64,000 nucleotides of DNA from Halorubrum sp. 2020YC2 (GTDB lineage Archaea; Halobacteriota; Halobacteria; Halobacteriales; Haloferacaceae), in assembly GCF_018623055.1 (NCBI RefSeq), contig NZ_CP076019.1:1178001-1242000 (forward strand). Direction: 5' to 3'. Below are positions 1 to 64,000 of this stretch, in pieces. A program made the position numbers and the translations under genes. Positions within the stretch are counted from its first letter, which is position 1; each line of letters starts with the position of its first letter. The notes under the pieces are model-generated. The model was not told the origin of the DNA, searched no databases, and saw only the letters and a list, made by a program, of their open reading frames with translations.

Positions 1-324
1 CAGCCCCTCGAAGCCGCCCTCGGTCGTGACCTCCCAGCCCGCCTTCTGCGAGCAGAGCAGCGCGACCGCCGGGTGGTCGGTCGACAGCTCGACGTACTGG
101 CGTGGCGCGCCCGCGAGCCGCCCCATCCGCGTCTGTAGGTTCGCCAGCCCGGCGGTCTGGATCTCCGCCAGCAGCAGTCCCGCCTCGACCCCGCCGGCCG
201 CGTCGACCCCGAAGTCCACGACGGTGGCGCCGTTGTCCAGCTCGTAGCCGACGACGTCCAGTTCGCCGGCGAAATCGAGCGCCTCGTCGACTAACTCGAT
301 CGCGGTCCGGTTGATGCTCTCCAT
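1..324 (-). CDS. mch: Methenyltetrahydromethanopterin cyclohydrolase, N-terminal part
   Basis: This is the first 108 residues of Mch; the gene continues beyond the left edge. The enzyme interconverts 5,10-methenyl- and N5-formyl-tetrahydromethanopterin (or the folate analogue) in cytoplasmic C1 metabolism. The start ATG is on the minus strand at 324 (MESINRTAIELVDEA). The family-like segments NGATVVDFGVDAAGG and AGLLLAEIQTAGLANLQ, followed by a region with LLCSQKAGWEV, are in the expected order for the family N-terminus. The assignment rests on this overall pattern; the C-terminal half cannot be checked here. Upstream lies repeat copy A, whose TATA-like box points away from mch. Confidence 0.85.
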   Translation of the reverse strand, partial: MESINRTAIELVDEALDFAGELDVVGYELDNGATVVDFGVDAAGGVEAGLLLAEIQTAGLANLQTRMGRLAGAPRQYVELSTDHPAVALLCSQKAGWEVTTEGGFEGL

Positions 325-395
325 ACGAGAGCCTACTGGCTCCCCGGTTAAGGGGTTTGGCTGTTCGACTCGGGAACTCTCGGGAGCCACATGGT

Positions 396-410
396 GTTAT
401 TTATAAATGA
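396..410 (+). promoter_or_regulatory. TATA-like box of repeat copy A
   Basis: GTTATTTATAAATGA lies about 20 nt before the first conserved block of copy A. A similar A/T box precedes the same block in the other copies: 36807-36816 (B), 41284-41293 (C), 43718-43728 (D) and 51972-51980 (E). In archaea a TATA box about 26 nt upstream sets the transcription start, so transcription would begin in or next to the first stem. This is inference from sequence only. Confidence 0.5.
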
Positions 411-417
411 ATTGTGC

Positions 418-800
418 GGTGGCGCGTGCCTCCGAGTGGCCGCCGGAGGCGGCCGCGAGGAGCACGCGCGAGGGACGCGGTGAGCGCTCAGAGAGCGCGA
501 ACCGCGAGGCTGGGGAGGTGTGAGGCCGCGGTGCTGTGCGGTGCGGGAGGGACTCAAAGGGGCAGTCGCCGGCGGCTTCGCCGCCGGCTGCCAGAGACGC
601 GTAGCGTCTCGCTGCCGCGAGGGCGAAGCACGGCGCAGTAAGTACCGCAGCGAGGGAGCGACAGCGACCGAGCGAGGAACGCAGCAAGCCGCGCGAGCCG
701 TCGCGGCTGGGGCTTTGGTAGTGTTCAGCGTCGATCGGAAAGTAGTGACGTATAGCCGAGTGCTGGGGCCTTGGAGGCGTTCACCCGCGGCCCGCCGTCT
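418..800 (+). repeat. Dispersed structured intergenic element, copy A
   Basis: Blocks in order: GGTGGCGCGTGCC (418), a first stem GCGCGTGC (422-429) with GCACGCGC (462-469) around a variable hairpin, the conserved GAGGCTGGGGAGGTGTGAGG, a G/T-rich linker, then CTCAAAGGGGCAGTCG (about 552-567) pairing with CGGCTGGGGCTTTGG (about 705-719). The inner part holds the GCAGCGAGGGAGCGACAGCG type of repeat. The tail unit is present twice; the second has CTGGGGCCTTGGAGG near 762-776. A two-hairpin cassette is inserted in the 5' arm at 565-616. There is no convincing reading frame. I do not recognise a named family; a structured non-coding RNA or a non-autonomous mobile element are the main options. Confidence 0.8.
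565..616 (+). repeat. Two-hairpin cassette inside copy A
   Basis: Starts GTC, then hairpin 1 GCCGGCGGC-TTC-GCCGCCGGC (568-588), spacer TGCCA, and hairpin 2 GAGACGC-GTA-GCGTCTC (594-610). It splits the CAGTCGCGAGGGCGAAGCA block that is uninterrupted in copy E. Similar cassettes are in copies B and E at other positions. The hairpin 2 stem differs from that of copy B on both arms. Confidence 0.75.
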
Positions 801-839
801 GTCACTTATAAATGCTCCGCGGAGCCGTCGGTTAAGTAG

Positions 840-1331
840 TCACCAGAATCCGTCGGAGTCGCTCGGGCCGCCGGCCTCCCCGGGACCGGGCGGGCCGCGG
901 GGACCGCTCGGCCGCGGGTCGGGGTTGATCTCGACCGGCTCCGACTCCGCTTCCGGGTCGATCTCCCGGCCCTCCTCGTAGCGGACGAAAGACAGATAAA
1001 ACGCCTCGCCGCAGCCGACGCCCTCGGCGTCGGGTTCCCGATACGGCTCGTCGCCGCCGACGTCGGTCCCCCGAACCCCGTCGTGGGGGTCCCAGTCGAC
1101 GCCGTCGCTCTCGCCGCAGACGAACCGGACGCCGTCCGCCTCAACGGCGTTGTCATCCCTCTCACCGTCATTCTCACCTCCTTCCTCCGCGTCGAACGGC
1201 TCCGTGGGCGCGACGTAGGACCACCCCTCCAACGGGTACGGCGTCACCGACTTGTCCGCGAGGTACCCCTCGCGTTCGAGCGCGACGAGCGTCCCGCAGT
1301 GGGGACAGTAGTACGTGACCGGGTAGCTCAT
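840..1331 (-). CDS. Zinc-ribbon hypothetical protein
   Basis: A 163-residue acidic protein of unknown function. Residues 1-15 hold YYCPHCGTL, half of a zinc ribbon; later cysteines (VRFVCGES, GVGCGEAF) could complete a metal site. The middle is Asp/Glu/Gly-rich and the C-terminus is Pro/Gly-rich (PRGPPGPGEAGG), so both are probably disordered. I chose the ATG at 1331; an ATG at 1340 adds three residues. The stop is just downstream of the tail of repeat copy A. The gene is divergent from the exported hydrolase. It looks like a haloarchaea-specific conserved protein, but no function can be given. Confidence 0.6.
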   Translation of the reverse strand: MSYPVTYYCPHCGTLVALEREGYLADKSVTPYPLEGWSYVAPTEPFDAEEGGENDGERDDNAVEADGVRFVCGESDGVDWDPHDGVRGTDVGGDEPYREPDAEGVGCGEAFYLSFVRYEEGREIDPEAESEPVEINPDPRPSGPRGPPGPGEAGGPSDSDGFW

Positions 1332-2342
1332 ACCGGGCATACGAGACCCATTGATAAACAGCCGTCGCCGCCGCGTCAGGTATTTGATCGCCCTGGCCGA
1401 CGATCCGGTATCTCATCCGATACCCCTGCCGACGGCTCGGACGCATCGGACGACCCCTCCGGACTCGTCACGCGACGGCGGCTCCTGTACGGCGTCGCGG
1501 GCGGCGTCGGCCTCCTCGGCGGCGGCGGGCTCTACGTCGCGAACGCGCTCGGCGGCGACGCCGGCGGGTACGAGGCCCCCGAGGCGCAGCCGATGGTGTC
1601 GACGCGAGGGCGCCTCGACGAGGACGACCCGACGGAGCGGTCGGGTTCGTGGGCGTTCGACGGAGCGGACTCCGTGGTCCTGTTCGTTCACGGGCTCGGC
1701 GCGGACGCCGAGTCCGCTCGTAATCAGGCGTACACCGCCCGGCTGGGGCTCGCCGCCGCGACGGAGACAGCGGGCGACAGCGACGGGACGGGCGGCGGCG
1801 ACGGCGAGAGCGCCCGTCCCGTGGTCGGCTACTCGTGGGCGTCGAACGACGACTGGGAGCCCGCCAAGGAGACCGCCGAGGCGAACGCCGTCCCGCTGGC
1901 CGACTGGCTGACGGCGTGGGCGGACGAGGACGGGCGCCCGGTCCACCTGTTTGCGCACTCGCTGGGCGCCCGGGTGACTGGCGAGACGCTCCGCGAACTC
2001 GACGAGCGCGGGCGGACCGGCGTCCTCGCCTCGGCGTCGCTGTTCGGCGGGGCGATCCCCGAGGGGAGCGCCGGGACCGACGGACGCTACGGCTCCGCGA
2101 TCGCCTCGCTCGACGCCCCGCTCTACAACTTCCACAGCCGCAACGACCGCGTCCTCGGCTGGGTGTACCGCGCCTCCGACCGGACCCGCGCGGTCGGCCA
2201 CGGCGGGCTCCCCGACGCCGCGACCGCGCCGGCCGGCTACATCGACGTCGAGGTCACCGACCTCGTCGCGGACCACTACTCGTACGTCGAGCCGGGCGAG
2301 GGGTGTCTGCCGCGGGCGGTCGGCCGACTCGGGTTCGAGTAG
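1299..2342 (+). CDS. Tat-exported alpha/beta hydrolase (start uncertain)
   Basis: The frame encodes a Tat signal (TRRRLLYGVAGGVGLLGGGG), then an alpha/beta hydrolase core: VVLFVHGLGADAES (oxyanion strand), VHLFAHSLGARVTG (nucleophile Ser in A-H-S-L-G, a variant of G-x-S-x-G), NFHSRNDRVLG (likely acid) and VADHYSYVEPG (likely His). It is probably a cell-surface esterase or lipase-like enzyme; the substrate is unknown. The start is odd. The nearest in-frame GTG (1299) overlaps the divergent gene, and there is no ATG, GTG or TTG between it and the Tat motif. An ATT at 1350 is the only near-cognate start in a sensible place. The body of the gene is well supported; the start is not. Confidence 0.7.
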   Translation: MGTVVRDRVAHTGHTRPIDKQPSPPRQVFDRPGRRSGISSDTPADGSDASDDPSGLVTRRRLLYGVAGGVGLLGGGGLYVANALGGDAGGYEAPEAQPMVSTRGRLDEDDPTERSGSWAFDGADSVVLFVHGLGADAESARNQAYTARLGLAAATETAGDSDGTGGGDGESARPVVGYSWASNDDWEPAKETAEANAVPLADWLTAWADEDGRPVHLFAHSLGARVTGETLRELDERGRTGVLASASLFGGAIPEGSAGTDGRYGSAIASLDAPLYNFHSRNDRVLGWVYRASDRTRAVGHGGLPDAATAPAGYIDVEVTDLVADHYSYVEPGEGCLPRAVGRLGFE

Positions 2343-2433
2343 TCCGCCGGCCCGGCCGGAGCGCCTCGCCGCCGGCCCGCCTCGCCGGCACGCCCCCGGA
2401 ACCCCTTTTACCGGCGCGGTCGACCCTTCGGGC

Positions 2434-3276
2434 ATGATCGACGAGACCGTCGCCGAGATCCGGGCGATGCGGACCCACAGCACGTCGGCGGTGGCCGTAA
2501 AGGCGACGCGCTCGCTCGCGGACCTCCTCGACCGGGAGTACGTGACCGTCGACGAGTTCGAGCGCGACCTCGAACACAACGCGGGCGTGCTGCGCCGGTC
2601 GAACCCCTCCCACGCCGCGCTCCACAACGCGATGCGCGAGGTCGAGCGGTCCATCGTCGGGGAGGCGACGAGCGTCGAGGGCGCGAAACAACTGCTCGAA
2701 GACGTGATCGCCCGCGTCACCGAGGACATCGAGACCGCGAAGGGGGAGGCGGCCGCCAACGCGGCCGAGCACATCGAGGACGGCGACACGCTGCTCGTCC
2801 ACGACTACTCGACGACGGTGCTGGAGGCCATCGAGAACGCGGCGCGCGACGGCGCGCACCTCACCGTCTACGTCACCGAGGCGCGCCCGCGGACCCTCGG
2901 CCGCAAGACCGCGCGCGTCCTCGCCGGGATGTCCCGCGTCGAGACGCGGATGGTCGTCGACAGCGCGATGGGCTATGCCCTCCGCGACTGCGACCGCGTC
3001 CTCCTCGGGATCACCTGTATCACCGGCGGGACGTACTACAACCGGATCGGCACCTTCCCGCTGGTCGTCACCGCCCGCGAACTCGGCGTCCCCGTCACGG
3101 CGGTCGGCTCCGGCGCGAAGACCATCGAGGAGTTCCGGTTCGAAAACGAGTTCCGCGACGCCGTCGAGGTGATGCGCGAGCCGGTCGAGGACGTCGAGAT
3201 AGAGAACCCGAGCTACGACGCCACCCCCATCGGGATGATCGACACCGTGATCACCGACGACGGCGTCCGGAACTGA
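2434..3276 (+). CDS. eIF-2B alpha-like / ribose-1,5-bisphosphate isomerase family protein
   Basis: A 280-residue protein of the eIF2B/MtnA/ribose-1,5-bisphosphate isomerase superfamily. The N-terminal helical part (residues 1-105) has the typical SNPSHAALHNAMREVE segment. The Rossmann-like C-terminal half contains DTLLVHDYSTTVLEA, VYVTEARPRTLGRKTA, the acidic loop DSAMGYALRDCDRVLLG and TYYNRIGTFPLVVTARE. In archaea these proteins are either translation factor homologues or R15P isomerases that act in nucleoside salvage; sequence alone does not separate these here. It starts at an ATG after a TTTTACCGG promoter-like stretch and reads in the same direction as the preceding hydrolase. Confidence 0.8.
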   Translation: MIDETVAEIRAMRTHSTSAVAVKATRSLADLLDREYVTVDEFERDLEHNAGVLRRSNPSHAALHNAMREVERSIVGEATSVEGAKQLLEDVIARVTEDIETAKGEAAANAAEHIEDGDTLLVHDYSTTVLEAIENAARDGAHLTVYVTEARPRTLGRKTARVLAGMSRVETRMVVDSAMGYALRDCDRVLLGITCITGGTYYNRIGTFPLVVTARELGVPVTAVGSGAKTIEEFRFENEFRDAVEVMREPVEDVEIENPSYDATPIGMIDTVITDDGVRN

Positions 3277-3396
3277 GTCGATATCGGGGACGGACGAACG
3301 GATTCGAGCGGACGCCCGCGTACCACCCCATGTAACGTGTACCGGAGAGTGAGTATAAGTAAATACGATTTTTCAATTCCAGAACAACGATACAAA

Positions 3397-3828
3397 ATGG
3401 ACGAAGACGGCGAGAACAGTCGCGAAAATTCGAGGCAGCAGGTGGTCGGGCAGAAACGCGATACGCTCTTGGAGCGCGTCTCCGACACCACGAAGTTCGC
3501 AGGTCTCGACGAACGGATACGCGAACGGGGATACGAACTGACGGAATCCGTCGTTCAACGCGGCGTGCGTCCGGAAGATCCGTTCGACTTCTGTCAAGTC
3601 ATACGCCGCTATGCGAACGAGGACGACCGAGCGATAGCCACGTGGATCGGCCTCGATCCGGAAAGAGTCGACAGCGGTGAGGTCTCGTATGAGATGGTAG
3701 CGGAACTAGACGAGATACAGGAGCTAAAAAGAGACGCACGGGAGCTATACCCAGTCGTTGTTGCTTTTCTGAACGATGAGGGAATCGGGTTTCGAGCGAC
3801 CGGTACCGGTATTGGGTGGTCGCGTTAA
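3397..3828 (+). pseudogene. Small hypothetical gene truncated by an IS6-type insertion
   Basis: The frame runs from ATG 3397 (MDEDGENSRENSRQQVVG), or from GTG 3337 with 20 more residues, to a TAA at 3826-3828. The last two codons and the stop lie inside the left inverted repeat of the insertion element (3820-3831), so the natural C-terminus is lost. The protein is helical and charged (GLDERIRERGYELTESVVQ, FCQVIRRYANEDDRAIATWI) with no family I recognise. It is less GC-rich than its neighbours and has a TATA-like stretch (AGTATAAGTAAATACG) at about 3351-3366. It may be phage- or plasmid-derived. Confidence 0.5.
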
Positions 3829-4506
3829 GTTTGGCGTGAATTGTGGTAGACGGCGAAGGCTTCGAGCCAGTTTTGACCTGTCCCTAACGCGACATTGTTG
3901 AAACTATTCGCAAACGATGATGTTCGTCGTTCTATTTCCCAAAAGACACGTTCAATAGCGTTCCGATTTCCATGTTGAATGAGTTGAAATCGATAGCCGT
4001 CTTCAGCGAGAACTGATCCGAGATAGTCTGCGTCATCGACGAGAAATTCCACGCTATCGAGCTGATAGCGCCGGTGAAGCTCGGTGAGAAACCATCGCGT
4101 CGTCTGTTTATTTGCGGTCGGATAGAGACACACGTGAAGGATCTCGTTCGTCTGCGGATCAACCGCGCCGTACAGCCAGAACTTCTGGCCGTGGAGGCGG
4201 ATCATCTTTTCCTCAACCGCGAGTTGATCCTCGGAGACGGTCGAGATCGGCTGTAGATCAGCTTTATGAACCCAGTTATGGATCGCGACGTGACTCCGCT
4301 TGATCCCAGACAGTTCAAGATGCTTACTTACCTCACGTAGTGACATACCGGCCAAATGACAGCGGATCCCTACTTCAATCGCCCAGCGCGGCGTTCGATC
4401 TCGCTCCACAAACGACAAGTCGATCCACGCGATACGTTCGCTGAGGCGGTCGAATTCTGCCATAGACACTCAGAACTCGTCCGCCTCATCCTCTAACTTA
4501 ACGCGA
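3820..4506 (-). mobile_element. IS6-family insertion sequence
   Basis: A 687-bp element bounded by perfect 12-bp inverted repeats TCGCGTTAAGTT (3820-3831) and AACTTAACGCGA (4495-4506). It contains a single transposase gene on the minus strand. I see no 8-bp target duplication beside the ends (TTGGGTGG on the left, TGAGGTTG on the right), so one flank may have been rearranged after insertion, for example by recombination with another copy. Confidence 0.85.
3825..4469 (-). CDS. IS6-family transposase
   Basis: A 214-residue DDE transposase of the haloarchaeal IS6 type. The N-terminus holds the helix-turn-helix region (AGMSLREVSKHLELSGIKRSHVAIHNWVH, given here by its ends: residues about 40-70). 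The catalytic core has QLAVEEKMIRLHGQKFWLYG, VEFLVDDADYL and HGNRNAIERVFWEIERRTSS. IS6 enzymes normally read AVDE at the first catalytic Asp; here it is AVEE, an Asp-to-Glu change that may reduce or abolish activity. The stop lies within the left inverted repeat. Length is normal for the family. Confidence 0.88.
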   Translation of the reverse strand: MSMAEFDRLSERIAWIDLSFVERDRTPRWAIEVGIRCHLAGMSLREVSKHLELSGIKRSHVAIHNWVHKADLQPISTVSEDQLAVEEKMIRLHGQKFWLYGAVDPQTNEILHVCLYPTANKQTTRWFLTELHRRYQLDSVEFLVDDADYLGSVLAEDGYRFQLIQHGNRNAIERVFWEIERRTSSFANSFNNVALGTGQNWLEAFAVYHNSRQT

Positions 4507-4963
4507 TGAGGTTGGCATCCTTGTATTTATTATTAGGGGAACAATTGGAGGTCGGCTTAAGTTAAGCAGAAACGCAAGACTGCGAGAGTATTCGCCGGGT
4601 TCGGGAAAGCCAATTTATAAACTCAAAATAGGTAGTAACTCTGTGAGAAACGGGATCTGCCATTCGTCTTTAGCTAACACCGTTGGTAATACTCAAGGTT
4701 AGAATTATAACTCAAAATAGTCGGAGAGTCAGTTCTATTGGCTGAGACGCTGTTCGCTACGAAATCAGACGATAAGAAACGCTGAAAACCAGTGTTTCTG
4801 GAGCTTTGAAAGGGTGTACGGACGAAATTTGCCCGAAACCAGCGTCTGCTGAGTATTACTGAAAGTATTATGTAAAGACGAATGCCAATAAGGATTCCGT
4901 GCCATCGAGCACGTCCTGTTGACTGGTCCATGCGCGAAAGAAGTCGAGCCATGGGCGCTACAG

Positions 4964-5022
4964 CCCGGATGCCGCGGCGCGGCATCCGGGAAAGCCCGAA
5001 TACGTGAATCACTGCTTCACGT
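4964..5022. repeat. Pair of perfect hairpins, possible transposon-end remnant
   Basis: Hairpin 1 has a 12-bp stem CCCGGATGCCGC (4964-4975) with GCGGCATCCGGG (4979-4990) and a 3-nt loop. Hairpin 2 has a 7-bp stem ACGTGAA (5002-5008) with TTCACGT (5016-5022). Closely spaced subterminal hairpins are found at ends of IS200/IS605-type elements, but no tnpA or tnpB is present, so this origin is a guess. Confidence 0.35.
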
Positions 5023-5093
5023 GCTGGCGTCCCGAGTCACACGATCGCCTCTCCGAATGATGATGACCACTGGCCGGGCAGACAGACGAGGGA

Positions 5094-5124
5094 GCTGAGG
5101 GCCGCCAGATCAGCGGCCCTCAGC
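5094..5124. terminator. Strong hairpin, possible terminator
   Basis: A perfect 12-bp stem GCTGAGGGCCGC (5094-5105) with GCGGCCCTCAGC (5113-5124) and a 7-nt loop. There is no gene end directly upstream and no long T run, so it may be part of a mobile remnant instead. Confidence 0.35.
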
Positions 5125-5395
5125 GGTCGGTCGGGGCCCTTCTTTGGCATCTGCTATCGCTAGACAGCGACCGCACCGCACACACGTTTCGACCGCCTAC
5201 CGGCTGTGGAAGAAGCAGATCCCCAGACGGCGTGATCATTTTGTTGTTAGCCGTGGTTTGGCTAACTAGTAGCGTTTCCATACGTGAAATCCTTAATCGG
5301 TGATATGTTCTTGGAGACGTGCTAACTGCCGATTGCCCGTCGCTCGCTGGTGACGTTGGTGCTCCCACTAAGTGGTCTCACCCCCGTGTATACGT

Positions 5396-6151
5396 ATGGA
5401 TTCGTCATCGAACACCTCGGCGAGAGATGTGGCCCTCATCACTGGCGCGAGTTCTGGAATCGGCGCCGCGACTGCCCGGCGTTTCGCCGCTTCCGGCGCG
5501 AACGTCGTCCTCGCGGCCCGTGACGAGGCGGCACTGATGTCAGTCGCGGACGACTGTCGGGCAGCGGGCGTCGACGCGGCCGCTGTTCCGACGGACGTGA
5601 CTGACGCCGACGCGGTGACAGCACTCGTCGACGCCACGGTCGAACGGTTCGGCCGGCTCGATGCGGCGGTCGTCAACGCCGGTATCGGGGAGCGACGCGA
5701 TGTTCCCATCGATGAACTGCCGATCGAGCAGTTCGAACGCGTGACGGCGACAAACGTCCACGGCGCGTACTACACGACACGCGCGGTCCTGTCGGAACTC
5801 CGTTCGACGGACGGCTCGCTCGTGTTTGTCGGGAGCTACAAGGGAAAACACCCGAGCACGTCGACCCCAGTATACGCAGCCTCGAAGTGGTGGCTTCGTG
5901 GATTCGCACTCAGCGTCGCCGGGCGCGTGGGCCCGGACGGCGTCGGCGTGACACTCGTCAACCCGTCAGGTGTGACCACCGAGTTCGGCTCCGAATTCCG
6001 TGACCGCTCCAATTGGGACGCCCTCGACGACGACGCAACGCTCGACCCCTCCGACGTCGCAGCGGCGGTCACGTACGCCGCCAGACGGGATCCCCCGACA
6101 ACCGTCACGGAACTGGATCTGAACCGTCGAGACATCTACGAACGGTTCTGA
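5396..6151 (+). CDS. Short-chain dehydrogenase/reductase
   Basis: A 251-residue classical SDR, a cytoplasmic NAD(P)-dependent oxidoreductase. The glycine-rich nucleotide-binding motif VALITGASSGIGAATARRF is at residues about 12-30, NAGIG follows, the catalytic Ser lies in VGSYKG and the catalytic Tyr and Lys are in VYAASKWW. The C-terminus is NRRDIYERF. I chose the ATG at 5396 (MDSSSNTSARD), which follows TATACGT; a GTG at 5372 would add eight unlikely residues. The substrate is unknown. It is the first of three SDR genes within 4.5 kb, next to IS and hairpin debris. Confidence 0.85.
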   Translation: MDSSSNTSARDVALITGASSGIGAATARRFAASGANVVLAARDEAALMSVADDCRAAGVDAAAVPTDVTDADAVTALVDATVERFGRLDAAVVNAGIGERRDVPIDELPIEQFERVTATNVHGAYYTTRAVLSELRSTDGSLVFVGSYKGKHPSTSTPVYAASKWWLRGFALSVAGRVGPDGVGVTLVNPSGVTTEFGSEFRDRSNWDALDDDATLDPSDVAAAVTYAARRDPPTTVTELDLNRRDIYERF

Positions 6152-6513
6152 ACGCTCTCTGGTGAACGCGGTCTCTGCGTCTCGTCGCTGGCATCTACCC
6201 CGCGCCGCAGCGCGAGGCTTTCTCCTCGATCGGACACAGCCACTAGCCGATCGAGAAGTCACGTACCGCCGCCGAGGCCGGCCGGACTCCCCGAGGTACA
6301 AACAACTTCCGGAGTCCGGTCGATAGAGGGTAGGAGCACGAGTGGCTTGACACTCCCAGCAGTCCCGATCACTTCGTGAACGGTACACGGACTCTCACCG
6401 TGTCGGGGTCCGCTGGAAGGGTCAACCGAAATCTCCAGCACTCTGGATCGCTCCGTCTTCAGGCGGCGGATATCAACCCTCTTTTTATGATGATAAAACG
6501 TTGATAAATGGGT
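6152..6513. other. Intergenic gap with one hairpin
   Basis: No convincing gene. A 9-bp stem CTCGATCGG (6225-6233) with CCGATCGAG (6247-6255) lies 75 nt after the preceding SDR gene and could be a transcription terminator or a remnant. Near 6488-6505 there is an A/T-rich stretch (TTTTTATGATGATAAAACG) that probably holds the promoter of the next gene. Confidence 0.4.
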
Positions 6514-7218
6514 ATGAGCGTTGTATTCGATTTCAGCGATCAGGTAGCCGTTGTCACTGGGAGTTGCGGAGCGCTCGGCAGTGCGGTCGCCGCCGCGTTC
6601 GCCGACGCCGGAGCGGCTGTCGCCGCGTGTGACATCGTCGACATCGACTCGGAGGACTCGCTGCTCGAGTCGCGAGAGAACGTCGCGTTTTATCAGGCGG
6701 ACTTCACCGACGAAGCGGTCGTCGCGGAGACGATCGATCAGGTCGTGAGCGATCACGGCCAGATCGACTGTTTGGTTAACGTCGCCGGGACGTGGCGGGG
6801 CGGCGATCCGGTCGAAGAGACCGACACCGACCTGTTCGAAATGTTGTTCGACATCAACCTCAAGACCATGTTTCTGGCGACGAAACACGCGCTCCCGGCG
6901 CTTCAAGCGACGGAAGGGTCGGTGGTGAGCGTCTCCGCGCGGTCTGGGCTTGAGGGCGGCACTGGAGACGGGGTGTACCGAGCGACGAAAGCGAGCGTCC
7001 GGATCATGACGGAAACGGTTGCCGAGGAGAACCTCGGGACTGTTCGAGCGAACTGCGTCATGCCGAGCGTGTTAGACACTCCGATGAACCGCGAGATGAT
7101 GACGCCGAGCGACAAGTGGGTCGCCCCCGCCGACGTCGCTGAGGTGATCCTGTTCCTCTGTTCTGACGCCGCATCGGTCACGAGTGGCGCGTCCATTCCC
7201 GTCTACGGCGAGGCCTGA
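6514..7218 (+). CDS. Short-chain dehydrogenase/reductase
   Basis: A 234-residue SDR. The cofactor motif is VAVVTGSCGALGSAVAAAF (T-G-x3-G-x-G pattern with Ala at one position), followed by VNVAGTW, catalytic Ser in VSVSARS, and Tyr/Lys in VYRATKASVRIM. The late motif VMPSVLDTPMNREMM matches the usual substrate loop, and the protein ends GASIPVYGEA, like the FabG-type C-terminus. ATG 6514 (MSVVFDFSDQ) is preferred over ATG 6508, two codons upstream. Asp in ACDIVDID suggests NAD rather than NADP (inference). Confidence 0.85.
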   Translation: MSVVFDFSDQVAVVTGSCGALGSAVAAAFADAGAAVAACDIVDIDSEDSLLESRENVAFYQADFTDEAVVAETIDQVVSDHGQIDCLVNVAGTWRGGDPVEETDTDLFEMLFDINLKTMFLATKHALPALQATEGSVVSVSARSGLEGGTGDGVYRATKASVRIMTETVAEENLGTVRANCVMPSVLDTPMNREMMTPSDKWVAPADVAEVILFLCSDAASVTSGASIPVYGEA

Positions 7219-7298
7219 CGGGACGACCGAGCGGGTCGTCGACGTCCGACCCCGCCTGGAGGTGGAACCGTTATGAACTGCCACGCCTAACGATACAT

Positions 7299-7499
7299 GT
7301 GGTACCTGAACCAAATTATATTGCGGTACTCACGAGCGAGGAACAGTACGACGGCGAGCTCACGTCAGAGCTGCCGGTCGCCGACTACGAGTTTGTCGGG
7401 AGCATGTACATGTTCGACCTCGCAGACGGTACGTCGAGATCGTATGGGACTGGCGTCGTCGAGGATGTCCGCCCGGTCAAAGAGTCGGTCGAAGAGTAA
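7299..7499 (+). CDS. Small hypothetical protein
   Basis: A 66-residue acidic frame with GTG start (MVPEPNYIAVLTSEEQYDG) ending in PVKESVEE. The acidic composition and codon usage fit a haloarchaeal protein (for example MFDLADGTSRSYGTGVVEDV). I recognise no family. It is read in the same direction as the SDR 80 bp upstream. The start could be at another GTG; confidence is moderate because of its size. Confidence 0.45.
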   Translation: MVPEPNYIAVLTSEEQYDGELTSELPVADYEFVGSMYMFDLADGTSRSYGTGVVEDVRPVKESVEE

Positions 7500-7624
7500 C
7501 CGTGTCGTTGCGAGCATGCCCGACCGCCGACGCGAGCGTTCGTTTCGGCGTGAGGTGGGTGGGGCGACGGCGTGCCGGCGCTGTGTCGAACGAGCATGAA
7601 CGGCCACGATCGTAAGGAGAGATA

Positions 7625-8521
7625 ATGATCGGGTACCCGGGATTAAATCGGACGCTTCGCGGCCGCGATCCCCCGGTGCGATGTACGCGCGGCATACAGA
7701 AACAGACGTTCAAAGAGCGCGGCCTCTCGTACGTCTCGACGCTCGCGCAACAGAACCTCAGCGACTTGTACGAACTGCTCGCGTGAAATCACGAGCACGA
7801 CATTCGGGCCTACCGCTGTGCGTCATCACTGATCCCGTGGGACTCGCAGTTCGAGCTCTCCGAACTACCCGAGTACGAGGAGATCCGTCGCCTCGCGCGT
7901 CGCTGCGGGGGCCTCATCACGGAGGCCGGCATGCGGCTCACGTTTCACCCCGACTACTGGTGTAAGCCGGCGAGCGACTCACCGGACGCCCGCGATGGCG
8001 CCCGGAGGGCCTTAGAGTACCACGCCGACTGGTTCGACCTGCTGGGGCTCCCGGTCACGCCGTACTACGGCATCACGGTTCACATCGGCGCGACGTACGG
8101 CGATATCGCGGCGACCGCCGAGCGCTTTCGCGCGTTCGTCGATAGCCTGTCGGACGCCGCCCGGGCGCGGCTGACCGTCGAGAACGACGACAAGGAAAGC
8201 CTGTGGAGCGTGCTGGAGCTCGTGGAACTGGTCAGCGAGCCGACGGGCGTGCCGGTGGTGTTCGACTACCACCACCACTCGTTCACCGACCGCGGCACCA
8301 CGTACCGCGAGGCGTTCGAGCTCGCGGCGGAGACGTGGGGCGACGTCCGGCCGATGGCGCACTACTCCGAGCCGGCGCGCCTGCGCGACCCGACCGCGCG
8401 CCCGCAGGCGCACGCCAAGTTCGTCGCGGATCTGCCGGCGTGGCTGGCGGCGAACGCCGACATCATGATCGAAGCCGACGGCAAAGAACGGGCCGTGTTG
8501 CGACTCCGCGACGGCGCGTAG
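7625..8521 (+). pseudogene. uvsE: UV-damage endonuclease, broken by one in-frame TGA
   Basis: A 298-codon UVDE-family gene (TIM-barrel endonuclease that nicks 5' of UV photoproducts). A good Shine-Dalgarno-like AAGGAGAG precedes ATG 7625. Family-like segments are present in one frame: MIGYPGLNRTLRGRDPPV, LIPWDSQFELSELPEYEE, RLTFHPDYWC, GITVHIGATYGD, RLTVENDDKESLWSVLELV, VFDYHHHSF and DIMIEADGKE, including the expected metal-binding His/Glu/Asp residues. A TGA stands at 7784-7786 (YELLA-stop-NHEHDI), where related proteins as I recall them have Trp before NHxHD, so TGG to TGA is the likely change. Translation could restart downstream (ATG 7931), but that lacks the first third of the barrel. 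Confidence 0.82.
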
Positions 8522-8629
8522 GGCGGCCGTGCCGCACACGAGGCGACCGGCGGCTCGGTTCGTCAGACCGCTGACCCGTCGACCGCACGGCACGCACCGT
8601 CGACATCGGCCGCGGAGCCGCGACATCGA

Positions 8630-9067
8630 TCAGGGAGTCTCGTCCGTCGTCAGCCCGTACAGCGCTGCGACCGCCTCGTCGCTCCACGCCGAACAGTCGG
8701 TCGTGCGGCGGTGGACACGGCGGCACAGCGTCGCTGATGGGGTTCCGCTCACGGAAACGATCGGCTGTGTTCGCCGTTCCCACGAGAGCGTCCACGGGGC
8801 GTCCGGTTCGATCCGAAGGTACGTCGCGGTGTCACTCTCGCTCTCGATATCCGAGAGCGAGCGACGCTGCCGCCCGGCCACGGCCGTGTCGTCAACCACT
8901 ACCGACGCCGTCGGCGGCACCGCGTCAAGCACACGGACCGCTTCGACGAACTGCGACCGGCTACCGGCCTTCCACGTCAGCGTCTGATGGGTCGCAAACG
9001 TTTCGACGTGGACCGCCGGATCGACGGGAATCGTCCGCGGGTCGTCGTCTGACGTGTCGGCAGGCAT
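8630..9067 (-). CDS. Hypothetical protein
   Basis: A 145-residue protein starting MPADTSDDDPRTIPVDP; an upstream frame extension exists but overlaps the neighbouring SDR gene. It contains HQTLTWKAGSRSQFVEAVRVL and ends LYGLTTDETP. The composition is haloarchaeal (acidic, Thr/Ser-rich). I recognise no domain. It lies downstream of the SDR gene at 9126-9869 on the same strand and may be cotranscribed with it. Confidence 0.5.
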   Translation of the reverse strand: MPADTSDDDPRTIPVDPAVHVETFATHQTLTWKAGSRSQFVEAVRVLDAVPPTASVVVDDTAVAGRQRRSLSDIESESDTATYLRIEPDAPWTLSWERRTQPIVSVSGTPSATLCRRVHRRTTDCSAWSDEAVAALYGLTTDETP

Positions 9068-9125
9068 ACGTACTCGATCGCTCACACCGGCGTCTCGATC
9101 GCGGCGTGTGTCGCGCCGATCCGGT

Positions 9126-9869
9126 TCAGCCGTCGAACTCGGGCATCCGTCCGCCGTCAACGGCGACGTTCTCCCCGCTGATGTAGTCGGCCGCGTCGCT
9201 CAGGAAGAACCGCAGCGGGGCGGCGATGTCCTCGAACGACGCGGGACGCCCCCGCGGGAACGCGTCGACGCCCGCATCCGTGTTCGAGACCGCGAACGGG
9301 GAGACGGCGTTGACGGTGACGCCGTCGTCGCGCGTGTCCGTCGCCAGCATGCGCGTGAACATAAGAACGCCGGTCTTCGCGACGAAGTACGGGAAGTTCA
9401 CCGGGTGGGCGTGCATTCGGTCGCTGTCTGCGAACCCGATGTTGACGATCCGCCCCCACTCCTGTTGACACATCGCGGGAACGGCACGGCGGGAACACAG
9501 CACGGTGCCGTAAAACGTCGTTTCGACGACGTTCCGCCACGACTCCCATTCGATCTCGGTCCAGTGACGCGAGTCGAAATCCCCGACGTTGTTGACGAGA
9601 ACGTCCACCGATCCGAGCTCCGACTCGATCGTCTCGAACAGCTCGTCCACGGACGCCGGATCGGTGATGTCGCCCTGAGCGGTGATCGCGACCCCGCCGC
9701 GGTCGCGGACCTCGTCGGCCGTGGCGGCCGCCGCCGCGTCGCTCTCGTTGTAGTGCACGACGACGTCCGCGCCGCACTCGGCGATCGACAGCACCAATTC
9801 GCGGCCGACCCGTTTCGCACTGCCGGTCACGAGGGCCGTTCGTCCGCTCAGATCCGGGACTGAATCCAT
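9126..9869 (-). CDS. Short-chain dehydrogenase/reductase (FabG-like)
   Basis: A 247-residue SDR. Cofactor motif ALVTGSAKRVGRELVLSIA resembles pteridine reductase and FabG-like members (TGxxxRxG). Further motifs: VNNVGDFDS, WGRIVNIGFADSD, catalytic Tyr/Lys in FPYFVAKTGVLMFTRM, NAVSPFAVSNTDAG, and the C-terminal DYISGENVAVDGGRMPEF typical of FabG-like enzymes. The substrate is unknown. The start ATG (9869) is followed by MDSVPDLSGRTALVTG, the usual distance to the motif. Confidence 0.85.
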   Translation of the reverse strand: MDSVPDLSGRTALVTGSAKRVGRELVLSIAECGADVVVHYNESDAAAAATADEVRDRGGVAITAQGDITDPASVDELFETIESELGSVDVLVNNVGDFDSRHWTEIEWESWRNVVETTFYGTVLCSRRAVPAMCQQEWGRIVNIGFADSDRMHAHPVNFPYFVAKTGVLMFTRMLATDTRDDGVTVNAVSPFAVSNTDAGVDAFPRGRPASFEDIAAPLRFFLSDAADYISGENVAVDGGRMPEFDG

Positions 9870-9986
9870 GGACTTTGTAAACGTCGGACGGCAGGTAAAC
9901 GTTCCTGAGTCGGCCGCGACACCGCCGGGTTGCGGTCCGATGAGACGCGCTCACACGCCCCGGCTTCTCACCGCTCACCGAACCGG

Positions 9987-10139
9987 CTACTCGTCTCCGC
10001 CGTCGGTGAGTATCTCCACGTCCTCTGCGGGTTCCGTCTCAGAGAGCGACGGGTGCTCGCTGACGTCTTCGGTCTCTTCTTCGTCTTCCCAAGACCACTC
10101 GCTGGGAGTGTGACCATGGCACATGGTATGTGATAGCAT
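9987..10139 (-). CDS. Small acidic protein (50 aa)
   Basis: An ATG at 10139 opens MLSHTMCHGHTPSEWSWEDE and the frame runs through EHPSLSETEPAEDVEILTDG to a TAG. It is extremely acidic, which fits a haloarchaeal coding sequence better than chance. It has one Cys and a few His near the start. An A/T-rich patch (TAATTAAATGG, about 10153-10163) lies upstream and could hold the promoter. No family recognised. Confidence 0.45.
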   Translation of the reverse strand: MLSHTMCHGHTPSEWSWEDEEETEDVSEHPSLSETEPAEDVEILTDGGDE

Positions 10140-10566
10140 GATGGCTACAGATAATTAAATGGTCGGCCGAAGCCGTCTCTCAGGCGCTCACTACCGCGCC
10201 TACCGCTCCCGCTGCCGGGCCCAGAACCGATGCGCGCTCAGTCGCGCGCCGAAAGACGGGTGACCTCGCCGGCGTCGACTCCCAACCGATGTCGTCACCG
10301 ATCCGGTGATTTCCCACGGTCTCGTCGGTGAGGCAGCCGCCGAGCGCGCCGCTCCCGACGAACGAACCCGGGCGCGCGAGCACCGCCACCCCGACGCCGG
10401 TCGAACTGAGGACGTCCGGAAAGGAAGAATAGCATCCGACCGGACGGTAGCCGGGAGGCGAAGCTTCCCGATACGTATCGTCCACTACCGTGTCCGCGTC
10501 GATCCGATGTCTTCGTCCCGCGCGCGGACCAAAACGCTTTGTGCGTGTAACGTGTTAACAGACGTA
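10140..10566. other. Intergenic gap, no supported gene
   Basis: The minus-strand frame at 10180-10485 (Gly/Val/Ser-rich, no domain) is possible but not convincing. A TTAACAGACG stretch near 10555-10564 precedes the DUF7260 gene. No strong hairpin noticed. Confidence 0.35.
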
Positions 10567-11547
10567 ATGAGCGTACGTACGGGTCCGACGGCGATCTTTC
10601 AGATCCCCGATCAGGGGGTGACGGCGGCGGGGTGTTCGAACGTCTGGTGCGAACTGGGCGCGGCCGCGACCGAGCCGGGAGCGGTCACGGCCGTCGCGCT
10701 CGCCGGGATCCTCGCGCTGCTCGCGTTCGCGTACGTCCGCGACGCCGAGGCTGCCTGCCGGGGGGAGCGACGCCGCGTCCTCGACGAGCGGGACGCGTTC
10801 GAGTCGTTTGCCGACCGAGTGGCCGAACTGGACACGGTCTCGGTCGCGACGGACTCGACCCCGTCGGGCGTGCCGGCCGGCGCGCTCGGCGGCATCGGCG
10901 CGGCCGGCGGCGGGATCCAGTCGGGCGGCGGGCCGGCGGGCGGCGACGTGACACTCCGCAGGGTGTTGGCCGCGTACGACGACACCGTGCTGTCGCTGTC
11001 CCACTACCGGGACGAGTACGACGAGACGGCGGCCGAGAGCCTAGCGGCCGAACTCGGCCCGGACACCGCGACCGCGCTGGCGTCCGACGGCGGGTTATCG
11101 AGCGGCACCCAGTCGGCGCTCGTCGACCGGAGTCGGCGCGCCGCGGACGCGCGCGACCGGTTGGCCGGCGCGATAGACGAGGAGATAACCGAGCTGGCCG
11201 ACCGGGAGACCGCGCTTTCGGGGATCGACCGCCGCCGCAAGCGGCTGCTCGCCCACTTGGAGGGCGTCGGTCCCGGCCGCGAGACGGACGCGGCGATAGA
11301 CGTCTGGAACCGGCTGGGGGAGCTGAAACGGGAGTGCGACGGCCTCGCCGTCGACCGGCAGCGCTCGCTCGACGACCCGCCGCTGACGCCGGACCTCCAC
11401 GAGGACCACGAGCGGACGTTCTACGGCTACCTCTACGGGCCCGCCGACGGCCCGCGCTATCCGGTGTTGGCGCAGGTGGCGGAGCTCGCGGACCGGATCC
11501 GCGCGGACCGAGACGAGGTCGGAACGCAGGTCGCCGCCGACCGCTGA
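10567..11547 (+). CDS. DUF7260-type haloarchaeal protein with N-terminal membrane segment
   Basis: A 326-residue protein of unknown function. After a short leader, one membrane segment AVTAVALAGILALLAFAYV (residues about 39-57) is followed by a long charged helical region with repeated ERRRVLDERDAFESFADRV, EYDETAAESLAAELG and RRRKRLLAHLEGVGPG segments, and it ends with a conserved-looking FYGYLYGPADGPRYPVLAQ motif. Haloarchaeal proteins with one TM segment and this helical region are named DUF7260; I assign it by resemblance. The start ATG is at 10567 (MSVRTGPTAIFQ); the frame is open further upstream, but that part does not look coding. Confidence 0.6.
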   Translation: MSVRTGPTAIFQIPDQGVTAAGCSNVWCELGAAATEPGAVTAVALAGILALLAFAYVRDAEAACRGERRRVLDERDAFESFADRVAELDTVSVATDSTPSGVPAGALGGIGAAGGGIQSGGGPAGGDVTLRRVLAAYDDTVLSLSHYRDEYDETAAESLAAELGPDTATALASDGGLSSGTQSALVDRSRRAADARDRLAGAIDEEITELADRETALSGIDRRRKRLLAHLEGVGPGRETDAAIDVWNRLGELKRECDGLAVDRQRSLDDPPLTPDLHEDHERTFYGYLYGPADGPRYPVLAQVAELADRIRADRDEVGTQVAADR

Positions 11548-11715
11548 CCGCCCGCGTTCGACGCGCGACGAGCGCCGCAGCGCGACACGGCAAGGCGCGG
11601 ATCGACGGGGAGAGAGCCCAGCGGTAGCGCCGTTCCGGCTCCCGAGAGGGACGGACGCGGAGAGAAACTCCAAACTACCGGGTCGTTTATGAGGGTAGGG
11701 CGGAACTGGGGTCGT

Positions 11716-13794
11716 ATGAGTTGGCAGGAATCGGAACGAGCGTTTACGGACCCCGCTATCGCCCGGGAGACGCTCCCGCAAATGTTCGAGAACACCGCGG
11801 AGCGACACGCGGATCGGCTCGCGCAGCGGTACAAGGGCGGGATCCACGACCGGTCGCTCGTCGCCGCCGGCGTCGTGCCGTCGGCGCCGGCGGGGGAGTA
11901 CGCCGACCTGACGTACGCCGAGATGCGCGGGATCGTCCGGAACCTCGCTGCCGGGCTCCGCGAACTGGGCGTCGACGGCGACACTCGGCTGGCGGTGTAC
12001 TCGGAGACCCGCATGGAGTGGGCGCAGACGGACTTCGCGGCGCTGGCGGCCGGGGCGGCCGTGACGACCGTGTACGCCTCCTCGTCCCCGAACCAGCTCC
12101 AGTACCTCTTGGAGGACCCCGAGGCGACCGTCGTCGTGGCCGAGGACCGCGAGATGCTTGCCGACGTGCTCCGGGTGCGCGACGACCTCGAACACGAACT
12201 CGACGCGATCGTGACCGTCGACGACGTCGACGCCGAGGCGGTCGCGGCCGAGGTAGGGGGAGCCGGACCGGTCGACGACGTGTACACGCTGGGCGAGGTC
12301 CACGAACGCGGCGCCGAAGCGTTCGACGAGGCGAGCTACGAGGGGTGGCTCGACGCGGTCGACGCCGGCGACTTGGCGAGCCTGATCTACACCTCCGGCA
12401 CGACCGGGAAGCCGAAGGGCGTCCGGCTCACGCACGCGAACTTCCGCGACAACGTCTCGCAGTGTTACCGGCGGTTCGCGGACCGCCCCGACCGCGACTC
12501 CGAGGTCCCCGGGATCTCCGAGCAGTCGACGACGCTCTCTTTCCTCCCCCTCGCGCACGTCTTCGAGCGGATGGCCGGCCACTACATGATGTTCGCCGCG
12601 GGCGCGACCGTCGCGTACGCGGAGAGCCCCGACACGCTGCGGGAGGACTTCGGGCTGGTCCGACCCACGACGACGACCAGCGTCCCGCGCGTCTACGAGA
12701 AGCTCTACGACGCGATCCGCGAGCAGGCGAGCGAGTCGCCGGTGAAAGAGCGCATCTTCGAGTGGGCGGTCGAGGTCGGCCGCGACCACCACGAGGCCGA
12801 CGATTCGGGGGTCCTCCTCGACGCCAAGCGGGCGGTCGCGGACCGGCTCGTCTTCTCGTCGGTCCGGGAGGCGATCGGCGGTAACATCGACTTCTTCATC
12901 TCCGGGGGCGGGTCGCTGTCGGCCGAGCTCTGCGCGCTGTACCACGCGATGGACCTGCCGATATTGGAGGGGTACGGCCTGACCGAGACGTCGCCCGTCA
13001 TCTGCGTCAATCCGCCGGAGGAGCCGCAAGTCGGGACCATCGGCCCGCCGGTCATCGACACCGAGATCGCGATCGACGGCGCGGTCGTCGGGGAGGAGGT
13101 CGCGGACTTGGCCGGCGACGTCGGCGAGCTGCTCGTCCGCGGCCCGCAGGTGACCGACGGCTACTGGGAGCGCCCGGACGCGACCGCGGAGGCGTTCGTC
13201 GAGCCCGACGCCCTCCCGGACGACGCCGTGACCGCCGGGACCCCGCCCGGCGAGCGCGTCGGGACGGGGGATGCGGAGCCGGACCGCGACGCCGCGGCGG
13301 CGGCGCCGTGGTTCCGCACCGGCGACATCGTCCAGCTCCGCCCCGACGGGTACGTCGCCTTCCGCGAGCGCGCCAAGCAGCTGCTCGTCCTCTCGACCGG
13401 GAAGAACGTCGCGCCCGGGCCGATCGAGGACCGGTTCGCCGCGAACGAGTTCGTCGAGCAGTGCGTCGTCCTCGGTGACGGCCGCAAGTTCGTCTCCGCG
13501 CTCATCGTGCCGAACTTCGAGAAGCTGGCGGCGTGGGCCGACGACAACGGGGTCGACCTCCCCGACGAGCGCGCGGCGGTCTGCCGCGACGACCGCGTCC
13601 GCGAGCGGATCCAAGCCGAGGTCGACCGGGTGAACGAGGAGTTCGAGTCCTACGAGCAGATCAAGCGGTTCCGGATCGTCGAAGAGGAGTTCACCGAGGC
13701 GAACGACCTGCTCACGCCGACGATGAAGAAGAAGCGGCGGAACATCCTCGAACGGTTCGCGGACGAGGTCGAGGTGATCTACGACGGCGAGTAG
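11716..13794 (+). CDS. Long-chain acyl-CoA synthetase (AMP-binding enzyme)
   Basis: A 692-residue adenylate-forming ligase that activates fatty acids to acyl-CoA using ATP. The P-loop-like motif LIYTSGTTGKPKGVRLTHAN is at about residue 225, then TTLSFLPLAHVFERM, the A-motif LEGYGLTETSPV, APWFRTGDIVQLRPDGYVAF, RAKQLLVLSTGKNVAPGPIE and a C-terminal LLTPTMKKKRRNILERF with the catalytic Lys region. The order and length match the FadD/long-chain (FAA1-type) group. I chose the ATG before SWQESERAFTDP. An acidic insertion near residues 497-525 (GERVGTGDAEPDRDAAAAA) is probably a lineage-specific loop. Confidence 0.9.
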   Translation: MSWQESERAFTDPAIARETLPQMFENTAERHADRLAQRYKGGIHDRSLVAAGVVPSAPAGEYADLTYAEMRGIVRNLAAGLRELGVDGDTRLAVYSETRMEWAQTDFAALAAGAAVTTVYASSSPNQLQYLLEDPEATVVVAEDREMLADVLRVRDDLEHELDAIVTVDDVDAEAVAAEVGGAGPVDDVYTLGEVHERGAEAFDEASYEGWLDAVDAGDLASLIYTSGTTGKPKGVRLTHANFRDNVSQCYRRFADRPDRDSEVPGISEQSTTLSFLPLAHVFERMAGHYMMFAAGATVAYAESPDTLREDFGLVRPTTTTSVPRVYEKLYDAIREQASESPVKERIFEWAVEVGRDHHEADDSGVLLDAKRAVADRLVFSSVREAIGGNIDFFISGGGSLSAELCALYHAMDLPILEGYGLTETSPVICVNPPEEPQVGTIGPPVIDTEIAIDGAVVGEEVADLAGDVGELLVRGPQVTDGYWERPDATAEAFVEPDALPDDAVTAGTPPGERVGTGDAEPDRDAAAAAPWFRTGDIVQLRPDGYVAFRERAKQLLVLSTGKNVAPGPIEDRFAANEFVEQCVVLGDGRKFVSALIVPNFEKLAAWADDNGVDLPDERAAVCRDDRVRERIQAEVDRVNEEFESYEQIKRFRIVEEEFTEANDLLTPTMKKKRRNILERFADEVEVIYDGE

Positions 13795-13854
13795 GGCTGT
13801 TCGGCGCCGACAGAACTAGAAACCGATATCCGTCGCGAGAGAGTAGAGGCGTCG

Positions 13855-14937
13855 ATGGGGTTCCGTGTGCCGCCTCGGTACGGCTTCGCCGCCTTAGGCG
13901 GGTGCTGCTCCGGGCTGGGCGTACGGCACCTGGCGTTCGGGGAGCGGAACGTCGGACTCCTGCTCGAAGCCGGGCTGATATTCGCCCTCTCGGGCGTCGC
14001 GTTTTACACCGTCCACGACCTCTCTCGGTGGGGGGTCTCTCGGTCGGGACGGTGGCGAGCGGTGCGGATCGGGGCGGGGACCGCGCTCGCGTTCGCCGCC
14101 CTCGCCGGGATCGTCTGGCTCATCTGGCTGCTCGAACACCACGCGTTCAAGCTCTCGTTCCTGCTCTCGTTCGCCGCCAGCCTCGGGGCGGCGGTCGGCT
14201 CCCGGGCGGGCCTGTACGCGGTGAAGTCGGACGAACAGCTCACCGAGGCACAGGAGCTTGCGACCCTGCTCTCGATCAACGACCGGGTGTTGCGGCACAA
14301 CATCCGGAACGAGCTCTCGGTGGCGCTCGGGTACCTCGACGAACTCGAGGACGCGGACGACAGGTCCGAGGCCGGAGAGCAGGCGGCTATCGTCCGGGAC
14401 CACTTGGAGGCGCTCCTCGGAACCACCGAACGGACGCGGCGGCTCGCGTCGATCTGGCGGACGGACACCGTGCAGTCGCTCGACCTGGTCGCCGTCGTGA
14501 AAGAGCAGGTGGCTCAGTTACCCGGCGACGGGTCGGCGGTGACCGTCCGCACGGAGCTCCCGGAGCGCTGCGTCGTCCGGACGCACCCGGCGCTCCCGGT
14601 CGCCTTAGAGGAGGCGCTCCGGAACGCCGTCGAACACAACGACGACGGCGTGACGGTAACGGTACGCGTGTGGCGGGACGACGGCATACACCTCGCCGTC
14701 GAAGACACCGGCCGAGGCATTCCGCAGATCGAGCGGCGGACGCTTCGGAACGCGGAGGAGACCCCGCTCGAACACACCGAGGGAGTCGGTCTGTGGATGA
14801 TATACTGGGCCGTGACCCGGGCGGGCGGAACGGTCGAGTTCGACGAGAACGACCCGCAGGGAACGGTGGTCCGGATCGAGTTGCCCGAGCGTCCGGAGTC
14901 CGGCGGCTCGGTCGACGTCGAACCGGAGAGTCTCTGA
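13855..14937 (+). CDS. Membrane sensor histidine kinase
   Basis: A 360-residue kinase. Residues 1-120 hold about four hydrophobic segments (for example VGLLLEAGLIFALSGVAFY and ALAFAALAGIVWLIWLLE). The H-box is SINDRVLRHNIRNELSVALG with the phospho-accepting His in LRHNIRN. The ATPase domain has the N-box EEALRNAVEHND, G1 VEDTGRGIPQIE and G2-like EGVGLWMIYWAVTRAG, ending in GTVVRIELPE. This is the common haloarchaeal kinase type with an N-terminal membrane sensor and no PAS domain. The signal and the response regulator are unknown, and no regulator gene is adjacent. Confidence 0.87.
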   Translation: MGFRVPPRYGFAALGGCCSGLGVRHLAFGERNVGLLLEAGLIFALSGVAFYTVHDLSRWGVSRSGRWRAVRIGAGTALAFAALAGIVWLIWLLEHHAFKLSFLLSFAASLGAAVGSRAGLYAVKSDEQLTEAQELATLLSINDRVLRHNIRNELSVALGYLDELEDADDRSEAGEQAAIVRDHLEALLGTTERTRRLASIWRTDTVQSLDLVAVVKEQVAQLPGDGSAVTVRTELPERCVVRTHPALPVALEEALRNAVEHNDDGVTVTVRVWRDDGIHLAVEDTGRGIPQIERRTLRNAEETPLEHTEGVGLWMIYWAVTRAGGTVEFDENDPQGTVVRIELPERPESGGSVDVEPESL

Positions 14938-15028
14938 CCGTCGGACCGAAGCCGGAGCGACCGGTGACGATTCGACCCGAGAGGGCGGTCGGGTCGGGGC
15001 GCGCACTCCGCGCGTGCGAGAGGAGCCG

Positions 15029-16351
15029 CTACGCCGACGAGGTCGCGGACTCCGGCCGGTCGTCGCGCCCGACGGAGTCGCCGTCGGCCGAGTCTCGCTC
15101 CGCCACGGGCTTCCCGAACGCGTACACCGTGTTGTGGCCGGTCACCTCGACCGTGAGGAAGTCGCCCACCTCGACCCCGCGGTCGCCCGCGCCCTGGACG
15201 ATGATCTGTCGGTAGGCGCCGTCGCGGCACTTCACGGAGTCGCCGGTCCCCTCCTCGACGACGAGCACCTCGAAGGTCTCTCCGACCATCGACTCGTACG
15301 CCTCCCCGACGACCTCCATCTTCAGCTCTGACATCGCCTTCGAGCGCTCCTTCTTGATCGTCCCGCCGAGCCCTTTCATGTCGGCGGCGTCGGTACCGGG
15401 GCGCTTCGAGAAGCGGGTGACGTTGATCTTCTCGGGCCGGACCTCCGCGAGGAGGTCCATCGAGCGCTCGTGGTCCGCCTCGTCCTCGGTGGGGAAGCCG
15501 ACGATGAAGTCGGTCGAGAGCGTCCAGTGGTCGATCCGCTCGTCGAACGTCTCCACGACCTCGCGGAACTTCTCGACGCGGTGTTGCCGGCGCATGTCTT
15601 CGAGCACCTCGTCGGAGCCGGACTGAACGGGGGCGTGAATGAAGTCGTACAGCTCCTCGTTTTCCGCGAACACGTCGGCCAGCTCCTCGTGGATCCCGTG
15701 GATCCCGCCGGGGTTCGCCATCCCCAGCCGGACCCGGAACTCGCCGTCGATGTCGCAGATCCGGTCGAGCAGCTCCGGGAGCTTCCGGTCGCCGTTGTCC
15801 CAGCCGTAGACGCCGGTGTCCTGCCCGGTGACCCGGATCTCCTTCGCGCCGGCGTGGACCAGCGCGCGGGCCTTCTCGACGTTCTCCTCGATCGTCGGGG
15901 AGTCGACGCGGCCGGTGGCGAACTTGGTGATACAGTACGAGCAGTTGCTCATACAGCCGCGCGCGATGGGGAGGATGCCGACGACGCCGTCCAAGACCGG
16001 CTCGGCGTCGGGCGTGACCGTCGGGCACTCGCCGTTGAGCACGTAGGTCGGGACCTCGTCCCAATGGAGGACCTCGGCGTCGACGTCGGCCTCCGCGAAC
16101 ATCTCGCCCTGCGCGAGCGCCATACAGCCGGTGACGACGAGTTCGGCGGTCGTCTCCGACAGCTCCTCGGCGCGGCGGAGCATGTTGCGTTCGGTCTTCT
16201 CGACGACGGTACAGGTGTTGAGGATGGCGACGTCCGCGTCTTCCGGGCCGTCGGCCGGGCGGTGCCCCCCGTCGCGGAGGGCGCGCTCGATCTCCCGGCT
16301 CTCTCCCCGGTTCGAGCTACAGCCGTAGGTTTCGATGTGGTACGTCGCCAT
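15029..16351 (-). CDS. tRNA ct6A/t6A37 methylthiotransferase (radical SAM, MtaB/CDKAL1 type)
   Basis: A 440-residue radical-SAM enzyme that converts t6A37 of ANN-decoding tRNAs to the 2-methylthio form. The N-terminal MTTase domain has cysteines at 11 (ETYGCSSNRGE), 47 (ILNTCTVV) and 76 (VVTGCMAL) for the auxiliary cluster. The radical-SAM CxxxCxxC is at 133-140 (RGCMSNCSYCITKFATGR). Later motifs are HAPVQSGSDEVLEDMRR and STDFIVGFPTEDEAD. The TRAM domain ends at FLTVEVTGHNTVYAFGKPV. Length and order match archaeal e-MtaB. It is convergent with the histidine kinase gene. Confidence 0.9.
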   Translation of the reverse strand: MATYHIETYGCSSNRGESREIERALRDGGHRPADGPEDADVAILNTCTVVEKTERNMLRRAEELSETTAELVVTGCMALAQGEMFAEADVDAEVLHWDEVPTYVLNGECPTVTPDAEPVLDGVVGILPIARGCMSNCSYCITKFATGRVDSPTIEENVEKARALVHAGAKEIRVTGQDTGVYGWDNGDRKLPELLDRICDIDGEFRVRLGMANPGGIHGIHEELADVFAENEELYDFIHAPVQSGSDEVLEDMRRQHRVEKFREVVETFDERIDHWTLSTDFIVGFPTEDEADHERSMDLLAEVRPEKINVTRFSKRPGTDAADMKGLGGTIKKERSKAMSELKMEVVGEAYESMVGETFEVLVVEEGTGDSVKCRDGAYRQIIVQGAGDRGVEVGDFLTVEVTGHNTVYAFGKPVAERDSADGDSVGRDDRPESATSSA

Positions 16352-16441
16352 CGGAGTGCCCTTACTACCGGTTCCGGGGGCAAAAGCGCGACGGATCGGG
16401 GCGTCGACGGAGCGACGGCGCCCCGCGTCGGTCCCGGCGGT

Positions 16442-16750
16442 TCAGTCCTCAGCGACCGCGGCGGCCGGCGCGTCGGCCTCGGCCGTCGCCTCCGGTTCGT
16501 CGACGGGGTCGCGCTCCGCGGGCGGCACGGCCTGATAGACCGATCGACGGGCGTCTCGGGGGCACAGCCCCTCCTCGACGAGTCCGACCTCGGTGAGCTT
16601 CTCGACCGCGAACCGGACGGTGCGAGTCGAGAGGCGCGTCTCCTCGGCGAGACCGGTCTGGTCGAACCGCCCCTCCGCGTCGAGCACGTAGTAGACCAGC
16701 TTGGCGCTCGGCGGCAGCGGTTCGAGCAGCTCGCGAGTTCCTTCGTCCAT
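16442..16750 (-). CDS. Winged-helix DNA-binding protein (MarR-like)
   Basis: A 102-residue protein beginning MDEGTRELLEPLPPSAKLVY. The wHTH spans residues about 10-60: AKLVYYVLDAEGRFDQTGLA, then ETRLSTRTVRFAVEKLTEVG and LVEEGLCPRDARRSVYQ (the wing). This is the compact haloarchaeal MarR/ArsR-like regulator type; the last 25 residues are Ala/Glu-rich and probably disordered. Targets unknown. It lies between the tRNA modification gene and the large hybrid kinase, all on the minus strand. Confidence 0.8.
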   Translation of the reverse strand: MDEGTRELLEPLPPSAKLVYYVLDAEGRFDQTGLAEETRLSTRTVRFAVEKLTEVGLVEEGLCPRDARRSVYQAVPPAERDPVDEPEATAEADAPAAAVAED

Positions 16751-16831
16751 ACTCGATTTATAGGGGTGAATCGCGCATAACCGTGGCCCGCCTGTGTGCC
16801 GCGCGCGCACGCCAACCCGGTCTTTTATATA

Positions 16832-19405
16832 TCAGTTGTCCGTCCGGAACTCGAAACGGGCGCCGTCGTCGCCGTCGATAGACATCTCCCAGCCGTGTGC
16901 GGCCGCGACCTCGCGCACGATCGCGAGCCCGAACCCGGTCCCGCCCGGCGTGCTCGACCGCCCGTAGCTCGTCGCCTCGTCCGGATCGATGTCGAATCCG
17001 GTCCCGTCGTCCGCGATGTAGAACCCGTCCGGGAGCGACCCCACGGAGACGGTGAGACCGTCGCCGGTCGAGCCGTGCTCGACGCTATCGCCGGGCTTCG
17101 CCCGACTGCCCGTGGAACCGTGTTCCACGCTGTTCGTGAACAGATTCTCGAAGAGCGTTCGGAGCCGCTCCGGGTCGGCGTCGACCGCGGACGTCGCAGA
17201 CGAGACATCGAGCGTCGCGCCCTCGGTGTCGACGGTCCGCCACGCCCGCTCGGCGGCCGCGTCGAGCGGAACGGACTCGATCTCGTCGACCGTCCGTCCC
17301 TGTCGCGCCAGCGCGAGGAGGTCGTCTATCAGTTGGGTCATCCGCTCGTGGGCGTCGCTGATCCGGTCGAGCTCGTCGAGGACGGCCGGGTCGTCGGTCA
17401 GCGACCGAGCCAGGTCGGTCCCTCCCGACGCGACGTTGAGCGGGTTCCGGAGGTCGTGCGAGACCAGCCCGGCGAACTTCTCTAACCGGTCGATCTCCCG
17501 CTGAAGGGCGGCGTCGCGGTCGCGTAGCTGTTCGGTCCGCTCGGCGTGGTCGAGCGCGACCGTGACGTTCGCGGCGAGGACGCGGGCCAGTTGGAGGTCG
17601 GTCTCGTCGAAGAAGTCCGGCTCGCGCGAGCCGAGCGGCATGACGCCGTGGTTCCCGAGCGGCACCGCGAGGAGGCTCCGGAGGTCGCCGTAGCCGACCG
17701 CGGTGTCGACCGCGTGGAGGTCGTCGACGACGACCGGCTGCCCGGAGTCGAACGCCTCCCAGACCCGGCCGTCTCCCGGCCCGAACGCCGGTCGGGCGCC
17801 GAAGACCTCGGTGGCCTCCTCGCTTATGGCCGTCGGACGGAGGACGTTCGCCTCCGGGTCGTACAGGCGGACGCCGCTGTTCGGGAACTCGAGGATGTCG
17901 ATCGCCGCGCGGGCGGCCACTCCGGCGATCTCCTCCCGGTCATCGCCGTCGAACATCCCTCGGGTCGTCGCGTGGAGCTTCCTGAGCGTCCGCTCGACGC
18001 GCTTCTGCTCGTCGATGTCGGCGTAGATGGAGTAGACGACCGACGCCTCCGGCTGGACGACGGGGATCGCGTGGAGGATGAACTCCCGGAGCCCGTCCGT
18101 CGTCCGTCGCCGGACGTCGAGCCGGGTCGGCTCGTCGGCGGCGATCAGCTCTTCGTGGTCGAACCGCGTCGGGTCGGGCGGGACGACCCCGTCGACCACC
18201 TCCTCGTACGCCGACGTCTCGGCGTCGTAGCCGAACGTCTCCAGGAAGGCCTCGTTCGTCTGCGCCAGCGTCCGCTCGCCGTCCGCGCCGACGACCGTCC
18301 GGGCCATCGGGAGCGGGAGGTTGTCGAAGAGCGCCGCCAGTCGGTCGCGCTCGGTCCGGAGCGCGGTCTCCGTCTCGATCCGCTCTATCGCGTTCGCGGC
18401 GTGTGACGCGATCAGCTCCGCGAACTCCACGTCGCGGTCGTCGAAGGCGGCGTAGCCGTCCGACACCGCCTGAAACACCGCGTACTTACCGATCGGTACG
18501 CTGATCGCGGACCGAACGTCGTCGGAGACCGGGTCCGCCACCGCGGTCGTGTCGAGGGAGTCGCGTCCGCCCACCCGGTAGTGGTCCGGGCCGCCGGAAG
18601 TCGAGGGCCCGGAGCTCGCCGGGTCCTCCAAGTCGTCCGGGTCCGCCGGGTCGACGCTGACGTTGTCCACCACGACGGTCCGCCGCTCCCGGGCCGTGTA
18701 GCCGACGATCCCCTCGTCGACGTCGAACGCGCGGATCTCGTCGGGCGAGACGCTCTCGGACCGGGCGGTCGGGACCAGTCGGTCCCCCCGGCGGCGGGCG
18801 ACGACGCACCGGTTGAACTCCAGGATCTCCTCGGCCGCGGCGACGACGCGGTCGGACACCGCCGACACGTCCTCGACCTCCGAGAGCTCGGTCGCGAACC
18901 GGTGGATCGCGGTGATCTGGTCGTTCACCTCGCGGAGGTCGCGCTCGGCGCGGCGGCGGCCGAGCGCGTTCGCGACGCTGTTCGCCAGCATCTCGTAGCG
19001 GTCCCGGCCGGCCCCCTTCTGGAGGTAGTCGGTGACGCCGGCCGTGATCGCCTCGCTCGCTATCTCCTCGCTCCCCTTCCCGGTGAATAACACGAACGGG
19101 AGTCCGGGGTCGATCGCACGGACCTCCTCGAGGAACTCGAGCCCGTCACAGCCCGGCATGTCGAAGTCGCTGACGACGCAGTCGACGCCCCCCTCGCGGA
19201 CCACGTCGAGCGCCTCGTCCGGCGACGTCCGGGTGACCGCCTCGGTGTCGTCCGCGAGCCGTTCGACGTGGGTCGCGGCGAGGTCGGCCGCCCCCGGCTC
19301 GTCGTCGACGAACAGGACGCGGCTTCCGGCGCCGTCGACCGGTCCCGACGCGTCGGGCGCGGCCGAACCGGCCTCGGACGGTGGATCGCCGGAACCTGTA
19401 TTCAT
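16832..19405 (-). CDS. Hybrid sensory histidine kinase (REC-GAF-PAS-GAF-HisKA-HATPase)
   Basis: An 857-residue soluble sensor kinase. The receiver domain (about 28-150) has RVLFVDDEPGAADLA and phospho-acceptor Asp80 in VVSDFDMPGCDGLEF. A GAF domain follows (about 165-345), then PAS (about 355-470: LFDNLPLPMARTVVG), a second GAF (about 490-640), HisKA with FAGLVSHDLRNPLNVA, and the ATPase domain with FENLFTNSVEHG, YIADDGTGFD and GTGFGLAIVREV. The N-box is odd: SVEHGSTG occurs twice, separated by a seven-residue linker (see the repeat at 17063-17131). No transmembrane segment is visible, so it probably senses an intracellular or redox cue. It may act on the adjacent winged-helix protein, but this is only positional. 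Confidence 0.9.
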   Translation of the reverse strand: MNTGSGDPPSEAGSAAPDASGPVDGAGSRVLFVDDEPGAADLAATHVERLADDTEAVTRTSPDEALDVVREGGVDCVVSDFDMPGCDGLEFLEEVRAIDPGLPFVLFTGKGSEEIASEAITAGVTDYLQKGAGRDRYEMLANSVANALGRRRAERDLREVNDQITAIHRFATELSEVEDVSAVSDRVVAAAEEILEFNRCVVARRRGDRLVPTARSESVSPDEIRAFDVDEGIVGYTARERRTVVVDNVSVDPADPDDLEDPASSGPSTSGGPDHYRVGGRDSLDTTAVADPVSDDVRSAISVPIGKYAVFQAVSDGYAAFDDRDVEFAELIASHAANAIERIETETALRTERDRLAALFDNLPLPMARTVVGADGERTLAQTNEAFLETFGYDAETSAYEEVVDGVVPPDPTRFDHEELIAADEPTRLDVRRRTTDGLREFILHAIPVVQPEASVVYSIYADIDEQKRVERTLRKLHATTRGMFDGDDREEIAGVAARAAIDILEFPNSGVRLYDPEANVLRPTAISEEATEVFGARPAFGPGDGRVWEAFDSGQPVVVDDLHAVDTAVGYGDLRSLLAVPLGNHGVMPLGSREPDFFDETDLQLARVLAANVTVALDHAERTEQLRDRDAALQREIDRLEKFAGLVSHDLRNPLNVASGGTDLARSLTDDPAVLDELDRISDAHERMTQLIDDLLALARQGRTVDEIESVPLDAAAERAWRTVDTEGATLDVSSATSAVDADPERLRTLFENLFTNSVEHGSTGSRAKPGDSVEHGSTGDGLTVSVGSLPDGFYIADDGTGFDIDPDEATSYGRSSTPGGTGFGLAIVREVAAAHGWEMSIDGDDGARFEFRTDN
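17063..17131 (-). repeat. Duplication with hairpin inside the kinase N-box
   Basis: Two diverged 24-bp copies encoding SVEHGSTG (17108-17131 and 17063-17086) flank a 21-bp linker containing the small hairpin CGGGC-TTC-GCCCG (17092-17104). The reading frame is kept. It looks like an insertion that duplicated its target; the copies differ mostly at synonymous sites. Confidence 0.65.
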
Positions 19406-19507
19406 ATGTGTTCCTCGCGCTACCGGTAATTTTAGCTTTCGCTCCAGCTACCGGAACTGAAAACCGGACGCGTCCGGCGCTTAAAAAATCGACGGCGCGG
19501 CGAGCGC

Positions 19508-20377
19508 TCAGAGGAAGTCCTCGACGTGGTCGGCGACCTCTTCGGGGGTGTCACCGACGGGAACGCCCGCGTCGTTGAGCGCGTCGATCTTCGACTGCGC
19601 GGTGCCCGTGCCGGAGCCGGAGACGATGGCGCCGGCGTGGCCCATGCGCTTGCCCGGCGGGGCGGTCCGCCCGGCGATGAAGCCGGCGACCGGCGTGTCC
19701 ATGTGCTCCCCGATGAACTTCGCGGCCTGCTCCTCGTCCTCCCCGCCGATCTCGCCGCACATCACGACGGCGTCGGTGTCGGAGTCGGCCTCGAACGCCT
19801 CCAGGGCGTCGACGAAGGAGGTCCCGATGATCGGGTCGCCGCCGATGCCGATGGCGGTCGACTGGCCGAGCCCGCGCTCGGTGAGGTTGTCGACGACCTG
19901 GTAGGTGAGCGTGCCCGACCGCGAGACCAGCCCGACGTTCCCCTCCGAGAAGATGTTGCCGGGGAGGATGCCGAGCTTCGCCTCGCCGGGCGTGATGATC
20001 CCGGGACAGTTCGGGCCGAGCAGGCGCGTGTCCGTCTCGCTCAGGCGCTTGTTCACCTTCGCCATGTCCTGCGTCGGGATTCCCTCCGTGATCGCGACCG
20101 CGAGGTCGAGGTCGGTGTCGAGCGCCTCGAACACCGCGTCGGCGGCGAACGCCGGCGGCACGAAGACCACGGAGGCGTCCGCGTCCTCCGCCTCGACGGC
20201 CTCGTCGACGGTGTCGTACACCGGGACGCCGTCGACCTCCTGCCCGCCCTTGCCGGGCACCGCGCCGGCGACGACGTTGGTGCCGTACTCAATCATCTGG
20301 CCGGCGTGGAACTTCCCTTCCCCGCCGGTGATCCCCTGGACCACTACTCTGGTGTCGTCGTCGACGAAAATGCTCAC
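19508..20377 (-). CDS. sucD: Succinate-CoA ligase (ADP-forming) alpha subunit
   Basis: A 289-residue subunit of the TCA-cycle enzyme that makes ATP from succinyl-CoA. The CoA-binding Rossmann domain has [19 protein letters not shown]; the ligase domain has [46 protein letters not shown] and the active-site phospho-His in [13 protein letters not shown] chose the GTG at 20377 giving [15 protein letters not shown], the usual length for haloarchaeal SucD; a GTG at 20386 adds three residues. sucC lies 79 bp upstream on the same strand, so the two are likely one operon. Confidence 0.95.
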
Positions 20378-20456
20378 GCGAACCACCCCGTGGTGAGTGT
20401 GAGGTTATCGTTCGTGAACGAGCGACCGTCGGGAGCGAGTGAACGTACGATAGAAC

Positions 20457-21602
20457 TCATTGGGTCACCTCTTCCGCGTTCTTCACCGCGCGCTGGACCG
20501 CGTCCTCCAGCGTCTTCTCGACCTCGACGAGGTCGGTGTTTAAGATCTCCATCCCCTCCTCGGCGTTCGTGCCGGCGAGCCGGACGACCACCTTCTTGGG
20601 GATCTCGTCGAACTGCTCTAAGGCCTCGTTGATCCCCTTCGCGACCTCGTCGCCGCGGGTGATCCCGCCGAAGATGTTGAAGACGACGGCGTCGACGTTG
20701 TCGTCGGAGAACACCATGTCGAGCGCCTGCGTGACGCGCTCGGCCTTCGCGCCGCCGCCGATGTCGAGGAAGTTGGCGGGCGCGCCGCCGTAGTAGTCGA
20801 CCAGATCGAGCGTCGTCATCACCAGCCCGGCGCCGTTGCCGATGATGCCGACGTTGCCCGAGAGGCGGACGTAGTCGAAGCCGTACTCGCCGGCCTTGCG
20901 TTCGAGGTCGTCCTCGTAGGACTCCTCGGCCATCTCAGCGAGGTCGGGCTGGCGGAACAGCGCGTCCTCGTCGATGTTCATCACGGCGTCGGCGGCGACG
21001 ACGTCGCGGTCGCCCGTGATCATGACGGGGTTGACCTCGATCTCGGAGGCGTCGTTCTCCTCGTAGAGGTCGTACAGCGTCGAGAGGATCGAGGCCACGT
21101 CGAGCGCCACGTCGGCGTCGACGCCCGCCTCGTAGACGACCTTCCGGGCCTGATACGGGTGAAGCCCGAACGCGGGGTCGACGTGCTCTCGCGCGATCGC
21201 GTCGGGGTTCTCCTCCGCGACCTCCTCGATGTTCACGCCGCCCTCGGTCGACACCATCAGGACGGGCTTCCCCTCGCCGCGGTCCATCGTGACGCCGACG
21301 TACAGCTCGTCGACGAAGTCGACGCCGGCCTCGACGAGGACCTGATCGACGGTGTACCCCTTCAGGTCCATGCCGAGGATCTCGTCGGCGTACTGCTCCG
21401 CTTCCTCGCGGTCGGTCGCGATCTTGATCCCGCCGGCCTTGCCGCGGCCGCCCACGTGGACCTGCGCCTTGATCGCGGCCGGGTAGCCGATCTCGTCGAC
21501 GGCGTCGAGCGCCTCGTCGACGCTCGTCGCGAGCCGGGAGTCCGGGACGGGGATCCCGGCGTCCGCGAAGAGAGACTTCGCTTGATATTCGTGAAGTTTC
21601 AT
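20457..21602 (-). CDS. sucC: Succinate-CoA ligase (ADP-forming) beta subunit
   Basis: A 381-residue ATP-grasp subunit. It begins MKLHEYQAKSLFADAGIPVP, the family hallmark, followed by KAQVHVGGRGKAGGIK (ATP-grasp lid region), LYVGVTMDRG, EVNPVMITGDRD, and the C-terminal domain with NGAGLVMTTLDLV, FLDIGGGAKAERV, FNIFGGITRGDEVAKG and RLAGTNAEEG. It binds nucleotide and succinate and pairs with the alpha subunit encoded directly downstream. Length is normal. The order sucC-sucD matches the usual operon, although the 79-bp spacer is long for haloarchaea. Confidence 0.95.
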   Translation of the reverse strand: MKLHEYQAKSLFADAGIPVPDSRLATSVDEALDAVDEIGYPAAIKAQVHVGGRGKAGGIKIATDREEAEQYADEILGMDLKGYTVDQVLVEAGVDFVDELYVGVTMDRGEGKPVLMVSTEGGVNIEEVAEENPDAIAREHVDPAFGLHPYQARKVVYEAGVDADVALDVASILSTLYDLYEENDASEIEVNPVMITGDRDVVAADAVMNIDEDALFRQPDLAEMAEESYEDDLERKAGEYGFDYVRLSGNVGIIGNGAGLVMTTLDLVDYYGGAPANFLDIGGGAKAERVTQALDMVFSDDNVDAVVFNIFGGITRGDEVAKGINEALEQFDEIPKKVVVRLAGTNAEEGMEILNTDLVEVEKTLEDAVQRAVKNAEEVTQ

Positions 21603-21697
21603 CCGTGTGGGATCGGAACCGACATCGGCTTAAATGGTTCCGATCCGGCGCGAGCGACCGCGCCGGGACGGGCGGGCGATCCGGGAGTTCGGCTCGC

Positions 21698-23107
21698 TCA
21701 GTCCTCGTCGCCGAGGATGACGCGGTGGGTCATCGACTCGGGGTCGAGCACCTCGTCGGCCTCCACCTCGGTGAGGTACCCCTCGCTCACGGCGACCTCG
21801 CGGACGCTTTTGTCCTCCGCGAGCGCCTTCTTCGCGACCTTGCTCGCCTTGTCGTAGCCGATCGCGGGGTTCAGGGCGGTCGCCAGCGCCATCGACTGCT
21901 CGACGCGCTCGCGGGCGAACTCCTCGTTGGCCTCCAGCTTCGCGACGAAGCGCTCCCCGAACGTCGCGGCGACGTTCGAGAGCAGCTCCGCGGATTCGAG
22001 GAAGTTGTGCGCGATGACCGGTTTGTAGAGGTTCAAGTCGATCTCGCCGCGCGCGGCGCCCGCGGAGACGGCGGCGTCGTTGCCGACGACCTGCTTGTGG
22101 ACCTGATTGACCGACTCCGCGACGACCGGGTTGATCTTCCCGGGCATGATCGAGGAGCCGGGCTGGTTCTCCGGCTGTTCGACCTCACCGAGGCCGTTCC
22201 GCGGCCCGGAGGCGAGCAGCCGGAGGTCGTTGGCCATCTTGTTGAGGCTGCCCGCGACCGTGCGGAGCGCGCCGTGCGCCTCCGCCATCGCGTCGTGGGC
22301 CGCCTGCGCCTCGAAATGGTTTTCCGCCTCGCGGAACTCTGTCCCGGTCTCGTCGGAGATGTACTCCGCGGCGAGTTCGGGGAACTCGGGGTGGGTGTTG
22401 AGCCCGGTCCCGACCGCGGTGCCGCCGAGGGCGAGTTCGCGGAGGTTCGACTGGACGTCCTCGGCGCGCTCGATCCCTTTCGCGACCTGCGTCCGGTAGC
22501 CGCCGAACTCCTGCCCGAGCCGGAGCGGGGTGGCGTCCTGGAGGTGCGTCCGCCCCGTCTTGACGACCCCGTCGAACTCGGTCTCCTTGGCCTCGAGCTC
22601 GGCGTGGAGCGTCTCCAAGGCGGGGACGAGGTCCTTCTCGACCGCCTCGAGGGCGGCGACGTGCATCGCCGTCGGGATCACGTCGTTGCTCGACTGCCCG
22701 TAGTTGACGTGGTCGTTGGGGTGGACGACGCGGTCGCCGATCTCCGCGCCCGCGATCTCGGCCGCGCGGTTGGCGATCACCTCGTTGGCGTTCATGTTCG
22801 AGGAGGTGCCGGATCCGGTCTGGAACACGTCGACCGGGAACTGGTCGTCGTGCTCGCCCGCGATCACCTCGTCGGCGGCGGCGACGATGGCGTCGGCGGT
22901 GTCCTCGTCGACGAGGCCCAGGTCGCGGTTCGCCTGCGCGGCCGCCTTCTTCACGACGCCGAGCGCGCGGACGAACCGCCGGCTCATGCCAATGCCCGAT
23001 ACGGGGAAGTTCTCGACGGCGCGCTGGGTCTGTGCCCCCCAGTAGGCGTCCGCCGGCACCTGCATCTCGCCGAGACTGTCCTCCTCCGTGCGGTAGTCGT
23101 CACCCAT
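21698..23107 (-). CDS. fumC: Class II fumarate hydratase
   Basis: A 469-residue fumarase that hydrates fumarate to malate in the TCA cycle. Start chosen at MGDDYRTEEDSLGEMQVPAD; the earlier in-frame ATG at 23155 gives an unlikely extension. Conserved segments: WGAQTQRAVENFP, QTGSGTSSNMNANEVIA, HPNDHVNYGQSSNDVIPTAM, VKTGRTHLQDATPLRLGQE and the signature QPGSSIMPGKINPVVAE. It is upstream of sucCD on the same strand and 95 bp away, so three consecutive TCA activities cluster here. Confidence 0.95.
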   Translation of the reverse strand: MGDDYRTEEDSLGEMQVPADAYWGAQTQRAVENFPVSGIGMSRRFVRALGVVKKAAAQANRDLGLVDEDTADAIVAAADEVIAGEHDDQFPVDVFQTGSGTSSNMNANEVIANRAAEIAGAEIGDRVVHPNDHVNYGQSSNDVIPTAMHVAALEAVEKDLVPALETLHAELEAKETEFDGVVKTGRTHLQDATPLRLGQEFGGYRTQVAKGIERAEDVQSNLRELALGGTAVGTGLNTHPEFPELAAEYISDETGTEFREAENHFEAQAAHDAMAEAHGALRTVAGSLNKMANDLRLLASGPRNGLGEVEQPENQPGSSIMPGKINPVVAESVNQVHKQVVGNDAAVSAGAARGEIDLNLYKPVIAHNFLESAELLSNVAATFGERFVAKLEANEEFARERVEQSMALATALNPAIGYDKASKVAKKALAEDKSVREVAVSEGYLTEVEADEVLDPESMTHRVILGDED

Positions 23108-23299
23108 GCGCCGACCTTCCCGCGAGACGCTGTAAAAGGTACTGGAAGCCGCCAACTACGGGAATAATGTGATTCGGTACCAAGAGACTCGGTGCCGAGA
23201 GACAGGAGAGGCGACGAGCTGAATCGCGGACAAACGGCCGAAAATCGGCGCAAACGCTTTCCGCTTATATACCGGTCCGTCGCCAACGGCCGGGCGCAC

Positions 23300-23896
23300 A
23301 TGGGTTCGAACGACTCAGCGATCGGAACGGCGCTCGACCGCGACGCGGTCAGGTCGGCGAGCAGGCTCCTGATCGGCGCGTTGGCGGTCGTCGGCGCTCT
23401 CGCGGTCGTCACGCTGCTTCCGGGGATAGACCGCCTCGTCCCGTTCGCGCCCGTGACGTTCGCCGCGGTCACGACGGCCGTCGTCGCGCTCGCGGTGGCG
23501 GGGATCCTCCTGTACGCCGCGCCGAAGTTCGCGCTGTTGACGCGGCTGGCCCTCGGCGGGCGGGGCGACGACGCCGAGACGGACGCGCCGCCGGACCGGA
23601 TCGCGGAGAACGCCGGCGGGATGGCCTACTGGCTCGTCGTCTTCGGGGCGGTCCTCGTCGCGTACCACGGGCTGGTCGGCGTCGCGGTCCCCCTCCTGAG
23701 CGGCGCCGCGTGGGCGTACGACGCCGCCTTCCTGTTCGTCGCGCTCGTCCCCGCGGTGTTCCTCGTCGCCCGCCTGACCGTCACGGTGGACCCGCTGGCC
23801 GAACTGGTCGCCGACCGCGTCGCGGGCGGGGAGTCCGACGGCGAAGCGGGTGAAACCAGCGGGCCGACCGCGACGGACGACCGGGACGACGGCTGA
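23300..23896 (+). CDS. Membrane protein of unknown function
   Basis: A 198-residue protein with four or five predicted membrane segments, for example LLIGALAVVGALAVVTLLPG, VTFAAVTTAVVALAVAGILL, YWLVVFGAVLVAYHGLVGVA and AFLFVALVPAVFLVARLTV. The C-terminal tail is acidic and Gly/Thr-rich. A TATA box (GCTTATATACC, about 23261-23271) is 29-39 nt before the ATG, so the transcript is probably leaderless. Divergent from fumC. No family recognised. Confidence 0.75.
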   Translation: MGSNDSAIGTALDRDAVRSASRLLIGALAVVGALAVVTLLPGIDRLVPFAPVTFAAVTTAVVALAVAGILLYAAPKFALLTRLALGGRGDDAETDAPPDRIAENAGGMAYWLVVFGAVLVAYHGLVGVAVPLLSGAAWAYDAAFLFVALVPAVFLVARLTVTVDPLAELVADRVAGGESDGEAGETSGPTATDDRDDG

Positions 23897-23910
23897 CCGG
23901 AAGCGTCCCG

Positions 23911-24444
23911 TCAGTCCTCTTTAAACAGGAACGGGAGCGTCACGAGCGCCCCGTTGAGTCCGAACAGCAGCAGGAGCACCAGCCCGAGCGGCGGGTCGTC
24001 GCCCGGGTGGGTGGCGAGGAGGGCGAAGGACCCGACGCCGAGGGCCGCCAGCCCGAGCGTCAACGCGGCGTCGGACCACCGGTTCCACGCGTCGTCGAGC
24101 GCGGGTTCGAGCCGCGCGAGCGGCCAGTCGGTCTCCGCCTCGTCGCGCGCGCGGTCCGCCCGGTCGGTCCACGGGGTGTCCTCGACCGACTCGTCGAGCC
24201 ACGCGTCCCCCTCGGCGGGCGGATCGCCGCCCGTCGCGGTCCCGTCTCCGTCGCGCCCGAGCAGGCGCCGAATCCCGGACCGGCCGCTGGCCGCGAGGAG
24301 CGAGACCGCGCCGACCGCGGCGAGGCCGAGGAGGACCGCCGGAGAAGTGACGCGCGCTTCGACGGCGAGGAAGAGCGCGACGAACGCCAGCAGCGAGACC
24401 GCAGAGCAGATCCCGCGGAGGGCGCGGACGAGTGCCGATCGCAT
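23911..24444 (-). CDS. Membrane protein of unknown function
   Basis: A 177-residue protein with two N-terminal membrane helices (CSAVSLLAFVALFLAVEARV, AVLLGLAAVGAVSLLAASG), a charged cytoplasmic loop containing WLDESVEDTPWTDRADRARD, and two C-terminal helices (ALTLGLAALGVGSFALLAT, GLVLLLLFGLNGALVTLPFL). The 4-TM layout with a long acidic loop is common among uncharacterised haloarchaeal proteins. It converges with the membrane protein gene that ends at 23896. Function unknown. Confidence 0.75.
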   Translation of the reverse strand: MRSALVRALRGICSAVSLLAFVALFLAVEARVTSPAVLLGLAAVGAVSLLAASGRSGIRRLLGRDGDGTATGGDPPAEGDAWLDESVEDTPWTDRADRARDEAETDWPLARLEPALDDAWNRWSDAALTLGLAALGVGSFALLATHPGDDPPLGLVLLLLFGLNGALVTLPFLFKED

Positions 24445-24538
24445 CGGTGTGGAGGGTGGAGGGGTGAAGGGTGGAGGGGTGGAGCAGTGGAGGGGCGGGA
24501 GCGAACGGTCGCGGTGCGGCGGCGGGCGAGTCGGAGAG

Positions 24539-24862
24539 TCAGGCCTCGTCGACCGGGAACAGCCCCGCCTCGCGGAGGTCGGCGGCGAGGGCGCCGTCGC
24601 CGTGTTCCGCGTACGCCTCGGGGGTGTACGTCTTGATCTCCAAGGCGTGGACCGACTGCGTCATGTGGTCGCCCACCGCGTCGTACACGCGCTGGTGCTG
24701 GTCGACGAGCGACTCGCCCTCGAAGGCGGGCGAGACGACGACCGCCGCGAAGTGGGCGTCCTCGTCCTCGTCGTTGTGGATCCGGGGCGCGGTCACGCTG
24801 GCGACCGCGTCGGGGAGGTGCTCCTCGATGAGGTCCGCGACCGCGTCGGGTTCGATGGTCAT
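24539..24862 (-). CDS. BolA family protein
   Basis: A 107-residue BolA/IbaG-like protein; in other organisms these bind glutaredoxin or iron-sulphur carriers and act in iron-sulphur trafficking or stress. The fold signature is VVVSPAFEGESLVDQHQRVY followed by DAVGDHMTQSVHALEIKTYT. The invariant His region (DQHQRVYDAV, VHALEI) is present. It is flanked by an intergenic stretch rich in GTGGAGGGG repeats (24446-24500). Confidence 0.88.
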   Translation of the reverse strand: MTIEPDAVADLIEEHLPDAVASVTAPRIHNDEDEDAHFAAVVVSPAFEGESLVDQHQRVYDAVGDHMTQSVHALEIKTYTPEAYAEHGDGALAADLREAGLFPVDEA

Positions 24863-24955
24863 GGTCCCGCTCGGTCGCGGACGGGCAAAAGTCGACCGGC
24901 CCGCCGCGGCGCCTCGCGCGCGGGAGGGACGCTCCGACGGCCGCGTCGAACCAGC

Positions 24956-25552
24956 CTACCGCTCGAAGACGAGTCCGTAGTGGAACGGCGGGAGGTCGAC
25001 CTCGCGAGCGAGCGTCAGGTCGCCGGGCGCGTCCTCGACGACCTCGCGGGTCGCCGCGGGCGACAGCCGGAGGTCGGTGGGCGGCCCGCGCGGCTCCCCC
25101 TCGACCCGCGTCTCCGCGCGCGGTCGGTCGCGCCAGTTGACGACGACGAGGCGACCGCCGGGAGCGAGCGCCTCGGAGATTCCCGATACGAACGACTCCG
25201 GCTCCGGAATCCCGTGAAAGGCGTTCAGGAGGAGGCCGACGTCGACCGGCTCCGGGAGGAGGCCGGCGAGGTCGCGCGCGTCGCCCTCGACGCCCGCGAC
25301 GTTCGCGATCCCCTGCGCGTCCGCGAGGCGTTCGAGTTCGGCCAGAAGGCTCGCGTCGACGTCGACGGCGTAGACGGTCCCGGGGTCGGCAACGCGCGCG
25401 GCGGGGAGCGCGAAGTAGCCGTTCCCGCTGCCGATCTCGGCGGCGGTATCCCCGGGTTCGAGCCCGAGTTCACGCAGCGTCTCGCCCGGCGTGGGCCACA
25501 CGCGGCCCCACCAGTCCCAGTCCGGCTGCCCCGTGTTCTGGAATCGTCCCAT
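24956..25552 (-). CDS. SAM-dependent methyltransferase
   Basis: A 198-residue class I methyltransferase. The SAM-binding motif is DTAAEIGSGNGYFALPAARV, motif II VYAVDVDASLLAELERLA, then VEGDARDLAGLLPEPVDVGL and the post-motif LLNAFHGIPEPESF and LAPGGRLVVVNWRDRP. The N-terminus (FQNTGQPDWDWWGRVWPTPG) is a recurrent leader in this haloarchaeal subgroup. The substrate is unknown. It is upstream of bolA on the same strand with a 93-bp gap. Confidence 0.85.
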   Translation of the reverse strand: MGRFQNTGQPDWDWWGRVWPTPGETLRELGLEPGDTAAEIGSGNGYFALPAARVADPGTVYAVDVDASLLAELERLADAQGIANVAGVEGDARDLAGLLPEPVDVGLLLNAFHGIPEPESFVSGISEALAPGGRLVVVNWRDRPRAETRVEGEPRGPPTDLRLSPAATREVVEDAPGDLTLAREVDLPPFHYGLVFER

Positions 25553-25636
25553 GCGACTCGTAGCCGCCAGCCGACGCTTAGGCGTTGCGAGTGCGGCGAC
25601 GCTGACCGGCCTCGGAGACGGCGCCCGCCGAGCCCG

Positions 25637-26626
25637 TCAGACGCGGTCGAGCCGCGAGAGCCCGCGCCAGATCGCGTCGACCAGCCGCGTCTCCGGGTCC
25701 GTCGCGGAGGCGTCGGGGTCCGTCGCAGAAGCGCCCGAGTCCGCCGATCCGTCCGATTCGCCGGTCCCTTCCCACCCCCTCGCGAGCGCGTCCTCCAAGA
25801 CCGGCAGCGAGTGGTTCTCGAAGTTGTTCATGCCGCGGAACGACTCCAGCGCGTCGCGGGCGTCGCCGCCGAACTCGGCGGTCGGCTCCCCGTCGTAGAA
25901 CCCGAGGGCCGCGAGCGACGACTGGACCGAGACGGCCGCCTCACCGGTCAGTTCTCGGGTCTCGTCGGGCGCCTCGCGTTCGAGGAGGGTCACGTCGTAG
26001 ATCTTGAACACCCGCTCTAGCTCCTCGATCGGGCGCTCGTGGTCGTCGACGCGCACGTCGACCCAGCGGTCGTTCCTCCCGTCGTAGCCGCCCTCGGGCT
26101 TCGCGACGTACAGCGCCGCGGCCTGCTCGCCGCGTTTGTCGCCCCCGGCCCCGTTGCCCGCGTGGAGCGCCGCGATCAGCCGCTCCGGGAGGCCGCCGTC
26201 GGTCGCCTCGAACGCCTCGGCCATCGCGTCGAGGGTGTCGGCGTTCTCCAAGATGTTCCCCTGAACCGTGTAGTGGTCGCCCTGCCGGTCGCCGGCGTGG
26301 TCGTGACACTCCTCGCCCGTGAACGCCGCGGGGGAGTCGTCGGGGTCGACGCCGACGATCCCGACCTGACGCGAGGGCGCCTCGTCGTCGTCGGCCGTGA
26401 GTCGGTCGATCGCCTCGGCGGGCGCGCGGCCCTCGCGGAGCAGGTCGAGACCGTCGGGACCGTAGGCGACGTTCGCGAAGCTCTGCGTGGCGACCGCGCC
26501 CGCGTCCGCGCTCACGAACGGGACGACGGCGCCGACGCCGACGAACTTCGACTGGACGGCGACGCCGACCGCGCCCGTCTCCGGGTCCCGGGCGGCGATC
26601 GAGAAGGTCGAGGGTCGAGCTGGCAT
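25637..26626 (-). CDS. DUF1028 (Ntn-hydrolase-like) protein with C-terminal peptidoglycan-binding-like region
   Basis: A 329-residue protein. The DUF1028 part begins TFSIAARDPETGAVGVAVQS and includes VGVGAVVPFVSADAGAVATQ, HDHAGDRQGDHYTVQGNIL and GKRGEQAAALYVAKP-like segments (here DKRGEQAAALYV). The family resembles Ntn hydrolases and is often linked to carbohydrate or peptide metabolism; activity is unproven. The later region (VQSSLAALGFYDGEPTAEFG, ALESFRGMNNFENHSLPVLE) looks like the putative peptidoglycan-binding segment seen in some DUF1028 proteins. Start ATG 26626 (MPARPSTFS). Confidence 0.85.
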   Translation of the reverse strand: MPARPSTFSIAARDPETGAVGVAVQSKFVGVGAVVPFVSADAGAVATQSFANVAYGPDGLDLLREGRAPAEAIDRLTADDDEAPSRQVGIVGVDPDDSPAAFTGEECHDHAGDRQGDHYTVQGNILENADTLDAMAEAFEATDGGLPERLIAALHAGNGAGGDKRGEQAAALYVAKPEGGYDGRNDRWVDVRVDDHERPIEELERVFKIYDVTLLEREAPDETRELTGEAAVSVQSSLAALGFYDGEPTAEFGGDARDALESFRGMNNFENHSLPVLEDALARGWEGTGESDGSADSGASATDPDASATDPETRLVDAIWRGLSRLDRV

Positions 26627-26795
26627 GCGGGATCGGTCGTGGGCCGCCGCGATCATAAATCCGCCCGTCGCGTGGCGGGCGGGTCGGGCGAGCGCGGACG
26701 GTCCACCGCCGCGCGTACCCGGTCTCAGAGGCGAGGGCGGGCTCTCGGCGTCGCGGTTCTGAACGCTTATGCCCGCCGACCGACTTCGATCGGGT

Positions 26796-27479
26796 ATGAG
26801 CGACGACGACGCCGTCGATGTCGAGACCCCCGACGCCGAGGGCGACGCCGCGAGAACGAACGGCACGGCGGAGGCGACCGCCGAGGAAGGGAGCGCCGAG
26901 TCGGCCGACGGCGGGCCCGCCGACGGCGACGCCCGCCGAGACGAGGAGGCGCTCGCGGCGGCCGTCGCGGAACACGACGCGGCGCTCGCGCGCGAGGTCG
27001 CGGCCATGGAGGCGGACCTCGCGGAGGCCCGAGCGGCGCTCCGCGAGCGCGACGAGGAGGCGGAGGAGCTGAAGAGCAAGCTCGCCCGCGTGAAGGCGGA
27101 CTTCAGCAACTACAAGGAGCGCGCGAAGCGGAAGCAAGACGAGATCCGCGAGCGCGCCTCGGAGGCGCTCGTCGAGCGGCTCGCCCCGGTCCGGAACGAC
27201 CTCCTGCGCGCGCTCGACCAAGAGGAGGGGAGCGACCTCCGCCCCGGCGTCGAGTCGACGTTAGAGAAGTTCGACGAGGTGCTCGCGGAGGAGGGCGTCG
27301 AGTCGATAGCGCCGGAGCCGGGCGAGGAGGTCGACCCCGCGCGCCACCAGGTGATGCTCCGCGTCGACAGCGACCGGCCCGAGGGGACGGTCCACGAGGT
27401 GTACGAGCCGGGGTACGAGATGGGCGACCGCGTGCTGAGCGAGGCGAAGGTGACCGTCAGCACCGGCGACGGTGAGTAG
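26796..27479 (+). CDS. grpE: Nucleotide exchange factor GrpE
   Basis: A 227-residue GrpE, the exchange factor for DnaK. The first 60 residues are acidic and disordered, then a long coiled coil (AEEL KSKLARVKADFSNYKE region, residues about 90-115) and the beta-rich head with EEVDPARHQVMLRVDSDRPE, GTVHEVYEPGYEMGDRVL and SEAKVTVSTG. These are the conserved GrpE C-terminal motifs. Start ATG 26796 (MSDDDAVDVETPDAEG) fits the TATA-like GAACGCTTATGCC 30 nt upstream. No dnaK or dnaJ is seen next to it in the window. Confidence 0.92.
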   Translation: MSDDDAVDVETPDAEGDAARTNGTAEATAEEGSAESADGGPADGDARRDEEALAAAVAEHDAALAREVAAMEADLAEARAALRERDEEAEELKSKLARVKADFSNYKERAKRKQDEIRERASEALVERLAPVRNDLLRALDQEEGSDLRPGVESTLEKFDEVLAEEGVESIAPEPGEEVDPARHQVMLRVDSDRPEGTVHEVYEPGYEMGDRVLSEAKVTVSTGDGE

Positions 27480-27500
27480 CGCGACGACGAGGCTCGCTTT

Positions 27501-28295
27501 TCAAGACCGAACCGCCGCCTCGTAGCCGTCGATCAGCTCGTCGAGGCCCGCGTTCGGCTCGGCCGCGTGCGGCACCGAAAGCGGCGAGACGGACACCTCG
27601 CCGTCGACGACGGCCCGGCGGTCGGTCCCGACGTCGTCCGGCACGTCGCCGTCGTTCATCCGGCCCCAGATCGGGTCCGAGAAGCCGACGCGGCCGTCGC
27701 CGTTCCGCTCCGCGTGCATCCCGTACCACGTCGAGGGCGTCGTGACGCGGAGCGGCGCGCGGTCCGCGTCCGCGATGGGCGCGTTGACGTTGAGGTAGTC
27801 CGCGCGCTCGAACACCCCGGCGCCGGCCGCCTCGTCGACGAGGAACTCCGTCGCGCGGGCCGCGTGCGCGAAGTCGGCGCCCTCGAACTCCCGCTTCCAC
27901 CAGTCGTCGCCGCCGGGCACGTACATCGACGTCGCGACCGCTGGCACGCCGAAGAACGCCGCCTCGACCGCGGCCGAGACGGTCCCGGACCGCCCGAGCG
28001 TGTAGGCGCCGAGGTTCGCGCCCTCGTTACAGCCGGCGACGACCAGGTCCGCCTCGGGGACGAGTTCGTCCAGCCCCGCGACGACGCAGTCGACGGGGGT
28101 GCCCTCGACGACGTACCCGAGCTCGTGGTCGTCGACGGCGGCGTCGGCCGAGAGGCGCCGCCCGACCGAGGACTGGTCGTCGGCCGGCGCGACGACGGTC
28201 ACCGCGTACTCGGTCGCCAGCGCGTCGTACAGCGCGCGCAGCCCCGCGGCGTCGACGCCGTCGTCGTTGGTCAACAGGATCCGGTCGACGGTCAT
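27501..28295 (-). CDS. surE: 5'/3'-nucleotidase SurE
   Basis: A 264-residue SurE phosphatase acting on nucleoside monophosphates. It starts MTVDRILLTNDDGVDAAGLR, the family signature with the metal-binding Asp pair, then VVAPADDQSSVGRRL, and the other metal-binding residues in VVAGCNEGANLG (Asn). Next come GRSGTVSAAVEAAFFGVPAV and YLNVNAPIADADRAPLRVTT. The ATG at 28295 is at the usual distance from the motif. Convergent with grpE. Confidence 0.92.
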   Translation of the reverse strand: MTVDRILLTNDDGVDAAGLRALYDALATEYAVTVVAPADDQSSVGRRLSADAAVDDHELGYVVEGTPVDCVVAGLDELVPEADLVVAGCNEGANLGAYTLGRSGTVSAAVEAAFFGVPAVATSMYVPGGDDWWKREFEGADFAHAARATEFLVDEAAGAGVFERADYLNVNAPIADADRAPLRVTTPSTWYGMHAERNGDGRVGFSDPIWGRMNDGDVPDDVGTDRRAVVDGEVSVSPLSVPHAAEPNAGLDELIDGYEAAVRS

Positions 28296-28433
28296 ACCCG
28301 TACCAGGGGCGAGTCGGGCAAAAGTCCACCGTCGGTCCGGGCGCGACGAGGGCGAGCCGACCGCGGCCGCGGACCGGGGCCGGCTCCGGCGTCGAACGGA
28401 AAAGCACACGTATCGCCGGGCCGACGGACCGAT

Positions 28434-28739
28434 ATGGGATTCGGGGACACCGCGAAGAAGATCCAGACGCTGGCCGACCGCGCGGAGCGCACCTACAAGA
28501 AGATCAGCGAGCTCCGCGACGAGGTGGACGAGACGCAGGAGACGGTGATAGACACCTCCGAGCGCGTCAAGACGCTCGAAAACGAGATGGCCGAACAGCG
28601 CGCCGTCCTCGACGCCGTCGCCAGGGAGGTCGGGGTCGACTTAGAGCGCGTGAGCACCGAGGCGCACATCACCGACGCCGAGGAGTCGGCGGCCGGGGGC
28701 GACTCGGACGACGACGCGGTCGACGCGGACCCCGCTTAA
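28434..28739 (+). CDS. DUF5798 small coiled-coil protein
   Basis: A 101-residue protein beginning MGFGDTAKKIQTLADRAERT. A coiled coil spans residues about 20-65 (SELRDEVDETQETVIDTSER, VKTLENEMAEQRAVLDAVAR), followed by an acidic tail. This matches the haloarchaeal DUF5798 family as I remember it; function unknown. Its TAA shares bases with the TAA of the convergent acyltransferase gene (TTAA at 28736-28739). Confidence 0.8.
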   Translation: MGFGDTAKKIQTLADRAERTYKKISELRDEVDETQETVIDTSERVKTLENEMAEQRAVLDAVAREVGVDLERVSTEAHITDAEESAAGGDSDDDAVDADPA

Positions 28740-29311
28740 TCGTCGCCGGCGCCTTCCCCCGCCCGGGAGACCACCTCGGCGGGGACGCCCGCGACGGTCG
28801 CGCCCGGCGGCACGTCCGCCGCGACGAGCGAGTTCGCCGCGACGCGCGCGCCCTCCCCGACGGTGACCCCGGGGAGGACGACCGCGCCCGCGCCGACCAT
28901 CGCCTCCTCCTCGACGACCACGTCGCCCAGCCGGTACTCCTCATGGAGGAACTCGTGGCACAGCAGCGTGGCGTCGTAGCCGATTATCGCGTCGTCGTCG
29001 ACGCGGATCCGCTCGGGCCAGAACACGTCCGGGGTCGACTCCAGCCCCCACGCGACCCCCGTGCCGACCGTGACGCCGATCGACCGCAGCAGCCGGTTCT
29101 TCAGCCGGAGGCTCGGGCAGATCCGCGCGAGCACGATGACCACGTAGTTGCGGACGACCGCGAGCGGCGACTTCGCGTCCGGCCACGACCACAGGGAGTT
29201 GCGCGCGCCCGGCGTCGGGAACCGGTCGAGGCGGTCGCTCCGGGGCGAGTCGGCGTCGTCGCGCGGCGCGTCCGGATCCGCGGGCGTCGCGGCCGCGTCG
29301 TCGTCTGTCAC
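28736..29311 (-). CDS. Left-handed beta-helix acyltransferase
   Basis: A 191-residue hexapeptide-repeat acetyl/acyltransferase. A hydrophobic segment (LAVVRNYVVIVLARICPSLR) precedes the repeats: IGVTVGTGVAWGLE, RIRVDDDAIIGYDATLLCHE (likely catalytic His), GDVVVEEEAMVGAGAVVLPG and VTVGEGARVAANSLVAADVP. The C-terminal loop PPGATVAGVPAEVV is typical. The substrate is unknown; a sugar or small-molecule acceptor is likely. The first 35 residues are acidic and disordered. Confidence 0.85.
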   Translation of the reverse strand: MTDDDAAATPADPDAPRDDADSPRSDRLDRFPTPGARNSLWSWPDAKSPLAVVRNYVVIVLARICPSLRLKNRLLRSIGVTVGTGVAWGLESTPDVFWPERIRVDDDAIIGYDATLLCHEFLHEEYRLGDVVVEEEAMVGAGAVVLPGVTVGEGARVAANSLVAADVPPGATVAGVPAEVVSRAGEGAGDD

Positions 29312-29380
29312 GTCACGTCGTTCGGACGGGGAGAATAAAAGGGTCGCTCCCCGGCCGCGGCGGTCTGGAATGAGACGGGG

Positions 29381-30664
29381 TTAGCTCCGGAGGTCGTCCA
29401 TGTGGTCGATCCGCCGCCGGACGAGGTCGGCCGTGCCGATGTCGTGACGGATGCGGACGCGATCGCCGGCGGCCGTCAGCGCGTCCTCGGCCTGCGCCTC
29501 GGCGGCCGCGATGGAGTCGCCGCGGCCGACGACGGCGAACGCCCGCGACGTTGTGGTGTACAGCCGGCCGTCGCGCTCGTCGACGCTCGCGTAGTAGAGG
29601 AGCGCGTCGCCCGCGCTCTCCTCGTCGACCGCGATCTCGGCGCCCGCGTCCGGGTCTGTCGGGTAGCCGTCGGGCACCGCGTACTTACAGACGGTCGCCT
29701 CGCCCGAGAAGGAGAGTTCCGGGAGCGACTCGCCGTCGCGCGCGGCGGCGAGCACGTCGACGAACGGCGTGTCGAGGACGGGCAGCGTGTTCATCGCCTC
29801 GGGGTCCCCGAAGCGCGCGTTGAACTCCACCACCTTCGGCCCCTCGTCGGTGAGCATGAACTGCCCGTAGAGGACCCCCTTGTAGTCGGGGAGCGCGTCG
29901 ACGACCGCGTCCAACACGTCGACGGCGGCGTCGTAGTCGCCCCCGGCCATGAACGGCAGCGAGAGTCCCGTGTCGGAGTACGACCCCATCCCGCCGGTGT
30001 TCGGCCCCTCGTCGCCCTCGTAGGCGCGCTTGTGGTCCTGAACCGCGGGCGTCGTCCGCACGTCGCCGTTCGCGACGAACGCCTGGATCGTGAACTCCTC
30101 GCCCACGAGCCGCTCTTCGAGGACGACGCGGTCGTAGTCGGAGTCGCGGAGGTATTCCTTGGCCTCCGCCGCGGTCACCTGATCGCCTATCACCTTCACG
30201 CCCTTGCCGCCGGTGAGGCCGGCGGGCTTGACCGCGAGGTCGCCCTCGTACTCGTCGATGTACTCGCAGGCGGCCTCGACGTCGTCGAACACCGCGTAGT
30301 CGGGACAGCCCGGGACCGCGTGCTCCTCCATGAACTCGCGCTGGTACGCCTTGTCCGTCTCCAAGCGCGCCTCGTCGGCCCGCGGGCCGAACGCGTAGAC
30401 GCCGGCGTCGTCGAGCGCGTCCGCGACTCCGGCCTCCAGCGCCGACTCCGGCCCGATGACCGCGAGGTCAGCGCCGACCTCGGTCGCGTACGCCGCGACC
30501 GCGTCGGTGTCGGTCTCCGCTATCGCCTCGAACCCGTCCGCGAGCCGTCGGATCCCCGGGTTCCGAACGCTCGCGCAGGCGTACAGCGCGCAGTCGTCCG
30601 CCACCGCGCGGGCGATCGCGTGTTCGCGGCCGCCGCCCCCCACTAAGAGTACGGTCTCCGTCAT
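29381..30664 (-). CDS. purD: Phosphoribosylamine-glycine ligase
   Basis: A 427-residue ATP-grasp enzyme of purine biosynthesis (GAR synthetase). It begins MTETVLLVGGGGREHAIARA, then ADLAVIGPESALEAGVADAL, DLAVKPAGLTGGKGVKVIGD (ATP-grasp), VVLEERLVGEEFTIQAFVAN, NTGGMGSYSDTGLSLP, GQFMLTDEGPKVVEFNARFG and DPEAMNTLPVLDTPFVDVL. Order and length match the family. It is divergent from the DUF255 gene, with a shared A/T-rich promoter region around 30700-30740. Confidence 0.94.
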   Translation of the reverse strand: MTETVLLVGGGGREHAIARAVADDCALYACASVRNPGIRRLADGFEAIAETDTDAVAAYATEVGADLAVIGPESALEAGVADALDDAGVYAFGPRADEARLETDKAYQREFMEEHAVPGCPDYAVFDDVEAACEYIDEYEGDLAVKPAGLTGGKGVKVIGDQVTAAEAKEYLRDSDYDRVVLEERLVGEEFTIQAFVANGDVRTTPAVQDHKRAYEGDEGPNTGGMGSYSDTGLSLPFMAGGDYDAAVDVLDAVVDALPDYKGVLYGQFMLTDEGPKVVEFNARFGDPEAMNTLPVLDTPFVDVLAAARDGESLPELSFSGEATVCKYAVPDGYPTDPDAGAEIAVDEESAGDALLYYASVDERDGRLYTTTSRAFAVVGRGDSIAAAEAQAEDALTAAGDRVRIRHDIGTADLVRRRIDHMDDLRS

Positions 30665-30817
30665 GCCCGACGGGTGTCCGCACGGTAGTGTAAACCTTAC
30701 TCTCTGTTCGACCGGATATACACGCGATCATGTATAAAACAGCGTCGAGGGCGGCGGGAGCGGCGGGCGCTCGTCGCGGCCCGGACGCCTTTTGCCCCGT
30801 CGGGCCGAACCGGGGGT

Positions 30818-33064
30818 ATGTCACAGCCGACCGAGCGGAACCGCCTCGACGGGGAGGCGAGTCCCTACCTCCGACAGCACGCCGACAACCCCGTCAACTG
30901 GCAGCCGTGGGGCGACGAGGCGTTCGAGCGCGCCCGCGAGCACGACGTGCCCGTGTTCGTCTCTATCGGCTACTCCTCCTGTCACTGGTGTCACGTCATG
31001 GCCGAGGAGAGCTTCGAGGACGAGTCGGTCGCGGAGGCGATGAACGAGTCGTTCGTCCCGGTCAAGGTCGACCGGGAGGAGCGCCCGGACGTCGACAGCA
31101 CGTTCATGACCGTCTGCCAGCTCGTCACCGGCGGCGGCGGATGGCCCCTCTCCGCGTGGTGTACGCCCGAGGGGAAGCCCTTCTACGTCGGGACCTACTT
31201 CCCGCCCGAGCCGCGCCGGAACCAGCCCGGCTTCCGCGACCTCTGCGAGCGGATCGCCGGCTCGTGGAGCGACCCCGAGCAGCGCGAGGAGATGAAGCGG
31301 CGCGCCGACCAGTGGGCCGAGAGCGCGCGCGACGAGCTGGAGTCGGTGCCGACGCCGGAGGCGCCGGGCCCGGACGGGGAGGGCGGCGCCTCGCCGCCCG
31401 GCGACGACCTGCTCGACGCGGCCGCCGCGGCCGCGCTGCGCGGCTACGACGACGAGTACGGCGGCTTCGGGAGCGGCGGCGCGAAGTTCCCGATGCCCGG
31501 CCGGATCGACCTGCTCATGCGGGCGTACGCGCGGACCGGCCGCGACGCGCTCCTGTCGGCCGCGACGGGCACCCTCGACGGGATGGCCCGCGGCGGGATG
31601 TACGATCAGGTCGGCGGGGGGTTCCACCGCTACGCCGTCGACCGGGAGTGGACCGTCCCCCACTTCGAGAAGATGCTGTACGACAACGCCGAGCTACCGA
31701 TGGCCTACCTCGACGGCTACCGGCTCACGGGCGACCCGTTCTACGCCCGCGTCGCGAGCGAGTCGCTCGCGTTCCTCGACCGCGAGCTCCGCCACGACGA
31801 GGGGGGCTTCTTCAGCACCCTCGACGCGCGGAGCCGACCGCCCGCGAGCCGGCGGGACGACGGCGAGTCCGACGGGGCGGCGGACGGAGGCGCGACCGAG
31901 GACGTCGAGGGCGCCTTCTACGTCTGGACCCCGGAGGAGGTGGACGCCGTCCTCGACGAGCCGGCGGCGTCGCTCGCGAAGGAGCGGTACGGGATCCGGC
32001 CCGGCGGTAACTTCGAGCGCGGCACGACCGTCCCGACGATAGCCGCGTCGGTCGAGGGGGTGGCCGCCGACCGCGACCGCTCGCCCGAGGAGGTCCGCGA
32101 GGCGCTGACCGACGCGCGCACGGCGCTGTTCGACGCCCGCGAGTCGCGGCCGCGCCCCGCCCGCGACGAGAAGGTGCTGGCCGCGTGGAACGGGCGAGCG
32201 ATCTCCGCGTTCGCGAGGGCCGGCGACCCCCTCGGAGAACCGTACGCCGACATCGCGCGCGAGGCGCTCTCCTTCTGTCGCGACCGGCTCTACGACGCCG
32301 AGAGCGAGACCGGCGCGCTCGCCCGGCGCTGGCTCGACGGCGACGTGCGGGGACCGGGGTACCTCGACGACTACGCGTTCCTCGCGCGCGGCGCGCTCGA
32401 CGTCTACGCCGCGACCGGCGACCCGGAGCCGCTCGGGTTCGCGCTGGAGTTAGCCGAGGACCTCGTCGACGAGTTCTACGACGCCGACGACGGGACGATC
32501 TACTTCACGCGGGACCCGGACGACGACGGGGACGAGTCGGGCGGCGACGACGCCGGCCCCCTCATCGCGCGGCCGCAGGAGTTCACCGACCGGTCGACGC
32601 CGTCGAGCCTCGGCGTCGCGGCCGAGACGCTCGCGCTCCTCGACGGGTTCCGGACCGACGGGGCGTTCCGCGAGATCGCCGAGCGCGTCGTGACCACCCA
32701 CGCCGACCGGATCCGCGGCGGGCCGCTGGAACACGCCTCGCTCGTCCGGGCGGCGGACCTCGTCGAGACCGGCGGGATCGAAGTGACGATCGCCGCCGAC
32801 GAGGTGCCGGGCGAGTGGCGCGAGACGCTCGGGGAGCGATACCTGTCGGGCGCCCTCGTCGCGCCGCGCCCCGCGACGGACGCGGGACTCGACGAGTGGC
32901 TCGACCGCCTCGGCGCGGCCGGGGCCCCGCCGATCTGGGCGGACCGCGACGCGACCGACGGCGAGGCGACCGCCTACGTCTGTCAGGGGTTCACGTGCTC
33001 GCCGCCGCGGACCGACCTCGACGCGGCGCTGGAGTGGCTGGGGACGCGAGAGTCGGCCGAGTAG
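30818..33064 (+). CDS. Thioredoxin-domain (DUF255/YyaL) protein
   Basis: A 748-residue protein of the YyaL/SSP411 family. The N-terminal thioredoxin-like domain has RLDGEASPYLRQHADNPVNW, GYSSCHWCHVMAEESFED (CxxC-type site), VPVKVDREERPDVDSTFMT and GGGGWPLSAWCTPEGKPFY. The rest is an (alpha/alpha)6-like barrel with VGGGFHRYAVDREWTVPHFE, KMLYDNAELPMAYLDGYRL, DEKVLAAWNGRAISAFARAG and YVCQGFTCSPPRTDLD. The family is universal but poorly understood; a role in thiol redox or sugar-epimerase-like chemistry has been suggested. A GTATAAAAC box lies about 85 nt upstream. Confidence 0.9.
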   Translation: MSQPTERNRLDGEASPYLRQHADNPVNWQPWGDEAFERAREHDVPVFVSIGYSSCHWCHVMAEESFEDESVAEAMNESFVPVKVDREERPDVDSTFMTVCQLVTGGGGWPLSAWCTPEGKPFYVGTYFPPEPRRNQPGFRDLCERIAGSWSDPEQREEMKRRADQWAESARDELESVPTPEAPGPDGEGGASPPGDDLLDAAAAAALRGYDDEYGGFGSGGAKFPMPGRIDLLMRAYARTGRDALLSAATGTLDGMARGGMYDQVGGGFHRYAVDREWTVPHFEKMLYDNAELPMAYLDGYRLTGDPFYARVASESLAFLDRELRHDEGGFFSTLDARSRPPASRRDDGESDGAADGGATEDVEGAFYVWTPEEVDAVLDEPAASLAKERYGIRPGGNFERGTTVPTIAASVEGVAADRDRSPEEVREALTDARTALFDARESRPRPARDEKVLAAWNGRAISAFARAGDPLGEPYADIAREALSFCRDRLYDAESETGALARRWLDGDVRGPGYLDDYAFLARGALDVYAATGDPEPLGFALELAEDLVDEFYDADDGTIYFTRDPDDDGDESGGDDAGPLIARPQEFTDRSTPSSLGVAAETLALLDGFRTDGAFREIAERVVTTHADRIRGGPLEHASLVRAADLVETGGIEVTIAADEVPGEWRETLGERYLSGALVAPRPATDAGLDEWLDRLGAAGAPPIWADRDATDGEATAYVCQGFTCSPPRTDLDAALEWLGTRESAE

Positions 33065-33073
33065 CCGCGTCGT

Positions 33074-33083
33074 AATTATATAT
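33074..33083 (+). promoter_or_regulatory. TATA box for the geranylgeranyl reductase gene
   Basis: AATTATATAT, centred about 26 nt before ATG 33105. This is the standard spacing for a leaderless archaeal transcript and shows the gene can be read separately from the preceding one. Confidence 0.6.
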
Positions 33084-33104
33084 CCCCGTCACCACGCTCC
33101 CTCC

Positions 33105-34205
33105 ATGCACGATTTCGTCGTCGTGGGCGCGGGACCGCCCGGCTCCCGGTTCGCCCGGCGCGCGGCCGAGGCGGGGCGCGACGTGGTCGCCTTCGAGAAG
33201 GGGACGGTGGGCGAGCCGCTCGCCTGCTCCGGGCACGTCTCCGAGGACGTATGGGAGTACGTCCCCGAGGGCGCCCGCGACGAGCTCCTCGAGAACCGGG
33301 TGTACGGCGCCCGCTTCCACGTCGGCGGACCGGGCTCCCGGGCGTATCCCTTCTACAAGCGAGAGCCGGTGTCGAACGTGATCGACCGCGTCGGACTCGA
33401 CCGGACCCTCGCGGACCGCGCGCGCGAGGCCGGCGCCGACGTGCGAGAGAACCACACGGTCGTCGGCGTCGAGGAGCGGTCCGACCGGGTCGTCGTCGAG
33501 GTCCGGACGCCCGCGGACGACGTGGAGCGGGTCGAGGCGCGGATGGTCGCCGGCTGCGACGGGCCGACCTCGCGGGTGCGCCGCGCGCTCGACCTGCCGG
33601 AGCCGGACGAACTGCTCCACGGCGTTCTCGGGTTCGACGACGAGCGCGACGCCGGCGACCGCGTCGACGTCCACCTCACCGCGCCGACGTTCTTCGCGTG
33701 GCGGATCCCCCGCGGCGACGCCGGCGTCGAGTACGGGCTGGCGGCGCCGCCGAGCGAGGATGTCTCGGGGCGGTTCGACCGGCTCACCGACGCGTACGGC
33801 GCGACGACGGACCGGCGCTGCTCGGGGGCGATCCCCGTGGGACCGCCGGCGGAGACGACGAGCGACCGCGGCTTCCTGATCGGGGACGCCGCCGCGCAGA
33901 CGAAGCCGTTCACCGGCGGCGGCATCCTCTACGGGATGCGCGCGGCCGACGTCGCCGCCGCGGCGATCGACCCGCGCGATCCCTCGACGCTCGCGGACTA
34001 CGAGTCCGGGTGGCGCGACGAACTCGCCACGGAGATCCGGCTCGGGAAGGCGATCCGGCGGTGTTACTCCCTGCCCGAACCGGTCCAGCGGGTCGGGCTG
34101 CGGGCGCTGTCCGGGGAGATCGGCGTCCACATGGACGAGCCGTCGTCGTTCTTCTCGGCGTCGAACCTCCGCGCGCTGTTCTCGCGGAGTGACCCGCCGG
34201 AATAA
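33105..34205 (+). CDS. Geranylgeranyl reductase family FAD-dependent oxidoreductase
   Basis: A 366-residue flavoprotein. The FAD motif is FVVVGAGPPGSRFARRAAEA with the following acidic VVAFEKGTVGEPLACSGHVS; this PxxCxGxxx(x) pattern is the hallmark of the archaeal digeranylgeranylglycerophospholipid reductase group. Later: VAGCDGPTSRVRRALDLPEP and FLIGDAAAQTKPFTGGGILY. It probably saturates isoprenoid chains of membrane lipids, but the exact substrate in this group is uncertain since haloarchaea carry several paralogues. It starts 40 bp after the DUF255 gene with its own promoter. Confidence 0.88.
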   Translation: MHDFVVVGAGPPGSRFARRAAEAGRDVVAFEKGTVGEPLACSGHVSEDVWEYVPEGARDELLENRVYGARFHVGGPGSRAYPFYKREPVSNVIDRVGLDRTLADRAREAGADVRENHTVVGVEERSDRVVVEVRTPADDVERVEARMVAGCDGPTSRVRRALDLPEPDELLHGVLGFDDERDAGDRVDVHLTAPTFFAWRIPRGDAGVEYGLAAPPSEDVSGRFDRLTDAYGATTDRRCSGAIPVGPPAETTSDRGFLIGDAAAQTKPFTGGGILYGMRAADVAAAAIDPRDPSTLADYESGWRDELATEIRLGKAIRRCYSLPEPVQRVGLRALSGEIGVHMDEPSSFFSASNLRALFSRSDPPE

Positions 34206-34247
34206 AAAAGCGCGGCGACCGAGAGGCGCGCCGGCCGCGACCGACCG

Positions 34248-34733
34248 CTACTCCTCGACGACGTTCGCGAACGAGACGTTCTCGCGGACGCTCGTGATCT
34301 CGACGGTCGGCTCCTCGCCGGGCTCTGCGTCGGGGACGATGACGACGTAGCCGCGCTCGATCTTCGCGATCCCGTCGCCCTTGTCGCCCAGCGTCTCGAT
34401 CGTCACGTCGCGGACCTCTCCCTCCGAGACGGGCGGGTCCGGCTGGACGGCGCCGGCCGCGCCGCGCGAGGTGGGCCGGTTCCCGTCGTCCGACGGGGCT
34501 TGGCCGGAACCGCCGTCGGCGTCGGGCACGGACGCCGCCTCGCCGTCGCCGCTCGTTGCGGACGCGTCGTCGCTCGGTCCGGCGCGGTCCAGAACGGCGA
34601 TCCGATACGTCTCTCCGACGCTCACGCTACCGTGTTCGATCTCCGAGGCGGGAACCGTGACGACGTACTCGTCGCCACGCGATTCCACCCGACCGGTGTA
34701 CAGACACGCGAGGAAATCCGTGATTTCGACCAT
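34248..34733 (-). CDS. TRAM domain protein
   Basis: A 161-residue protein: a short N-terminal beta-rich part (MVEITDFLACLYTGRVESRG, VTVPASEIEHGSVSVGETYR), an acidic disordered linker of about 45 residues, and a C-terminal TRAM domain (GEVRDVTIETLGDKGDGIAK, IERGYVVIVPDAEPGEEPTV, SVRENVSFANVVEE). TRAM domains bind RNA, and free-standing archaeal TRAM proteins act as RNA chaperone-like factors. Start ATG 34733. Convergent with the reductase gene. Confidence 0.87.
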   Translation of the reverse strand: MVEITDFLACLYTGRVESRGDEYVVTVPASEIEHGSVSVGETYRIAVLDRAGPSDDASATSGDGEAASVPDADGGSGQAPSDDGNRPTSRGAAGAVQPDPPVSEGEVRDVTIETLGDKGDGIAKIERGYVVIVPDAEPGEEPTVEITSVRENVSFANVVEE

Positions 34734-34829
34734 GGCCGTCCCTTGCGCGCACGGGGATGAAAAGCCACCTGTTCGGGCGGGCGGCGTGCGAAGGTAAACG
34801 CTTACCCTGTTCCGAGTTAATGACCGACC

Positions 34830-36068
34830 ATGAGCCGGAACTACGAGTCGCTTCACGACCCGAACGCGGAGTACACGATGCGAGAGCTCTCCGCCGAGAC
34901 GATGGGGACCACCGGGACGCGCGGCGGCGACCGCGACGTCGAGATCACTGACGTGCAGACGACGATGGTCGACGGGAACTTCCCGTGGACACTCGTCCGG
35001 GTGTACACCGACGCGGGCGTCGTCGGCACCGGCGAGGCGTACTGGGGCGCCGGCGTCCCGGAGCTGATCGAGCGCATGAAGCCGTTCGTGATCGGCGAGA
35101 ACCCGCTCGACATCGACCGCCTCTACGAACACCTCATCCAGAAGATGTCGGGCGAGGGGTCCGTCGAGGGCGTCACCGTCACGGCCATCTCCGGCATCGA
35201 GGTCGCGCTCCACGACCTCGCCGGCAAGATCCTCGACGTGCCCGCCTACCAGCTGCTCGGCGGCAAGTACCGCGACGAGATGCGCGTCTACTGCGACTGC
35301 CACACCGAGGAGGAGGCCGATCCCGAGGCCTGCGCGGACGAGGCCGAACGCGTCGTCGACGAACTCGGCTACGACGCCCTGAAGTTCGACCTTGACGTCC
35401 CTTCGGGCTTCGAGAAGGACCGCGCCAACCGCCACCTCCGTCCCGGCGAGATCCGCCACAAGGCGGAGATAGTCGAGACGGTCACCGAGCGCGTGAAGGA
35501 CAAGGCCGACGTCTCCTTCGACTGTCACTGGACGTTCTCCGGCGGCTCCGCCAAGCGCCTCGCGGACGCCATCGAGGAGTACGACGTGTGGTGGCTCGAA
35601 GACCCCGTCCCGCCGGAGAACCTCGAAGTCCAAGAGGAGGTCACGAAGAACACGGTCACGCCCATCGCGGTCGGTGAGAACCGCTACCGCGTCACCGAGC
35701 TCCGCCGCCTCATCGAGAACCAGGCGGTCGACATCGTCGCGCCCGACCTGCCGAAGGTCGGCGGCATGCGCGAGACCCGCAAGATCGCGGACGTGGCGAA
35801 CCAGTACTACGTCCCGGTCGCGATGCACAACGTCGCCTCCCCGGTCGCGACGATGGCGGCGACCCACGTCGGCGCCGCCATCCCGAACTCGCTCGCGATC
35901 GAGTACCACTCCTACGAGCTGGGCTGGTGGGAGGACCTCGTCGAGGAGGACGTCATCGAGGACGGCTACATCGAGGTCCCGGAGAAGCCGGGCCTCGGCG
36001 TCACGCTCGATCTGGACACCGTCGAGGAGCACATGGTCGAGGGCGAGACGTTGTTCGATCCGGCGTAA
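34830..36068 (+). CDS. gnaD: Enolase-superfamily sugar-acid dehydratase, likely gluconate dehydratase
   Basis: A 412-residue protein of the mandelate racemase/muconate lactonising group. It begins MSRNYESLHDPNAEYTMREL. The capping domain has VQTTMVDGNFPWTLVRVYTD and MKPFVIGENPLDIDRLYEHL; the barrel has DALKFDLDVPSGFEKDRA, DVSFDCHWTFSG (metal-binding Asp), VWWLEDPVPPEN (Glu), PIAVGENRYRVTEL (Glu) and PVAMHNVASPVATMA (catalytic His). It closely resembles, from memory, the haloarchaeal gluconate dehydratase of the semi-phosphorylative Entner-Doudoroff route; related xylonate dehydratases are the alternative. The final codons FDPA-stop are also the first hairpin of the array at 36053-36305. Confidence 0.85.
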   Translation: MSRNYESLHDPNAEYTMRELSAETMGTTGTRGGDRDVEITDVQTTMVDGNFPWTLVRVYTDAGVVGTGEAYWGAGVPELIERMKPFVIGENPLDIDRLYEHLIQKMSGEGSVEGVTVTAISGIEVALHDLAGKILDVPAYQLLGGKYRDEMRVYCDCHTEEEADPEACADEAERVVDELGYDALKFDLDVPSGFEKDRANRHLRPGEIRHKAEIVETVTERVKDKADVSFDCHWTFSGGSAKRLADAIEEYDVWWLEDPVPPENLEVQEEVTKNTVTPIAVGENRYRVTELRRLIENQAVDIVAPDLPKVGGMRETRKIADVANQYYVPVAMHNVASPVATMAATHVGAAIPNSLAIEYHSYELGWWEDLVEEDVIEDGYIEVPEKPGLGVTLDLDTVEEHMVEGETLFDPA

Positions 36069-36305
36069 GCCGGATCAAGCAGGTGAGTCGCAGCGCGAAC
36101 GGAGCGATCGTCTCACCGTGTTCGATCCGGCGTAAGCCGGATCGAGCCCGATAGACGGGCGCAGCGAGTCTATCGGTGTTCGACGAGGCGTAAGCGTAGT
36201 CAAGCGCGGAAATCTCCGATTTCCGCGGTTCGACGAAGCGTAGCTTCGTCGGGCAAGCGAATCTCCGATTCGCGTTGTTGGATTCGACGTAAGCTGGATC
36301 GAGCC
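36053..36305 (+). repeat. Array of alternating hairpins starting in the gnaD stop codon
   Basis: Five related units begin at 36053, 36120, 36178, 36228 and about 36278. The core is GTTCGATCCGGCGTAAGCCG followed by GATC(A/G)AGC: a stem with a GTAA or GTA loop. Between cores is a second, variable hairpin: GGTGAG...CTCACC, CCGATAGAC...GTCTATCGG, GCGGAAATC-TCC-GATTTCCGC and GCGAATC-TCC-GATTCGC. Units 1 and 2 are nearly identical in the core; units 3-5 differ, but their arms change in pairs (CGAAGC-GTA-GCTTCG in unit 4). The TAA of gnaD lies in the first loop. It may act as a terminator/RNA-stability element or be a mobile palindrome that multiplied. Confidence 0.8.
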
Positions 36306-36429
36306 AGCAGCGCGCGTATCTCGCACCGAACCTCTGCCAGAAAACGGTAGCCGAATTGGTCAGTACAGACGTAGCGACGAGCGATTGCGGGAGTAGGTGT
36401 AGTACGTTGTGAGGCCATTTATAAGTAGA

Positions 36430-36795
36430 ATTGCGGTGTTGCCGGCGGTTGTTTATAAGCGGCTGGCGCTGCTGCGGTGAACGTCTTCAAAGCCCCAGTC
36501 GCGACGGCTCGCGCGCCTTGCTGTGCTCCTCGCTCGGTCGCTGTCGCTCCCTCGCTGCGGTGTCGCCGGCGGCTTCGCCGCCGGCTGCCCGTGGCGCGTA
36601 GCGCCACACTGCTTGCTGCGGCGTGCTTCGCCCTCGCGACTGCCCCTTTGAGTCCCACCCCACCCCACCCCGCATCACCCCGCACCGCCCCGCACCTCAC
36701 GCCTCCCCAGCCTCGTCGCTGGCGGCTGGCGCCGCCAGCGACTCCCTCGCGGGCTGACTCGCGGCCGCCGGTGGCGGCCGCTCGCAGGCGCGCCA
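36430..36795 (-). repeat. Dispersed structured intergenic element, copy B
   Basis: Same block order as copy A on the minus strand: GGTGGCGCG-like start (about 36795), a P1-region hairpin GCGGCCGCC-ACC-GGCGGCCGC, GACGAGGCTGGGGAGGCGTG, a G-run linker, CTCAAAGGGGCAGTCGCGAG, and CGCGACTGGGGCTTTGAAG (about 36485-36503). The inner pair CAGTCGC/GCGACTG is fully Watson-Crick where copies A and E have a G-T wobble. P1 is weaker than in the other copies. Only one tail unit is present. A two-hairpin cassette is inserted in the inner GCAGCGAGG block. The TATA-like box is at 36807-36816. Confidence 0.78.
36562..36611 (+). repeat. Two-hairpin cassette inside copy B
   Basis: GTC, then GCCGGCGGC-TTC-GCCGCCGGC (36565-36585), TGCCC, then GTGGCGC-GTA-GCGCCAC (36591-36607). 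Hairpin 1 is identical to that in copy A; hairpin 2 has a different but still perfectly paired stem. Relative to the host element it is inverted and sits at a different place from copy A. Confidence 0.72.
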
Positions 36796-36955
36796 CCGCA
36801 CTCTGCTTTTATAAACGCTCGGCACCGTCACTCACGGCTATTTAAACACCGGCTCATCGCCATCGATCTGCGATACTCACTCCCGCACTCGATCAGGAAG
36901 CAGGCACGTTCTAACGGTTGGTCCAGGATTCAAACAGAGAACATAAACGATCGCG

Positions 36956-37741
36956 TCAGGCGTTCTTCGCCACTCGGTCGATCCGGACCGCCTCCAGCCC
37001 CCGCCGGTCGAGTTCGGCCTCGATCTCTCGCACCCGGGGCGCGATCGCGTCCGGCTCGTGGCTGTCGGTCCCGACGGTCACATCGACGCCGGCGTCGACG
37101 AGGCGGTCGAGGAACGCGGGCGCCGGGTGGAACTCCCCGTAGTCGTCGAGCAGGCGTCCGGCGTTGATCCCCGGGACGGTCCGCGAGTCGCGGAGGGCGT
37201 CGGCGACCGCGGCGTAGTGGTCCTCGGTCGCGAACCCGCGGAGGTGCGGGTTGCGCTCGATCAGGTCGGGATGCGCGGCGATCGCGAACAGCTCCGACTC
37301 AACGAGGGCGACCAGCTTCTCGAAGTACCGGTCGACAAGCGCTCGGCGCTCGGACTCCGGCTTGTCGGCGAAATGGGGGCGCGTGTGGACGTTCGCCCCG
37401 TCGAGTTCGTGGACGCTCCCGACGGCGTAGTCGAAGCCCGCCTCGTCGAGGAACGCCGCGATCGCGTCCTCGTGAGCGGGGTCGTAGTCCATCTCGACGG
37501 CGTCGAACACGTCGACGGCGGCGTCCTCGCGGACCGCCTCGATCGCCTCGCGACGCCGCTCGTGGGTCAGGTCCAGATTGAATCCGAACGCGCGCTTGCG
37601 GCGCCGCGCGTTCGACTCCGGCGAGACGTTACAGTGGTCCGCGAACCCGACCCCGTCGAGTCCGGCGTCGGCCGCCGCGTCGACCATCCAGCGCAGGAAC
37701 GCCCCGTCCGAGTAGTTCGTGTGGGCGTGGTAGTCGTACAC
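36956..37741 (-). CDS. PHP-domain phosphoesterase (histidinol-phosphatase type)
   Basis: A 261-residue PHP-domain protein. The N-terminal metal motif is YDYHAHTNYSDG, then DGVGFADHCNVSPES, VEMDYDPAHEDAI, DYAVGSVHELDG, AIAAHPDLIERNP and VTVGTDSHEPDAI: the canonical His/Asp/Glu ligands in order. PHP enzymes hydrolyse phosphoesters; histidinol phosphatase is one possibility. Start GTG 37741, immediately before YDYHAHT, is the only sensible start. It lies 68 bp downstream of an MFS transporter gene on the same strand. Confidence 0.86.
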   Translation of the reverse strand: MYDYHAHTNYSDGAFLRWMVDAAADAGLDGVGFADHCNVSPESNARRRKRAFGFNLDLTHERRREAIEAVREDAAVDVFDAVEMDYDPAHEDAIAAFLDEAGFDYAVGSVHELDGANVHTRPHFADKPESERRALVDRYFEKLVALVESELFAIAAHPDLIERNPHLRGFATEDHYAAVADALRDSRTVPGINAGRLLDDYGEFHPAPAFLDRLVDAGVDVTVGTDSHEPDAIAPRVREIEAELDRRGLEAVRIDRVAKNA

Positions 37742-37809
37742 GTCTCCGCTTCGCTCCCGGGCGACTCGAAGCTTCGGGTCACACGGGAGTCGTTCGCACG
37801 CGCCGTCCG

Positions 37810-39027
37810 TCAGCGACCCGCGCCGAGGAGCGCGTTCGCCGCGGTGACGAGGAAGGCGACCCCCGCCAGCCCGGCGATGACGAGGAACGACGCGCCCCAG
37901 CCGAACAGGTCCGCGACGAGTCCGACGCCGACGGACCCGGCCGATCCGATGACCGTGTAGACGGTCCGAATCAGCCCGAAGCCGGCGCCGCGCTCCGCGT
38001 CGCCGAGCGCGTCCATGAACCGCGGGTCGATGGCCGAGAAGAAGCTGGAGCCGAGCGCGGCGAGGAACACGGCGACGCCGAGCGCGGCGGTCTCCGGGAG
38101 CGCCGGCAGCCCGACCGCGACCGGAGCGCGGACGAGGTCGGGGAGCGCGACCAGCCCGGCGAGCCCGAGCGCGCCGCCGAGGAGGGCGGCGGCGATGCTC
38201 GCGTCGCGGCCCAGCCGGTCGGAGAGTCGGCCGAGTCCGACCTGTGCGACCGCGCGGACGACGAAGAACGCGGAGAAGACGCCGCCGGCGAACGCGGGGG
38301 AGTACCCGCGGAACTCGACGAGGAACGTCGGCAGGAAGGAGATGACGCCCTGCGCGACGTACGTGCCGAGCGTCGCGACCGCGAGCGGGACGAGGATCTG
38401 CCGCCGCCCGATCAGTTCGAGCAGCGGCCCGAGCCGGAGCCGCTCGGACATGGGCTGGTCCGGGCGCCGCGGCTCGGTGGGGCGGACCCGCCGCGCGAAC
38501 AGGACGAAGATGGGGACGCCGACGAGCGCCGCCAGCGCGACGCCCGGCCGCCAGCCGTAGCGGACGCCGACCCACGTCGCCACGACCGGGGCGACCAGCC
38601 CCGCCAGCGGGCCGCCCAGCGAGTGGATCCCGACCGCGGTGCCGAGGTCGTCGAACGTCCGCGAGAGCAGCGTGGTCGCCACCGCGTAGTGGAGCCCCGC
38701 CGCCAGCCCGAGGAGGACCGCCGCCAGCACGAAGGCCGGGAAGACCGGGACGAGGGCGAGCAGGAGGCTCATCGCCGTCGTCCCGCCGACCGCGACGAGG
38801 ATGACCCGGCGCTCCCCGTGCCGGTCCGCGAGGATTCCGCTCGGGAACTGCGAGAGCCCGTAGGCGAACCACATCCCCGAGAGCGCGACGCCGACCGCGG
38901 TGTTCGAGACCCCGAAGTCGTCGATGACGAGCGGGACGACCGGACTGATGGCCAGCCGGGCGAAGTACGTCACGAAGAAGGCGAGCATACACAGCGTCAA
39001 CACCGTGTGGCGGTAGCGCCAGTTCAC
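37810..39027 (-). CDS. MFS transporter
   Basis: A 405-residue major facilitator with twelve predicted membrane helices. It begins MNWRYRHTVLTLCMLAFFVT; the loop 2-3 signature is GILADRHGERRVILV (G-x3-D-R-x-G-R-R type), mirrored by GRLSDRLGRDASIAA in the second half. Substrate unknown. The downstream PHP gene may be cotranscribed. The N-terminal start has ATG with ARLAISPVVPLVIDDFGVSN following, typical of the nitrate/organic-anion type of MFS, but this is weak evidence. Confidence 0.88.
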   Translation of the reverse strand: MNWRYRHTVLTLCMLAFFVTYFARLAISPVVPLVIDDFGVSNTAVGVALSGMWFAYGLSQFPSGILADRHGERRVILVAVGGTTAMSLLLALVPVFPAFVLAAVLLGLAAGLHYAVATTLLSRTFDDLGTAVGIHSLGGPLAGLVAPVVATWVGVRYGWRPGVALAALVGVPIFVLFARRVRPTEPRRPDQPMSERLRLGPLLELIGRRQILVPLAVATLGTYVAQGVISFLPTFLVEFRGYSPAFAGGVFSAFFVVRAVAQVGLGRLSDRLGRDASIAAALLGGALGLAGLVALPDLVRAPVAVGLPALPETAALGVAVFLAALGSSFFSAIDPRFMDALGDAERGAGFGLIRTVYTVIGSAGSVGVGLVADLFGWGASFLVIAGLAGVAFLVTAANALLGAGR

Positions 39028-39178
39028 GCCGACCGCCGCCTCCGCGCCGCCGAATACGTTCGACTCGCCGGCGCCGGTGTTCGAGAGTCCGCGTCGTCGA
39101 CTGCGCGGTTCACGGCTCGTCTCCGCCGTCGCACGCGACCCGTATAAACCGTCCTCTCACGGCGAGGGGTCGGGGGAC

Positions 39179-39787
39179 CTACTCCCGGTCCGCGGCCCGC
39201 CCCCCATCCCCGGTCCGCTCCCGGTTCGCGAGCCGCTCCGCGATGGCCGCGCCGGCGGTCCGCGGGTCGGCCTCGCGGACCCGCACCGCGTCGTCGACCG
39301 CGACGCGGCCGGGTTCGATCACGTCACAGCAGAGCCCGCCGCGCTCCCGGAGCGCCGACGCCAGCCCGTCCTCGCCCGCGAGGTCCTCGACGTGCGCGCA
39401 GGGAGGGCGACGGCGGGTCGGCCGCAGGACCGCGCCGCCGACCGCGACGGTCGCGTCGAGGAGGGGGTCCATCCCGGCGCCGAACCCGTCGACGACGACG
39501 TTCCGTCGGTGGCGGCCGTCGGTCACGTCGATTCCGGTCTCCTCGCGGACGACGTCGAGCGCCTCCGCGGCGACGAGGGTGACCGCGCAGCCGTCGAGTT
39601 GGAAGTGGCCGTCACCGCGGCGGTAGCGGTCGCCCTCGACGCCGTCGGGGCGGATCTCGACCGCGTCCCGGAGGACGGGCGGGGCGCCGCCCTCCGGGGC
39701 CGTAACGAGCGAGTCGACCGCGCCGACCCCGGAGTCCGACCCCTCGGGGGACCGGGCTGCGCCGTCGTCGTCACCGTCGGCCGTCAT
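39179..39787 (-). CDS. MOSC domain protein
   Basis: A 202-residue protein with MOSC-type features: RPDGVEGDRYRRGDGHFQLD (G-x-x-G-D-R/H), VTLVAAEALDVVREETG, RRNVVVDGFGAGMDPLLDAT (RRN-V motif), RRRPPCAHVEDLAGEDG with the conserved Cys, and RGGLCCDVIEPGRVAVDDAV. MOSC proteins carry sulphur or molybdenum-cofactor chemistry. The start ATG (39787) overlaps the TGA of the upstream membrane protein gene by 4 bp (ATGA), so both are probably one operon. Confidence 0.87.
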   Translation of the reverse strand: MTADGDDDGAARSPEGSDSGVGAVDSLVTAPEGGAPPVLRDAVEIRPDGVEGDRYRRGDGHFQLDGCAVTLVAAEALDVVREETGIDVTDGRHRRNVVVDGFGAGMDPLLDATVAVGGAVLRPTRRRPPCAHVEDLAGEDGLASALRERGGLCCDVIEPGRVAVDDAVRVREADPRTAGAAIAERLANRERTGDGGRAADRE

Positions 39788-40188
39788 CACGGCCCTCCGA
39801 GGAGGTCAGAGTCGTCCGGCTTCAGCCACTCGCGGTGCGCGTAGTAGAGGACGGCGACCGGCGGGGCGGGGAGCGCGACGAGCGCGTAGAGCCACTTGAA
39901 GGCGCCGAGGTCGACGACGCGCCGCTCCGCGAGCGAGAGCGCGTCGAGCAGCAGCGTCGCGGTCGCCAGCGGGGCGAGCAGGTAGCCGTGCGCGAAGCCG
40001 ACGGTCGCGCCCAGCGGCGTCTCGGGGAGCAGGAAGGCGCGGTCGACCGCGTACAGCAGCGTCCAGACGGCGACGGTCGCCGCGAGCGCGGCGAGCCACG
40101 GGCCGTCGAAGCGGCGGTTCGAGGCGCCCGGGGGTTCGACCCGTCCTGCGTCGGGCGATTCCGTCGGTGGTTCGTCGCGCGAGTTCAC
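39787..40188 (-). CDS. Small membrane protein
   Basis: A 133-residue protein with three or four predicted membrane helices (WLAALAATVAVWTLLYAV, FAHGYLLAPLATATLLLDAL, WLYALVALPAPPVAVLYYA) after a proline-rich disordered N-terminus. Unknown function. It overlaps the MOSC gene by 4 bp and probably shares its transcript. Confidence 0.75.
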   Translation of the reverse strand: MNSRDEPPTESPDAGRVEPPGASNRRFDGPWLAALAATVAVWTLLYAVDRAFLLPETPLGATVGFAHGYLLAPLATATLLLDALSLAERRVVDLGAFKWLYALVALPAPPVAVLYYAHREWLKPDDSDLLGGP

Positions 40189-40259
40189 GGGCGAACTGAG
40201 CGCCGAACGCTAATCAACTCCCGGGTCACCCGACGGGCGCCTCACCCGTCGGGGGTCGG

Positions 40260-41177
40260 TCACCCGTCGAAGGTGCCCGCCGTCAGGTAGCGCTCGCCGC
40301 TGTCCCAGAAGACGGTGACGACGAGGGGTTCCTCGCCCGCGAACTCCCCGCTCTCTCGGAGTTCGGCCGCCACGTCCTTCGCGGCGAGGTTCGAGGCTCC
40401 GGACGACTGCCCGACCAAGATTCCCTCCTCGCGGGCGAGCCGGCGGCATTCGGTCTCGGCGGCCGCGAGTTCGACGGTGTGGACCTCGTCGATCAGGTCG
40501 ACGTCGAGGTTCGGCGCGACGAACCCCGGTCCCATGCCTTGGAAGCCGTCGTTTCCCGTCGGACCGCCGGAGAGGACGGCGTTGTCGGCCGGCTCGACCG
40601 CGTCGATCCGGACCTCCGGGAACGCCTCGCGCAGGCGGCGGCCGATCCCGGAGAGCGTTCCCCCCGTGCCGACCCCGGCGACCAGGGCGTCGACGGTCCG
40701 GTCGCCCACCTGATCGAGAATCTCCGGGCCGGTCGTCTCGTAGTGGGCGCGGGGGTTCGCGGCGTTCTCGAACTGGCGGAGCTGAACGGTGTTCGGGTCC
40801 GCTTCGAGTTCGTCCGCCCGGTCCTTCGCGTCGGAGATGTCGCCGTCGACGAGTTCGACGGTGGCGCCGTACGCCTTCATCAGCCGGCGGCGCTCGATCG
40901 ACTTCCCCTCGGGGATGACGAGGGTCACGTCGTAGCCGCGCGTCGCGCCGACCATCGCCAGCCCGATGCCGGTGTTGCCCGAGGTCGGTTCGACGATGCG
41001 GTCGCCGGGTTCGATTTCCCCCGCCTCCTCGGCGGCCTCGACCATGTACAGCGCGGGGCGGTCCTTGGCCGAGCCGCCCGGGTTGCGGGACTCGACTTTC
41101 GCCGCCACCGTGGTTCCCGCGGGCGCGTCGACCCGCACCAGCGGCGTGCCGAGCGTCGACAGGATGTCGTCGTCCAT
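40260..41177 (-). CDS. Cysteine synthase (O-acetylserine/phosphoserine sulfhydrylase type)
   Basis: A 305-residue PLP enzyme of the cysteine synthase family. The PLP Lys is in VESRNPGGSAKDRPALYM; the phosphate and substrate loops are DRIVEPTSGNTGIGLAMVGA, VTLVIPEGKSIERRRLMKAY, FENAANPRAHYETTGPEILD, ALVAGVGTGGTLSGIGRRLR and the C-terminal GILVGQSSGASNLAAKDVAA. It makes cysteine from an activated serine and sulphide. Start ATG 41177 (MDDDILSTLGTPLVRVD); an earlier frame extension overlaps the upstream region only. Upstream on the other strand is repeat copy C. Confidence 0.9.
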   Translation of the reverse strand: MDDDILSTLGTPLVRVDAPAGTTVAAKVESRNPGGSAKDRPALYMVEAAEEAGEIEPGDRIVEPTSGNTGIGLAMVGATRGYDVTLVIPEGKSIERRRLMKAYGATVELVDGDISDAKDRADELEADPNTVQLRQFENAANPRAHYETTGPEILDQVGDRTVDALVAGVGTGGTLSGIGRRLREAFPEVRIDAVEPADNAVLSGGPTGNDGFQGMGPGFVAPNLDVDLIDEVHTVELAAAETECRRLAREEGILVGQSSGASNLAAKDVAAELRESGEFAGEEPLVVTVFWDSGERYLTAGTFDG

Positions 41178-41319
41178 TAGCCGACATGAGGCGGTCGCGA
41201 CGCAAAGGCCCCGCGGACTCCGGCAATCGATGTCGGAGCGACGGTCGAATCGGCTTATAAACGGCCGCAGCGCAGCCGGGTTCATTTATAAATAACGCCC
41301 GATCCCCGAGAGTGATGCG

Positions 41320-41765
41320 GCGGCGCGTGCCGGCGAACGCCCGAAGGGCGTGAGCCGCACGCGCGAGGGAGCGGTGAGCGAGGGGCGACCGAAGGGAGCC
41401 CGGAGCGAACCGCGAGGCTGGGGAGGTGTGAGGCTGCGGTGCTGTGTGGTGCGGGGTGGGACTCGAAGGGGCGGGCGCGAGGCGGGCGCAGGCGAAGGTA
41501 GGACCGCAGCGAGTGAGCGGAGCGAACGAGCGAGGACCGCCCCGAGCGTGCGCCCGCCTCGCGCCCGGGGCTTCGGGGGGGTTGGCGACAGCGGTGTCGA
41601 TCGCGTATTACCGAGCGCCCGGGGCTTCGGGGGAGTTGGCGACAGCGGTGTCGATCGCGTATTACCGAGCGCCCGGGGCTTCGGGGGGTTGGCGACAGCG
41701 GTGTCGATCGCGTATTGCCGAGCGCCCGGGGCTTCGGCGGAGTTCGTGACAGGTTATGCGTTAAA
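41320..41765 (+). repeat. Dispersed structured intergenic element, copy C (longest tail)
   Basis: Blocks: GGCGCGTGCC (41322-41331), hairpin ACGCCC-GAA-GGGCGT, GCACGCGCGAGGGAGC, GAGGCTGGGGAGGTGTGAGG, CTCGAAGGGGCGGGCGCGAG, the GCAGCGAGTGAGCGGAGCGA block, and GCGCCCGGGGCTTCGG. Here CAAAG/CTTTG of the other copies is replaced by CGAAG/CTTCG, and a perfect 19-bp inner stem starts CGGGCGCGAGG. The tail unit occurs four times at 41561, 41615, 41669 and 41722 (period 53-54). The TATA-like box is at 41284-41293. Confidence 0.8.
41561..41755 (+). repeat. 54-bp tandem tail repeats of copy C
   Basis: Four units start at 41561, 41615, 41669 and 41722 (spacing 54, 54, 53), the last truncated. Each begins GCGCCCGGGGCTTCGG and continues GTTGGCGACAGCGGTGTCGA, then TCGCGTATTACCGA. 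Every unit carries the 3' arm complementary to the single 5' arm CTCGAAGGGGCGGGCGC. Adjacent units are almost identical. Confidence 0.85.
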
Positions 41766-41878
41766 AACAGTCGGACCGACGCAATTCCGGACTACGGGAA
41801 CAGTTCCACCGTAGACGACCCGAACTTCGTATTGCCACCGACGCGCCGTTTAGGTGCCTCCGCGACCTACGAGTCCCT

Positions 41879-42265
41879 ATGACACTCGAAACGCTCGCGC
41901 CCGCCGCCGACCTCGACGCTGACGCGTTCGACGATTCGGTTCTGGACGCGCTCGCGGCAGACGACTACGTGTTCAAGGTGTGGGGCGGCGACTGGTGCGG
42001 CGACTGCCAGCGCCAGCTGCCCGAGTTCGGCGCCGCGCTCGCGGCCGCCGGCGTCCCGGACGACCGGGTCGAGGCGTTCCCGGTCACGAAGGGTCCGGAC
42101 GGGAAGGAAGGCGAACTGGTCGAAGAGTACGACATTGAACTGATCCCCACCGTCGTCGTGGAGTCGCCCGAGGGCGAGGAGCTCGCGCGGTTCGTCGAGG
42201 AGGAGGCCGTCTCCATCGCGGCGTACCTGACCGACCGGCTCGCTGACGTCGAAGCGACGGCCTGA
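41879..42265 (+). CDS. Thioredoxin-fold protein
   Basis: A 128-residue protein with VFKVWGGDWCGDCQRQLPEF, a CxxC-type active site (WCGDC), and the conserved cis-Pro segment DIELIPTVVVESPEGEELAR. It is probably a thiol reductase for cytoplasmic proteins. The family with WCGDC-like motifs is common in haloarchaea. ATG 41879 gives MTLETLAPAADLDADAFDD. Length is normal for a single thioredoxin domain. Confidence 0.87.
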   Translation: MTLETLAPAADLDADAFDDSVLDALAADDYVFKVWGGDWCGDCQRQLPEFGAALAAAGVPDDRVEAFPVTKGPDGKEGELVEEYDIELIPTVVVESPEGEELARFVEEEAVSIAAYLTDRLADVEATA

Positions 42266-42292
42266 CTCGGTTTTCCGGGCCGCGACGCGGAC

Positions 42293-42508
42293 TCAGCCGT
42301 CCTCCGCGTTCACGTCGCCCGCGTAGTAGAGGATAGCCATCACGGCGCCCATCGTGACCGCGTAGACCGTCGTCGACGTGTCGAGGAGAACGCCGACCGA
42401 GAGGACAGAGACCGTCACGATCACGCCGGTAAACAGGGCGTAGCGCAGCCGGGAGAGCCCGCGCGCCCAGTCGTCGACCCGGCGGTACAACTGTCGGGGA
42501 CCAGCCAT
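42293..42508 (-). CDS. Small membrane protein
   Basis: A 71-residue protein starting [20 protein letters not shown] with two hydrophobic segments ([19 protein letters not shown] and [17 protein letters not shown]). Ends AEDG. Convergent with the thioredoxin-fold gene. Unknown function. Confidence 0.65.
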
Positions 42509-42602
42509 ACCGGCATCCTGTCGCACGCGAAGCAAGTACCTTCGGGTGGGCGCGGGCGTATCGAGGCCGAGCGCTCAAGTCGGTTCGGCGTCCACGCCGC
42601 GT

Positions 42603-43346
42603 ATGGCACGCGTCACGGTCTGGAACGAGCACCGACACGAGCGCGAGAGCGACGCCGTCGCGGAGGTCTACCCCGACGGGATCCACGCCGTCGTCGCGGA
42701 CGCACTCCGCGAGGGCGGCCACGAGGTCCGCACCGCGACCCTCGACGAGGGACCGGAGCACGGGCTGACCGAGGCGGTCTTAGAGGACACCGACGTGCTC
42801 ACTTGGTGGGGCCACGCCGCTCACGACGAGGTGCGCGACGCGGTCGTCGACCGCGTCCACGAGTGCGTCCTCGACGGGACGGGGCTGATCGTCCTCCACT
42901 CCGCGCACTACTCGAAGATTTTTAAGCGATTGATGGGGACCAGTTGCTCGCTGAAGTGGCGCGAGGCCGCCGAGCGCGAGCGGCTGTGGACGATCGAGCC
43001 GAGCCACCCGATTGCGGACGGAATCGGCGAGTCCGTCGAACTCGACGAGACCGAGATGTACGGCGAGCGCTTCGACGTGCCGGCGCCCGACACCCTCGTC
43101 TTCACCTCGTGGTTTGAGGGCGGCGAGACGTTCCGCTCCGGCTGCTGTTACCGCCGCGGGAGCGGGAAGGTGTTCTACTTCCGCCCGGGCCACGAGACGT
43201 ATCCGATCTACTACGACGAGGACGTTCGGCAGGTCCTCCGGAACGCGGTCGACTGGGCGGAGCCGAGCGACGGCCCGGCGCCCGAGTTCGGCAACTCCGA
43301 CCCGATCGAGGACATCGACACGAGCGATGACCGGACGGTTCACTGA
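42603..43346 (+). CDS. ThuA-domain protein (trehalose-utilisation type)
   Basis: A 247-residue ThuA-like protein, a glutamine-amidotransferase-like fold. It begins [20 protein letters not shown], has [40 protein letters not shown] (the usual Cys position is His/Ser in this family) and [20 protein letters not shown]. In bacteria ThuA is linked to trehalose catabolism; the chemistry here is not known. TATA-like sequence is not obvious. Repeat copy D follows on the opposite strand. Confidence 0.87.
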
Positions 43347-43379
43347 TCGGAGTCGGGGGTGTAGGGGTAGTTGGCGTCG

Positions 43380-43712
43380 GATCGACCGCGAACACTTCCA
43401 AAGCCCCAGTCGCTCGTTTATGAATTGTTAACCGTGGATCGGCGGCCAACACCTCCAAAGCCCCAGCCGTGAGGCGGGCGCACGCTCGTTGCGCTCCTCG
43501 CTCGTTCGCTCCGCTCACTCGCTGCGGTGCTTACGTCGCCTGCGCCCGCCTCACGGCTGCCCCTTTGAGTCCCGCCCCGCCCAGCACCGAAACCGCACCT
43601 CACACCTCCCCAGCCTCGCGGTTCGCTCCGGGCTCCCTTCGGTCGCCCCTCGCTCACCGCTCCCTCGCGCGTGCGGCTCACGCCCTTCGGGCGTTCGCCG
43701 GCACGCGCCACC
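43380..43712 (-). repeat. Dispersed structured intergenic element, copy D
   Basis: On the minus strand: GGCGCGTGCC (43700-43709), hairpin ACGCCC-GAA-GGGCGT, GAGGCTGGGGAGGTGTGAGG, CTCAAAGGGGCAGCCGTGAG, the GCAGCGAGTGAGCGGAGCGA block, and CACGGCTGGGGCTTTGGAGG. The inner stem is a perfect 19 bp (CAGCCGTGAGGCGGGCGCA with its complement). Two tail units: the second has GACTGGGGCTTTGGAAG near 43392-43413. Copies C and D share the first 130 bp almost identically, so one may descend from the other, but their long stems differ in paired positions. Confidence 0.8.
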
Positions 43713-43989
43713 GCCCGTATTTATAAGCAACTGCCTCCGCCACTCTCCTTTTTAAATGTCGTATCGCGGTCTACTTGCTGACCCCAACAGAATCGGAGAA
43801 ATCGACGAGCCGACGGCTCAACGGTGTAGAGTGACCGCCGCTACGGCGCGGACGTTGAAAGGCGGCCGCCTCACGCGAACGCGAGACGACCGGTTATGTC
43901 GCACGCCGGCGGCCGGTCGAGTAGGCGTCGACCGCGGGCATATATAAACCCTCGTTCACGGGACCGCGAGCGAACGGCCGACGGGCCCG

Positions 43990-44850
43990 TCAGTCCGGTC
44001 GGTGGACCTCGCCGTCGCGCGAGTCGGCGGCCTTCCGGCGGACCGCGGCGGCCGCGTTGTTCGCGTCGTAACCGAAGAACACGTCCTTCGCGTACGTCTC
44101 CGCCACCTCGGTCGCGTGGATCAGGTCGTCGACGTCGACGTCGACCGCGTACAGCTCCAGCGAGAACGGCGTCTCCGGCGGCGCGCCGTGGACGTCGTAG
44201 TCGCCGCCGAGCCGCGAGCGGAACCCGCGGGCGATGGTCTCCAACCAGTAGGTCGTCGCGTACTCCGTGTCGTACAGCGGGACGACGAACTCGTCGACGT
44301 GCTCCGCGAGGCGGTCGATGTCGAGTCCGGCGCGCTCGTACAGGTGGTCGGGATAGGGGTCGGGGTATAACGTGAGCAGGAGCCGACCCGGGATCAGGTC
44401 GGCCGCCTCGGCCACGAACTCGGTGATCACGTCCGCGCGCCAGTCCGCGAAGTCGTCACGGTCGCTCGCGGCGAACCGGCGTTCACAGCGGTCGCAGTGA
44501 CAGAACCCCTCCCGGGGGAACCCCACGTCGTCGAGGCGCACGTCCCCGTTCTCGGCCGCGCAGTCCGCGATTATCTCGAAGAGGCCCTCGCGGTACTCCG
44601 GGTGCGTCGGGCAGATGTACGCCCAGTCGAAGTAGTCGCGGTCGCGGGTCGCCGGCTCGCCCCGCTCGTCGACCGGAACGAGGTCGTCGTTCTCGCTCGC
44701 GGCCGCGTTGTCACCGAAACACGACACCATGTTCACGGCGCTCGGCAGCGGCTCCGCCGCCCGCCCCGTGACGTCTTTGACCTCGTAGAAGCCGAGGTCG
44801 AACGGTTCCATTTCGACCTCGTCGGCGTTGCGCGTGACGACCCCGTACAT
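43990..44850 (-). CDS. Hypothetical protein, TIM-barrel glycoside-hydrolase-like
   Basis: A 286-residue protein beginning MYGVVTRNADEVEMEPFDLG. It contains DWAYICPTHPEYREGLFEII, LDDVGFPREGFCHCDRCERR (CxxC pair in a hydrolase-like acidic strand), FVAEAADLIPGRLLLTLYPD and FVVPLYDTEYATTYWLETIA. The order of barrel strands with conserved Asp and Glu resembles predicted carbohydrate-active proteins, but I cannot name the family. The gene lies in a gene-poor region after copy D; a TATA-like stretch is not evident. Confidence 0.6.
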   Translation of the reverse strand: MYGVVTRNADEVEMEPFDLGFYEVKDVTGRAAEPLPSAVNMVSCFGDNAAASENDDLVPVDERGEPATRDRDYFDWAYICPTHPEYREGLFEIIADCAAENGDVRLDDVGFPREGFCHCDRCERRFAASDRDDFADWRADVITEFVAEAADLIPGRLLLTLYPDPYPDHLYERAGLDIDRLAEHVDEFVVPLYDTEYATTYWLETIARGFRSRLGGDYDVHGAPPETPFSLELYAVDVDVDDLIHATEVAETYAKDVFFGYDANNAAAAVRRKAADSRDGEVHRPD

Positions 44851-44991
44851 GGAGTCGGCTACGGGACAGGTCGGTAAAAACGGACGGTATCGCGGAGTCG
44901 ACCGCGGACGCGACCGACGGGCAATACGAGTCGGAGAGCGATGCGGGCCGGAAGGCGGTACGACTCCCGGCGCGAGCGCGGCGGCGGGCGG

Positions 44992-45087
44992 TTACTCGAT
45001 TTCGACCGGTTCCTTGTCGCCGGCGAAGAGGAAGTACGCGAGCGCGACGAGCGACAGCACGAGGACGAGCTTTGCTTTCTTGCTCAT
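44992..45087 (-). CDS. Very small membrane protein (31 aa)
   Basis: An ATG at 45087 opens MSKKAKLVLVLSLVALAYFL and the frame ends FAGDKEPVEIE-TAA. It has one hydrophobic helix with positive residues before and acidic residues after it. The pattern is that of a short single-pass protein conserved in haloarchaea as far as I remember. It is upstream of the hypothetical protein gene on the same strand. Confidence 0.6.
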   Translation of the reverse strand: MSKKAKLVLVLSLVALAYFLFAGDKEPVEIE

Positions 45088-45178
45088 GTCACGACCGTCG
45101 AGCGGCGGGCGCTAAAATCTACCGGAGCGCGAGGCGGTCGCGGAGCGTGAGACGCGTCCGCACGGCACGGAGGGTCAC

Positions 45179-45637
45179 TCAGACGTCGATGTGGTCGGCA
45201 ATGTCGGCGCGCAGGATCGTCGCGCAGTAGTCGCAGCGCACGCCGTCCGCGACGACGTCGAAGCGCGTCTCGATCGGCTCGTCGGCGTTGGTGATACAGT
45301 TGCGGTTCGGACAGGAGAGCACGCCCGTCACGCTGTCCGGGCGGGTGACGCGGTTCTTCTCGACGACCTCGAAGTCGCGGACGATGTTGATCGTCGCCTC
45401 GGGCGCGATGAGCGAGAGCACGTCGACCTCGGACTGCGACAGCTCCCGGTCCTCGACTTTCACGATGTCCTTGCGGCCGAGCCGGTCGGAGGGGACGTTC
45501 ATCCCGACCGAGACGCCGAACCCCTCGGAGCCGTCGATGCCGAGGATGGCGAGCACGTTCAGCGCCTGCCCGCCCTCGACGTGGTCGATGACCGTGCCGT
45601 CGCGGATCTTCGAGACGCGCAGTTCGTGGTCGCTCAT
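45179..45637 (-). CDS. pyrI: Aspartate carbamoyltransferase regulatory subunit
   Basis: A 152-residue regulatory chain binding nucleotide effectors. It starts [20 protein letters not shown] with the typical nucleotide-binding domain ([20 protein letters not shown]), and the C-terminal zinc domain has [20 protein letters not shown] and [15 protein letters not shown], giving the four Cys zinc ligands. Its ATG overlaps the TGA of pyrB by 4 bp, so pyrB-pyrI is an operon for the first step of pyrimidine synthesis. Confidence 0.95.
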
Positions 45638-46581
45638 CGGTCCACCTCCGTCCCCCCGTCGCCGTCGGAAGTCGCGTTTTCGAGCAGGGTGTCGAGCAGC
45701 GCCATCCGCACCGGGATCCCGTTGTGCGCCTGCTCGAAGTAGCGCGCGTGGTCGGTCTCGTCCACGTCGGGCGCGATCTCGTCGACTCGGGGGAGCGGGT
45801 GCATCACGGTGAGGTCGTCGGCCGCGTCTTCGAGCGTGTCGGCGTCGATCTGATACTCGCCCGCGACGCGGTGGTACTCGTTCTCGTCGGGGAACCGCTC
45901 CTTCTGGATCCGGGTGACGTACAGCACGTCCAGCTCGTCGAGCACGGGTTCCAGCTCCTCGTGTTCGCGGATCTGCGCGCCCGTCTCGTGGAGGTCGAAA
46001 CGCACGGAGCGGGGGAGCCGCAGCGACTCGGGGCTGATGAAGTGCTGGTTCGCGTCGAACTCCGTGAGCGCGGCCGCCAGCGAGTGGACCGTCCGCCCGT
46101 ACTTCAGGTCGCCCATGATCCCGATCGTGAGGTCGTCGAGGCCGTGGTCCTCGCGGATCGTGTGGAGGTCGAGGAGCGTCTGGGAGGGGTGTTGGCCCGC
46201 GCCGTCGCCCGCGTTGACGACGGGGACGTCGACGCGCTCGCCGGCCAGCGTGGCGGCGCCCTCGCTCGGGTGGCGGAGGACGAGGGCGTCCGCGTAGCCC
46301 TCGATGACGCGGACGGTGTCCGACAGCGACTCCCCCTTCGACACCGACGAGGAGTCGACGTCGCCCATGCCGATGGTGTCCATGCCGAGGCGCTTGGCCG
46401 CGCTGTCGAAGCTCATCCGGGTGCGCGTGCTCGGCTCGAAAAAGCAGAGCGCGAGCACGCGGCCGGCGTGCCGGTCCACGTAGGCCGCCGGGTCGGCGGC
46501 GACCGCTCGGGCCCGGTCGAGTACGGCCTCGATGTCATCCCGCGAGAGCTGGGTCGCGGTGATGAGGTGGTCCTGTCGCAT
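45634..46581 (-). CDS. pyrB: Aspartate carbamoyltransferase catalytic subunit
   Basis: A 315-residue catalytic chain: carbamoyl phosphate plus aspartate to carbamoyl aspartate. Motifs: [20 protein letters not shown] (STRTR carbamoyl-phosphate loop), [76 protein letters not shown] and [20 protein letters not shown]. Start at the second of two adjacent ATGs (46581). Length and order are normal. Confidence 0.96.
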
Positions 46582-46735
46582 CATCTGAGAAGGGAATCGG
46601 CAGTATCTTGAATCCCTCGGCTCGGAGTGCGAGACGGGTGTTCACGTCCGTGTTGATCCCTGCGATCGGTAGTTTCGAGATTCGTAGAACGCGGGGTGAG
46701 TTCCCACGCTTCGACGCCGCCGACCCGCGGCCGCA

Positions 46736-46743
46736 CTTATAAA
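46736..46743 (+). promoter_or_regulatory. TATA box for the ASCH-domain gene
   Basis: CTTATAAA, centred about 28 nt before ATG 46768; consistent with a leaderless transcript. Confidence 0.55.
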
Positions 46744-46767
46744 CCGACCCGGGCCTAACGACCGGAC

Positions 46768-47085
46768 ATGTCCGAGAACGATCCGAGCGACCTGCTGCCG
46801 AACGACCGCGTGAAACAGGCCGCCCTCGACGGCGAGGTGACCCAGCTTCACCGCGGGAACCGGTACGGCGACGAGGGCGATACCTTCGAGGTCGAGGGCG
46901 TCACCTTCGAACTGACCGAGGTGACGGGGCGGACGCTCGGGGAGATGACCGACGAGGACGCGAAACGCGAGGGGTCGCCGTCGCTTTCGGCGTACAAAGA
47001 GCGGATGGTGCGCGCGCACGGCGGGAACTTCGAGTGGGACGACGACGCCGACGTGGTGCGACACCGCTTCGAGCGAGCGGAATAA
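46768..47085 (+). CDS. ASCH-domain protein
   Basis: A 105-residue protein: MSENDPSDLLPNDRVKQAAL, DGEVTQLHRGNRYGDEGDTF, then EVEGVTFELTEVTGRTLGEM and DEDAKREGSPSLSAYKERM. The ASCH fold (PUA-like) is predicted to bind RNA or act on modified nucleosides. The length and pattern match the short archaeal ASCH proteins. No partner gene adjacent. Confidence 0.78.
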   Translation: MSENDPSDLLPNDRVKQAALDGEVTQLHRGNRYGDEGDTFEVEGVTFELTEVTGRTLGEMTDEDAKREGSPSLSAYKERMVRAHGGNFEWDDDADVVRHRFERAE

Positions 47086-47191
47086 GGTAGAGCCGGAGCA
47101 GTCGAGGGCCGTCGATCCCCGGACGGCGAACGTGTCAGCCGCCGCGAGAGTACCCCATTATTTATACTGAAGGATACTGGATACGGAGAGT

Positions 47192-48628
47192 ATGGCAGCA
47201 AGCGACGGGGCGGGCGTCGTCGAACGTATCGGATTCCGGATGTCGGAGGTGGTCGAACGGTGGATGCCGAGCCCGTTCGTCTTCGCCATTCTGTTGACGT
47301 ATATCGTCTACGGAGCGGGGCTGATAGCGACCGACTCGGGACCGGTCAAGCTGTTGGAGTTCTGGTACGGCGGCTTCTGGGCGTTCCTCGGGTTCTCGAT
47401 GCAGATGGTGCTCATCCTGATGACGGGGTTCGTCATCGCGTACCACCCGCGGGTCAACGCGATCTTACAGCGGCTCGCGGAGATTCCGAACTCCGGGGCG
47501 CAGGCGGCCGCGTTCGTCGGCTTCATCTCGATGTCGCTGGCGTGGGTCCATTGGGGGTTCAGCCTCATCATGGGCGCCATCTTCGCCCGCGAGATGGGGA
47601 AGGTCGCCCACCGGAAAGACATCGAGATCCACTACCCGCTGCTCGCGGTCGCCGGGTACATGGGACTCGGCCTGACGTGGCACTGGGGCATCTCCGGGTC
47701 CGCGCCGCTCCAGTTGACCGACGCGAACAACATCGGTGAAGGGACCGGGTTCGAGTTCCTGACCTCGACGGTCCCGGCTGCCGAGACTATCTTCCACCCG
47801 TACGCGCTCACGCTCACCGCGCTCTCCATCGTCTTCGCGAGCGCCGTGCTGTACGTGCTCGCCCCCTCCGGGAGCCGCGCGAAGGGGATCACGGAGTACG
47901 TCGACGAGGCGGACCTGTTCGACTCAAGTACAGATGGCGGCACCGACGCCGCCGACGCCGCGGACCCGGTGGACGAGCCGCCGGCGGAGGTGGACGACGT
48001 CCCCGCCGAGCGGATGAACAACAGCCGGATCATCGGCGGGCTGGTGGCGCTGTCGGGCGTCGCCATCCTCGCGCTCCAGTTCGCCGGGCAGGGGCTCGGC
48101 GCGTTTACGCTGAACGCCGTCAACTTCGGGTTCCTCTTCGCCGGGCTGCTGATCTACCAGCGCCCGGCGTACTACCGCGACCGGTTCAACGACGCGGCGG
48201 GCGCGGCGGCCGGCATCGTCCTGCTGTTCCCCTTCTTCGCCGGGATCCAGGGGATCATGGCCGACTCCGGGCTGGCGCTGCTGCTCGCGGAGGCGCTGCT
48301 CGACGTGTCGACGGCGGCGACGTACCCCGTGGTCGCGTGGATCGTCGGCTCCGTCGCGAACCTGTTCGTCCCCTCGGGCGGCGGCGAGTGGCTCGTCGTC
48401 GGCCCGTCGGTGCTTCAGGCCGCACAGGAACTCGGCGTCCCCTACGGGCAGGCCACCATCGCGTACGCGGTCGGGGACGCGCACACGAACCTGCTGAACC
48501 CGTTCTGGGCGCTGCCGCTGCTCGCGATCACGAACGTCAAGGCGCGCGAGATGTTCGGCTACGCCATCGCGATGCTGATCGCGCTCATCCCGTTCCTCGC
48601 CGTCGCGCTGTACGCCGTGCCGTACTGA
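47192..48628 (+). CDS. AtoE-type short-chain fatty acid transporter
   Basis: A 478-residue membrane protein with about twelve helices. It starts MAASDGAGVVERIGFRMSEV and has VERWMPSPFVFAILLTYIVY, GFWAFLGFSMQMVLILMTGF, SLAWVHWGFSLIMGAIFARE, LGLTWHWGISGSAPLQLTDA and the late GGGEWLVVGPSVLQAAQELG, followed by GDAHTNLLNPFWALPLLAI, all typical for the AtoE (short-chain fatty acid:H+ symporter) family. A central acidic loop (DSSTDGGTDAADAADPVDEP) is unusually long. A TATA-like ATTATTTATA lies about 30 nt before the ATG (47157-47166). Confidence 0.9.
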   Translation: MAASDGAGVVERIGFRMSEVVERWMPSPFVFAILLTYIVYGAGLIATDSGPVKLLEFWYGGFWAFLGFSMQMVLILMTGFVIAYHPRVNAILQRLAEIPNSGAQAAAFVGFISMSLAWVHWGFSLIMGAIFAREMGKVAHRKDIEIHYPLLAVAGYMGLGLTWHWGISGSAPLQLTDANNIGEGTGFEFLTSTVPAAETIFHPYALTLTALSIVFASAVLYVLAPSGSRAKGITEYVDEADLFDSSTDGGTDAADAADPVDEPPAEVDDVPAERMNNSRIIGGLVALSGVAILALQFAGQGLGAFTLNAVNFGFLFAGLLIYQRPAYYRDRFNDAAGAAAGIVLLFPFFAGIQGIMADSGLALLLAEALLDVSTAATYPVVAWIVGSVANLFVPSGGGEWLVVGPSVLQAAQELGVPYGQATIAYAVGDAHTNLLNPFWALPLLAITNVKAREMFGYAIAMLIALIPFLAVALYAVPY

Positions 48629-48853
48629 GGGCGAAGGGGTTCGGCTCCGTCGGGCCCGGAACGGTGGCTCCGTGAACCGCATCCGGTAACGGGTTCAGTC
48701 CGAGCCGAGAGAACGAGAAGAGTGCGTCCCCCGCCCCTTCGAAGGGACTCCGGAGGTCGCGCGCTTCGGACACTGAGACGGAACGTACGGAAGCGGACAG
48801 GTATCAAAGATTACATACCGGGCAGGCGAGGGTGTCACCACGCCACGCCTTCC

Positions 48854-49369
48854 ATGGAGTTCACAACGGAAGCACACGTCGACGAATACGTCATCGACAG
48901 CGAGAACACGGCGGTGTTCGCCGCGTCCGACGGGGAACTCACGTACACCCGACCGGGAGCGGACGCCGCGGTCTCGATCCCCGTCAGCGAGGCGAACAGC
49001 GTCGAGTTCGGCCGGGATACCAGTCTCCGCCGGCACGCGTTCCTCGGGCTGTTCTTCCTCGCCCTCTCGCTCGTCCTCACGGTCGGAGCGGGCGTTCTCG
49101 TTTATCAGGGACAGGTCGAGACCCGGACCGAAATCGCGCTCGTCGGGTTCCTGTCGCTGTTCGCGGTCGGCGGCTGGAACACCACCTACGAGTTCCTGTC
49201 TCATTCGGAGCGCGACGTGATCGACGTGTACATCGCCACCGACGCGGAGACCCACGTCCTCTGCGGCGAGATCGGGGACACCGAGTTCGTCGACGCGTGC
49301 GGGGCGCTCGTCGAGTCCGAGATCCCCACGACGAACCGAAACCCGAGGCTCGAAGCCGAACTCGACTGA
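48854..49369 (+). CDS. Hypothetical membrane protein
   Basis: A 171-residue protein starting MEFTTEAHVDEYVIDSENTA. Two adjacent membrane helices (HAFLGLFFLALSLVLTVGAG and ALVGFLSLFAVGGWNTTYEF) lie between two beta-rich soluble parts. Unknown function; moderately acidic. It follows the transporter by 225 bp on the same strand. Confidence 0.68.
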   Translation: MEFTTEAHVDEYVIDSENTAVFAASDGELTYTRPGADAAVSIPVSEANSVEFGRDTSLRRHAFLGLFFLALSLVLTVGAGVLVYQGQVETRTEIALVGFLSLFAVGGWNTTYEFLSHSERDVIDVYIATDAETHVLCGEIGDTEFVDACGALVESEIPTTNRNPRLEAELD

Positions 49370-49441
49370 TCCGTCCGGGGCGTCTCGCACGGCGTCGGCG
49401 GAGAAAGGGGTTCGAGGCGGTCGATGCGGAGGGCCGCCTTC

Positions 49442-49783
49442 TCAGTCGTCGTCCGCGGCCGCGCCGTCGCCGTCTTCGGCGGAGACCGCGGCGTCGTCCT
49501 CGATGCTCGGCGGGTACTTCCCGCGGTCAAGCTTGAGGTCCGATTGCGGGCGGGCCATACAGGTGAGCGCGTACTCCTCGGCCTCCTCGTCGGTGAGGCC
49601 CCGGGCCGCGGGCTGGGTCACCTCGCCCTCGACGATTTCGGCGGAGCAGGCGAGACACATCCCGACGCGGCAGGAGTACTCCTGGGCGATCCCCTCGTCG
49701 AAGCAGGCGCTGAGGATCGTCTCCGTGTCGGTCACCTCGATCGTCTCGCCGGTGCCGACGAACTCGACGGTGTACTCGGTCAT
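49442..49783 (-). CDS. 2Fe-2S ferredoxin
   Basis: A 113-residue plant-type ferredoxin. The cluster Cys pattern is YSCRVGMCLACSAEIVEGEV plus a fourth Cys in YALTCMARPQSDLKLD. It begins MTEYTVEFVGTGETIEVTDT. It is an electron carrier and is shorter than the main haloarchaeal ferredoxin because the long acidic N-terminal insertion is missing; the acidic C-terminal tail (EDGDGAAADDD) is typical. Convergent with the membrane protein. Confidence 0.9.
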   Translation of the reverse strand: MTEYTVEFVGTGETIEVTDTETILSACFDEGIAQEYSCRVGMCLACSAEIVEGEVTQPAARGLTDEEAEEYALTCMARPQSDLKLDRGKYPPSIEDDAAVSAEDGDGAAADDD

Positions 49784-49938
49784 GGCGCGGAGTACCCGCC
49801 GGCCGGTCAAAAAGGGTTCCCCTCGATCGCGTCGCCGTCGCGGGGACGGAAGCCGGTGAGGAAGGTGATGGTTCGGCGGTGCGAGTGGATTTTCTGATAT
49901 CGGTTTTTTTTGAGTGGGGTGAGTATCGGAACGCATCG

Positions 49939-50199
49939 ATGGTCCTCGCACCCTCCGTCGCGCAGCTACCGACGTATCGGATCTGGGGCGTCACCGTCGT
50001 CCGCGACGAACTATTTCTGTTGGCGGCGCTGCTCGTTCTCTGGGCGACGCTCGGCAGGTGGATTTATCACGACGCAAAGGACCGAGACAGCGACTGGGCG
50101 TGGCAGTGGGGGTTCGGCACTCCGCTAACGGTGATCGCGGGTTTAGACGTGATGCTGTTGGTTGTCGTGATTTATTTGTTAGTCGGAGAATCCGAGTAG
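49939..50199 (+). CDS. Small membrane protein
   Basis: An 86-residue protein starting MVLAPSVAQLPTYRIWGVTV with two predicted helices (DELFLLAALLVLWATLGRWI and VIAGLDVMLLVVVIYLLVGE). Between them is HDAKDRDSDWAWQWGFGT. Unknown function. An A/T-rich run (CGGTTTTTTTTGAG) at about 49900-49913 may be its promoter. Confidence 0.6.
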   Translation: MVLAPSVAQLPTYRIWGVTVVRDELFLLAALLVLWATLGRWIYHDAKDRDSDWAWQWGFGTPLTVIAGLDVMLLVVVIYLLVGESE

Positions 50200-50240
50200 A
50201 GTGAACCGCTGTCGGGTCGCACCCTCGATCCCGGCGCTGA

Positions 50241-50270
50241 CATTTATAAATATACACACGTAACTGTGTA
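50241..50270 (+). promoter_or_regulatory. vapBC promoter and operator-like palindrome
   Basis: ATTTATAAATAT (50242-50253) is a TATA box about 30 nt before ATG 50276. It is followed by the perfect palindrome TACACA (50253-50258), CGTAAC spacer, TGTGTA (50265-50270) placed over the expected transcription start. Type II antitoxins usually bind such palindromes to repress their own operon; binding here is inferred. Confidence 0.5.
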
Positions 50271-50275
50271 CTGTG

Positions 50276-50518
50276 ATGTCGACGAAAACGATCTCGCTCG
50301 ACGAGGAGGCCTACGAGCGGCTCAAATCGCACAAGCGAGAGGGAGAGTCGTTTTCCGACGTGGTCAAACGGATCGCCGGCGAGCGATCGTGGACCGAGGT
50401 CGCCGGGATCCTTTCGGAGGACGAGGCCGACGAACTCGAATCCCTCGTCGAGGAGGGTCGGTCCCGTTCTCGCGACCGGCGTGAACGTCTCGACGCGGAC
50501 GTACAAGACGGCGAATGA
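50276..50518 (+). CDS. vapB: VapB-type antitoxin
   Basis: An 80-residue protein starting MSTKTISLDEEAYERLKSHK. The ribbon-helix-helix-like start (TKTISLDEEAYERLKSHKRE then GESFSDVVKRIAGERSW) matches antitoxins of the VapB/UPF0330 kind that pair with PIN toxins; the acidic C-terminus (LSEDEADELESLVEEGRSR) would fold on the toxin. The ATG overlaps a preceding GTG (GTGATG). It overlaps vapC by 4 bp (ATGA), so the two are coupled. Confidence 0.82.
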   Translation: MSTKTISLDEEAYERLKSHKREGESFSDVVKRIAGERSWTEVAGILSEDEADELESLVEEGRSRSRDRRERLDADVQDGE

Positions 50519-50907
50519 TCGAGGACACGACCTTCATCATCGACGTTCTACACGACGACCGGGACGCAGTCCGATACCTCGATCTCATCGAACGGGAGAA
50601 TCGTCCCGAGAAGATCTCCTCGATAACGGTACTCGAACTGTACGAAGCGGTTCCACAGCTGAACGCTCCCGAAGAGCGCCGACAAGCGACCCTCGACGTA
50701 CTCGACACGCGCCACGCGGTCGTCGCCGACGAGACCGTGATGCGAAAAGCCGGGAAGATTTCCGGCTCGCTTCGCGCCCGCGGCCAAGAGATCGACAGAG
50801 AGGACTGTATCATCGGGGCGACGGCGCTGTTGAACGACGAACCGGTCGTAACCCGCAATCGCGAGCACTTCGAGCGTATCGACGGTCTCGACGTCGAGAC
50901 GTACTGA
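50515..50907 (+). CDS. vapC: VapC toxin (PIN-domain ribonuclease)
   Basis: A 130-residue PIN nuclease starting MIEDTTFIIDVLHDDRDAVR with the first acidic residue at IIDVLHDD, the second at SSITVLELYEA and the third at EIDREDCIIGATALL, followed by VVTRNREHFERIDGL. These are the usual catalytic positions, so the toxin is probably active. It cleaves RNA, often tRNA or rRNA, when the antitoxin is lost. Overlap and strand with vapB indicate one transcript. Confidence 0.87.
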   Translation: MIEDTTFIIDVLHDDRDAVRYLDLIERENRPEKISSITVLELYEAVPQLNAPEERRQATLDVLDTRHAVVADETVMRKAGKISGSLRARGQEIDREDCIIGATALLNDEPVVTRNREHFERIDGLDVETY

Positions 50908-50979
50908 GCGCTTGCCAACAGGCGTCGTTTCCTCCCGCCCATCGCAACGACTAATCCCCCGCCGGACGCTTCCCGAGGT

Positions 50980-51978
50980 ATGACCGGTAAGGCCACCGCG
51001 CGAGCCCACCCGATTCAGGGGCTCGTCAAGTACCACGGGATGCGCGACGAGGAACTGCGCCTCCCGTACCACGACAGCATCAGCCTCTGTACCGCGCCGA
51101 CCGCGACGACGACCACCGTCGAGTGGCAGCCCGACGCGAGCGAGGACACCTACGTCATCGGCGGCGAGGCGGTCGACGGGCGGGCCGCCGAGCGCATCGA
51201 CATGGTCGTCGACCACGTCCGCGAGCTGGCCGGCGTCGACGCCGCGGTGCGGCTGGAGAGCGAGAACTCCTTCCCGTCGAACATCGGCTTCGGCTCCTCG
51301 TCGTCGGGGTTCGCGGCCGCCGCACTCGCCCTGACCGAGGCCGCGGGCCTCGACATGTCGCTCCCCGAGGTCTCCACGGTCGCCCGCCGCGGCTCCTCCT
51401 CGGCGGCCCGCTCGGTGACGGGCGCGTACTCGCGGCTCGACGCCGGACTCAACGACGAGGACTGCCGCTCCTACCGCCTCGACGCCGGCGTGAGCGAAGA
51501 CGGGTTCGACCCCGAGGAGGACCTGCGGATCGTCGCCGCGCACGTCCCCGCTTATAAAGAGACCGAGGAGGCCCATCGCGAGGCCGCCGCGAGCCACATG
51601 ATGCAGGCCCGGACCGCGCACGTTCAGGACCAACTGGTTGAGATGACCGACGCGCTCCGCGCGGGCGACTTCGACCGGATCTTCGAGACGGCCGAGCACG
51701 ACTCGCTCTCCCTCACCGCCACCACGATGACCGGCCCGTCGGGCTGGGTGTACTGGCAGCCCGAGACGATCGCCGTCTTCAACGCGGTGCGCGAACTCCG
51801 CGAGGCGGGCGTCCCCGTCTACTTCTCGACTGACACCGGCGCGTCGGTGTACGTGAACACGCTGGCCGACCACGTCGACGAGGTCGAGAGCCGGATCGCG
51901 GAGATCGGCATCGACACCGACGTCTGGGAGGTCGGCGGCCCGGCGCGCGTCCTCGACGAGAGCGAGGCGCTGTTTTAA
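50980..51978 (+). CDS. mvaD: Phosphomevalonate decarboxylase
   Basis: A 332-residue GHMP-fold enzyme of the mevalonate pathway; haloarchaea decarboxylate phosphomevalonate rather than diphosphomevalonate. It starts MTGKATARAHPIQGLVKYHG; motifs include LPYHDSISLCTAPTATTTTV, ENSFPSNIGFGSSSSGFAAA (ATP-binding Ser-rich loop), RRGSSSAARSVTGAYSRLDA and VPVYFSTDTGASVYVN (catalytic Asp). It feeds isopentenyl phosphate to lipid synthesis. The TATA-like box of repeat copy E begins inside its last codons. Confidence 0.9.
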   Translation: MTGKATARAHPIQGLVKYHGMRDEELRLPYHDSISLCTAPTATTTTVEWQPDASEDTYVIGGEAVDGRAAERIDMVVDHVRELAGVDAAVRLESENSFPSNIGFGSSSSGFAAAALALTEAAGLDMSLPEVSTVARRGSSSAARSVTGAYSRLDAGLNDEDCRSYRLDAGVSEDGFDPEEDLRIVAAHVPAYKETEEAHREAAASHMMQARTAHVQDQLVEMTDALRAGDFDRIFETAEHDSLSLTATTMTGPSGWVYWQPETIAVFNAVRELREAGVPVYFSTDTGASVYVNTLADHVDEVESRIAEIGIDTDVWEVGGPARVLDESEALF

Positions 51979-51993
51979 ATAGACGCGGCAGTA

Positions 51994-52370
51994 CGGTGGC
52001 GCGTGCCTGCGAGGCCCCCCGCGGCCGAGCCGCGAGGGACCGAAGGTCCCTCTGGAAGCCGGCGCTTCGCGCCGGCGACAGCACGCGCGAGGGACGCGGC
52101 GACCGGAGCAACGCGGAGGGAGCCGCGAGGCTGGGGAGGCGTGAGGTGCGGTTGCGGTGCGGTCGGGTGGGATTCAAAGGGGCAGTCGCGAGGGCGAAGC
52201 ACACCGACGTAAGCACCGCAGCGAGTGAGCGGAGCGAACGAGCGAGGAGCGCAACGAGGTGCGCGAGCCGTCGCGGCTGGGGCTTTGGAGGCCTTCACCG
52301 CCGATCCGCGATCAACTGTTTATAACCGAGCGGCTGAGGCTTTGGATATCTTCGTCGTCGCAGCGATGGC
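51994..52370 (+). repeat. Dispersed structured intergenic element, copy E
   Basis: Blocks: GGTGGCGCGTGCC (51995), P1 closing GCACGCGC after an inserted two-hairpin cassette, GAGGCTGGGGAGGCGTGAGG, GATTCAAAGGGGCAGTCGCG, the GCAGCGAGTGAGCGGAGCGA block, CGCGGCTGGGGCTTTGGAGG, and a second tail unit GCGGCTGAGGCTTTGGATAT. The TATA-like TTTTAAATA (51973-51981) overlaps the mvaD stop. The second unit is preceded by TGTTTATAACCGA. The 3' end runs up to the photolyase gene's end on the other strand. Confidence 0.8.
52034..52079 (-). repeat. Two-hairpin cassette inside copy E
   Basis: On the minus strand GTC, then GCCGGCGC-GAA-GCGCCGGC (52058-52076), TTCCAG, then AGGGACC-TTC-GGTCCCT (52035-52051). The layout (GTC-hairpin-TnCC-hairpin) equals the cassettes in A and B, but it lies in the P1 loop and its hairpin 2 stem is different. 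Confidence 0.6.
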
Positions 52371-52412
52371 GTCCATCAGCACCCAAACGACAACACACCA
52401 CTCAGATTTCAC

Positions 52413-53959
52413 TTATTCGTCCGGATCTTCGCCGCGCGCTCGCTTGTACATCGCCAGCGCCGCCTCGCGCCGTTCCGAGTGGTCGACGATCGGCGACGGG
52501 TACTCCGGCGCCGCGTTCGCCCGCTGGGTGGGCAAGACCTCGTGCCACTCGTGGATCAGGTCGGCGTCGACTCCCCGAAGCTCGGGGACGTATTTCTTAA
52601 TATACTCCGCGTCGGGGTCGTAGCGCTCCCCCTGCGTCATCGGGTTGAAGATGCGGAAGTACGGCTGCGCGTCGGTCCCGGTCGAGGCCGCCCACTGCCA
52701 CCCGCCGTTGTCGTTGGCGGTGTCGTGGTCGGCCAGGTGCTTCCGGAAGTGGTCGTAGCCGTGGCGCCAGTCCGCGAGCAGGTCCTTCGTGAGGAAGGAG
52801 GCGACGATCATCCGCACGCGGTTGTGCATGAACGCCTCCTCGCGTAACTGTCGCATTCCGGCGTCGACGATGGGGTAGCCCGTCTCGCCGCGCTTCCACG
52901 CGGCTATCTCTTCGGGGTCGTCGCGCCACTCGATCCCCTCCTCGTACGCCTTGTAGTTCTCCGTCACCACCTCGGGGTTGTGAAAGAGCACCTGCGTGTA
53001 GAACTCCCGCCACGCCAGCTGCTGTTGGAACTCCTCGACCTGCTCCGGGGCGTCGTCGGGCCGCGTCTCGGACTCGGCCTCGGCCATCGCCTCCCTCGTC
53101 GCCGCGTACGCCTCTCGGACGCCGATCTCGCCGTACTTCAGGAAGGCCGAGAGCCGCGAGGTCGCCTCCTCGGCGGGGAAGTCGCGCTCGGCCTCGTAGG
53201 CGAACACCGCCTCGTCGAGGAACTCGTCGAGGCGCTCGCGGGCGGCGGCGGTCCCCGCGGGACCGACCGCCGCGTCCGGCTCCGCGAAGCCGAGGTCGGC
53301 CGGCGTCGGCAGGTCGCCGGCCGCGACGTCGACCGCCGGGGAGTCCGCCGCGGCGACGCGCTCGCCGCCGTCAGCGGCCGTCCCGTCCGTCTCGTCGGCC
53401 GCCGCGACCGCGTCGGCGGCGCTCGCGAGCCGGTCCGCGCCGACGAGCCCCTCGCCGGTCGGCGCGGGCACCGGGTCGTCCTTCGCCGGTCGGTCCACTT
53501 CTTCCAGTAGTAGCTGTACACCGAGTAGGGGTCGCCGGCGTTCGTCCGGATCGCGTCGGGGTCGTGGAGGACTGCGTCGTGGTGGGCCTCGCGCGCGACG
53601 TCGACCGCGTCGAGCGCGCGCCGCACGCCCGCGTCCCGCTCTCGGGCCAGCCCGGAGTAGTCGCGGTTCCAGACGACGCGTTCGGCGTCGAGTGCCTCCG
53701 CGAGCCGCGGGAGGACCGCTTCGGGGTCGCCGCGGGCGACGAGCAGGTCGCTCCCGCGCTCGCGGTAGTCGTCGCGGAGCGCGGCGAGTCCGTCGAGCAG
53801 GCGGCGGACCCGCACGTCGCTCGCGTGGTCGAGGATGTCGGGGTCGAAGACGAAGACGGGCGCGGCGGGGCCGCGGTCGGCGTCGGCGGCCCCCGCCGCC
53901 GTCGCGAGGCCGATGTTGTCGGCGGCTCTGAGGTCCCGTCGGTGCCAGAACAGCTCCAT
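52413..53959 (-). pseudogene. phr: Deoxyribodipyrimidine photolyase with a one-base frameshift
   Basis: The N-terminal half (MELFWHRRDLRAADNIGLAT, VFVFDPDILDHASDVRVRRL, VVWNRDYSGLARERDAGVRR, YSVYSYYWKKWTDR) and the C-terminal half (PEQVEEFQQQLAWREFYTQV, WKRGETGYPIVDAGMRQLRE, MHNRVRMIVASFLTKDLLAD, DNGGWQWAASTGTDAQPYFR) are in different frames. The change of frame is near 53485-53492 in a GACCGGCGAAGG stretch: one missing base would restore WTDR-AKDDPVPAPTG, and 1547 bp is one short of a multiple of three. FAD- and antenna-binding regions are otherwise intact. Either a real mutation or a sequencing error. Confidence 0.85.
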
Positions 53960-54028
53960 GGGATCGCCACGGGCGCGTCCACCGTGAAACCACCGGGATC
54001 GCACGTCGAGCACGGCTCGGTGTTCCGG

Positions 54029-54475
54029 TCAGAGTTCGAGCCGCCCCGGAACGCTGACGCGGTCGAGGAGGAAGTAGCCGACCGTGAGCGCGAGGATCAA
54101 GACGCCGAGCGCCGCGGCCGCGAGCAGGGCCTCGTCGCCCGTGCCGTAGTCCTCCAGCCGGAAGCTGATCACCCGCCGGGAGACCGCGATGATCGCGGCG
54201 CTCACGACGATCCGGAGGACGGGCTGGCCGCGCGCGTACGCCACGAGCGTCCGGTGGACCTCGACGAGAATCAAGAGTAGGAGGACGCTGTCGAGCAGCC
54301 CCACGACCTCGACCGGGTCGGTGAAGTCGCCCGCGGCGAGGAGGCGGTACAGCGAGACGAACAGGTCGAACACGCCGATGAGGAACAGGAGGAGCAGGAA
54401 GTACGCCGCGCCGAGGACGAGCCACTCCATCGCCCGGGCCGCGGGATCCGCGGCGTCGTCGAGATCGAACTCCAT
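54029..54475 (-). CDS. PsiE-like membrane protein
   Basis: A 148-residue protein with four predicted helices (VLGAAYFLLLLFLIGVFDLF, LLDSVLLLLILVEVHRTLVA, VLRIVVSAAIIAVSRRVISF, LLAAAALGVLILALTVGYFL). It resembles the phosphate-starvation-inducible PsiE family, whose role is unknown. It lies 52 bp downstream of the helicase gene on the same strand, so the two may be cotranscribed. Confidence 0.65.
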   Translation of the reverse strand: MEFDLDDAADPAARAMEWLVLGAAYFLLLLFLIGVFDLFVSLYRLLAAGDFTDPVEVVGLLDSVLLLLILVEVHRTLVAYARGQPVLRIVVSAAIIAVSRRVISFRLEDYGTGDEALLAAAALGVLILALTVGYFLLDRVSVPGRLEL

Positions 54476-54526
54476 CGACGGACCCGTCGGCGCCCGGCAG
54501 CAAGTGGCTTTGGGTGGGGGGCCGAC

Positions 54527-57007
54527 CTACCGCCCCGCGTCGGCGCCCGTCAGCGACTCCAGCAGGCTGACCGCGGGCGCCTTCGCCAGCGGGTCGTTCC
54601 CGTTGCCGCAGTGGGGCGACTGGACGCAGGCGGGACAGCCGCCCTCGCAGTCGCAGGTGTCGATGAGCCGCGCCGTCCGGGTCATCAGCTCCTCGATGCG
54701 GCCGTGGCCGCGGCGCGTGAGTCCGACACCGCCCGGGTAGCCGTCGTAGACGAACACCGCCGGCCCCTCGGTGTGGGGGTGGTGGGGCGTGGAGATGCCG
54801 CCGACGTCGGCGCGGTCGCACAGCAGGTGGAACGGGAAAAGCGAGATGATCCCGTGTTCGGCGGCGTGGATGCCGCCGTTGAACGCGTACTCGCCGCCCG
54901 GGATCGGTTCGCCGTCGGCGGCGGCGGATTCGCCGTCGGGCACGGCGGCGGTCGAATCGTCGTCGGCCGGGTCGCCGCCGTCGGTCTCGGCGCTCGCCGC
55001 GCCCTCGGCCGCGCCGTCCGCGTCGACCGGGTCGCCCAGACGGCGCATCTCGCGTTCGAGGTCCTCGGGCACCGGGAAGTACAGCGACTTCGTGCGCAGC
55101 GTCGTCTCCGGGAGGTCGAGCGTCGACTCGCCCAGCGACTCCCCGGTGGCGGCGTCCTTCCGCACGAACCCCGTGATCTGCTCGGTCACCGTGACGTCCG
55201 CGAACCGGACCGGCACGTCGGGGCGCGCGGAGAGCGCGCGCTCGTCGAGGTCCTCGTTCACGACGATGTCCTTGTCGGAGCGCACCTGCGTGTAGTAGTC
55301 CGCCCACGACTGCTGGAGCTCCGCGACGTCGCGGTCGAGGTCCAGTTCGACCACCTCGTAGGTGCGGCCCTGCTGGTGGTAGATGGCGCCGGGGTGGGCG
55401 TCCCGGAGCGCGTCCGCGAAGCCGAGCGTCGCGACCGTCTCGCCGCTCGACCGCTCGATCAGCGAGATCTCGCGCTCCTCCGCGGTGCGGAGGTTCACGG
55501 ACTGCTGCGGGCTGGACCCGCCGGCGTGGACCCAGCGCGTGCCCGCCGCGGCCCCGCGCCGGTTCAGGACGCCCTCGTCGGTCAGGTCCGCCACCACGCC
55601 CGGGAAGGAGTCCCCGAAGAAGCGCGCGTCGTCGGGCGCAAGCCAGTTCTCGTCGGCCGCACAGGCGACGTGGCCGGGCATGAGCTGGCCGTTCTCCGGG
55701 TCGCAGATCGCGTCCTCGGGCGGCGCGTCGAAGAAGTCGCCCGGGTTGCGCATCAGGTACTGGTCGAGCTGGTCCTCGCCGCCGACCATCACGACGAGGG
55801 CCGGGTCGTCGCCGCGGCCGGCCCGCCCCGCGCGCTGGTGCGCCGACATCCGCGTGCCGGGGTAGCCGTCGAGGACGACGGCGTCGAGGCCGCCCACGTC
55901 GACGCCGAGTTCGAGGGCGCTCGTCGACCAGACGCCCCGGAGATCGCCGGCGTGGAGGTCCGCCTCTATCTCGCGGCGGCGGTCGTCGGTGAGCGCCGCC
56001 TGATACGCGCCGACCTTCCCGGCGAGGTCGCGCTCGCCCCGCTCGCGGAGGTCGCTCGCGCTGTCGGTCGCGTACTGCTCGGCGGTCTGGCGCGCCCGCG
56101 TGAACGCCAAGGTCTGTTGGCCCGCGGTGACGAGGTCGACGAAGAGTCGCTTCGCGGAGGTGTGGCTCGACTTCCGGCGACCGCTGCCGCGCTCCTGCCA
56201 GTCGTCGTCGTACTCCGGCGGGTTCCACAGCACCCAGTCGCGCGGCCCGCGGCCGGAGGTGTCCTCGTCGACCAGAGCGATCCCGTCCGGGTCGCGGCCG
56301 GTGACGGTCGCGACGTGGTCGACGGGGTTGTTGATCGTCGCGGAACAGCAGATGAACTGGGGAGAGGAGTCGAACCGCTCGCAGGTCCGTGCGAGCCGAC
56401 GTAAGGTCAGCGCGACCTGCGAGCCGAACACGCCGCGGTAGCTGTGCACCTCGTCGATCACCACGTACTCCAGCGACGAGAAGAACCAGTCCCACAGGCG
56501 CCCCGCGTACGGCAACAGCGCGTAGTGGAGCATGTCCGGGTTCGAGAGGAGGACGGTCGGGCGACGGTCGCGCACGTCGCGCTTCTCCGACTGCGAGAGC
56601 CGCCCGGTGTAGGAGTCGACCGAGACCCGGCTGCCGAAGCCGAGGTCGGCCGCCAGCTCCGAGAGCGACTCCTCTTGGTCCGCGATCAGCGCGTTCTGCG
56701 GACCGACGTACAGCGTCCGTCCCCCGCGGTCCATCGCGGCCTCGAAGGCGGGGACGGTGTACGCGAGCGACTTGCCGCTGGCCGTCTCAGTCGCGAGGAC
56801 GACGTCGTCGCCGTCCCGGACCGCCTCGATCGCGTCGGCCTGATGGCGGTAGAGCCGGTCGATCCCGCGCCCCGCGAGCGCGTCCGCGAGCCGCGGTTCG
56901 AGGTCGACGTCCGCGAACTCGGGGTCTCGCGCCGGGATCCGTCGGTGGTCGGCGATCTGTCCCTCGTAGAAGGGGCGGTCCCGCAGCCACTCGATGGCGT
57001 CGTCCAC
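54527..57007 (-). CDS. DEAD/DEAH helicase of the MrfA/Hrq1 type with C-terminal DUF1998
   Basis: An 826-residue SF2 helicase. It has the Q-like/Walker A region VRDGDDVVLATETASGKSLA, Walker B YVVIDEVHSYRGVFGSQV, motif III QFICCSATINNP, motif V ALELGVDVGGLDAVVLDGYP and motif VI SAHQRAGRAGRGDDPALV. The C-terminal DUF1998 region has the four-Cys cluster CDCEGGCPACVQSPHCGNGN. In bacteria MrfA repairs crosslinked DNA with a partner nuclease (MrfB); no such nuclease is adjacent. Start ATG 57007 (MDDAIEWLRDRPFYEG). Confidence 0.9.
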   Translation of the reverse strand: MDDAIEWLRDRPFYEGQIADHRRIPARDPEFADVDLEPRLADALAGRGIDRLYRHQADAIEAVRDGDDVVLATETASGKSLAYTVPAFEAAMDRGGRTLYVGPQNALIADQEESLSELAADLGFGSRVSVDSYTGRLSQSEKRDVRDRRPTVLLSNPDMLHYALLPYAGRLWDWFFSSLEYVVIDEVHSYRGVFGSQVALTLRRLARTCERFDSSPQFICCSATINNPVDHVATVTGRDPDGIALVDEDTSGRGPRDWVLWNPPEYDDDWQERGSGRRKSSHTSAKRLFVDLVTAGQQTLAFTRARQTAEQYATDSASDLRERGERDLAGKVGAYQAALTDDRRREIEADLHAGDLRGVWSTSALELGVDVGGLDAVVLDGYPGTRMSAHQRAGRAGRGDDPALVVMVGGEDQLDQYLMRNPGDFFDAPPEDAICDPENGQLMPGHVACAADENWLAPDDARFFGDSFPGVVADLTDEGVLNRRGAAAGTRWVHAGGSSPQQSVNLRTAEEREISLIERSSGETVATLGFADALRDAHPGAIYHQQGRTYEVVELDLDRDVAELQQSWADYYTQVRSDKDIVVNEDLDERALSARPDVPVRFADVTVTEQITGFVRKDAATGESLGESTLDLPETTLRTKSLYFPVPEDLEREMRRLGDPVDADGAAEGAASAETDGGDPADDDSTAAVPDGESAAADGEPIPGGEYAFNGGIHAAEHGIISLFPFHLLCDRADVGGISTPHHPHTEGPAVFVYDGYPGGVGLTRRGHGRIEELMTRTARLIDTCDCEGGCPACVQSPHCGNGNDPLAKAPAVSLLESLTGADAGR

Positions 57008-57109
57008 GGTTACGGTACTCTGGGGTCGGCGGGGCCTAACGGTTGCGGTGGCGCGGAGGCGACGGCGGGCGCGGGAGCGTCGCGCCGCCCCAGTCGGCGG
57101 CCCTCCGAC

Positions 57110-57775
57110 TCAGTCGTCCGCCGGCGATCGCCCGGCCCCGCCCTCGGCCGGTGTGAGGTCGACCGCCGGCTCCGCCGGCCCCTCGCGGGCCAGCGGCGGC
57201 CAGCGGACCTCGGTCGCGACCGGGTCGTCGAGGTCGAGGCGCATCCGGAGGTCGCCGCGGCGCTCGACGACCTCGAAGCCGACCGTCCCGTAGACGCTCC
57301 TCGCGGCGCGGTTGCCGGTCTCGACGTGGAGTTCGATCCCCTCGCGGCCGGCCGCGTCGGCGTTGGCGACGACGTGCCGGCACAGCTCCGTCCCCACGCC
57401 CCGGTCCTGCGCGTCGGGGTGGACGAAGACCGCGAGCTCGGGGACCGCGGCGTCGGTCGGCGTGTACACCGCGTGGCCGAAAAGCTCGCCGTTCCGCTCC
57501 GCGACGACGTTGTTCCCCTCTGACAGCAATGACCGGATCCACTCGACGCACCGCCGCCGACTCACGGGGGGAAGCCCCTGCGCGCGGTCGGCGCGGTCGA
57601 ACCGCTCGTACATCTCCGCGAGGAACGGCTCGTCGGCGTCGGTCGCTGGCCGGACCGTCCAGCGCGCGCCCTCCTTGTCGACGAACCGCGGGCAGCGCGG
57701 CGGACAGTGCGGCGTCCCCTCGCACTCGGTACCGTCCCAGCCGTCGCAGGCGACGCTCGCGGTGTCGGGGGTCAT
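57110..57775 (-). CDS. GNAT acetyltransferase with Cys-rich N-terminus
   Basis: A 221-residue protein. The first 40 residues carry a Cys-rich segment (VACDGWDGTECEGTPHCPPR, CPRFVDKEG) that may bind zinc. The GNAT core follows: WTVRPATDADEPFLAEMYER, ELAVFVHPDAQDRGVGTELC (acetyl-CoA binding motif), HVVANADAAGREGIELHVET and NRAARSVYGTVGFEVVERRG. The acceptor is unknown. The C-terminal 30 residues are Pro/Glu/Gly-rich. Confidence 0.86.
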   Translation of the reverse strand: MTPDTASVACDGWDGTECEGTPHCPPRCPRFVDKEGARWTVRPATDADEPFLAEMYERFDRADRAQGLPPVSRRRCVEWIRSLLSEGNNVVAERNGELFGHAVYTPTDAAVPELAVFVHPDAQDRGVGTELCRHVVANADAAGREGIELHVETGNRAARSVYGTVGFEVVERRGDLRMRLDLDDPVATEVRWPPLAREGPAEPAVDLTPAEGGAGRSPADD

Positions 57776-57873
57776 GTCTCGACGTTGGCGCCGTGTCGGG
57801 TTATAGAAGGGTGACGACTTTCACAGCGTGGGAACGGGTACCGAGGACCTCGACCGCGGGCGCGCCGCCGCGG

Positions 57874-58662
57874 TCACTCCCGTATCAGTACGATGCCCTC
57901 GCGGAACACCGCGTGGTTCGGGAGGACGTGCTCCTCGCCGTCCGTCTCGATGTGCGTGACGAACAGGTCGACCTCCTGGACGACGCCGCGCTCGCCCGCG
58001 ACCCGCACCTCGTCGCCGATGCCGTACGGCTGTCGGAGGAGGAGGAAGACGCCGGCCGCGGCCGAGGCGACCAGGTCCTTCGTCGCGAGCGCGGCGAACA
58101 GCACGACCGCGAACGCGTACGCCGCGAGCAGCACGATGAGCGCGAGCGTCTGGACGCCCACCTGCCCGAGCGCGATGAGGACGGCGACGTACACCACGCT
58201 GTACTTCACGAGCGTCGGGAGCACGCCGAGTTCGGGGAGCTTGATCCCGCGGAGGCGCTCGGCCACGAGCAGCTCCGTCTTGTCGCCGACGACGACCCCG
58301 ACGATCAGGACGACGGCGGCGACGAACAGCCGCGGGAGGAAGGCGGCGACGCCCGACCAGAACTGTTCGAGGTAGTTCACGTCTGCGACGGTCAGGGCGA
58401 CGATGACGGTGACGGCGACGATGAAGTAGCTCGACAGCTGCGCCAAGATCCGCACCGTCGAGGTGTCGAACTCGCGGGCCGTCCGCTCGAAGGCGGTGCC
58501 CTCGATCACCTCGGGGACGCCGGCCCGGCGGAGCAGCCGGCGGTTGACCACGCCGACGAGGTACGCGAACACGAGCCCGATCGCGAGGACGAAAAGCGCC
58601 AGCCAGAGCCGCTCGGGGACGGTGCGTACGGCCTCGGAGAGCGCTCTCGGGACCGCGGACAT
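57874..58662 (-). CDS. MscS-type mechanosensitive channel
   Basis: A 262-residue channel with membrane helices at about residues 15-40, 80-100, 105-128 and 155-205 and the MscS beta domain (RQPYGIGDEVRVAGERGVVQ, EVDLFVTHIETDGEEHVLPN, HAVFREGIVLIRE). The pore helix region is GVVVGDKTELLVAERLRG-like. It opens on hypo-osmotic shock. The start is 4 bp after the dacZ stop on the same strand, so the gene is in one operon with the c-di-AMP synthase. c-di-AMP regulates osmolyte and ion handling in many microbes, so this pairing points to joint osmotic control. Confidence 0.88.
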   Translation of the reverse strand: MSAVPRALSEAVRTVPERLWLALFVLAIGLVFAYLVGVVNRRLLRRAGVPEVIEGTAFERTAREFDTSTVRILAQLSSYFIVAVTVIVALTVADVNYLEQFWSGVAAFLPRLFVAAVVLIVGVVVGDKTELLVAERLRGIKLPELGVLPTLVKYSVVYVAVLIALGQVGVQTLALIVLLAAYAFAVVLFAALATKDLVASAAAGVFLLLRQPYGIGDEVRVAGERGVVQEVDLFVTHIETDGEEHVLPNHAVFREGIVLIRE

Positions 58663-58665
58663 CTG

Positions 58666-59475
58666 TCAGTACTCCTCCGGATCGATCTCCAAGACGAGTT
58701 CGCCCGCCTTGAACGCCCGGACGAGACCGTCCGACTCGGAGAGCACGATGGAGGTCGAGTTGGTGTCGCGGGTGATCGCGGCGCCGGACATGTGGCGCGC
58801 GCCAAGCCCCTTCGGGATGTCGACCCCCTCGGCGGCGGGTTCGAGGTAGCGGTACGCGGAGACGATCTTCCCGGAGTCGGAGACGACGAACGCGCCGTCC
58901 AGCCGCGAGAACTCCTTGAGCATGACGTTCACGATGGGGTCGCCCACGTGGACGTGGCTCTTCTCGAAGGGGTTGTACGACAGCGGCCGCGACTTGTTCA
59001 TCACCTTCCCCGCGTCGCCGACGACGAACAGCGCGCCCACCGGCTTCCCCTTCTGTCCCTTCTGCCCGAGTTCGATCGCGACCTCGAACACGTCGCGGAT
59101 GACGCTCGGCTCCGCCCGGGAGTTGACGAACAGGTCGTAGATGCCGGTGTGGACCCCCTCGTCGACGGTGACGCGGATCACCGCGTCCGAGCCGCCGTCG
59201 AAGACGGAGGCGACGCAGGCGACCTCGTCGCCCTCGTCGAGGAGGCCCTCGTCCATCGCGCCCTCGATGCCGAACCGGATCCGGTCTTTGACGTTGTCGA
59301 AGGGGAGCGGCAGTTCGACGAACGTCTCGGCGTCGACGTCGTTGTCGGGCGCGACGACGACGACGTCGCCCTCGTCGTCCGCGAATCGCTCGTAGAAGGA
59401 ACTCGTCGGAGAGAACAGCAACGCCGCGTCGACGTCCGCGACGAGGTCCGCCAGGTGGTCGGTGAGCGAGGCCAT
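58666..59475 (-). CDS. dacZ: Diadenylate cyclase DacZ
   Basis: A 269-residue DisA_N-type diadenylate cyclase that makes c-di-AMP from two ATP. The archaeal N-terminal region (MASLTDHLADLVADVDAALL) precedes the catalytic core: FSRLDGAFVVSDSGKIVSAY (DGA motif), GLGARHMSGAAITRDTNSTS (RHxxA motif) and VLSESDGLVRAFKAGELVLE. Length and order match haloarchaeal DacZ; the essential role of this nucleotide in haloarchaea is known. The start ATG at 59475 excludes an upstream extension. Operon with mscS downstream. Confidence 0.92.
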   Translation of the reverse strand: MASLTDHLADLVADVDAALLFSPTSSFYERFADDEGDVVVVAPDNDVDAETFVELPLPFDNVKDRIRFGIEGAMDEGLLDEGDEVACVASVFDGGSDAVIRVTVDEGVHTGIYDLFVNSRAEPSVIRDVFEVAIELGQKGQKGKPVGALFVVGDAGKVMNKSRPLSYNPFEKSHVHVGDPIVNVMLKEFSRLDGAFVVSDSGKIVSAYRYLEPAAEGVDIPKGLGARHMSGAAITRDTNSTSIVLSESDGLVRAFKAGELVLEIDPEEY

Positions 59476-59583
59476 TGGGAGACGTGACTCCCGGCGGGCG
59501 TATAGTCGTTGCGTCGGTGTCATGCGACCGTCTGACACCGGATCGGGATCGACGCGCAGGCCGGTCGAGCGGCGCGAATCGGA

Positions 59584-61209
59584 TCAGTCGTCGCCGGCCG
59601 CGGGCGGCGCTTCGGCGGTCGGCGCCGGGCGGTCGCGGATGAGGTCCGCCGCCCGCTCGGCGATCGCGATCGTCGGGGCGTTCGTGTTGCCGCCGACGAG
59701 CGCCGGCATCACGCTCGCGTCGACGACGCGGAGCCCCTCGACGCCGCGGACGCGGAGCTCGTCGTCCACGACCGCGGCCTCGTCGTCGCCCATCTTACAC
59801 GTCCCGACGGGGTGGTACACGGTGTGGCACTTCTCGCGGACGTGGCGGGCGATCTCCTCGTCGGTCTGCGCCTCCTCGCCGGGCCACACCTCGCGCCCGA
59901 CGTACTCCGAGAGCGCGTCCTGTCGAGCGATCTCCCGGGAGCGCTTGACCCCCTCGACGAGGGTGTCGACGTCCTCGCGCTCCGCGAGGTAGTTCGGGTC
60001 GATGGCCGGGTCCTCGAACGGGTCGGCCGACCGGAGCGTGACCCGGCCGCGGCTCTCCGGGCGGAGCTGGGTCGCACCGATCGACAGCCCCCGTCCGGTC
60101 TCGGGGTTCGCGAGGCCGTGCTCCATGAAGTACGAGGGAGCGAAGTGGAACTGGAGGTCCGGACGGGACTCGCCGTCGTCGGTGCGGACGAACCCGCCGG
60201 CCTCACCGACGTTGGAGGTGAGCTTCCCGCGCTTCAGCACGAACCAGTTGAGGAGGTCCTTCAGGCTCCCGGCGTCGTCCAGCGTGCTGACGTCGGCGGC
60301 GGCCTCGTAGACGGTGAACACGAACAGGTGGTCCTGGAGGTTCCGACCGACCCCGGGCGACGCGACCTCGACGTCGATGTCGTGGGCCGCGAGGTGGTCG
60401 GGGTCGCCCACGCCCGAGAGCATGAGCAGCTGCGGCGAGTTGACCGCGCCGGCGCTGACGAGGACCTCCTCGCTCGCCCCGACGGACCGAGTCCGCCCGT
60501 CCTGCTCGTACTCGACGCCGGTCGCGCGGCCGTCCTCGATGGTCACCTCGGTCACCTGCGCGCCGGTCTCGGCGGTGAGGTTCGGCCGGTCGAGCGCCGG
60601 CTTGAGGTACGCGTCGGCCGCGCTGTGGCGCTTCCCGTCCTTCTGCGTGACGTGGTAGAGGCCCACGCCCTCCTGGTCCGCTCCGTTGAAGTCGTCGTTG
60701 CGGTCGTACCCCGCCTGCGCGGCGGCGCGGACGAACGCCTCGGAGGCCGGCCGCGGCGACGACTGGTCGGCGACGTTGAGCGGCCCCGCGGAGCCGTGGT
60801 ACGACGACGCCGACGGCTCGAACGTCTCGGCGCGCTTGAAGTACTCCAGCATCGCGTCGTACCCCCACCCGTCGTTGCCGAGGTCGGCCCAACCGTCGTA
60901 GTCCGACGGGTGGCCCCGGACGTAGATCATCGCGTTCGTGGAGGAACAGCCCCCGAGCGTCTTGCCGCGCGGCCAGTAGAGCTCTCGGCCGGCGCACCCG
61001 TCCTGCGGCTCGGTGTGGTACTCCCAGTCCGCGTCGGTCTCGAACAGCTCCGGGAACGCCGCCGGAATCTTCATGTTCCGATCGTCGTCGGGCGTGCCCG
61101 CCTCGAGGAGCAGCACGCTCGCGTCCGAGTCCGCGGTGAGTCGATTCGCGAGGACGCAGCCCGCGGAGCCGGCGCCGACCACGACGTAGTCGTATTCCTC
61201 GTCTGTCAT
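59584..61209 (-). CDS. GMC oxidoreductase (choline-dehydrogenase type)
   Basis: A 541-residue FAD-dependent oxidoreductase. The FAD motif is YDYVVVGAGSAGCVLANRLT; next are WPRGKTLGGCSSTNAMIYVR, GAVNSPQLLMLSGVGDPDHL, SPGVGRNLQDHLFVF and the C-terminal MTKM-like HTVYHPVGTCKMGDDEAAVV, VDASVMPALVGGNTNAPTIA. It is choline dehydrogenase-like and may make glycine betaine, an osmolyte, but the substrate of this subgroup is uncertain. Start taken at 61209 (MTDEEYDYVVVGAG). Confidence 0.9.
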   Translation of the reverse strand: MTDEEYDYVVVGAGSAGCVLANRLTADSDASVLLLEAGTPDDDRNMKIPAAFPELFETDADWEYHTEPQDGCAGRELYWPRGKTLGGCSSTNAMIYVRGHPSDYDGWADLGNDGWGYDAMLEYFKRAETFEPSASSYHGSAGPLNVADQSSPRPASEAFVRAAAQAGYDRNDDFNGADQEGVGLYHVTQKDGKRHSAADAYLKPALDRPNLTAETGAQVTEVTIEDGRATGVEYEQDGRTRSVGASEEVLVSAGAVNSPQLLMLSGVGDPDHLAAHDIDVEVASPGVGRNLQDHLFVFTVYEAAADVSTLDDAGSLKDLLNWFVLKRGKLTSNVGEAGGFVRTDDGESRPDLQFHFAPSYFMEHGLANPETGRGLSIGATQLRPESRGRVTLRSADPFEDPAIDPNYLAEREDVDTLVEGVKRSREIARQDALSEYVGREVWPGEEAQTDEEIARHVREKCHTVYHPVGTCKMGDDEAAVVDDELRVRGVEGLRVVDASVMPALVGGNTNAPTIAIAERAADLIRDRPAPTAEAPPAAGDD

Positions 61210-61325
61210 GGACAATCATGCGAGAGTAGGTCAATTAAGTGTGTTCGTGTGGCGGAGAGCGGACGCGGGACGCGATTGACGAACGCGCGGTCGGCTCGGA
61301 GGCGAACTCGGTCGCGGACGGGACC

Positions 61326-61595
61326 TCAACGGTGTGACTCGATCTTGACCACCGGGCTGCCGTCTCTGTCGGCAATTATCGTCGCCGTCGTCGAGTCCGC
61401 CTCGAACTGGAGCGTCATCTTGAGGTTGTTCTCTTGGAACAGCCCGTCGAGCGCGTCCGTGTTGATGTCCTCGCTGATTAGCCACAGCTGTTCGAGCACG
61501 TCCTCGTCGTGCGCCTTCGCGACCGCCGTGACGACCTCCGTGCTCAGCTCCTCGCCCTCGTCCGGCTCGTAGTAGAACTCCCTCGTGTCTCCCAT
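61326..61595 (-). CDS. HalOD1 output-domain protein
   Basis: An 89-residue protein starting MGDTREFYYEPDEGEELSTE. HalOD1 domains are haloarchaeal output domains; the usual pattern is present: VVTAVAKAHDEDVLEQLWLI, LDGLFQENNLKMTLQFEADS and IADRDGSPVVKIESH. Stand-alone members are frequent. Function is inferred only from the domain name. It is divergent from the aldo/keto reductase gene. Confidence 0.82.
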   Translation of the reverse strand: MGDTREFYYEPDEGEELSTEVVTAVAKAHDEDVLEQLWLISEDINTDALDGLFQENNLKMTLQFEADSTTATIIADRDGSPVVKIESHR

Positions 61596-61738
61596 GCGTA
61601 CGACGTTATCGATCAGCGGCAAGTCGGTTGTTACCAGTCCCTTTCCGAGTCGTTACCGAGAGCCGACCTTCCGCCCGGCTTTCACCCCGAACCGACTTCC
61701 CGCGCGACTTTTCCCCCCGAGCCGACTACCCCGACCAC

Positions 61739-62851
61739 ATGGCGACTCGCGAGGCCCTCTGGGGGTACCGGAACCGCTTTGGCGACGCCTTCGGGCGCAC
61801 CTACTTCCGCCGGTTCGGGCCGGGCGTCGTCTCCAGCGTCGGCGTCGGGACGTACCTCGGGGAGCCGACGCCCGCGGTCGACGACGCCTCGCGCGAGTCG
61901 ATCGAACTGGCGCTCCGGTCGGGGGTGAACCACGTCGACACCGCGGCCAACTACCGGTGCGGCCGCGCAGAGCGCGTCGTGGGCGAGGCGGTTCGGGGCG
62001 CCCCCGTCGACCGCGAGTCCGTCGTCGTCGCGACGAAGGGCGGGTTCCTCCCGTTCGACGGCGAGCGCCCGGCGGACCCGAGCGCGTACGTCCGCGAGCG
62101 GTTCGTCGAGCCGGGGGTCGTCGACCCCGGCGACCTCGCGAACGGCGCGCACGCGATGACGCCCGACTACCTGGAGTGGTCGCTCGACCGCTCGCTCGAC
62201 CGGCTCGGCCTCGACTCCGTCGACTGCTTCTACGTCCACAACCCCGAGACGCAGCTCGCCGCCCGCCCGCGGGCGGACGTGTACGACGCGCTCGAAGCCG
62301 CCTTCGAGGCCCTCGAACGCCGGCGCGCCGCGGGCGACATCGGGGCCTACGGCGTCGCGACGTGGGACGCGTTCCGGGTCCCCGACGGCGACGACGAGTA
62401 CCTCTCGCTCGCCGCGGTCCTCGCTCGGGCCGAGGCCGCCGGCGAGGCGGTCGGTCCCGACGACGACCACGGGTTCGAGGCGGTCCAGCTCCCCTTCAAC
62501 GTCGCGATGGCGGACGCGTTCACGCGGCGGAACCAGCCCGCGCCGCCCGGCGCCGACGCCGGCGGTCCCGTCTCGACGCTCGAATTCGCCCACGAGGCCG
62601 GGCTCTCGGTGGTGACGAGCGCGAGCATCGGGCAGGGCGAGCTGGCGGTCGAGGGCGCGATTCCGGCCGACGTCGACGCGACGCTCGCGGGGGAGACGCC
62701 GGCCCAGCGGGCGCTCAACTTCGCGCGCAGCGCGCCGGGCGTCACCTCGTCGCTCGTCGGGACGACCGACCCGGACCACGTCCGCGAGAACGTCGCGGCC
62801 GGCACCTTCGACCCGCTCGGCGCGTCGGCGTTCGACGCCGCCTTCGAGTGA
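61739..62851 (+). CDS. Aldo/keto reductase
   Basis: A 370-residue member of the aldo/keto reductase superfamily. The active-site tetrad is visible: Asp in VNHVDTAANYRCGRAERVVG, Tyr two lines on (NYR), Lys in VVVATKGGFLPFDGERPAD and His in VDCFYVHNPETQLAARPRA. The NADPH-binding end is ATTF-like: RSAPGVTSSLVGTTDPDHV. Start ATG 61739 (MATREALWGYRNRFGDAFG). It is longer than the usual 310-330 residues because of insertions near residues 120-140 and 220-250. Confidence 0.87.
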   Translation: MATREALWGYRNRFGDAFGRTYFRRFGPGVVSSVGVGTYLGEPTPAVDDASRESIELALRSGVNHVDTAANYRCGRAERVVGEAVRGAPVDRESVVVATKGGFLPFDGERPADPSAYVRERFVEPGVVDPGDLANGAHAMTPDYLEWSLDRSLDRLGLDSVDCFYVHNPETQLAARPRADVYDALEAAFEALERRRAAGDIGAYGVATWDAFRVPDGDDEYLSLAAVLARAEAAGEAVGPDDDHGFEAVQLPFNVAMADAFTRRNQPAPPGADAGGPVSTLEFAHEAGLSVVTSASIGQGELAVEGAIPADVDATLAGETPAQRALNFARSAPGVTSSLVGTTDPDHVRENVAAGTFDPLGASAFDAAFE

Positions 62852-62916
62852 CCGGGGCGGTGACCGAACCGGGAGCGAACGCGACCGCGGCGACGGGAGA
62901 AGAGAGGGCAGCGAGC

Positions 62917-63012
62917 GAGGCGGTTGGCGAGGCGACGGGGCGGCGGGCGAGGCGGTTGGCGAGGCGACGGGGCGGCGGGCGAGGCGGTTGGCGAGGCGAC
63001 GGGGCGGCGGGC
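62917..63012 (+). repeat. Three 32-bp tandem repeats
   Basis: Three exact copies of a 32-bp unit that starts GAGGCGGTTGGCGAGGCGAC and ends GGGGCGGCGGGC (62917-62948, 62949-62980, 62981-63012). They lie between the aldo/keto reductase and a small zinc protein. Exact identity suggests a recent expansion by slippage. Confidence 0.9.
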
Positions 63013-63027
63013 GAGAGCCGCGGGCGC

Positions 63028-63198
63028 TCAGCGAAGCTCCTTGAACCGCGCGCCGCACTCCGGACAGATGCGGACCGAGAACACCTCGTCGGGATCGTTC
63101 TCCTTTTTCAACACCTGCTCGCAGTCGGCGCAGTTGAGCCGCTCGTAGGTGTCCTTCATCAGGTCGCCGTCGCGGAGCCCCTTGCGCGTGGATTTCAT
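63028..63198 (-). CDS. Small zinc-finger-like protein
   Basis: A 56-residue protein starting MKSTRKGLRDGDLMKDTYER, followed by LNCADCEQVLKKENDPDEVF and SVRICPECGARFKELR. Two CxxC pairs (CADC, CPEC) form a zinc ribbon. It is a common haloarchaeal small protein type; the function is unknown. Confidence 0.75.
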   Translation of the reverse strand: MKSTRKGLRDGDLMKDTYERLNCADCEQVLKKENDPDEVFSVRICPECGARFKELR

Positions 63199-63349
63199 AC
63201 CCCGGGGTTCGGGGTCGGGGCGGATAAAAACCCCGTACGACGCCGGTCTGACGCAGCGGGCGAAACCGACGGTAGACGCGGCGACGCGTTCGGACTCCGC
63301 GGCGGCCCGCTTTCGCAACGCTTGTGTCCCGGCGCGCGGAACGGCCGCC

Positions 63350-64000
63350 GTGTCACGGACTCGGCTGTTCGGATCGCTTTGCGCCTTGGTCTTCCTCGTC
63401 AACTTCGCGCGCGTGGTGTTCGCCCCCCTCGTGGGCGAGTTCATCGACGCGTTCGGGATCCGCGAGGGGACCGCCGGGCTCATCGTCACGCTCGCGTGGC
63501 TCGGCTCCGCGGCCCCGCGGCTCCCCGCGGGCTGGGCGCTCACGCGGTTCACGCGCCGCGGCGTGATCCTCGTCTCCGGCGCGATGCTGACCGCGGGGGC
63601 GCTGGGCGTCGCGCTGGCGCCGAACGTGCTGGCGCTGATGGTCGCCGCCTTCGCGATAGGGCTGGCCTCGGGCGTCTACTTCGTGGCCGCGAACCCGTTC
63701 ATCGCGGAGCTGTTCCCGCAGCGCGTCGGGCGGGTGATGGGCGTCCACGGCATGGCCAGCCAGCTCTCCGCGGTCATCGCCGCGCCCGCGGTCACCGTCG
63801 CGCTGTGGTACGACTGGCGGTACGCCTTCTACGCGCTCGCGGTCGCCGCGGCCGCCAGCACACTCCTGTTCGTCGCGCTCGCGAGGCGGACCGACCTCCC
63901 GGACGCCGGCGCGGGCGACACCGACTTCCTCGCGGCCGCCCGCGGCGAATGGAAGCTGATCGCCGCCGGCGTGGTGCTGATGGGCCTCACGAGCTTCGTC
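63350..64000 (+). CDS. MFS transporter, N-terminal part
   Basis: A GTG start (SRTRLFGSLCALVFLVNFAR) opens an MFS gene that runs off the right edge after about 217 residues. Six helices are visible, for example FREGTAGLIVTLAWLG-type helix 2, GVILVSGAMLTAGALGVALA, LMVAAFAIGLASGVYFVAAN and WYDWRYAFYALAVAAAASTL. The loop WALTRFTRRGVILVS is the usual signature between helices 2 and 3. Substrate unknown. Confidence 0.8.
   Translation, partial: MSRTRLFGSLCALVFLVNFARVVFAPLVGEFIDAFGIREGTAGLIVTLAWLGSAAPRLPAGWALTRFTRRGVILVSGAMLTAGALGVALAPNVLALMVAAFAIGLASGVYFVAANPFIAELFPQRVGRVMGVHGMASQLSAVIAAPAVTVALWYDWRYAFYALAVAAAASTLLFVALARRTDLPDAGAGDTDFLAAARGEWKLIAAGVVLMGLTSFV

Follow-up and report, generated by a model that had tools for sequence, protein, structure and literature searches.

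A probable family of dispersed double-hairpin repeats in the N-box loop of haloarchaeal sensor kinases

The window, which is the whole stretch of 64,000 nucleotides of Halorubrum sp. 2020YC2 that was analysed (contig NZ_CP076019.1, positions 1,178,001 to 1,242,000), contains a hybrid sensor kinase gene on the minus strand. Its open reading frame (16832-19405) encodes 857 amino acids with response regulator, PAS, GAF, HisKA and HATPase_c domains according to Pfam. The HisKA and HATPase_c domains and the kinase fold were both confirmed for the host protein by Pfam and a structure model. The N-box region of the kinase on the minus strand is LFTNSVEHGSTGSRAKPGDSVEHGSTGDGL, and its protein reading is broken down as NSVEHG-STGSRAKPGDS-VEHGSTG. 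The minus-strand DNA of the repeated part is GTGGAACACGGTTCCAC / GGGCA / GTCGGGCGAAGCCCGGC / GATAGC / GTCGAGCACGGCTCGAC. The features of this locus are as follows.

16832..19405, minus strand: hybrid sensor kinase gene (open reading frame and Pfam domains)
17084..17128, minus strand: complete 45-nt unit composed of hairpin alpha, GGGCA, hairpin beta and GATAGC, encoding VEHGSTGSRAKPGDS
17112..17128, minus strand: hairpin alpha 1, GTGGAAC-ACG-GTTCCAC, encoding the VEHG taken as the true N-box, plus ST
17107..17111, minus strand: spacer GGGCA (family consensus NGGCA)
17090..17106, minus strand: hairpin beta, GTCGGGC-GAA-GCCCGGC
17084..17089, minus strand: spacer GATAGC (family consensus GACAGC)
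17067..17083, minus strand: hairpin alpha 2, GTCGAGC-ACG-GCTCGAC, opening a second, incomplete period (27.0 bits with covariance model R1)

The first-pass annotation of this DNA reported a VEHGSTG repeat in the kinase with a CGGGC-TTC-GCCCG hairpin in its linker. The repeat is real, and the DNA of 17043-17151 folds far beyond shuffled sequence (z = -4.77), with 0 of 200 dinucleotide shuffles folding as well. The linker hairpin is the core of hairpin beta read on the plus strand (17092-17104), and 6 of its 7 pairs are Watson-Crick when the flanking pairs are included. The description of a hairpin between duplicates was incomplete, since each VEHGST copy is itself a perfect 7-bp hairpin with an ACG loop, the second copy being encoded by hairpin alpha 2, and the linker is the third hairpin. 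The idea of a small palindromic insertion is borne out with amendments; the unit consists of two hairpins and not one, and VEHG belongs to the palindrome. The complete unit of 45 nt has the architecture of a 7-bp hairpin with a 3-base loop, NGGCA, a second 7-bp hairpin with a 3-base loop, and GACAGC.

The 13-mer CGGGCTTCGCCCG alone, with up to 2 mismatches, was not over-represented in the window (6 found vs 15.9 expected). A loop with a short stem alone therefore proves nothing, and the analysis was moved to hairpin pairs and then to a covariance model. The window holds 8 cases of neighbouring 3-base-loop hairpins with both arms of at least 6 bp, whereas 40 shuffles gave 0.35 on average and at most 2. 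A further 6-bp hairpin (GACGGT-GAG-ACCGTC, 17048-17062) adjoins hairpin alpha 2; it is absent from ortholog L066 and is probably host sequence.

The covariance model R1 was built from 32 kinase copies only. The complete unit at 17084..17128, which is itself among these training copies, scores 67.6 bits. Outside the kinase, R1 found three intergenic copies in the window, after which the next non-kinase match has an E of 0.007.

36559..36607, minus strand: intergenic unit copy (R1 39.3 bits, E 6e-10), GTGGCGC-TAC-GCGCCAC, GGGCA, GCCGGCGGC-GAA-GCCGCCGGC, GACACC
52034..52082, plus strand: intergenic unit copy (R1 35.0 bits, E 1.2e-8), GAGGGACC-GAA-GGTCCCTC, TGGAA, GCCGGCGC-TTC-GCGCCGGC, GACAGC
562..610, minus strand: intergenic unit copy (R1 30.7 bits, E 2.2e-7), GAGACGC-TAC-GCGTCTC, TGGCA, GCCGGCGGC-GAA-GCCGCCGGC, GACTGC

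The TTC/GAA loop had previously been noticed as common to the kinase linker and an intergenic cassette. This likeness is one of homology, because a model of kinase copies only matches all three intergenic places. In the whole genome, R1 gave 87 matches at E up to 10 and 58 at E<1e-3, a few of which are two strands or neighbours of one array. Among the 30 best loci, three are kinases (L095, L096 and L104) and 24 look intergenic, the contexts beyond the named proteins being judged by eye from open reading frames and not by gene prediction. The other coding loci among these 30 are a DUF7095 gene (L102) and a 5-FTHF cyclo-ligase gene (L105), both with the unit in frame. L110 (G000:C1:247311-247355) carries a unit in antisense orientation within a GH15-like gene. 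The hairpins of the intergenic array L098 correspond one by one to those of the kinase L104, the spacers are the same, and both loci have GAGGGAC as the arms of the second hairpin and ACCGGGC as those of the third. These results support the conclusion that the repeats form a dispersed family. Most of its members are intergenic and a few lie in frame in proteins, the kinase insert being one of these.

R1 matches were found in 75 of 99 genomes of the order. In a phylum sample of 120 genomes, 15 matched R1, each of them labelled as belonging to the same genus, family or order; 85 genomes without a match are not named individually. Other phylum members listed have far fewer first-look candidates, which suggests that base composition may contribute. 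In viral contigs, the exact pattern GAGGGAC-loop-GTCCCTC-TGGCA-NCCGG had 0 matches, and only that pattern is thereby ruled out.

At E up to 1e-100, the kinase is present in 47 of 52 genomes of the genus, and the site was read in 30 fetched loci. Eight of the 30 orthologs have no unit at the site (L076, L084-L087 and L089-L091), and the remaining ones carry one to three units, some of them decayed. The earlier proposal of a recurrent, tolerated kinase site is thus borne out, with 0 to 3 units in the orthologs read. In L077, the hairpin pair occurs without a second VEHG. In the later periods of L094, EGHSPS and EALRAS replace VEHGST, and the hairpins are still perfect. Across Halobacteriales, the pattern VEHG, 18-48 nt, VEHG was found in 159 of 392 genomes and 47 of 95 genera. 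The reversed control pattern in the same search gave 8 matches in 5 genomes. The duplicated VEHG in these 159 genomes confirms that similar inserts exist in other haloarchaeal kinases, as the first-pass annotation had supposed. Among the 150 matches listed, 53 rows have 45-nt periods and 83 have 48-nt periods.

The kinase-type hairpin together with its linker was also searched for in named genomes, and at least 117 stretches were found. Among the matches listed there are 80 loci, whose titles are those of haloarchaea or halophilic archaea except for one "uncultured archaeon A07HN63". These 80 loci hold 98 matches, comprising 84 kinase N-boxes recognised by script, 13 more recognised by eye, and 1 Rieske protein. 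A blastn search of the 3' part of the kinase against plasmids returned 29 records, and the listed ones are haloarchaeal. No paper on such inserts in haloarchaeal kinases was found in the open-access literature, subscription papers being largely outside that search.

The structure model of residues 630-857 has a mean pLDDT of 87.9, and its best relatives among solved structures are kinases of the HisKA type, ZraS and CpxA among them. The N-box helix corresponds to model residues 116-134 and ends with the first VEHG, and a strand starts from residue 156. The insert is modelled as a low-confidence coil with mean pLDDT values of 69 and 56 in two ten-residue blocks, so the first VEHG would be the working N-box and the second would lie in the loop. 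The extra residues would fall where disorder is predicted, in the loop that follows the N-box helix, leaving the ATP site intact. The insertion would be harmless to the kinase, since a length of 45 nt is divisible by 3, the reading frame is open and the loop is free. Two other kinases of the same genome (L053 and L054) have long inserts in the N-box loop without palindromes; either the loop tolerates other insertions or these inserts are decayed arrays.

The hairpins are kept at the level of DNA. Codon and pairing statistics were obtained from 150 rows of 59 genomes, among the matches listed; owing to kinship, these VEHG rows do not count as independent. In 126 of the 150 listed rows, the synonymous third positions of V, E, G and S are all paired, and the four fully paired combinations are nearly equally common. 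Alpha stems are perfect in 103 of 138 distinct rows, compared with a mean of 27.8 and a maximum of 42 in 1000 deals of the right arms among rows. The beta stems of the 48-nt class are perfect in 57 of 78 distinct rows (7.1 when dealt, maximum 16), and those of the second beta-stem set in 34 of 49 (5.1 when dealt, maximum 14). In the second hairpin of the 48-nt class, codon changes that alter residues are matched on the opposite arm, which is non-synonymous compensation. A Halorubrum-type set of 32 units (30 distinct) was taken from the kinase orthologs and two paralogs. In these 32 kinase units 94.8% of the cells pair, and sliding the partners by 1 to 3 columns abolishes the pairing signal. 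Both sides are changed in 56 cells of the 30 distinct units vs 17.8 in shuffles, none of 500 being as high. The hairpin totals from one count of orthologs include a few chance hairpins of the host gene, such as CGTGCTC-AGC-GAGCTCG, and hence were not used as rates.

These observations show a tendency of the unit to retain its hairpins where the encoded amino acids change. DNA hairpins were also looked for in the linkers of relatives, as had been suggested, and the palindromes are mostly kept while residues change. The reverse, a conserved protein without the palindrome, appears as an exception in decayed copies such as L069, L078, L088, L092 and L316.

Filled and empty sites are also seen in other proteins. 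The DUF7095 site was readable in 29 of 30 loci, of which 10 are filled and 19 are empty. The filled sites are larger by 45 nt in five cases and by 39, 42, 63, 66 and 69 nt in one case each, and the empty sites have short homology only (GAC). The 5-FTHF cyclo-ligase site was also readable in 29 of 30 loci, with 14 filled (+90 in seven, +45 in six and +57 in one) and 15 empty, and the empty sites of L141 and L143 already read GTCGACAGC. The in-frame copy in the Rieske protein belongs to Natrinema zhouii. Of 31 Rieske loci, six are empty at 54 nt and seven carry exactly 45 nt of unit-like insert; the unit-like inserts in L254, L316 and L317 differ from this length. Many of the remaining Rieske loci carry unrelated inserts, which indicates that this site is a generally tolerant loop. 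The empty L343 reads GACGGTGTCGAA and the filled L337 reads GACGGTGTCGAG...GACGGCGTCGAA; in the longer reading, they are GAGGACGGTGTCGAAGCG and GAGGACGGTGTCGAGCACGG...GGCCGACGACGGCGTCGAAGCG, respectively. The period in L337 is flanked by 12 nt that are already present in the empty L343, bar synonymous differences. Orthologs of four genes, including the kinase, thus show filled and empty sites.

The loops of the hairpins occur in both orientations. Seven intergenic cassettes are equal outside the loops at 42 or 43 of 43 core positions, and their alpha loops divide into six GAA and one TTC, their beta loops into four GAA and three TTC. These seven were chosen by a pattern that fixes the arms and leaves the loops open, and similar cassettes outside that pattern have other loops, namely GTA in L111 and TCC in L116. 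In favour of copying within a genome, two kinases of genome G280 share a 56-nt insert exactly, while the 240 nt upstream are 68% identical. Of 53 arrays, 50 have S or A before VEHG both in the N-box and in the inserted copy, and in 43 of these 50 the two residues are the same. This agreement is expected if junction homology guides copying, and kinship also contributes to it.

A simple tandem duplication of VEHG, which had been suggested as a duplicated target, was rejected. The V and E codons of the two VEHG copies both differ in 73 of the 150 listed rows and both agree in 37. A fresh duplication would make the copies agree, so a second cause is needed for the codon differences. It is suggested that identical direct repeats would be lost by slippage.

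The reading that we favour, and hold to be reasonably probable, is that of a dispersed double-hairpin family in the disordered N-box loop, maintained by template switching and spread by microhomology. Judged from the sequences, template switching in replication is the probable cause both of the upkeep of the palindromes and of their inversion, and microhomology is the probable route by which whole periods spread. A nascent strand that switches template inside a short hairpin during DNA replication would copy one arm onto the other and invert the loop. Through this arm copying and loop inversion, the palindromes would maintain themselves. Template switching between short inverted repeats is described as causing arm homogenisation and spacer inversion in the available text of PMC8604942 and PMC8794818. 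Whole 45-nt periods may be copied to new places via short homology to the period junction (RACRGCGTSGAR), and the N-box NSVEHG may offer this junction homology in many paralogous kinases. A more specific version is put forward only tentatively: a transposase-free, self-maintaining repeat that would spread by 45-nt periods, with the kinase N-box as its main protein-coding harbour throughout the haloarchaea.

Mobility by an enzyme would be the explanation if the unit were a non-autonomous element of the IS200/IS605 kind (HUH), similar to PATEs, with hairpin ends recognised by their shape and pasted behind GAC(AGC). The two hairpins per unit with conserved spacers would fit such an element, as would the sequence already present in the empty cyclo-ligase loci L141 and L143, and PATEs with near-terminal palindromes are known in haloarchaea from the available text of PMC3119063. 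The genome also has three Y1_Tnp matches, one with two internal stop codons. However, the best R1 match in these three loci is only 15 bits, the sequence of the arms is free to vary, no bulge interrupts the hairpins, and the unit measures only 45 nt. With R1, the only model applied, no good unit was found at the three Y1_Tnp loci of this genome, and no mobilising enzyme was found for the repeat. This explanation is considered unlikely. Selection on RNA, with hairpins acting in mRNA or small RNAs, for example in translation or mRNA stability, would explain the strong compensatory change, as it is known in structured RNAs. In contrast, G.T mismatches on the coding strand are not in excess over A.C mismatches (36 vs 28, p = 0.38), which gives no hint of RNA wobble. 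The family has copies on both strands, the copy of L110 is antisense to a coding gene, and the loops invert freely. Rfam at the gathering score returned nothing for the window and six loci but one tRNA at the edge of L254. A structured RNA was rejected on the lack of a G.T excess and of an Rfam family match, and selection at the RNA level is regarded as quite improbable.

Selection on the protein would make the palindromes a by-product of codon choice in a functional VEHGST...VEHG peptide, for example a flexible acidic lid. The peptide is well conserved in kinases of many genera, the N-box is under functional constraint, and arrays reach several periods, all of which is in favour of this explanation. 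However, synonymous sites covary, the arms change residues in concert, the EGHSPS and EALRAS periods of L094 keep perfect hairpins, untranslated copies share the same structure, and the unit is absent from eight of the 30 orthologs of this kinase. A purely protein-level repeat was rejected on the covarying synonymous sites and the similar untranslated copies, and we give this explanation very little credence. If the template-switching reading is true, the repeat would be a haloarchaeal counterpart of the coding palindromes of Rickettsia, order-wide and with a copy number that still varies between species, and would show a DNA-level repeat reshaping proteins in frame. It would also provide a natural setting, in archaea that are genetically tractable, to test whether palindromes can be maintained and spread by template switching alone. 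VEHGST repeats and covariation in kinase alignments would then reflect DNA mechanics and not kinase signalling.

The double-hairpin repeat works like the Rickettsia palindromic elements but is not one of them, being set apart by length, architecture and host. In the available text of PMC3767692, these elements (Ogata et al. 2000, cited there) are palindromic repeats found between genes and within intact open reading frames, and the segments that they encode are reported to be solvent-exposed. The haloarchaeal unit is likewise palindromic at the DNA level, with in-frame copies in open reading frames, intergenic copies, and empty sites in orthologs. However, the Rickettsia elements are described in that text as single elements of 100-150 bp in AT-rich bacteria, whereas the haloarchaeal period is 45 nt, a double hairpin of GC-rich archaea that occurs in tandem, has rewritten arms and prefers a kinase site. 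The mitochondria of Allomyces have double-hairpin elements (Paquin et al. 2000, cited in PMC7218506), which likewise carry two hairpins each and whose optional presence suggests mobility. These elements are mitochondrial, and they are not known to have in-frame coding copies or loop inversion.

PATEs of the IS605 type in Haloquadratum are, in the available text of PMC3119063, transposase-free palindromic repeats of a haloarchaeon without target duplication, as here. Their palindromes are related there to IS605 ends, whereas the R1 search gave no such link for the present unit. REP/RAYT sequences, in the available text of PMC3733652 and PMC12306157, are also short dispersed palindromes with many copies. 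They have GTAG/CGTC tags at the foot of the palindrome, whereas the present unit has the spacers NGGCA and GACAGC in place of such tags in the arrays read, and its copies also lie in coding frames, unlike those of REP/RAYT. Both signatures of template-switch hairpin maintenance given in PMC8794818 and PMC8604942 are seen here, although those texts, as available, describe it as a mutational process of RNA genes and of yeast genes and not of a dispersed repeat family. In Nematomorpha mitochondria, inverted repeats are kept in coding sequence together with protein function, as here, but according to the available text of PMC6649704 they are long palindromes of up to 284 bp in conserved protein regions and not inserted short units.

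Other repeats were observed in the window. At 36205-36273, three 3-base-loop hairpins lie in a row with TCC, GTA and TCC loops and the spacers GTT and GGCAA; they have no significant R1 match and are perhaps a related but distinct array. A larger GC-rich intergenic cassette (GCGAGGCTGGGGAGG...), in which some double hairpins are embedded, occurs at 497-547, 41405-41455 and 52118-52168. An intergenic direct repeat of approximately 54 nt with at least 3 copies (CCGGGGCTTCGGGG...) lies at 41565-41752, and a tandem repeat with a 32-nt period lies at 62897-63015.
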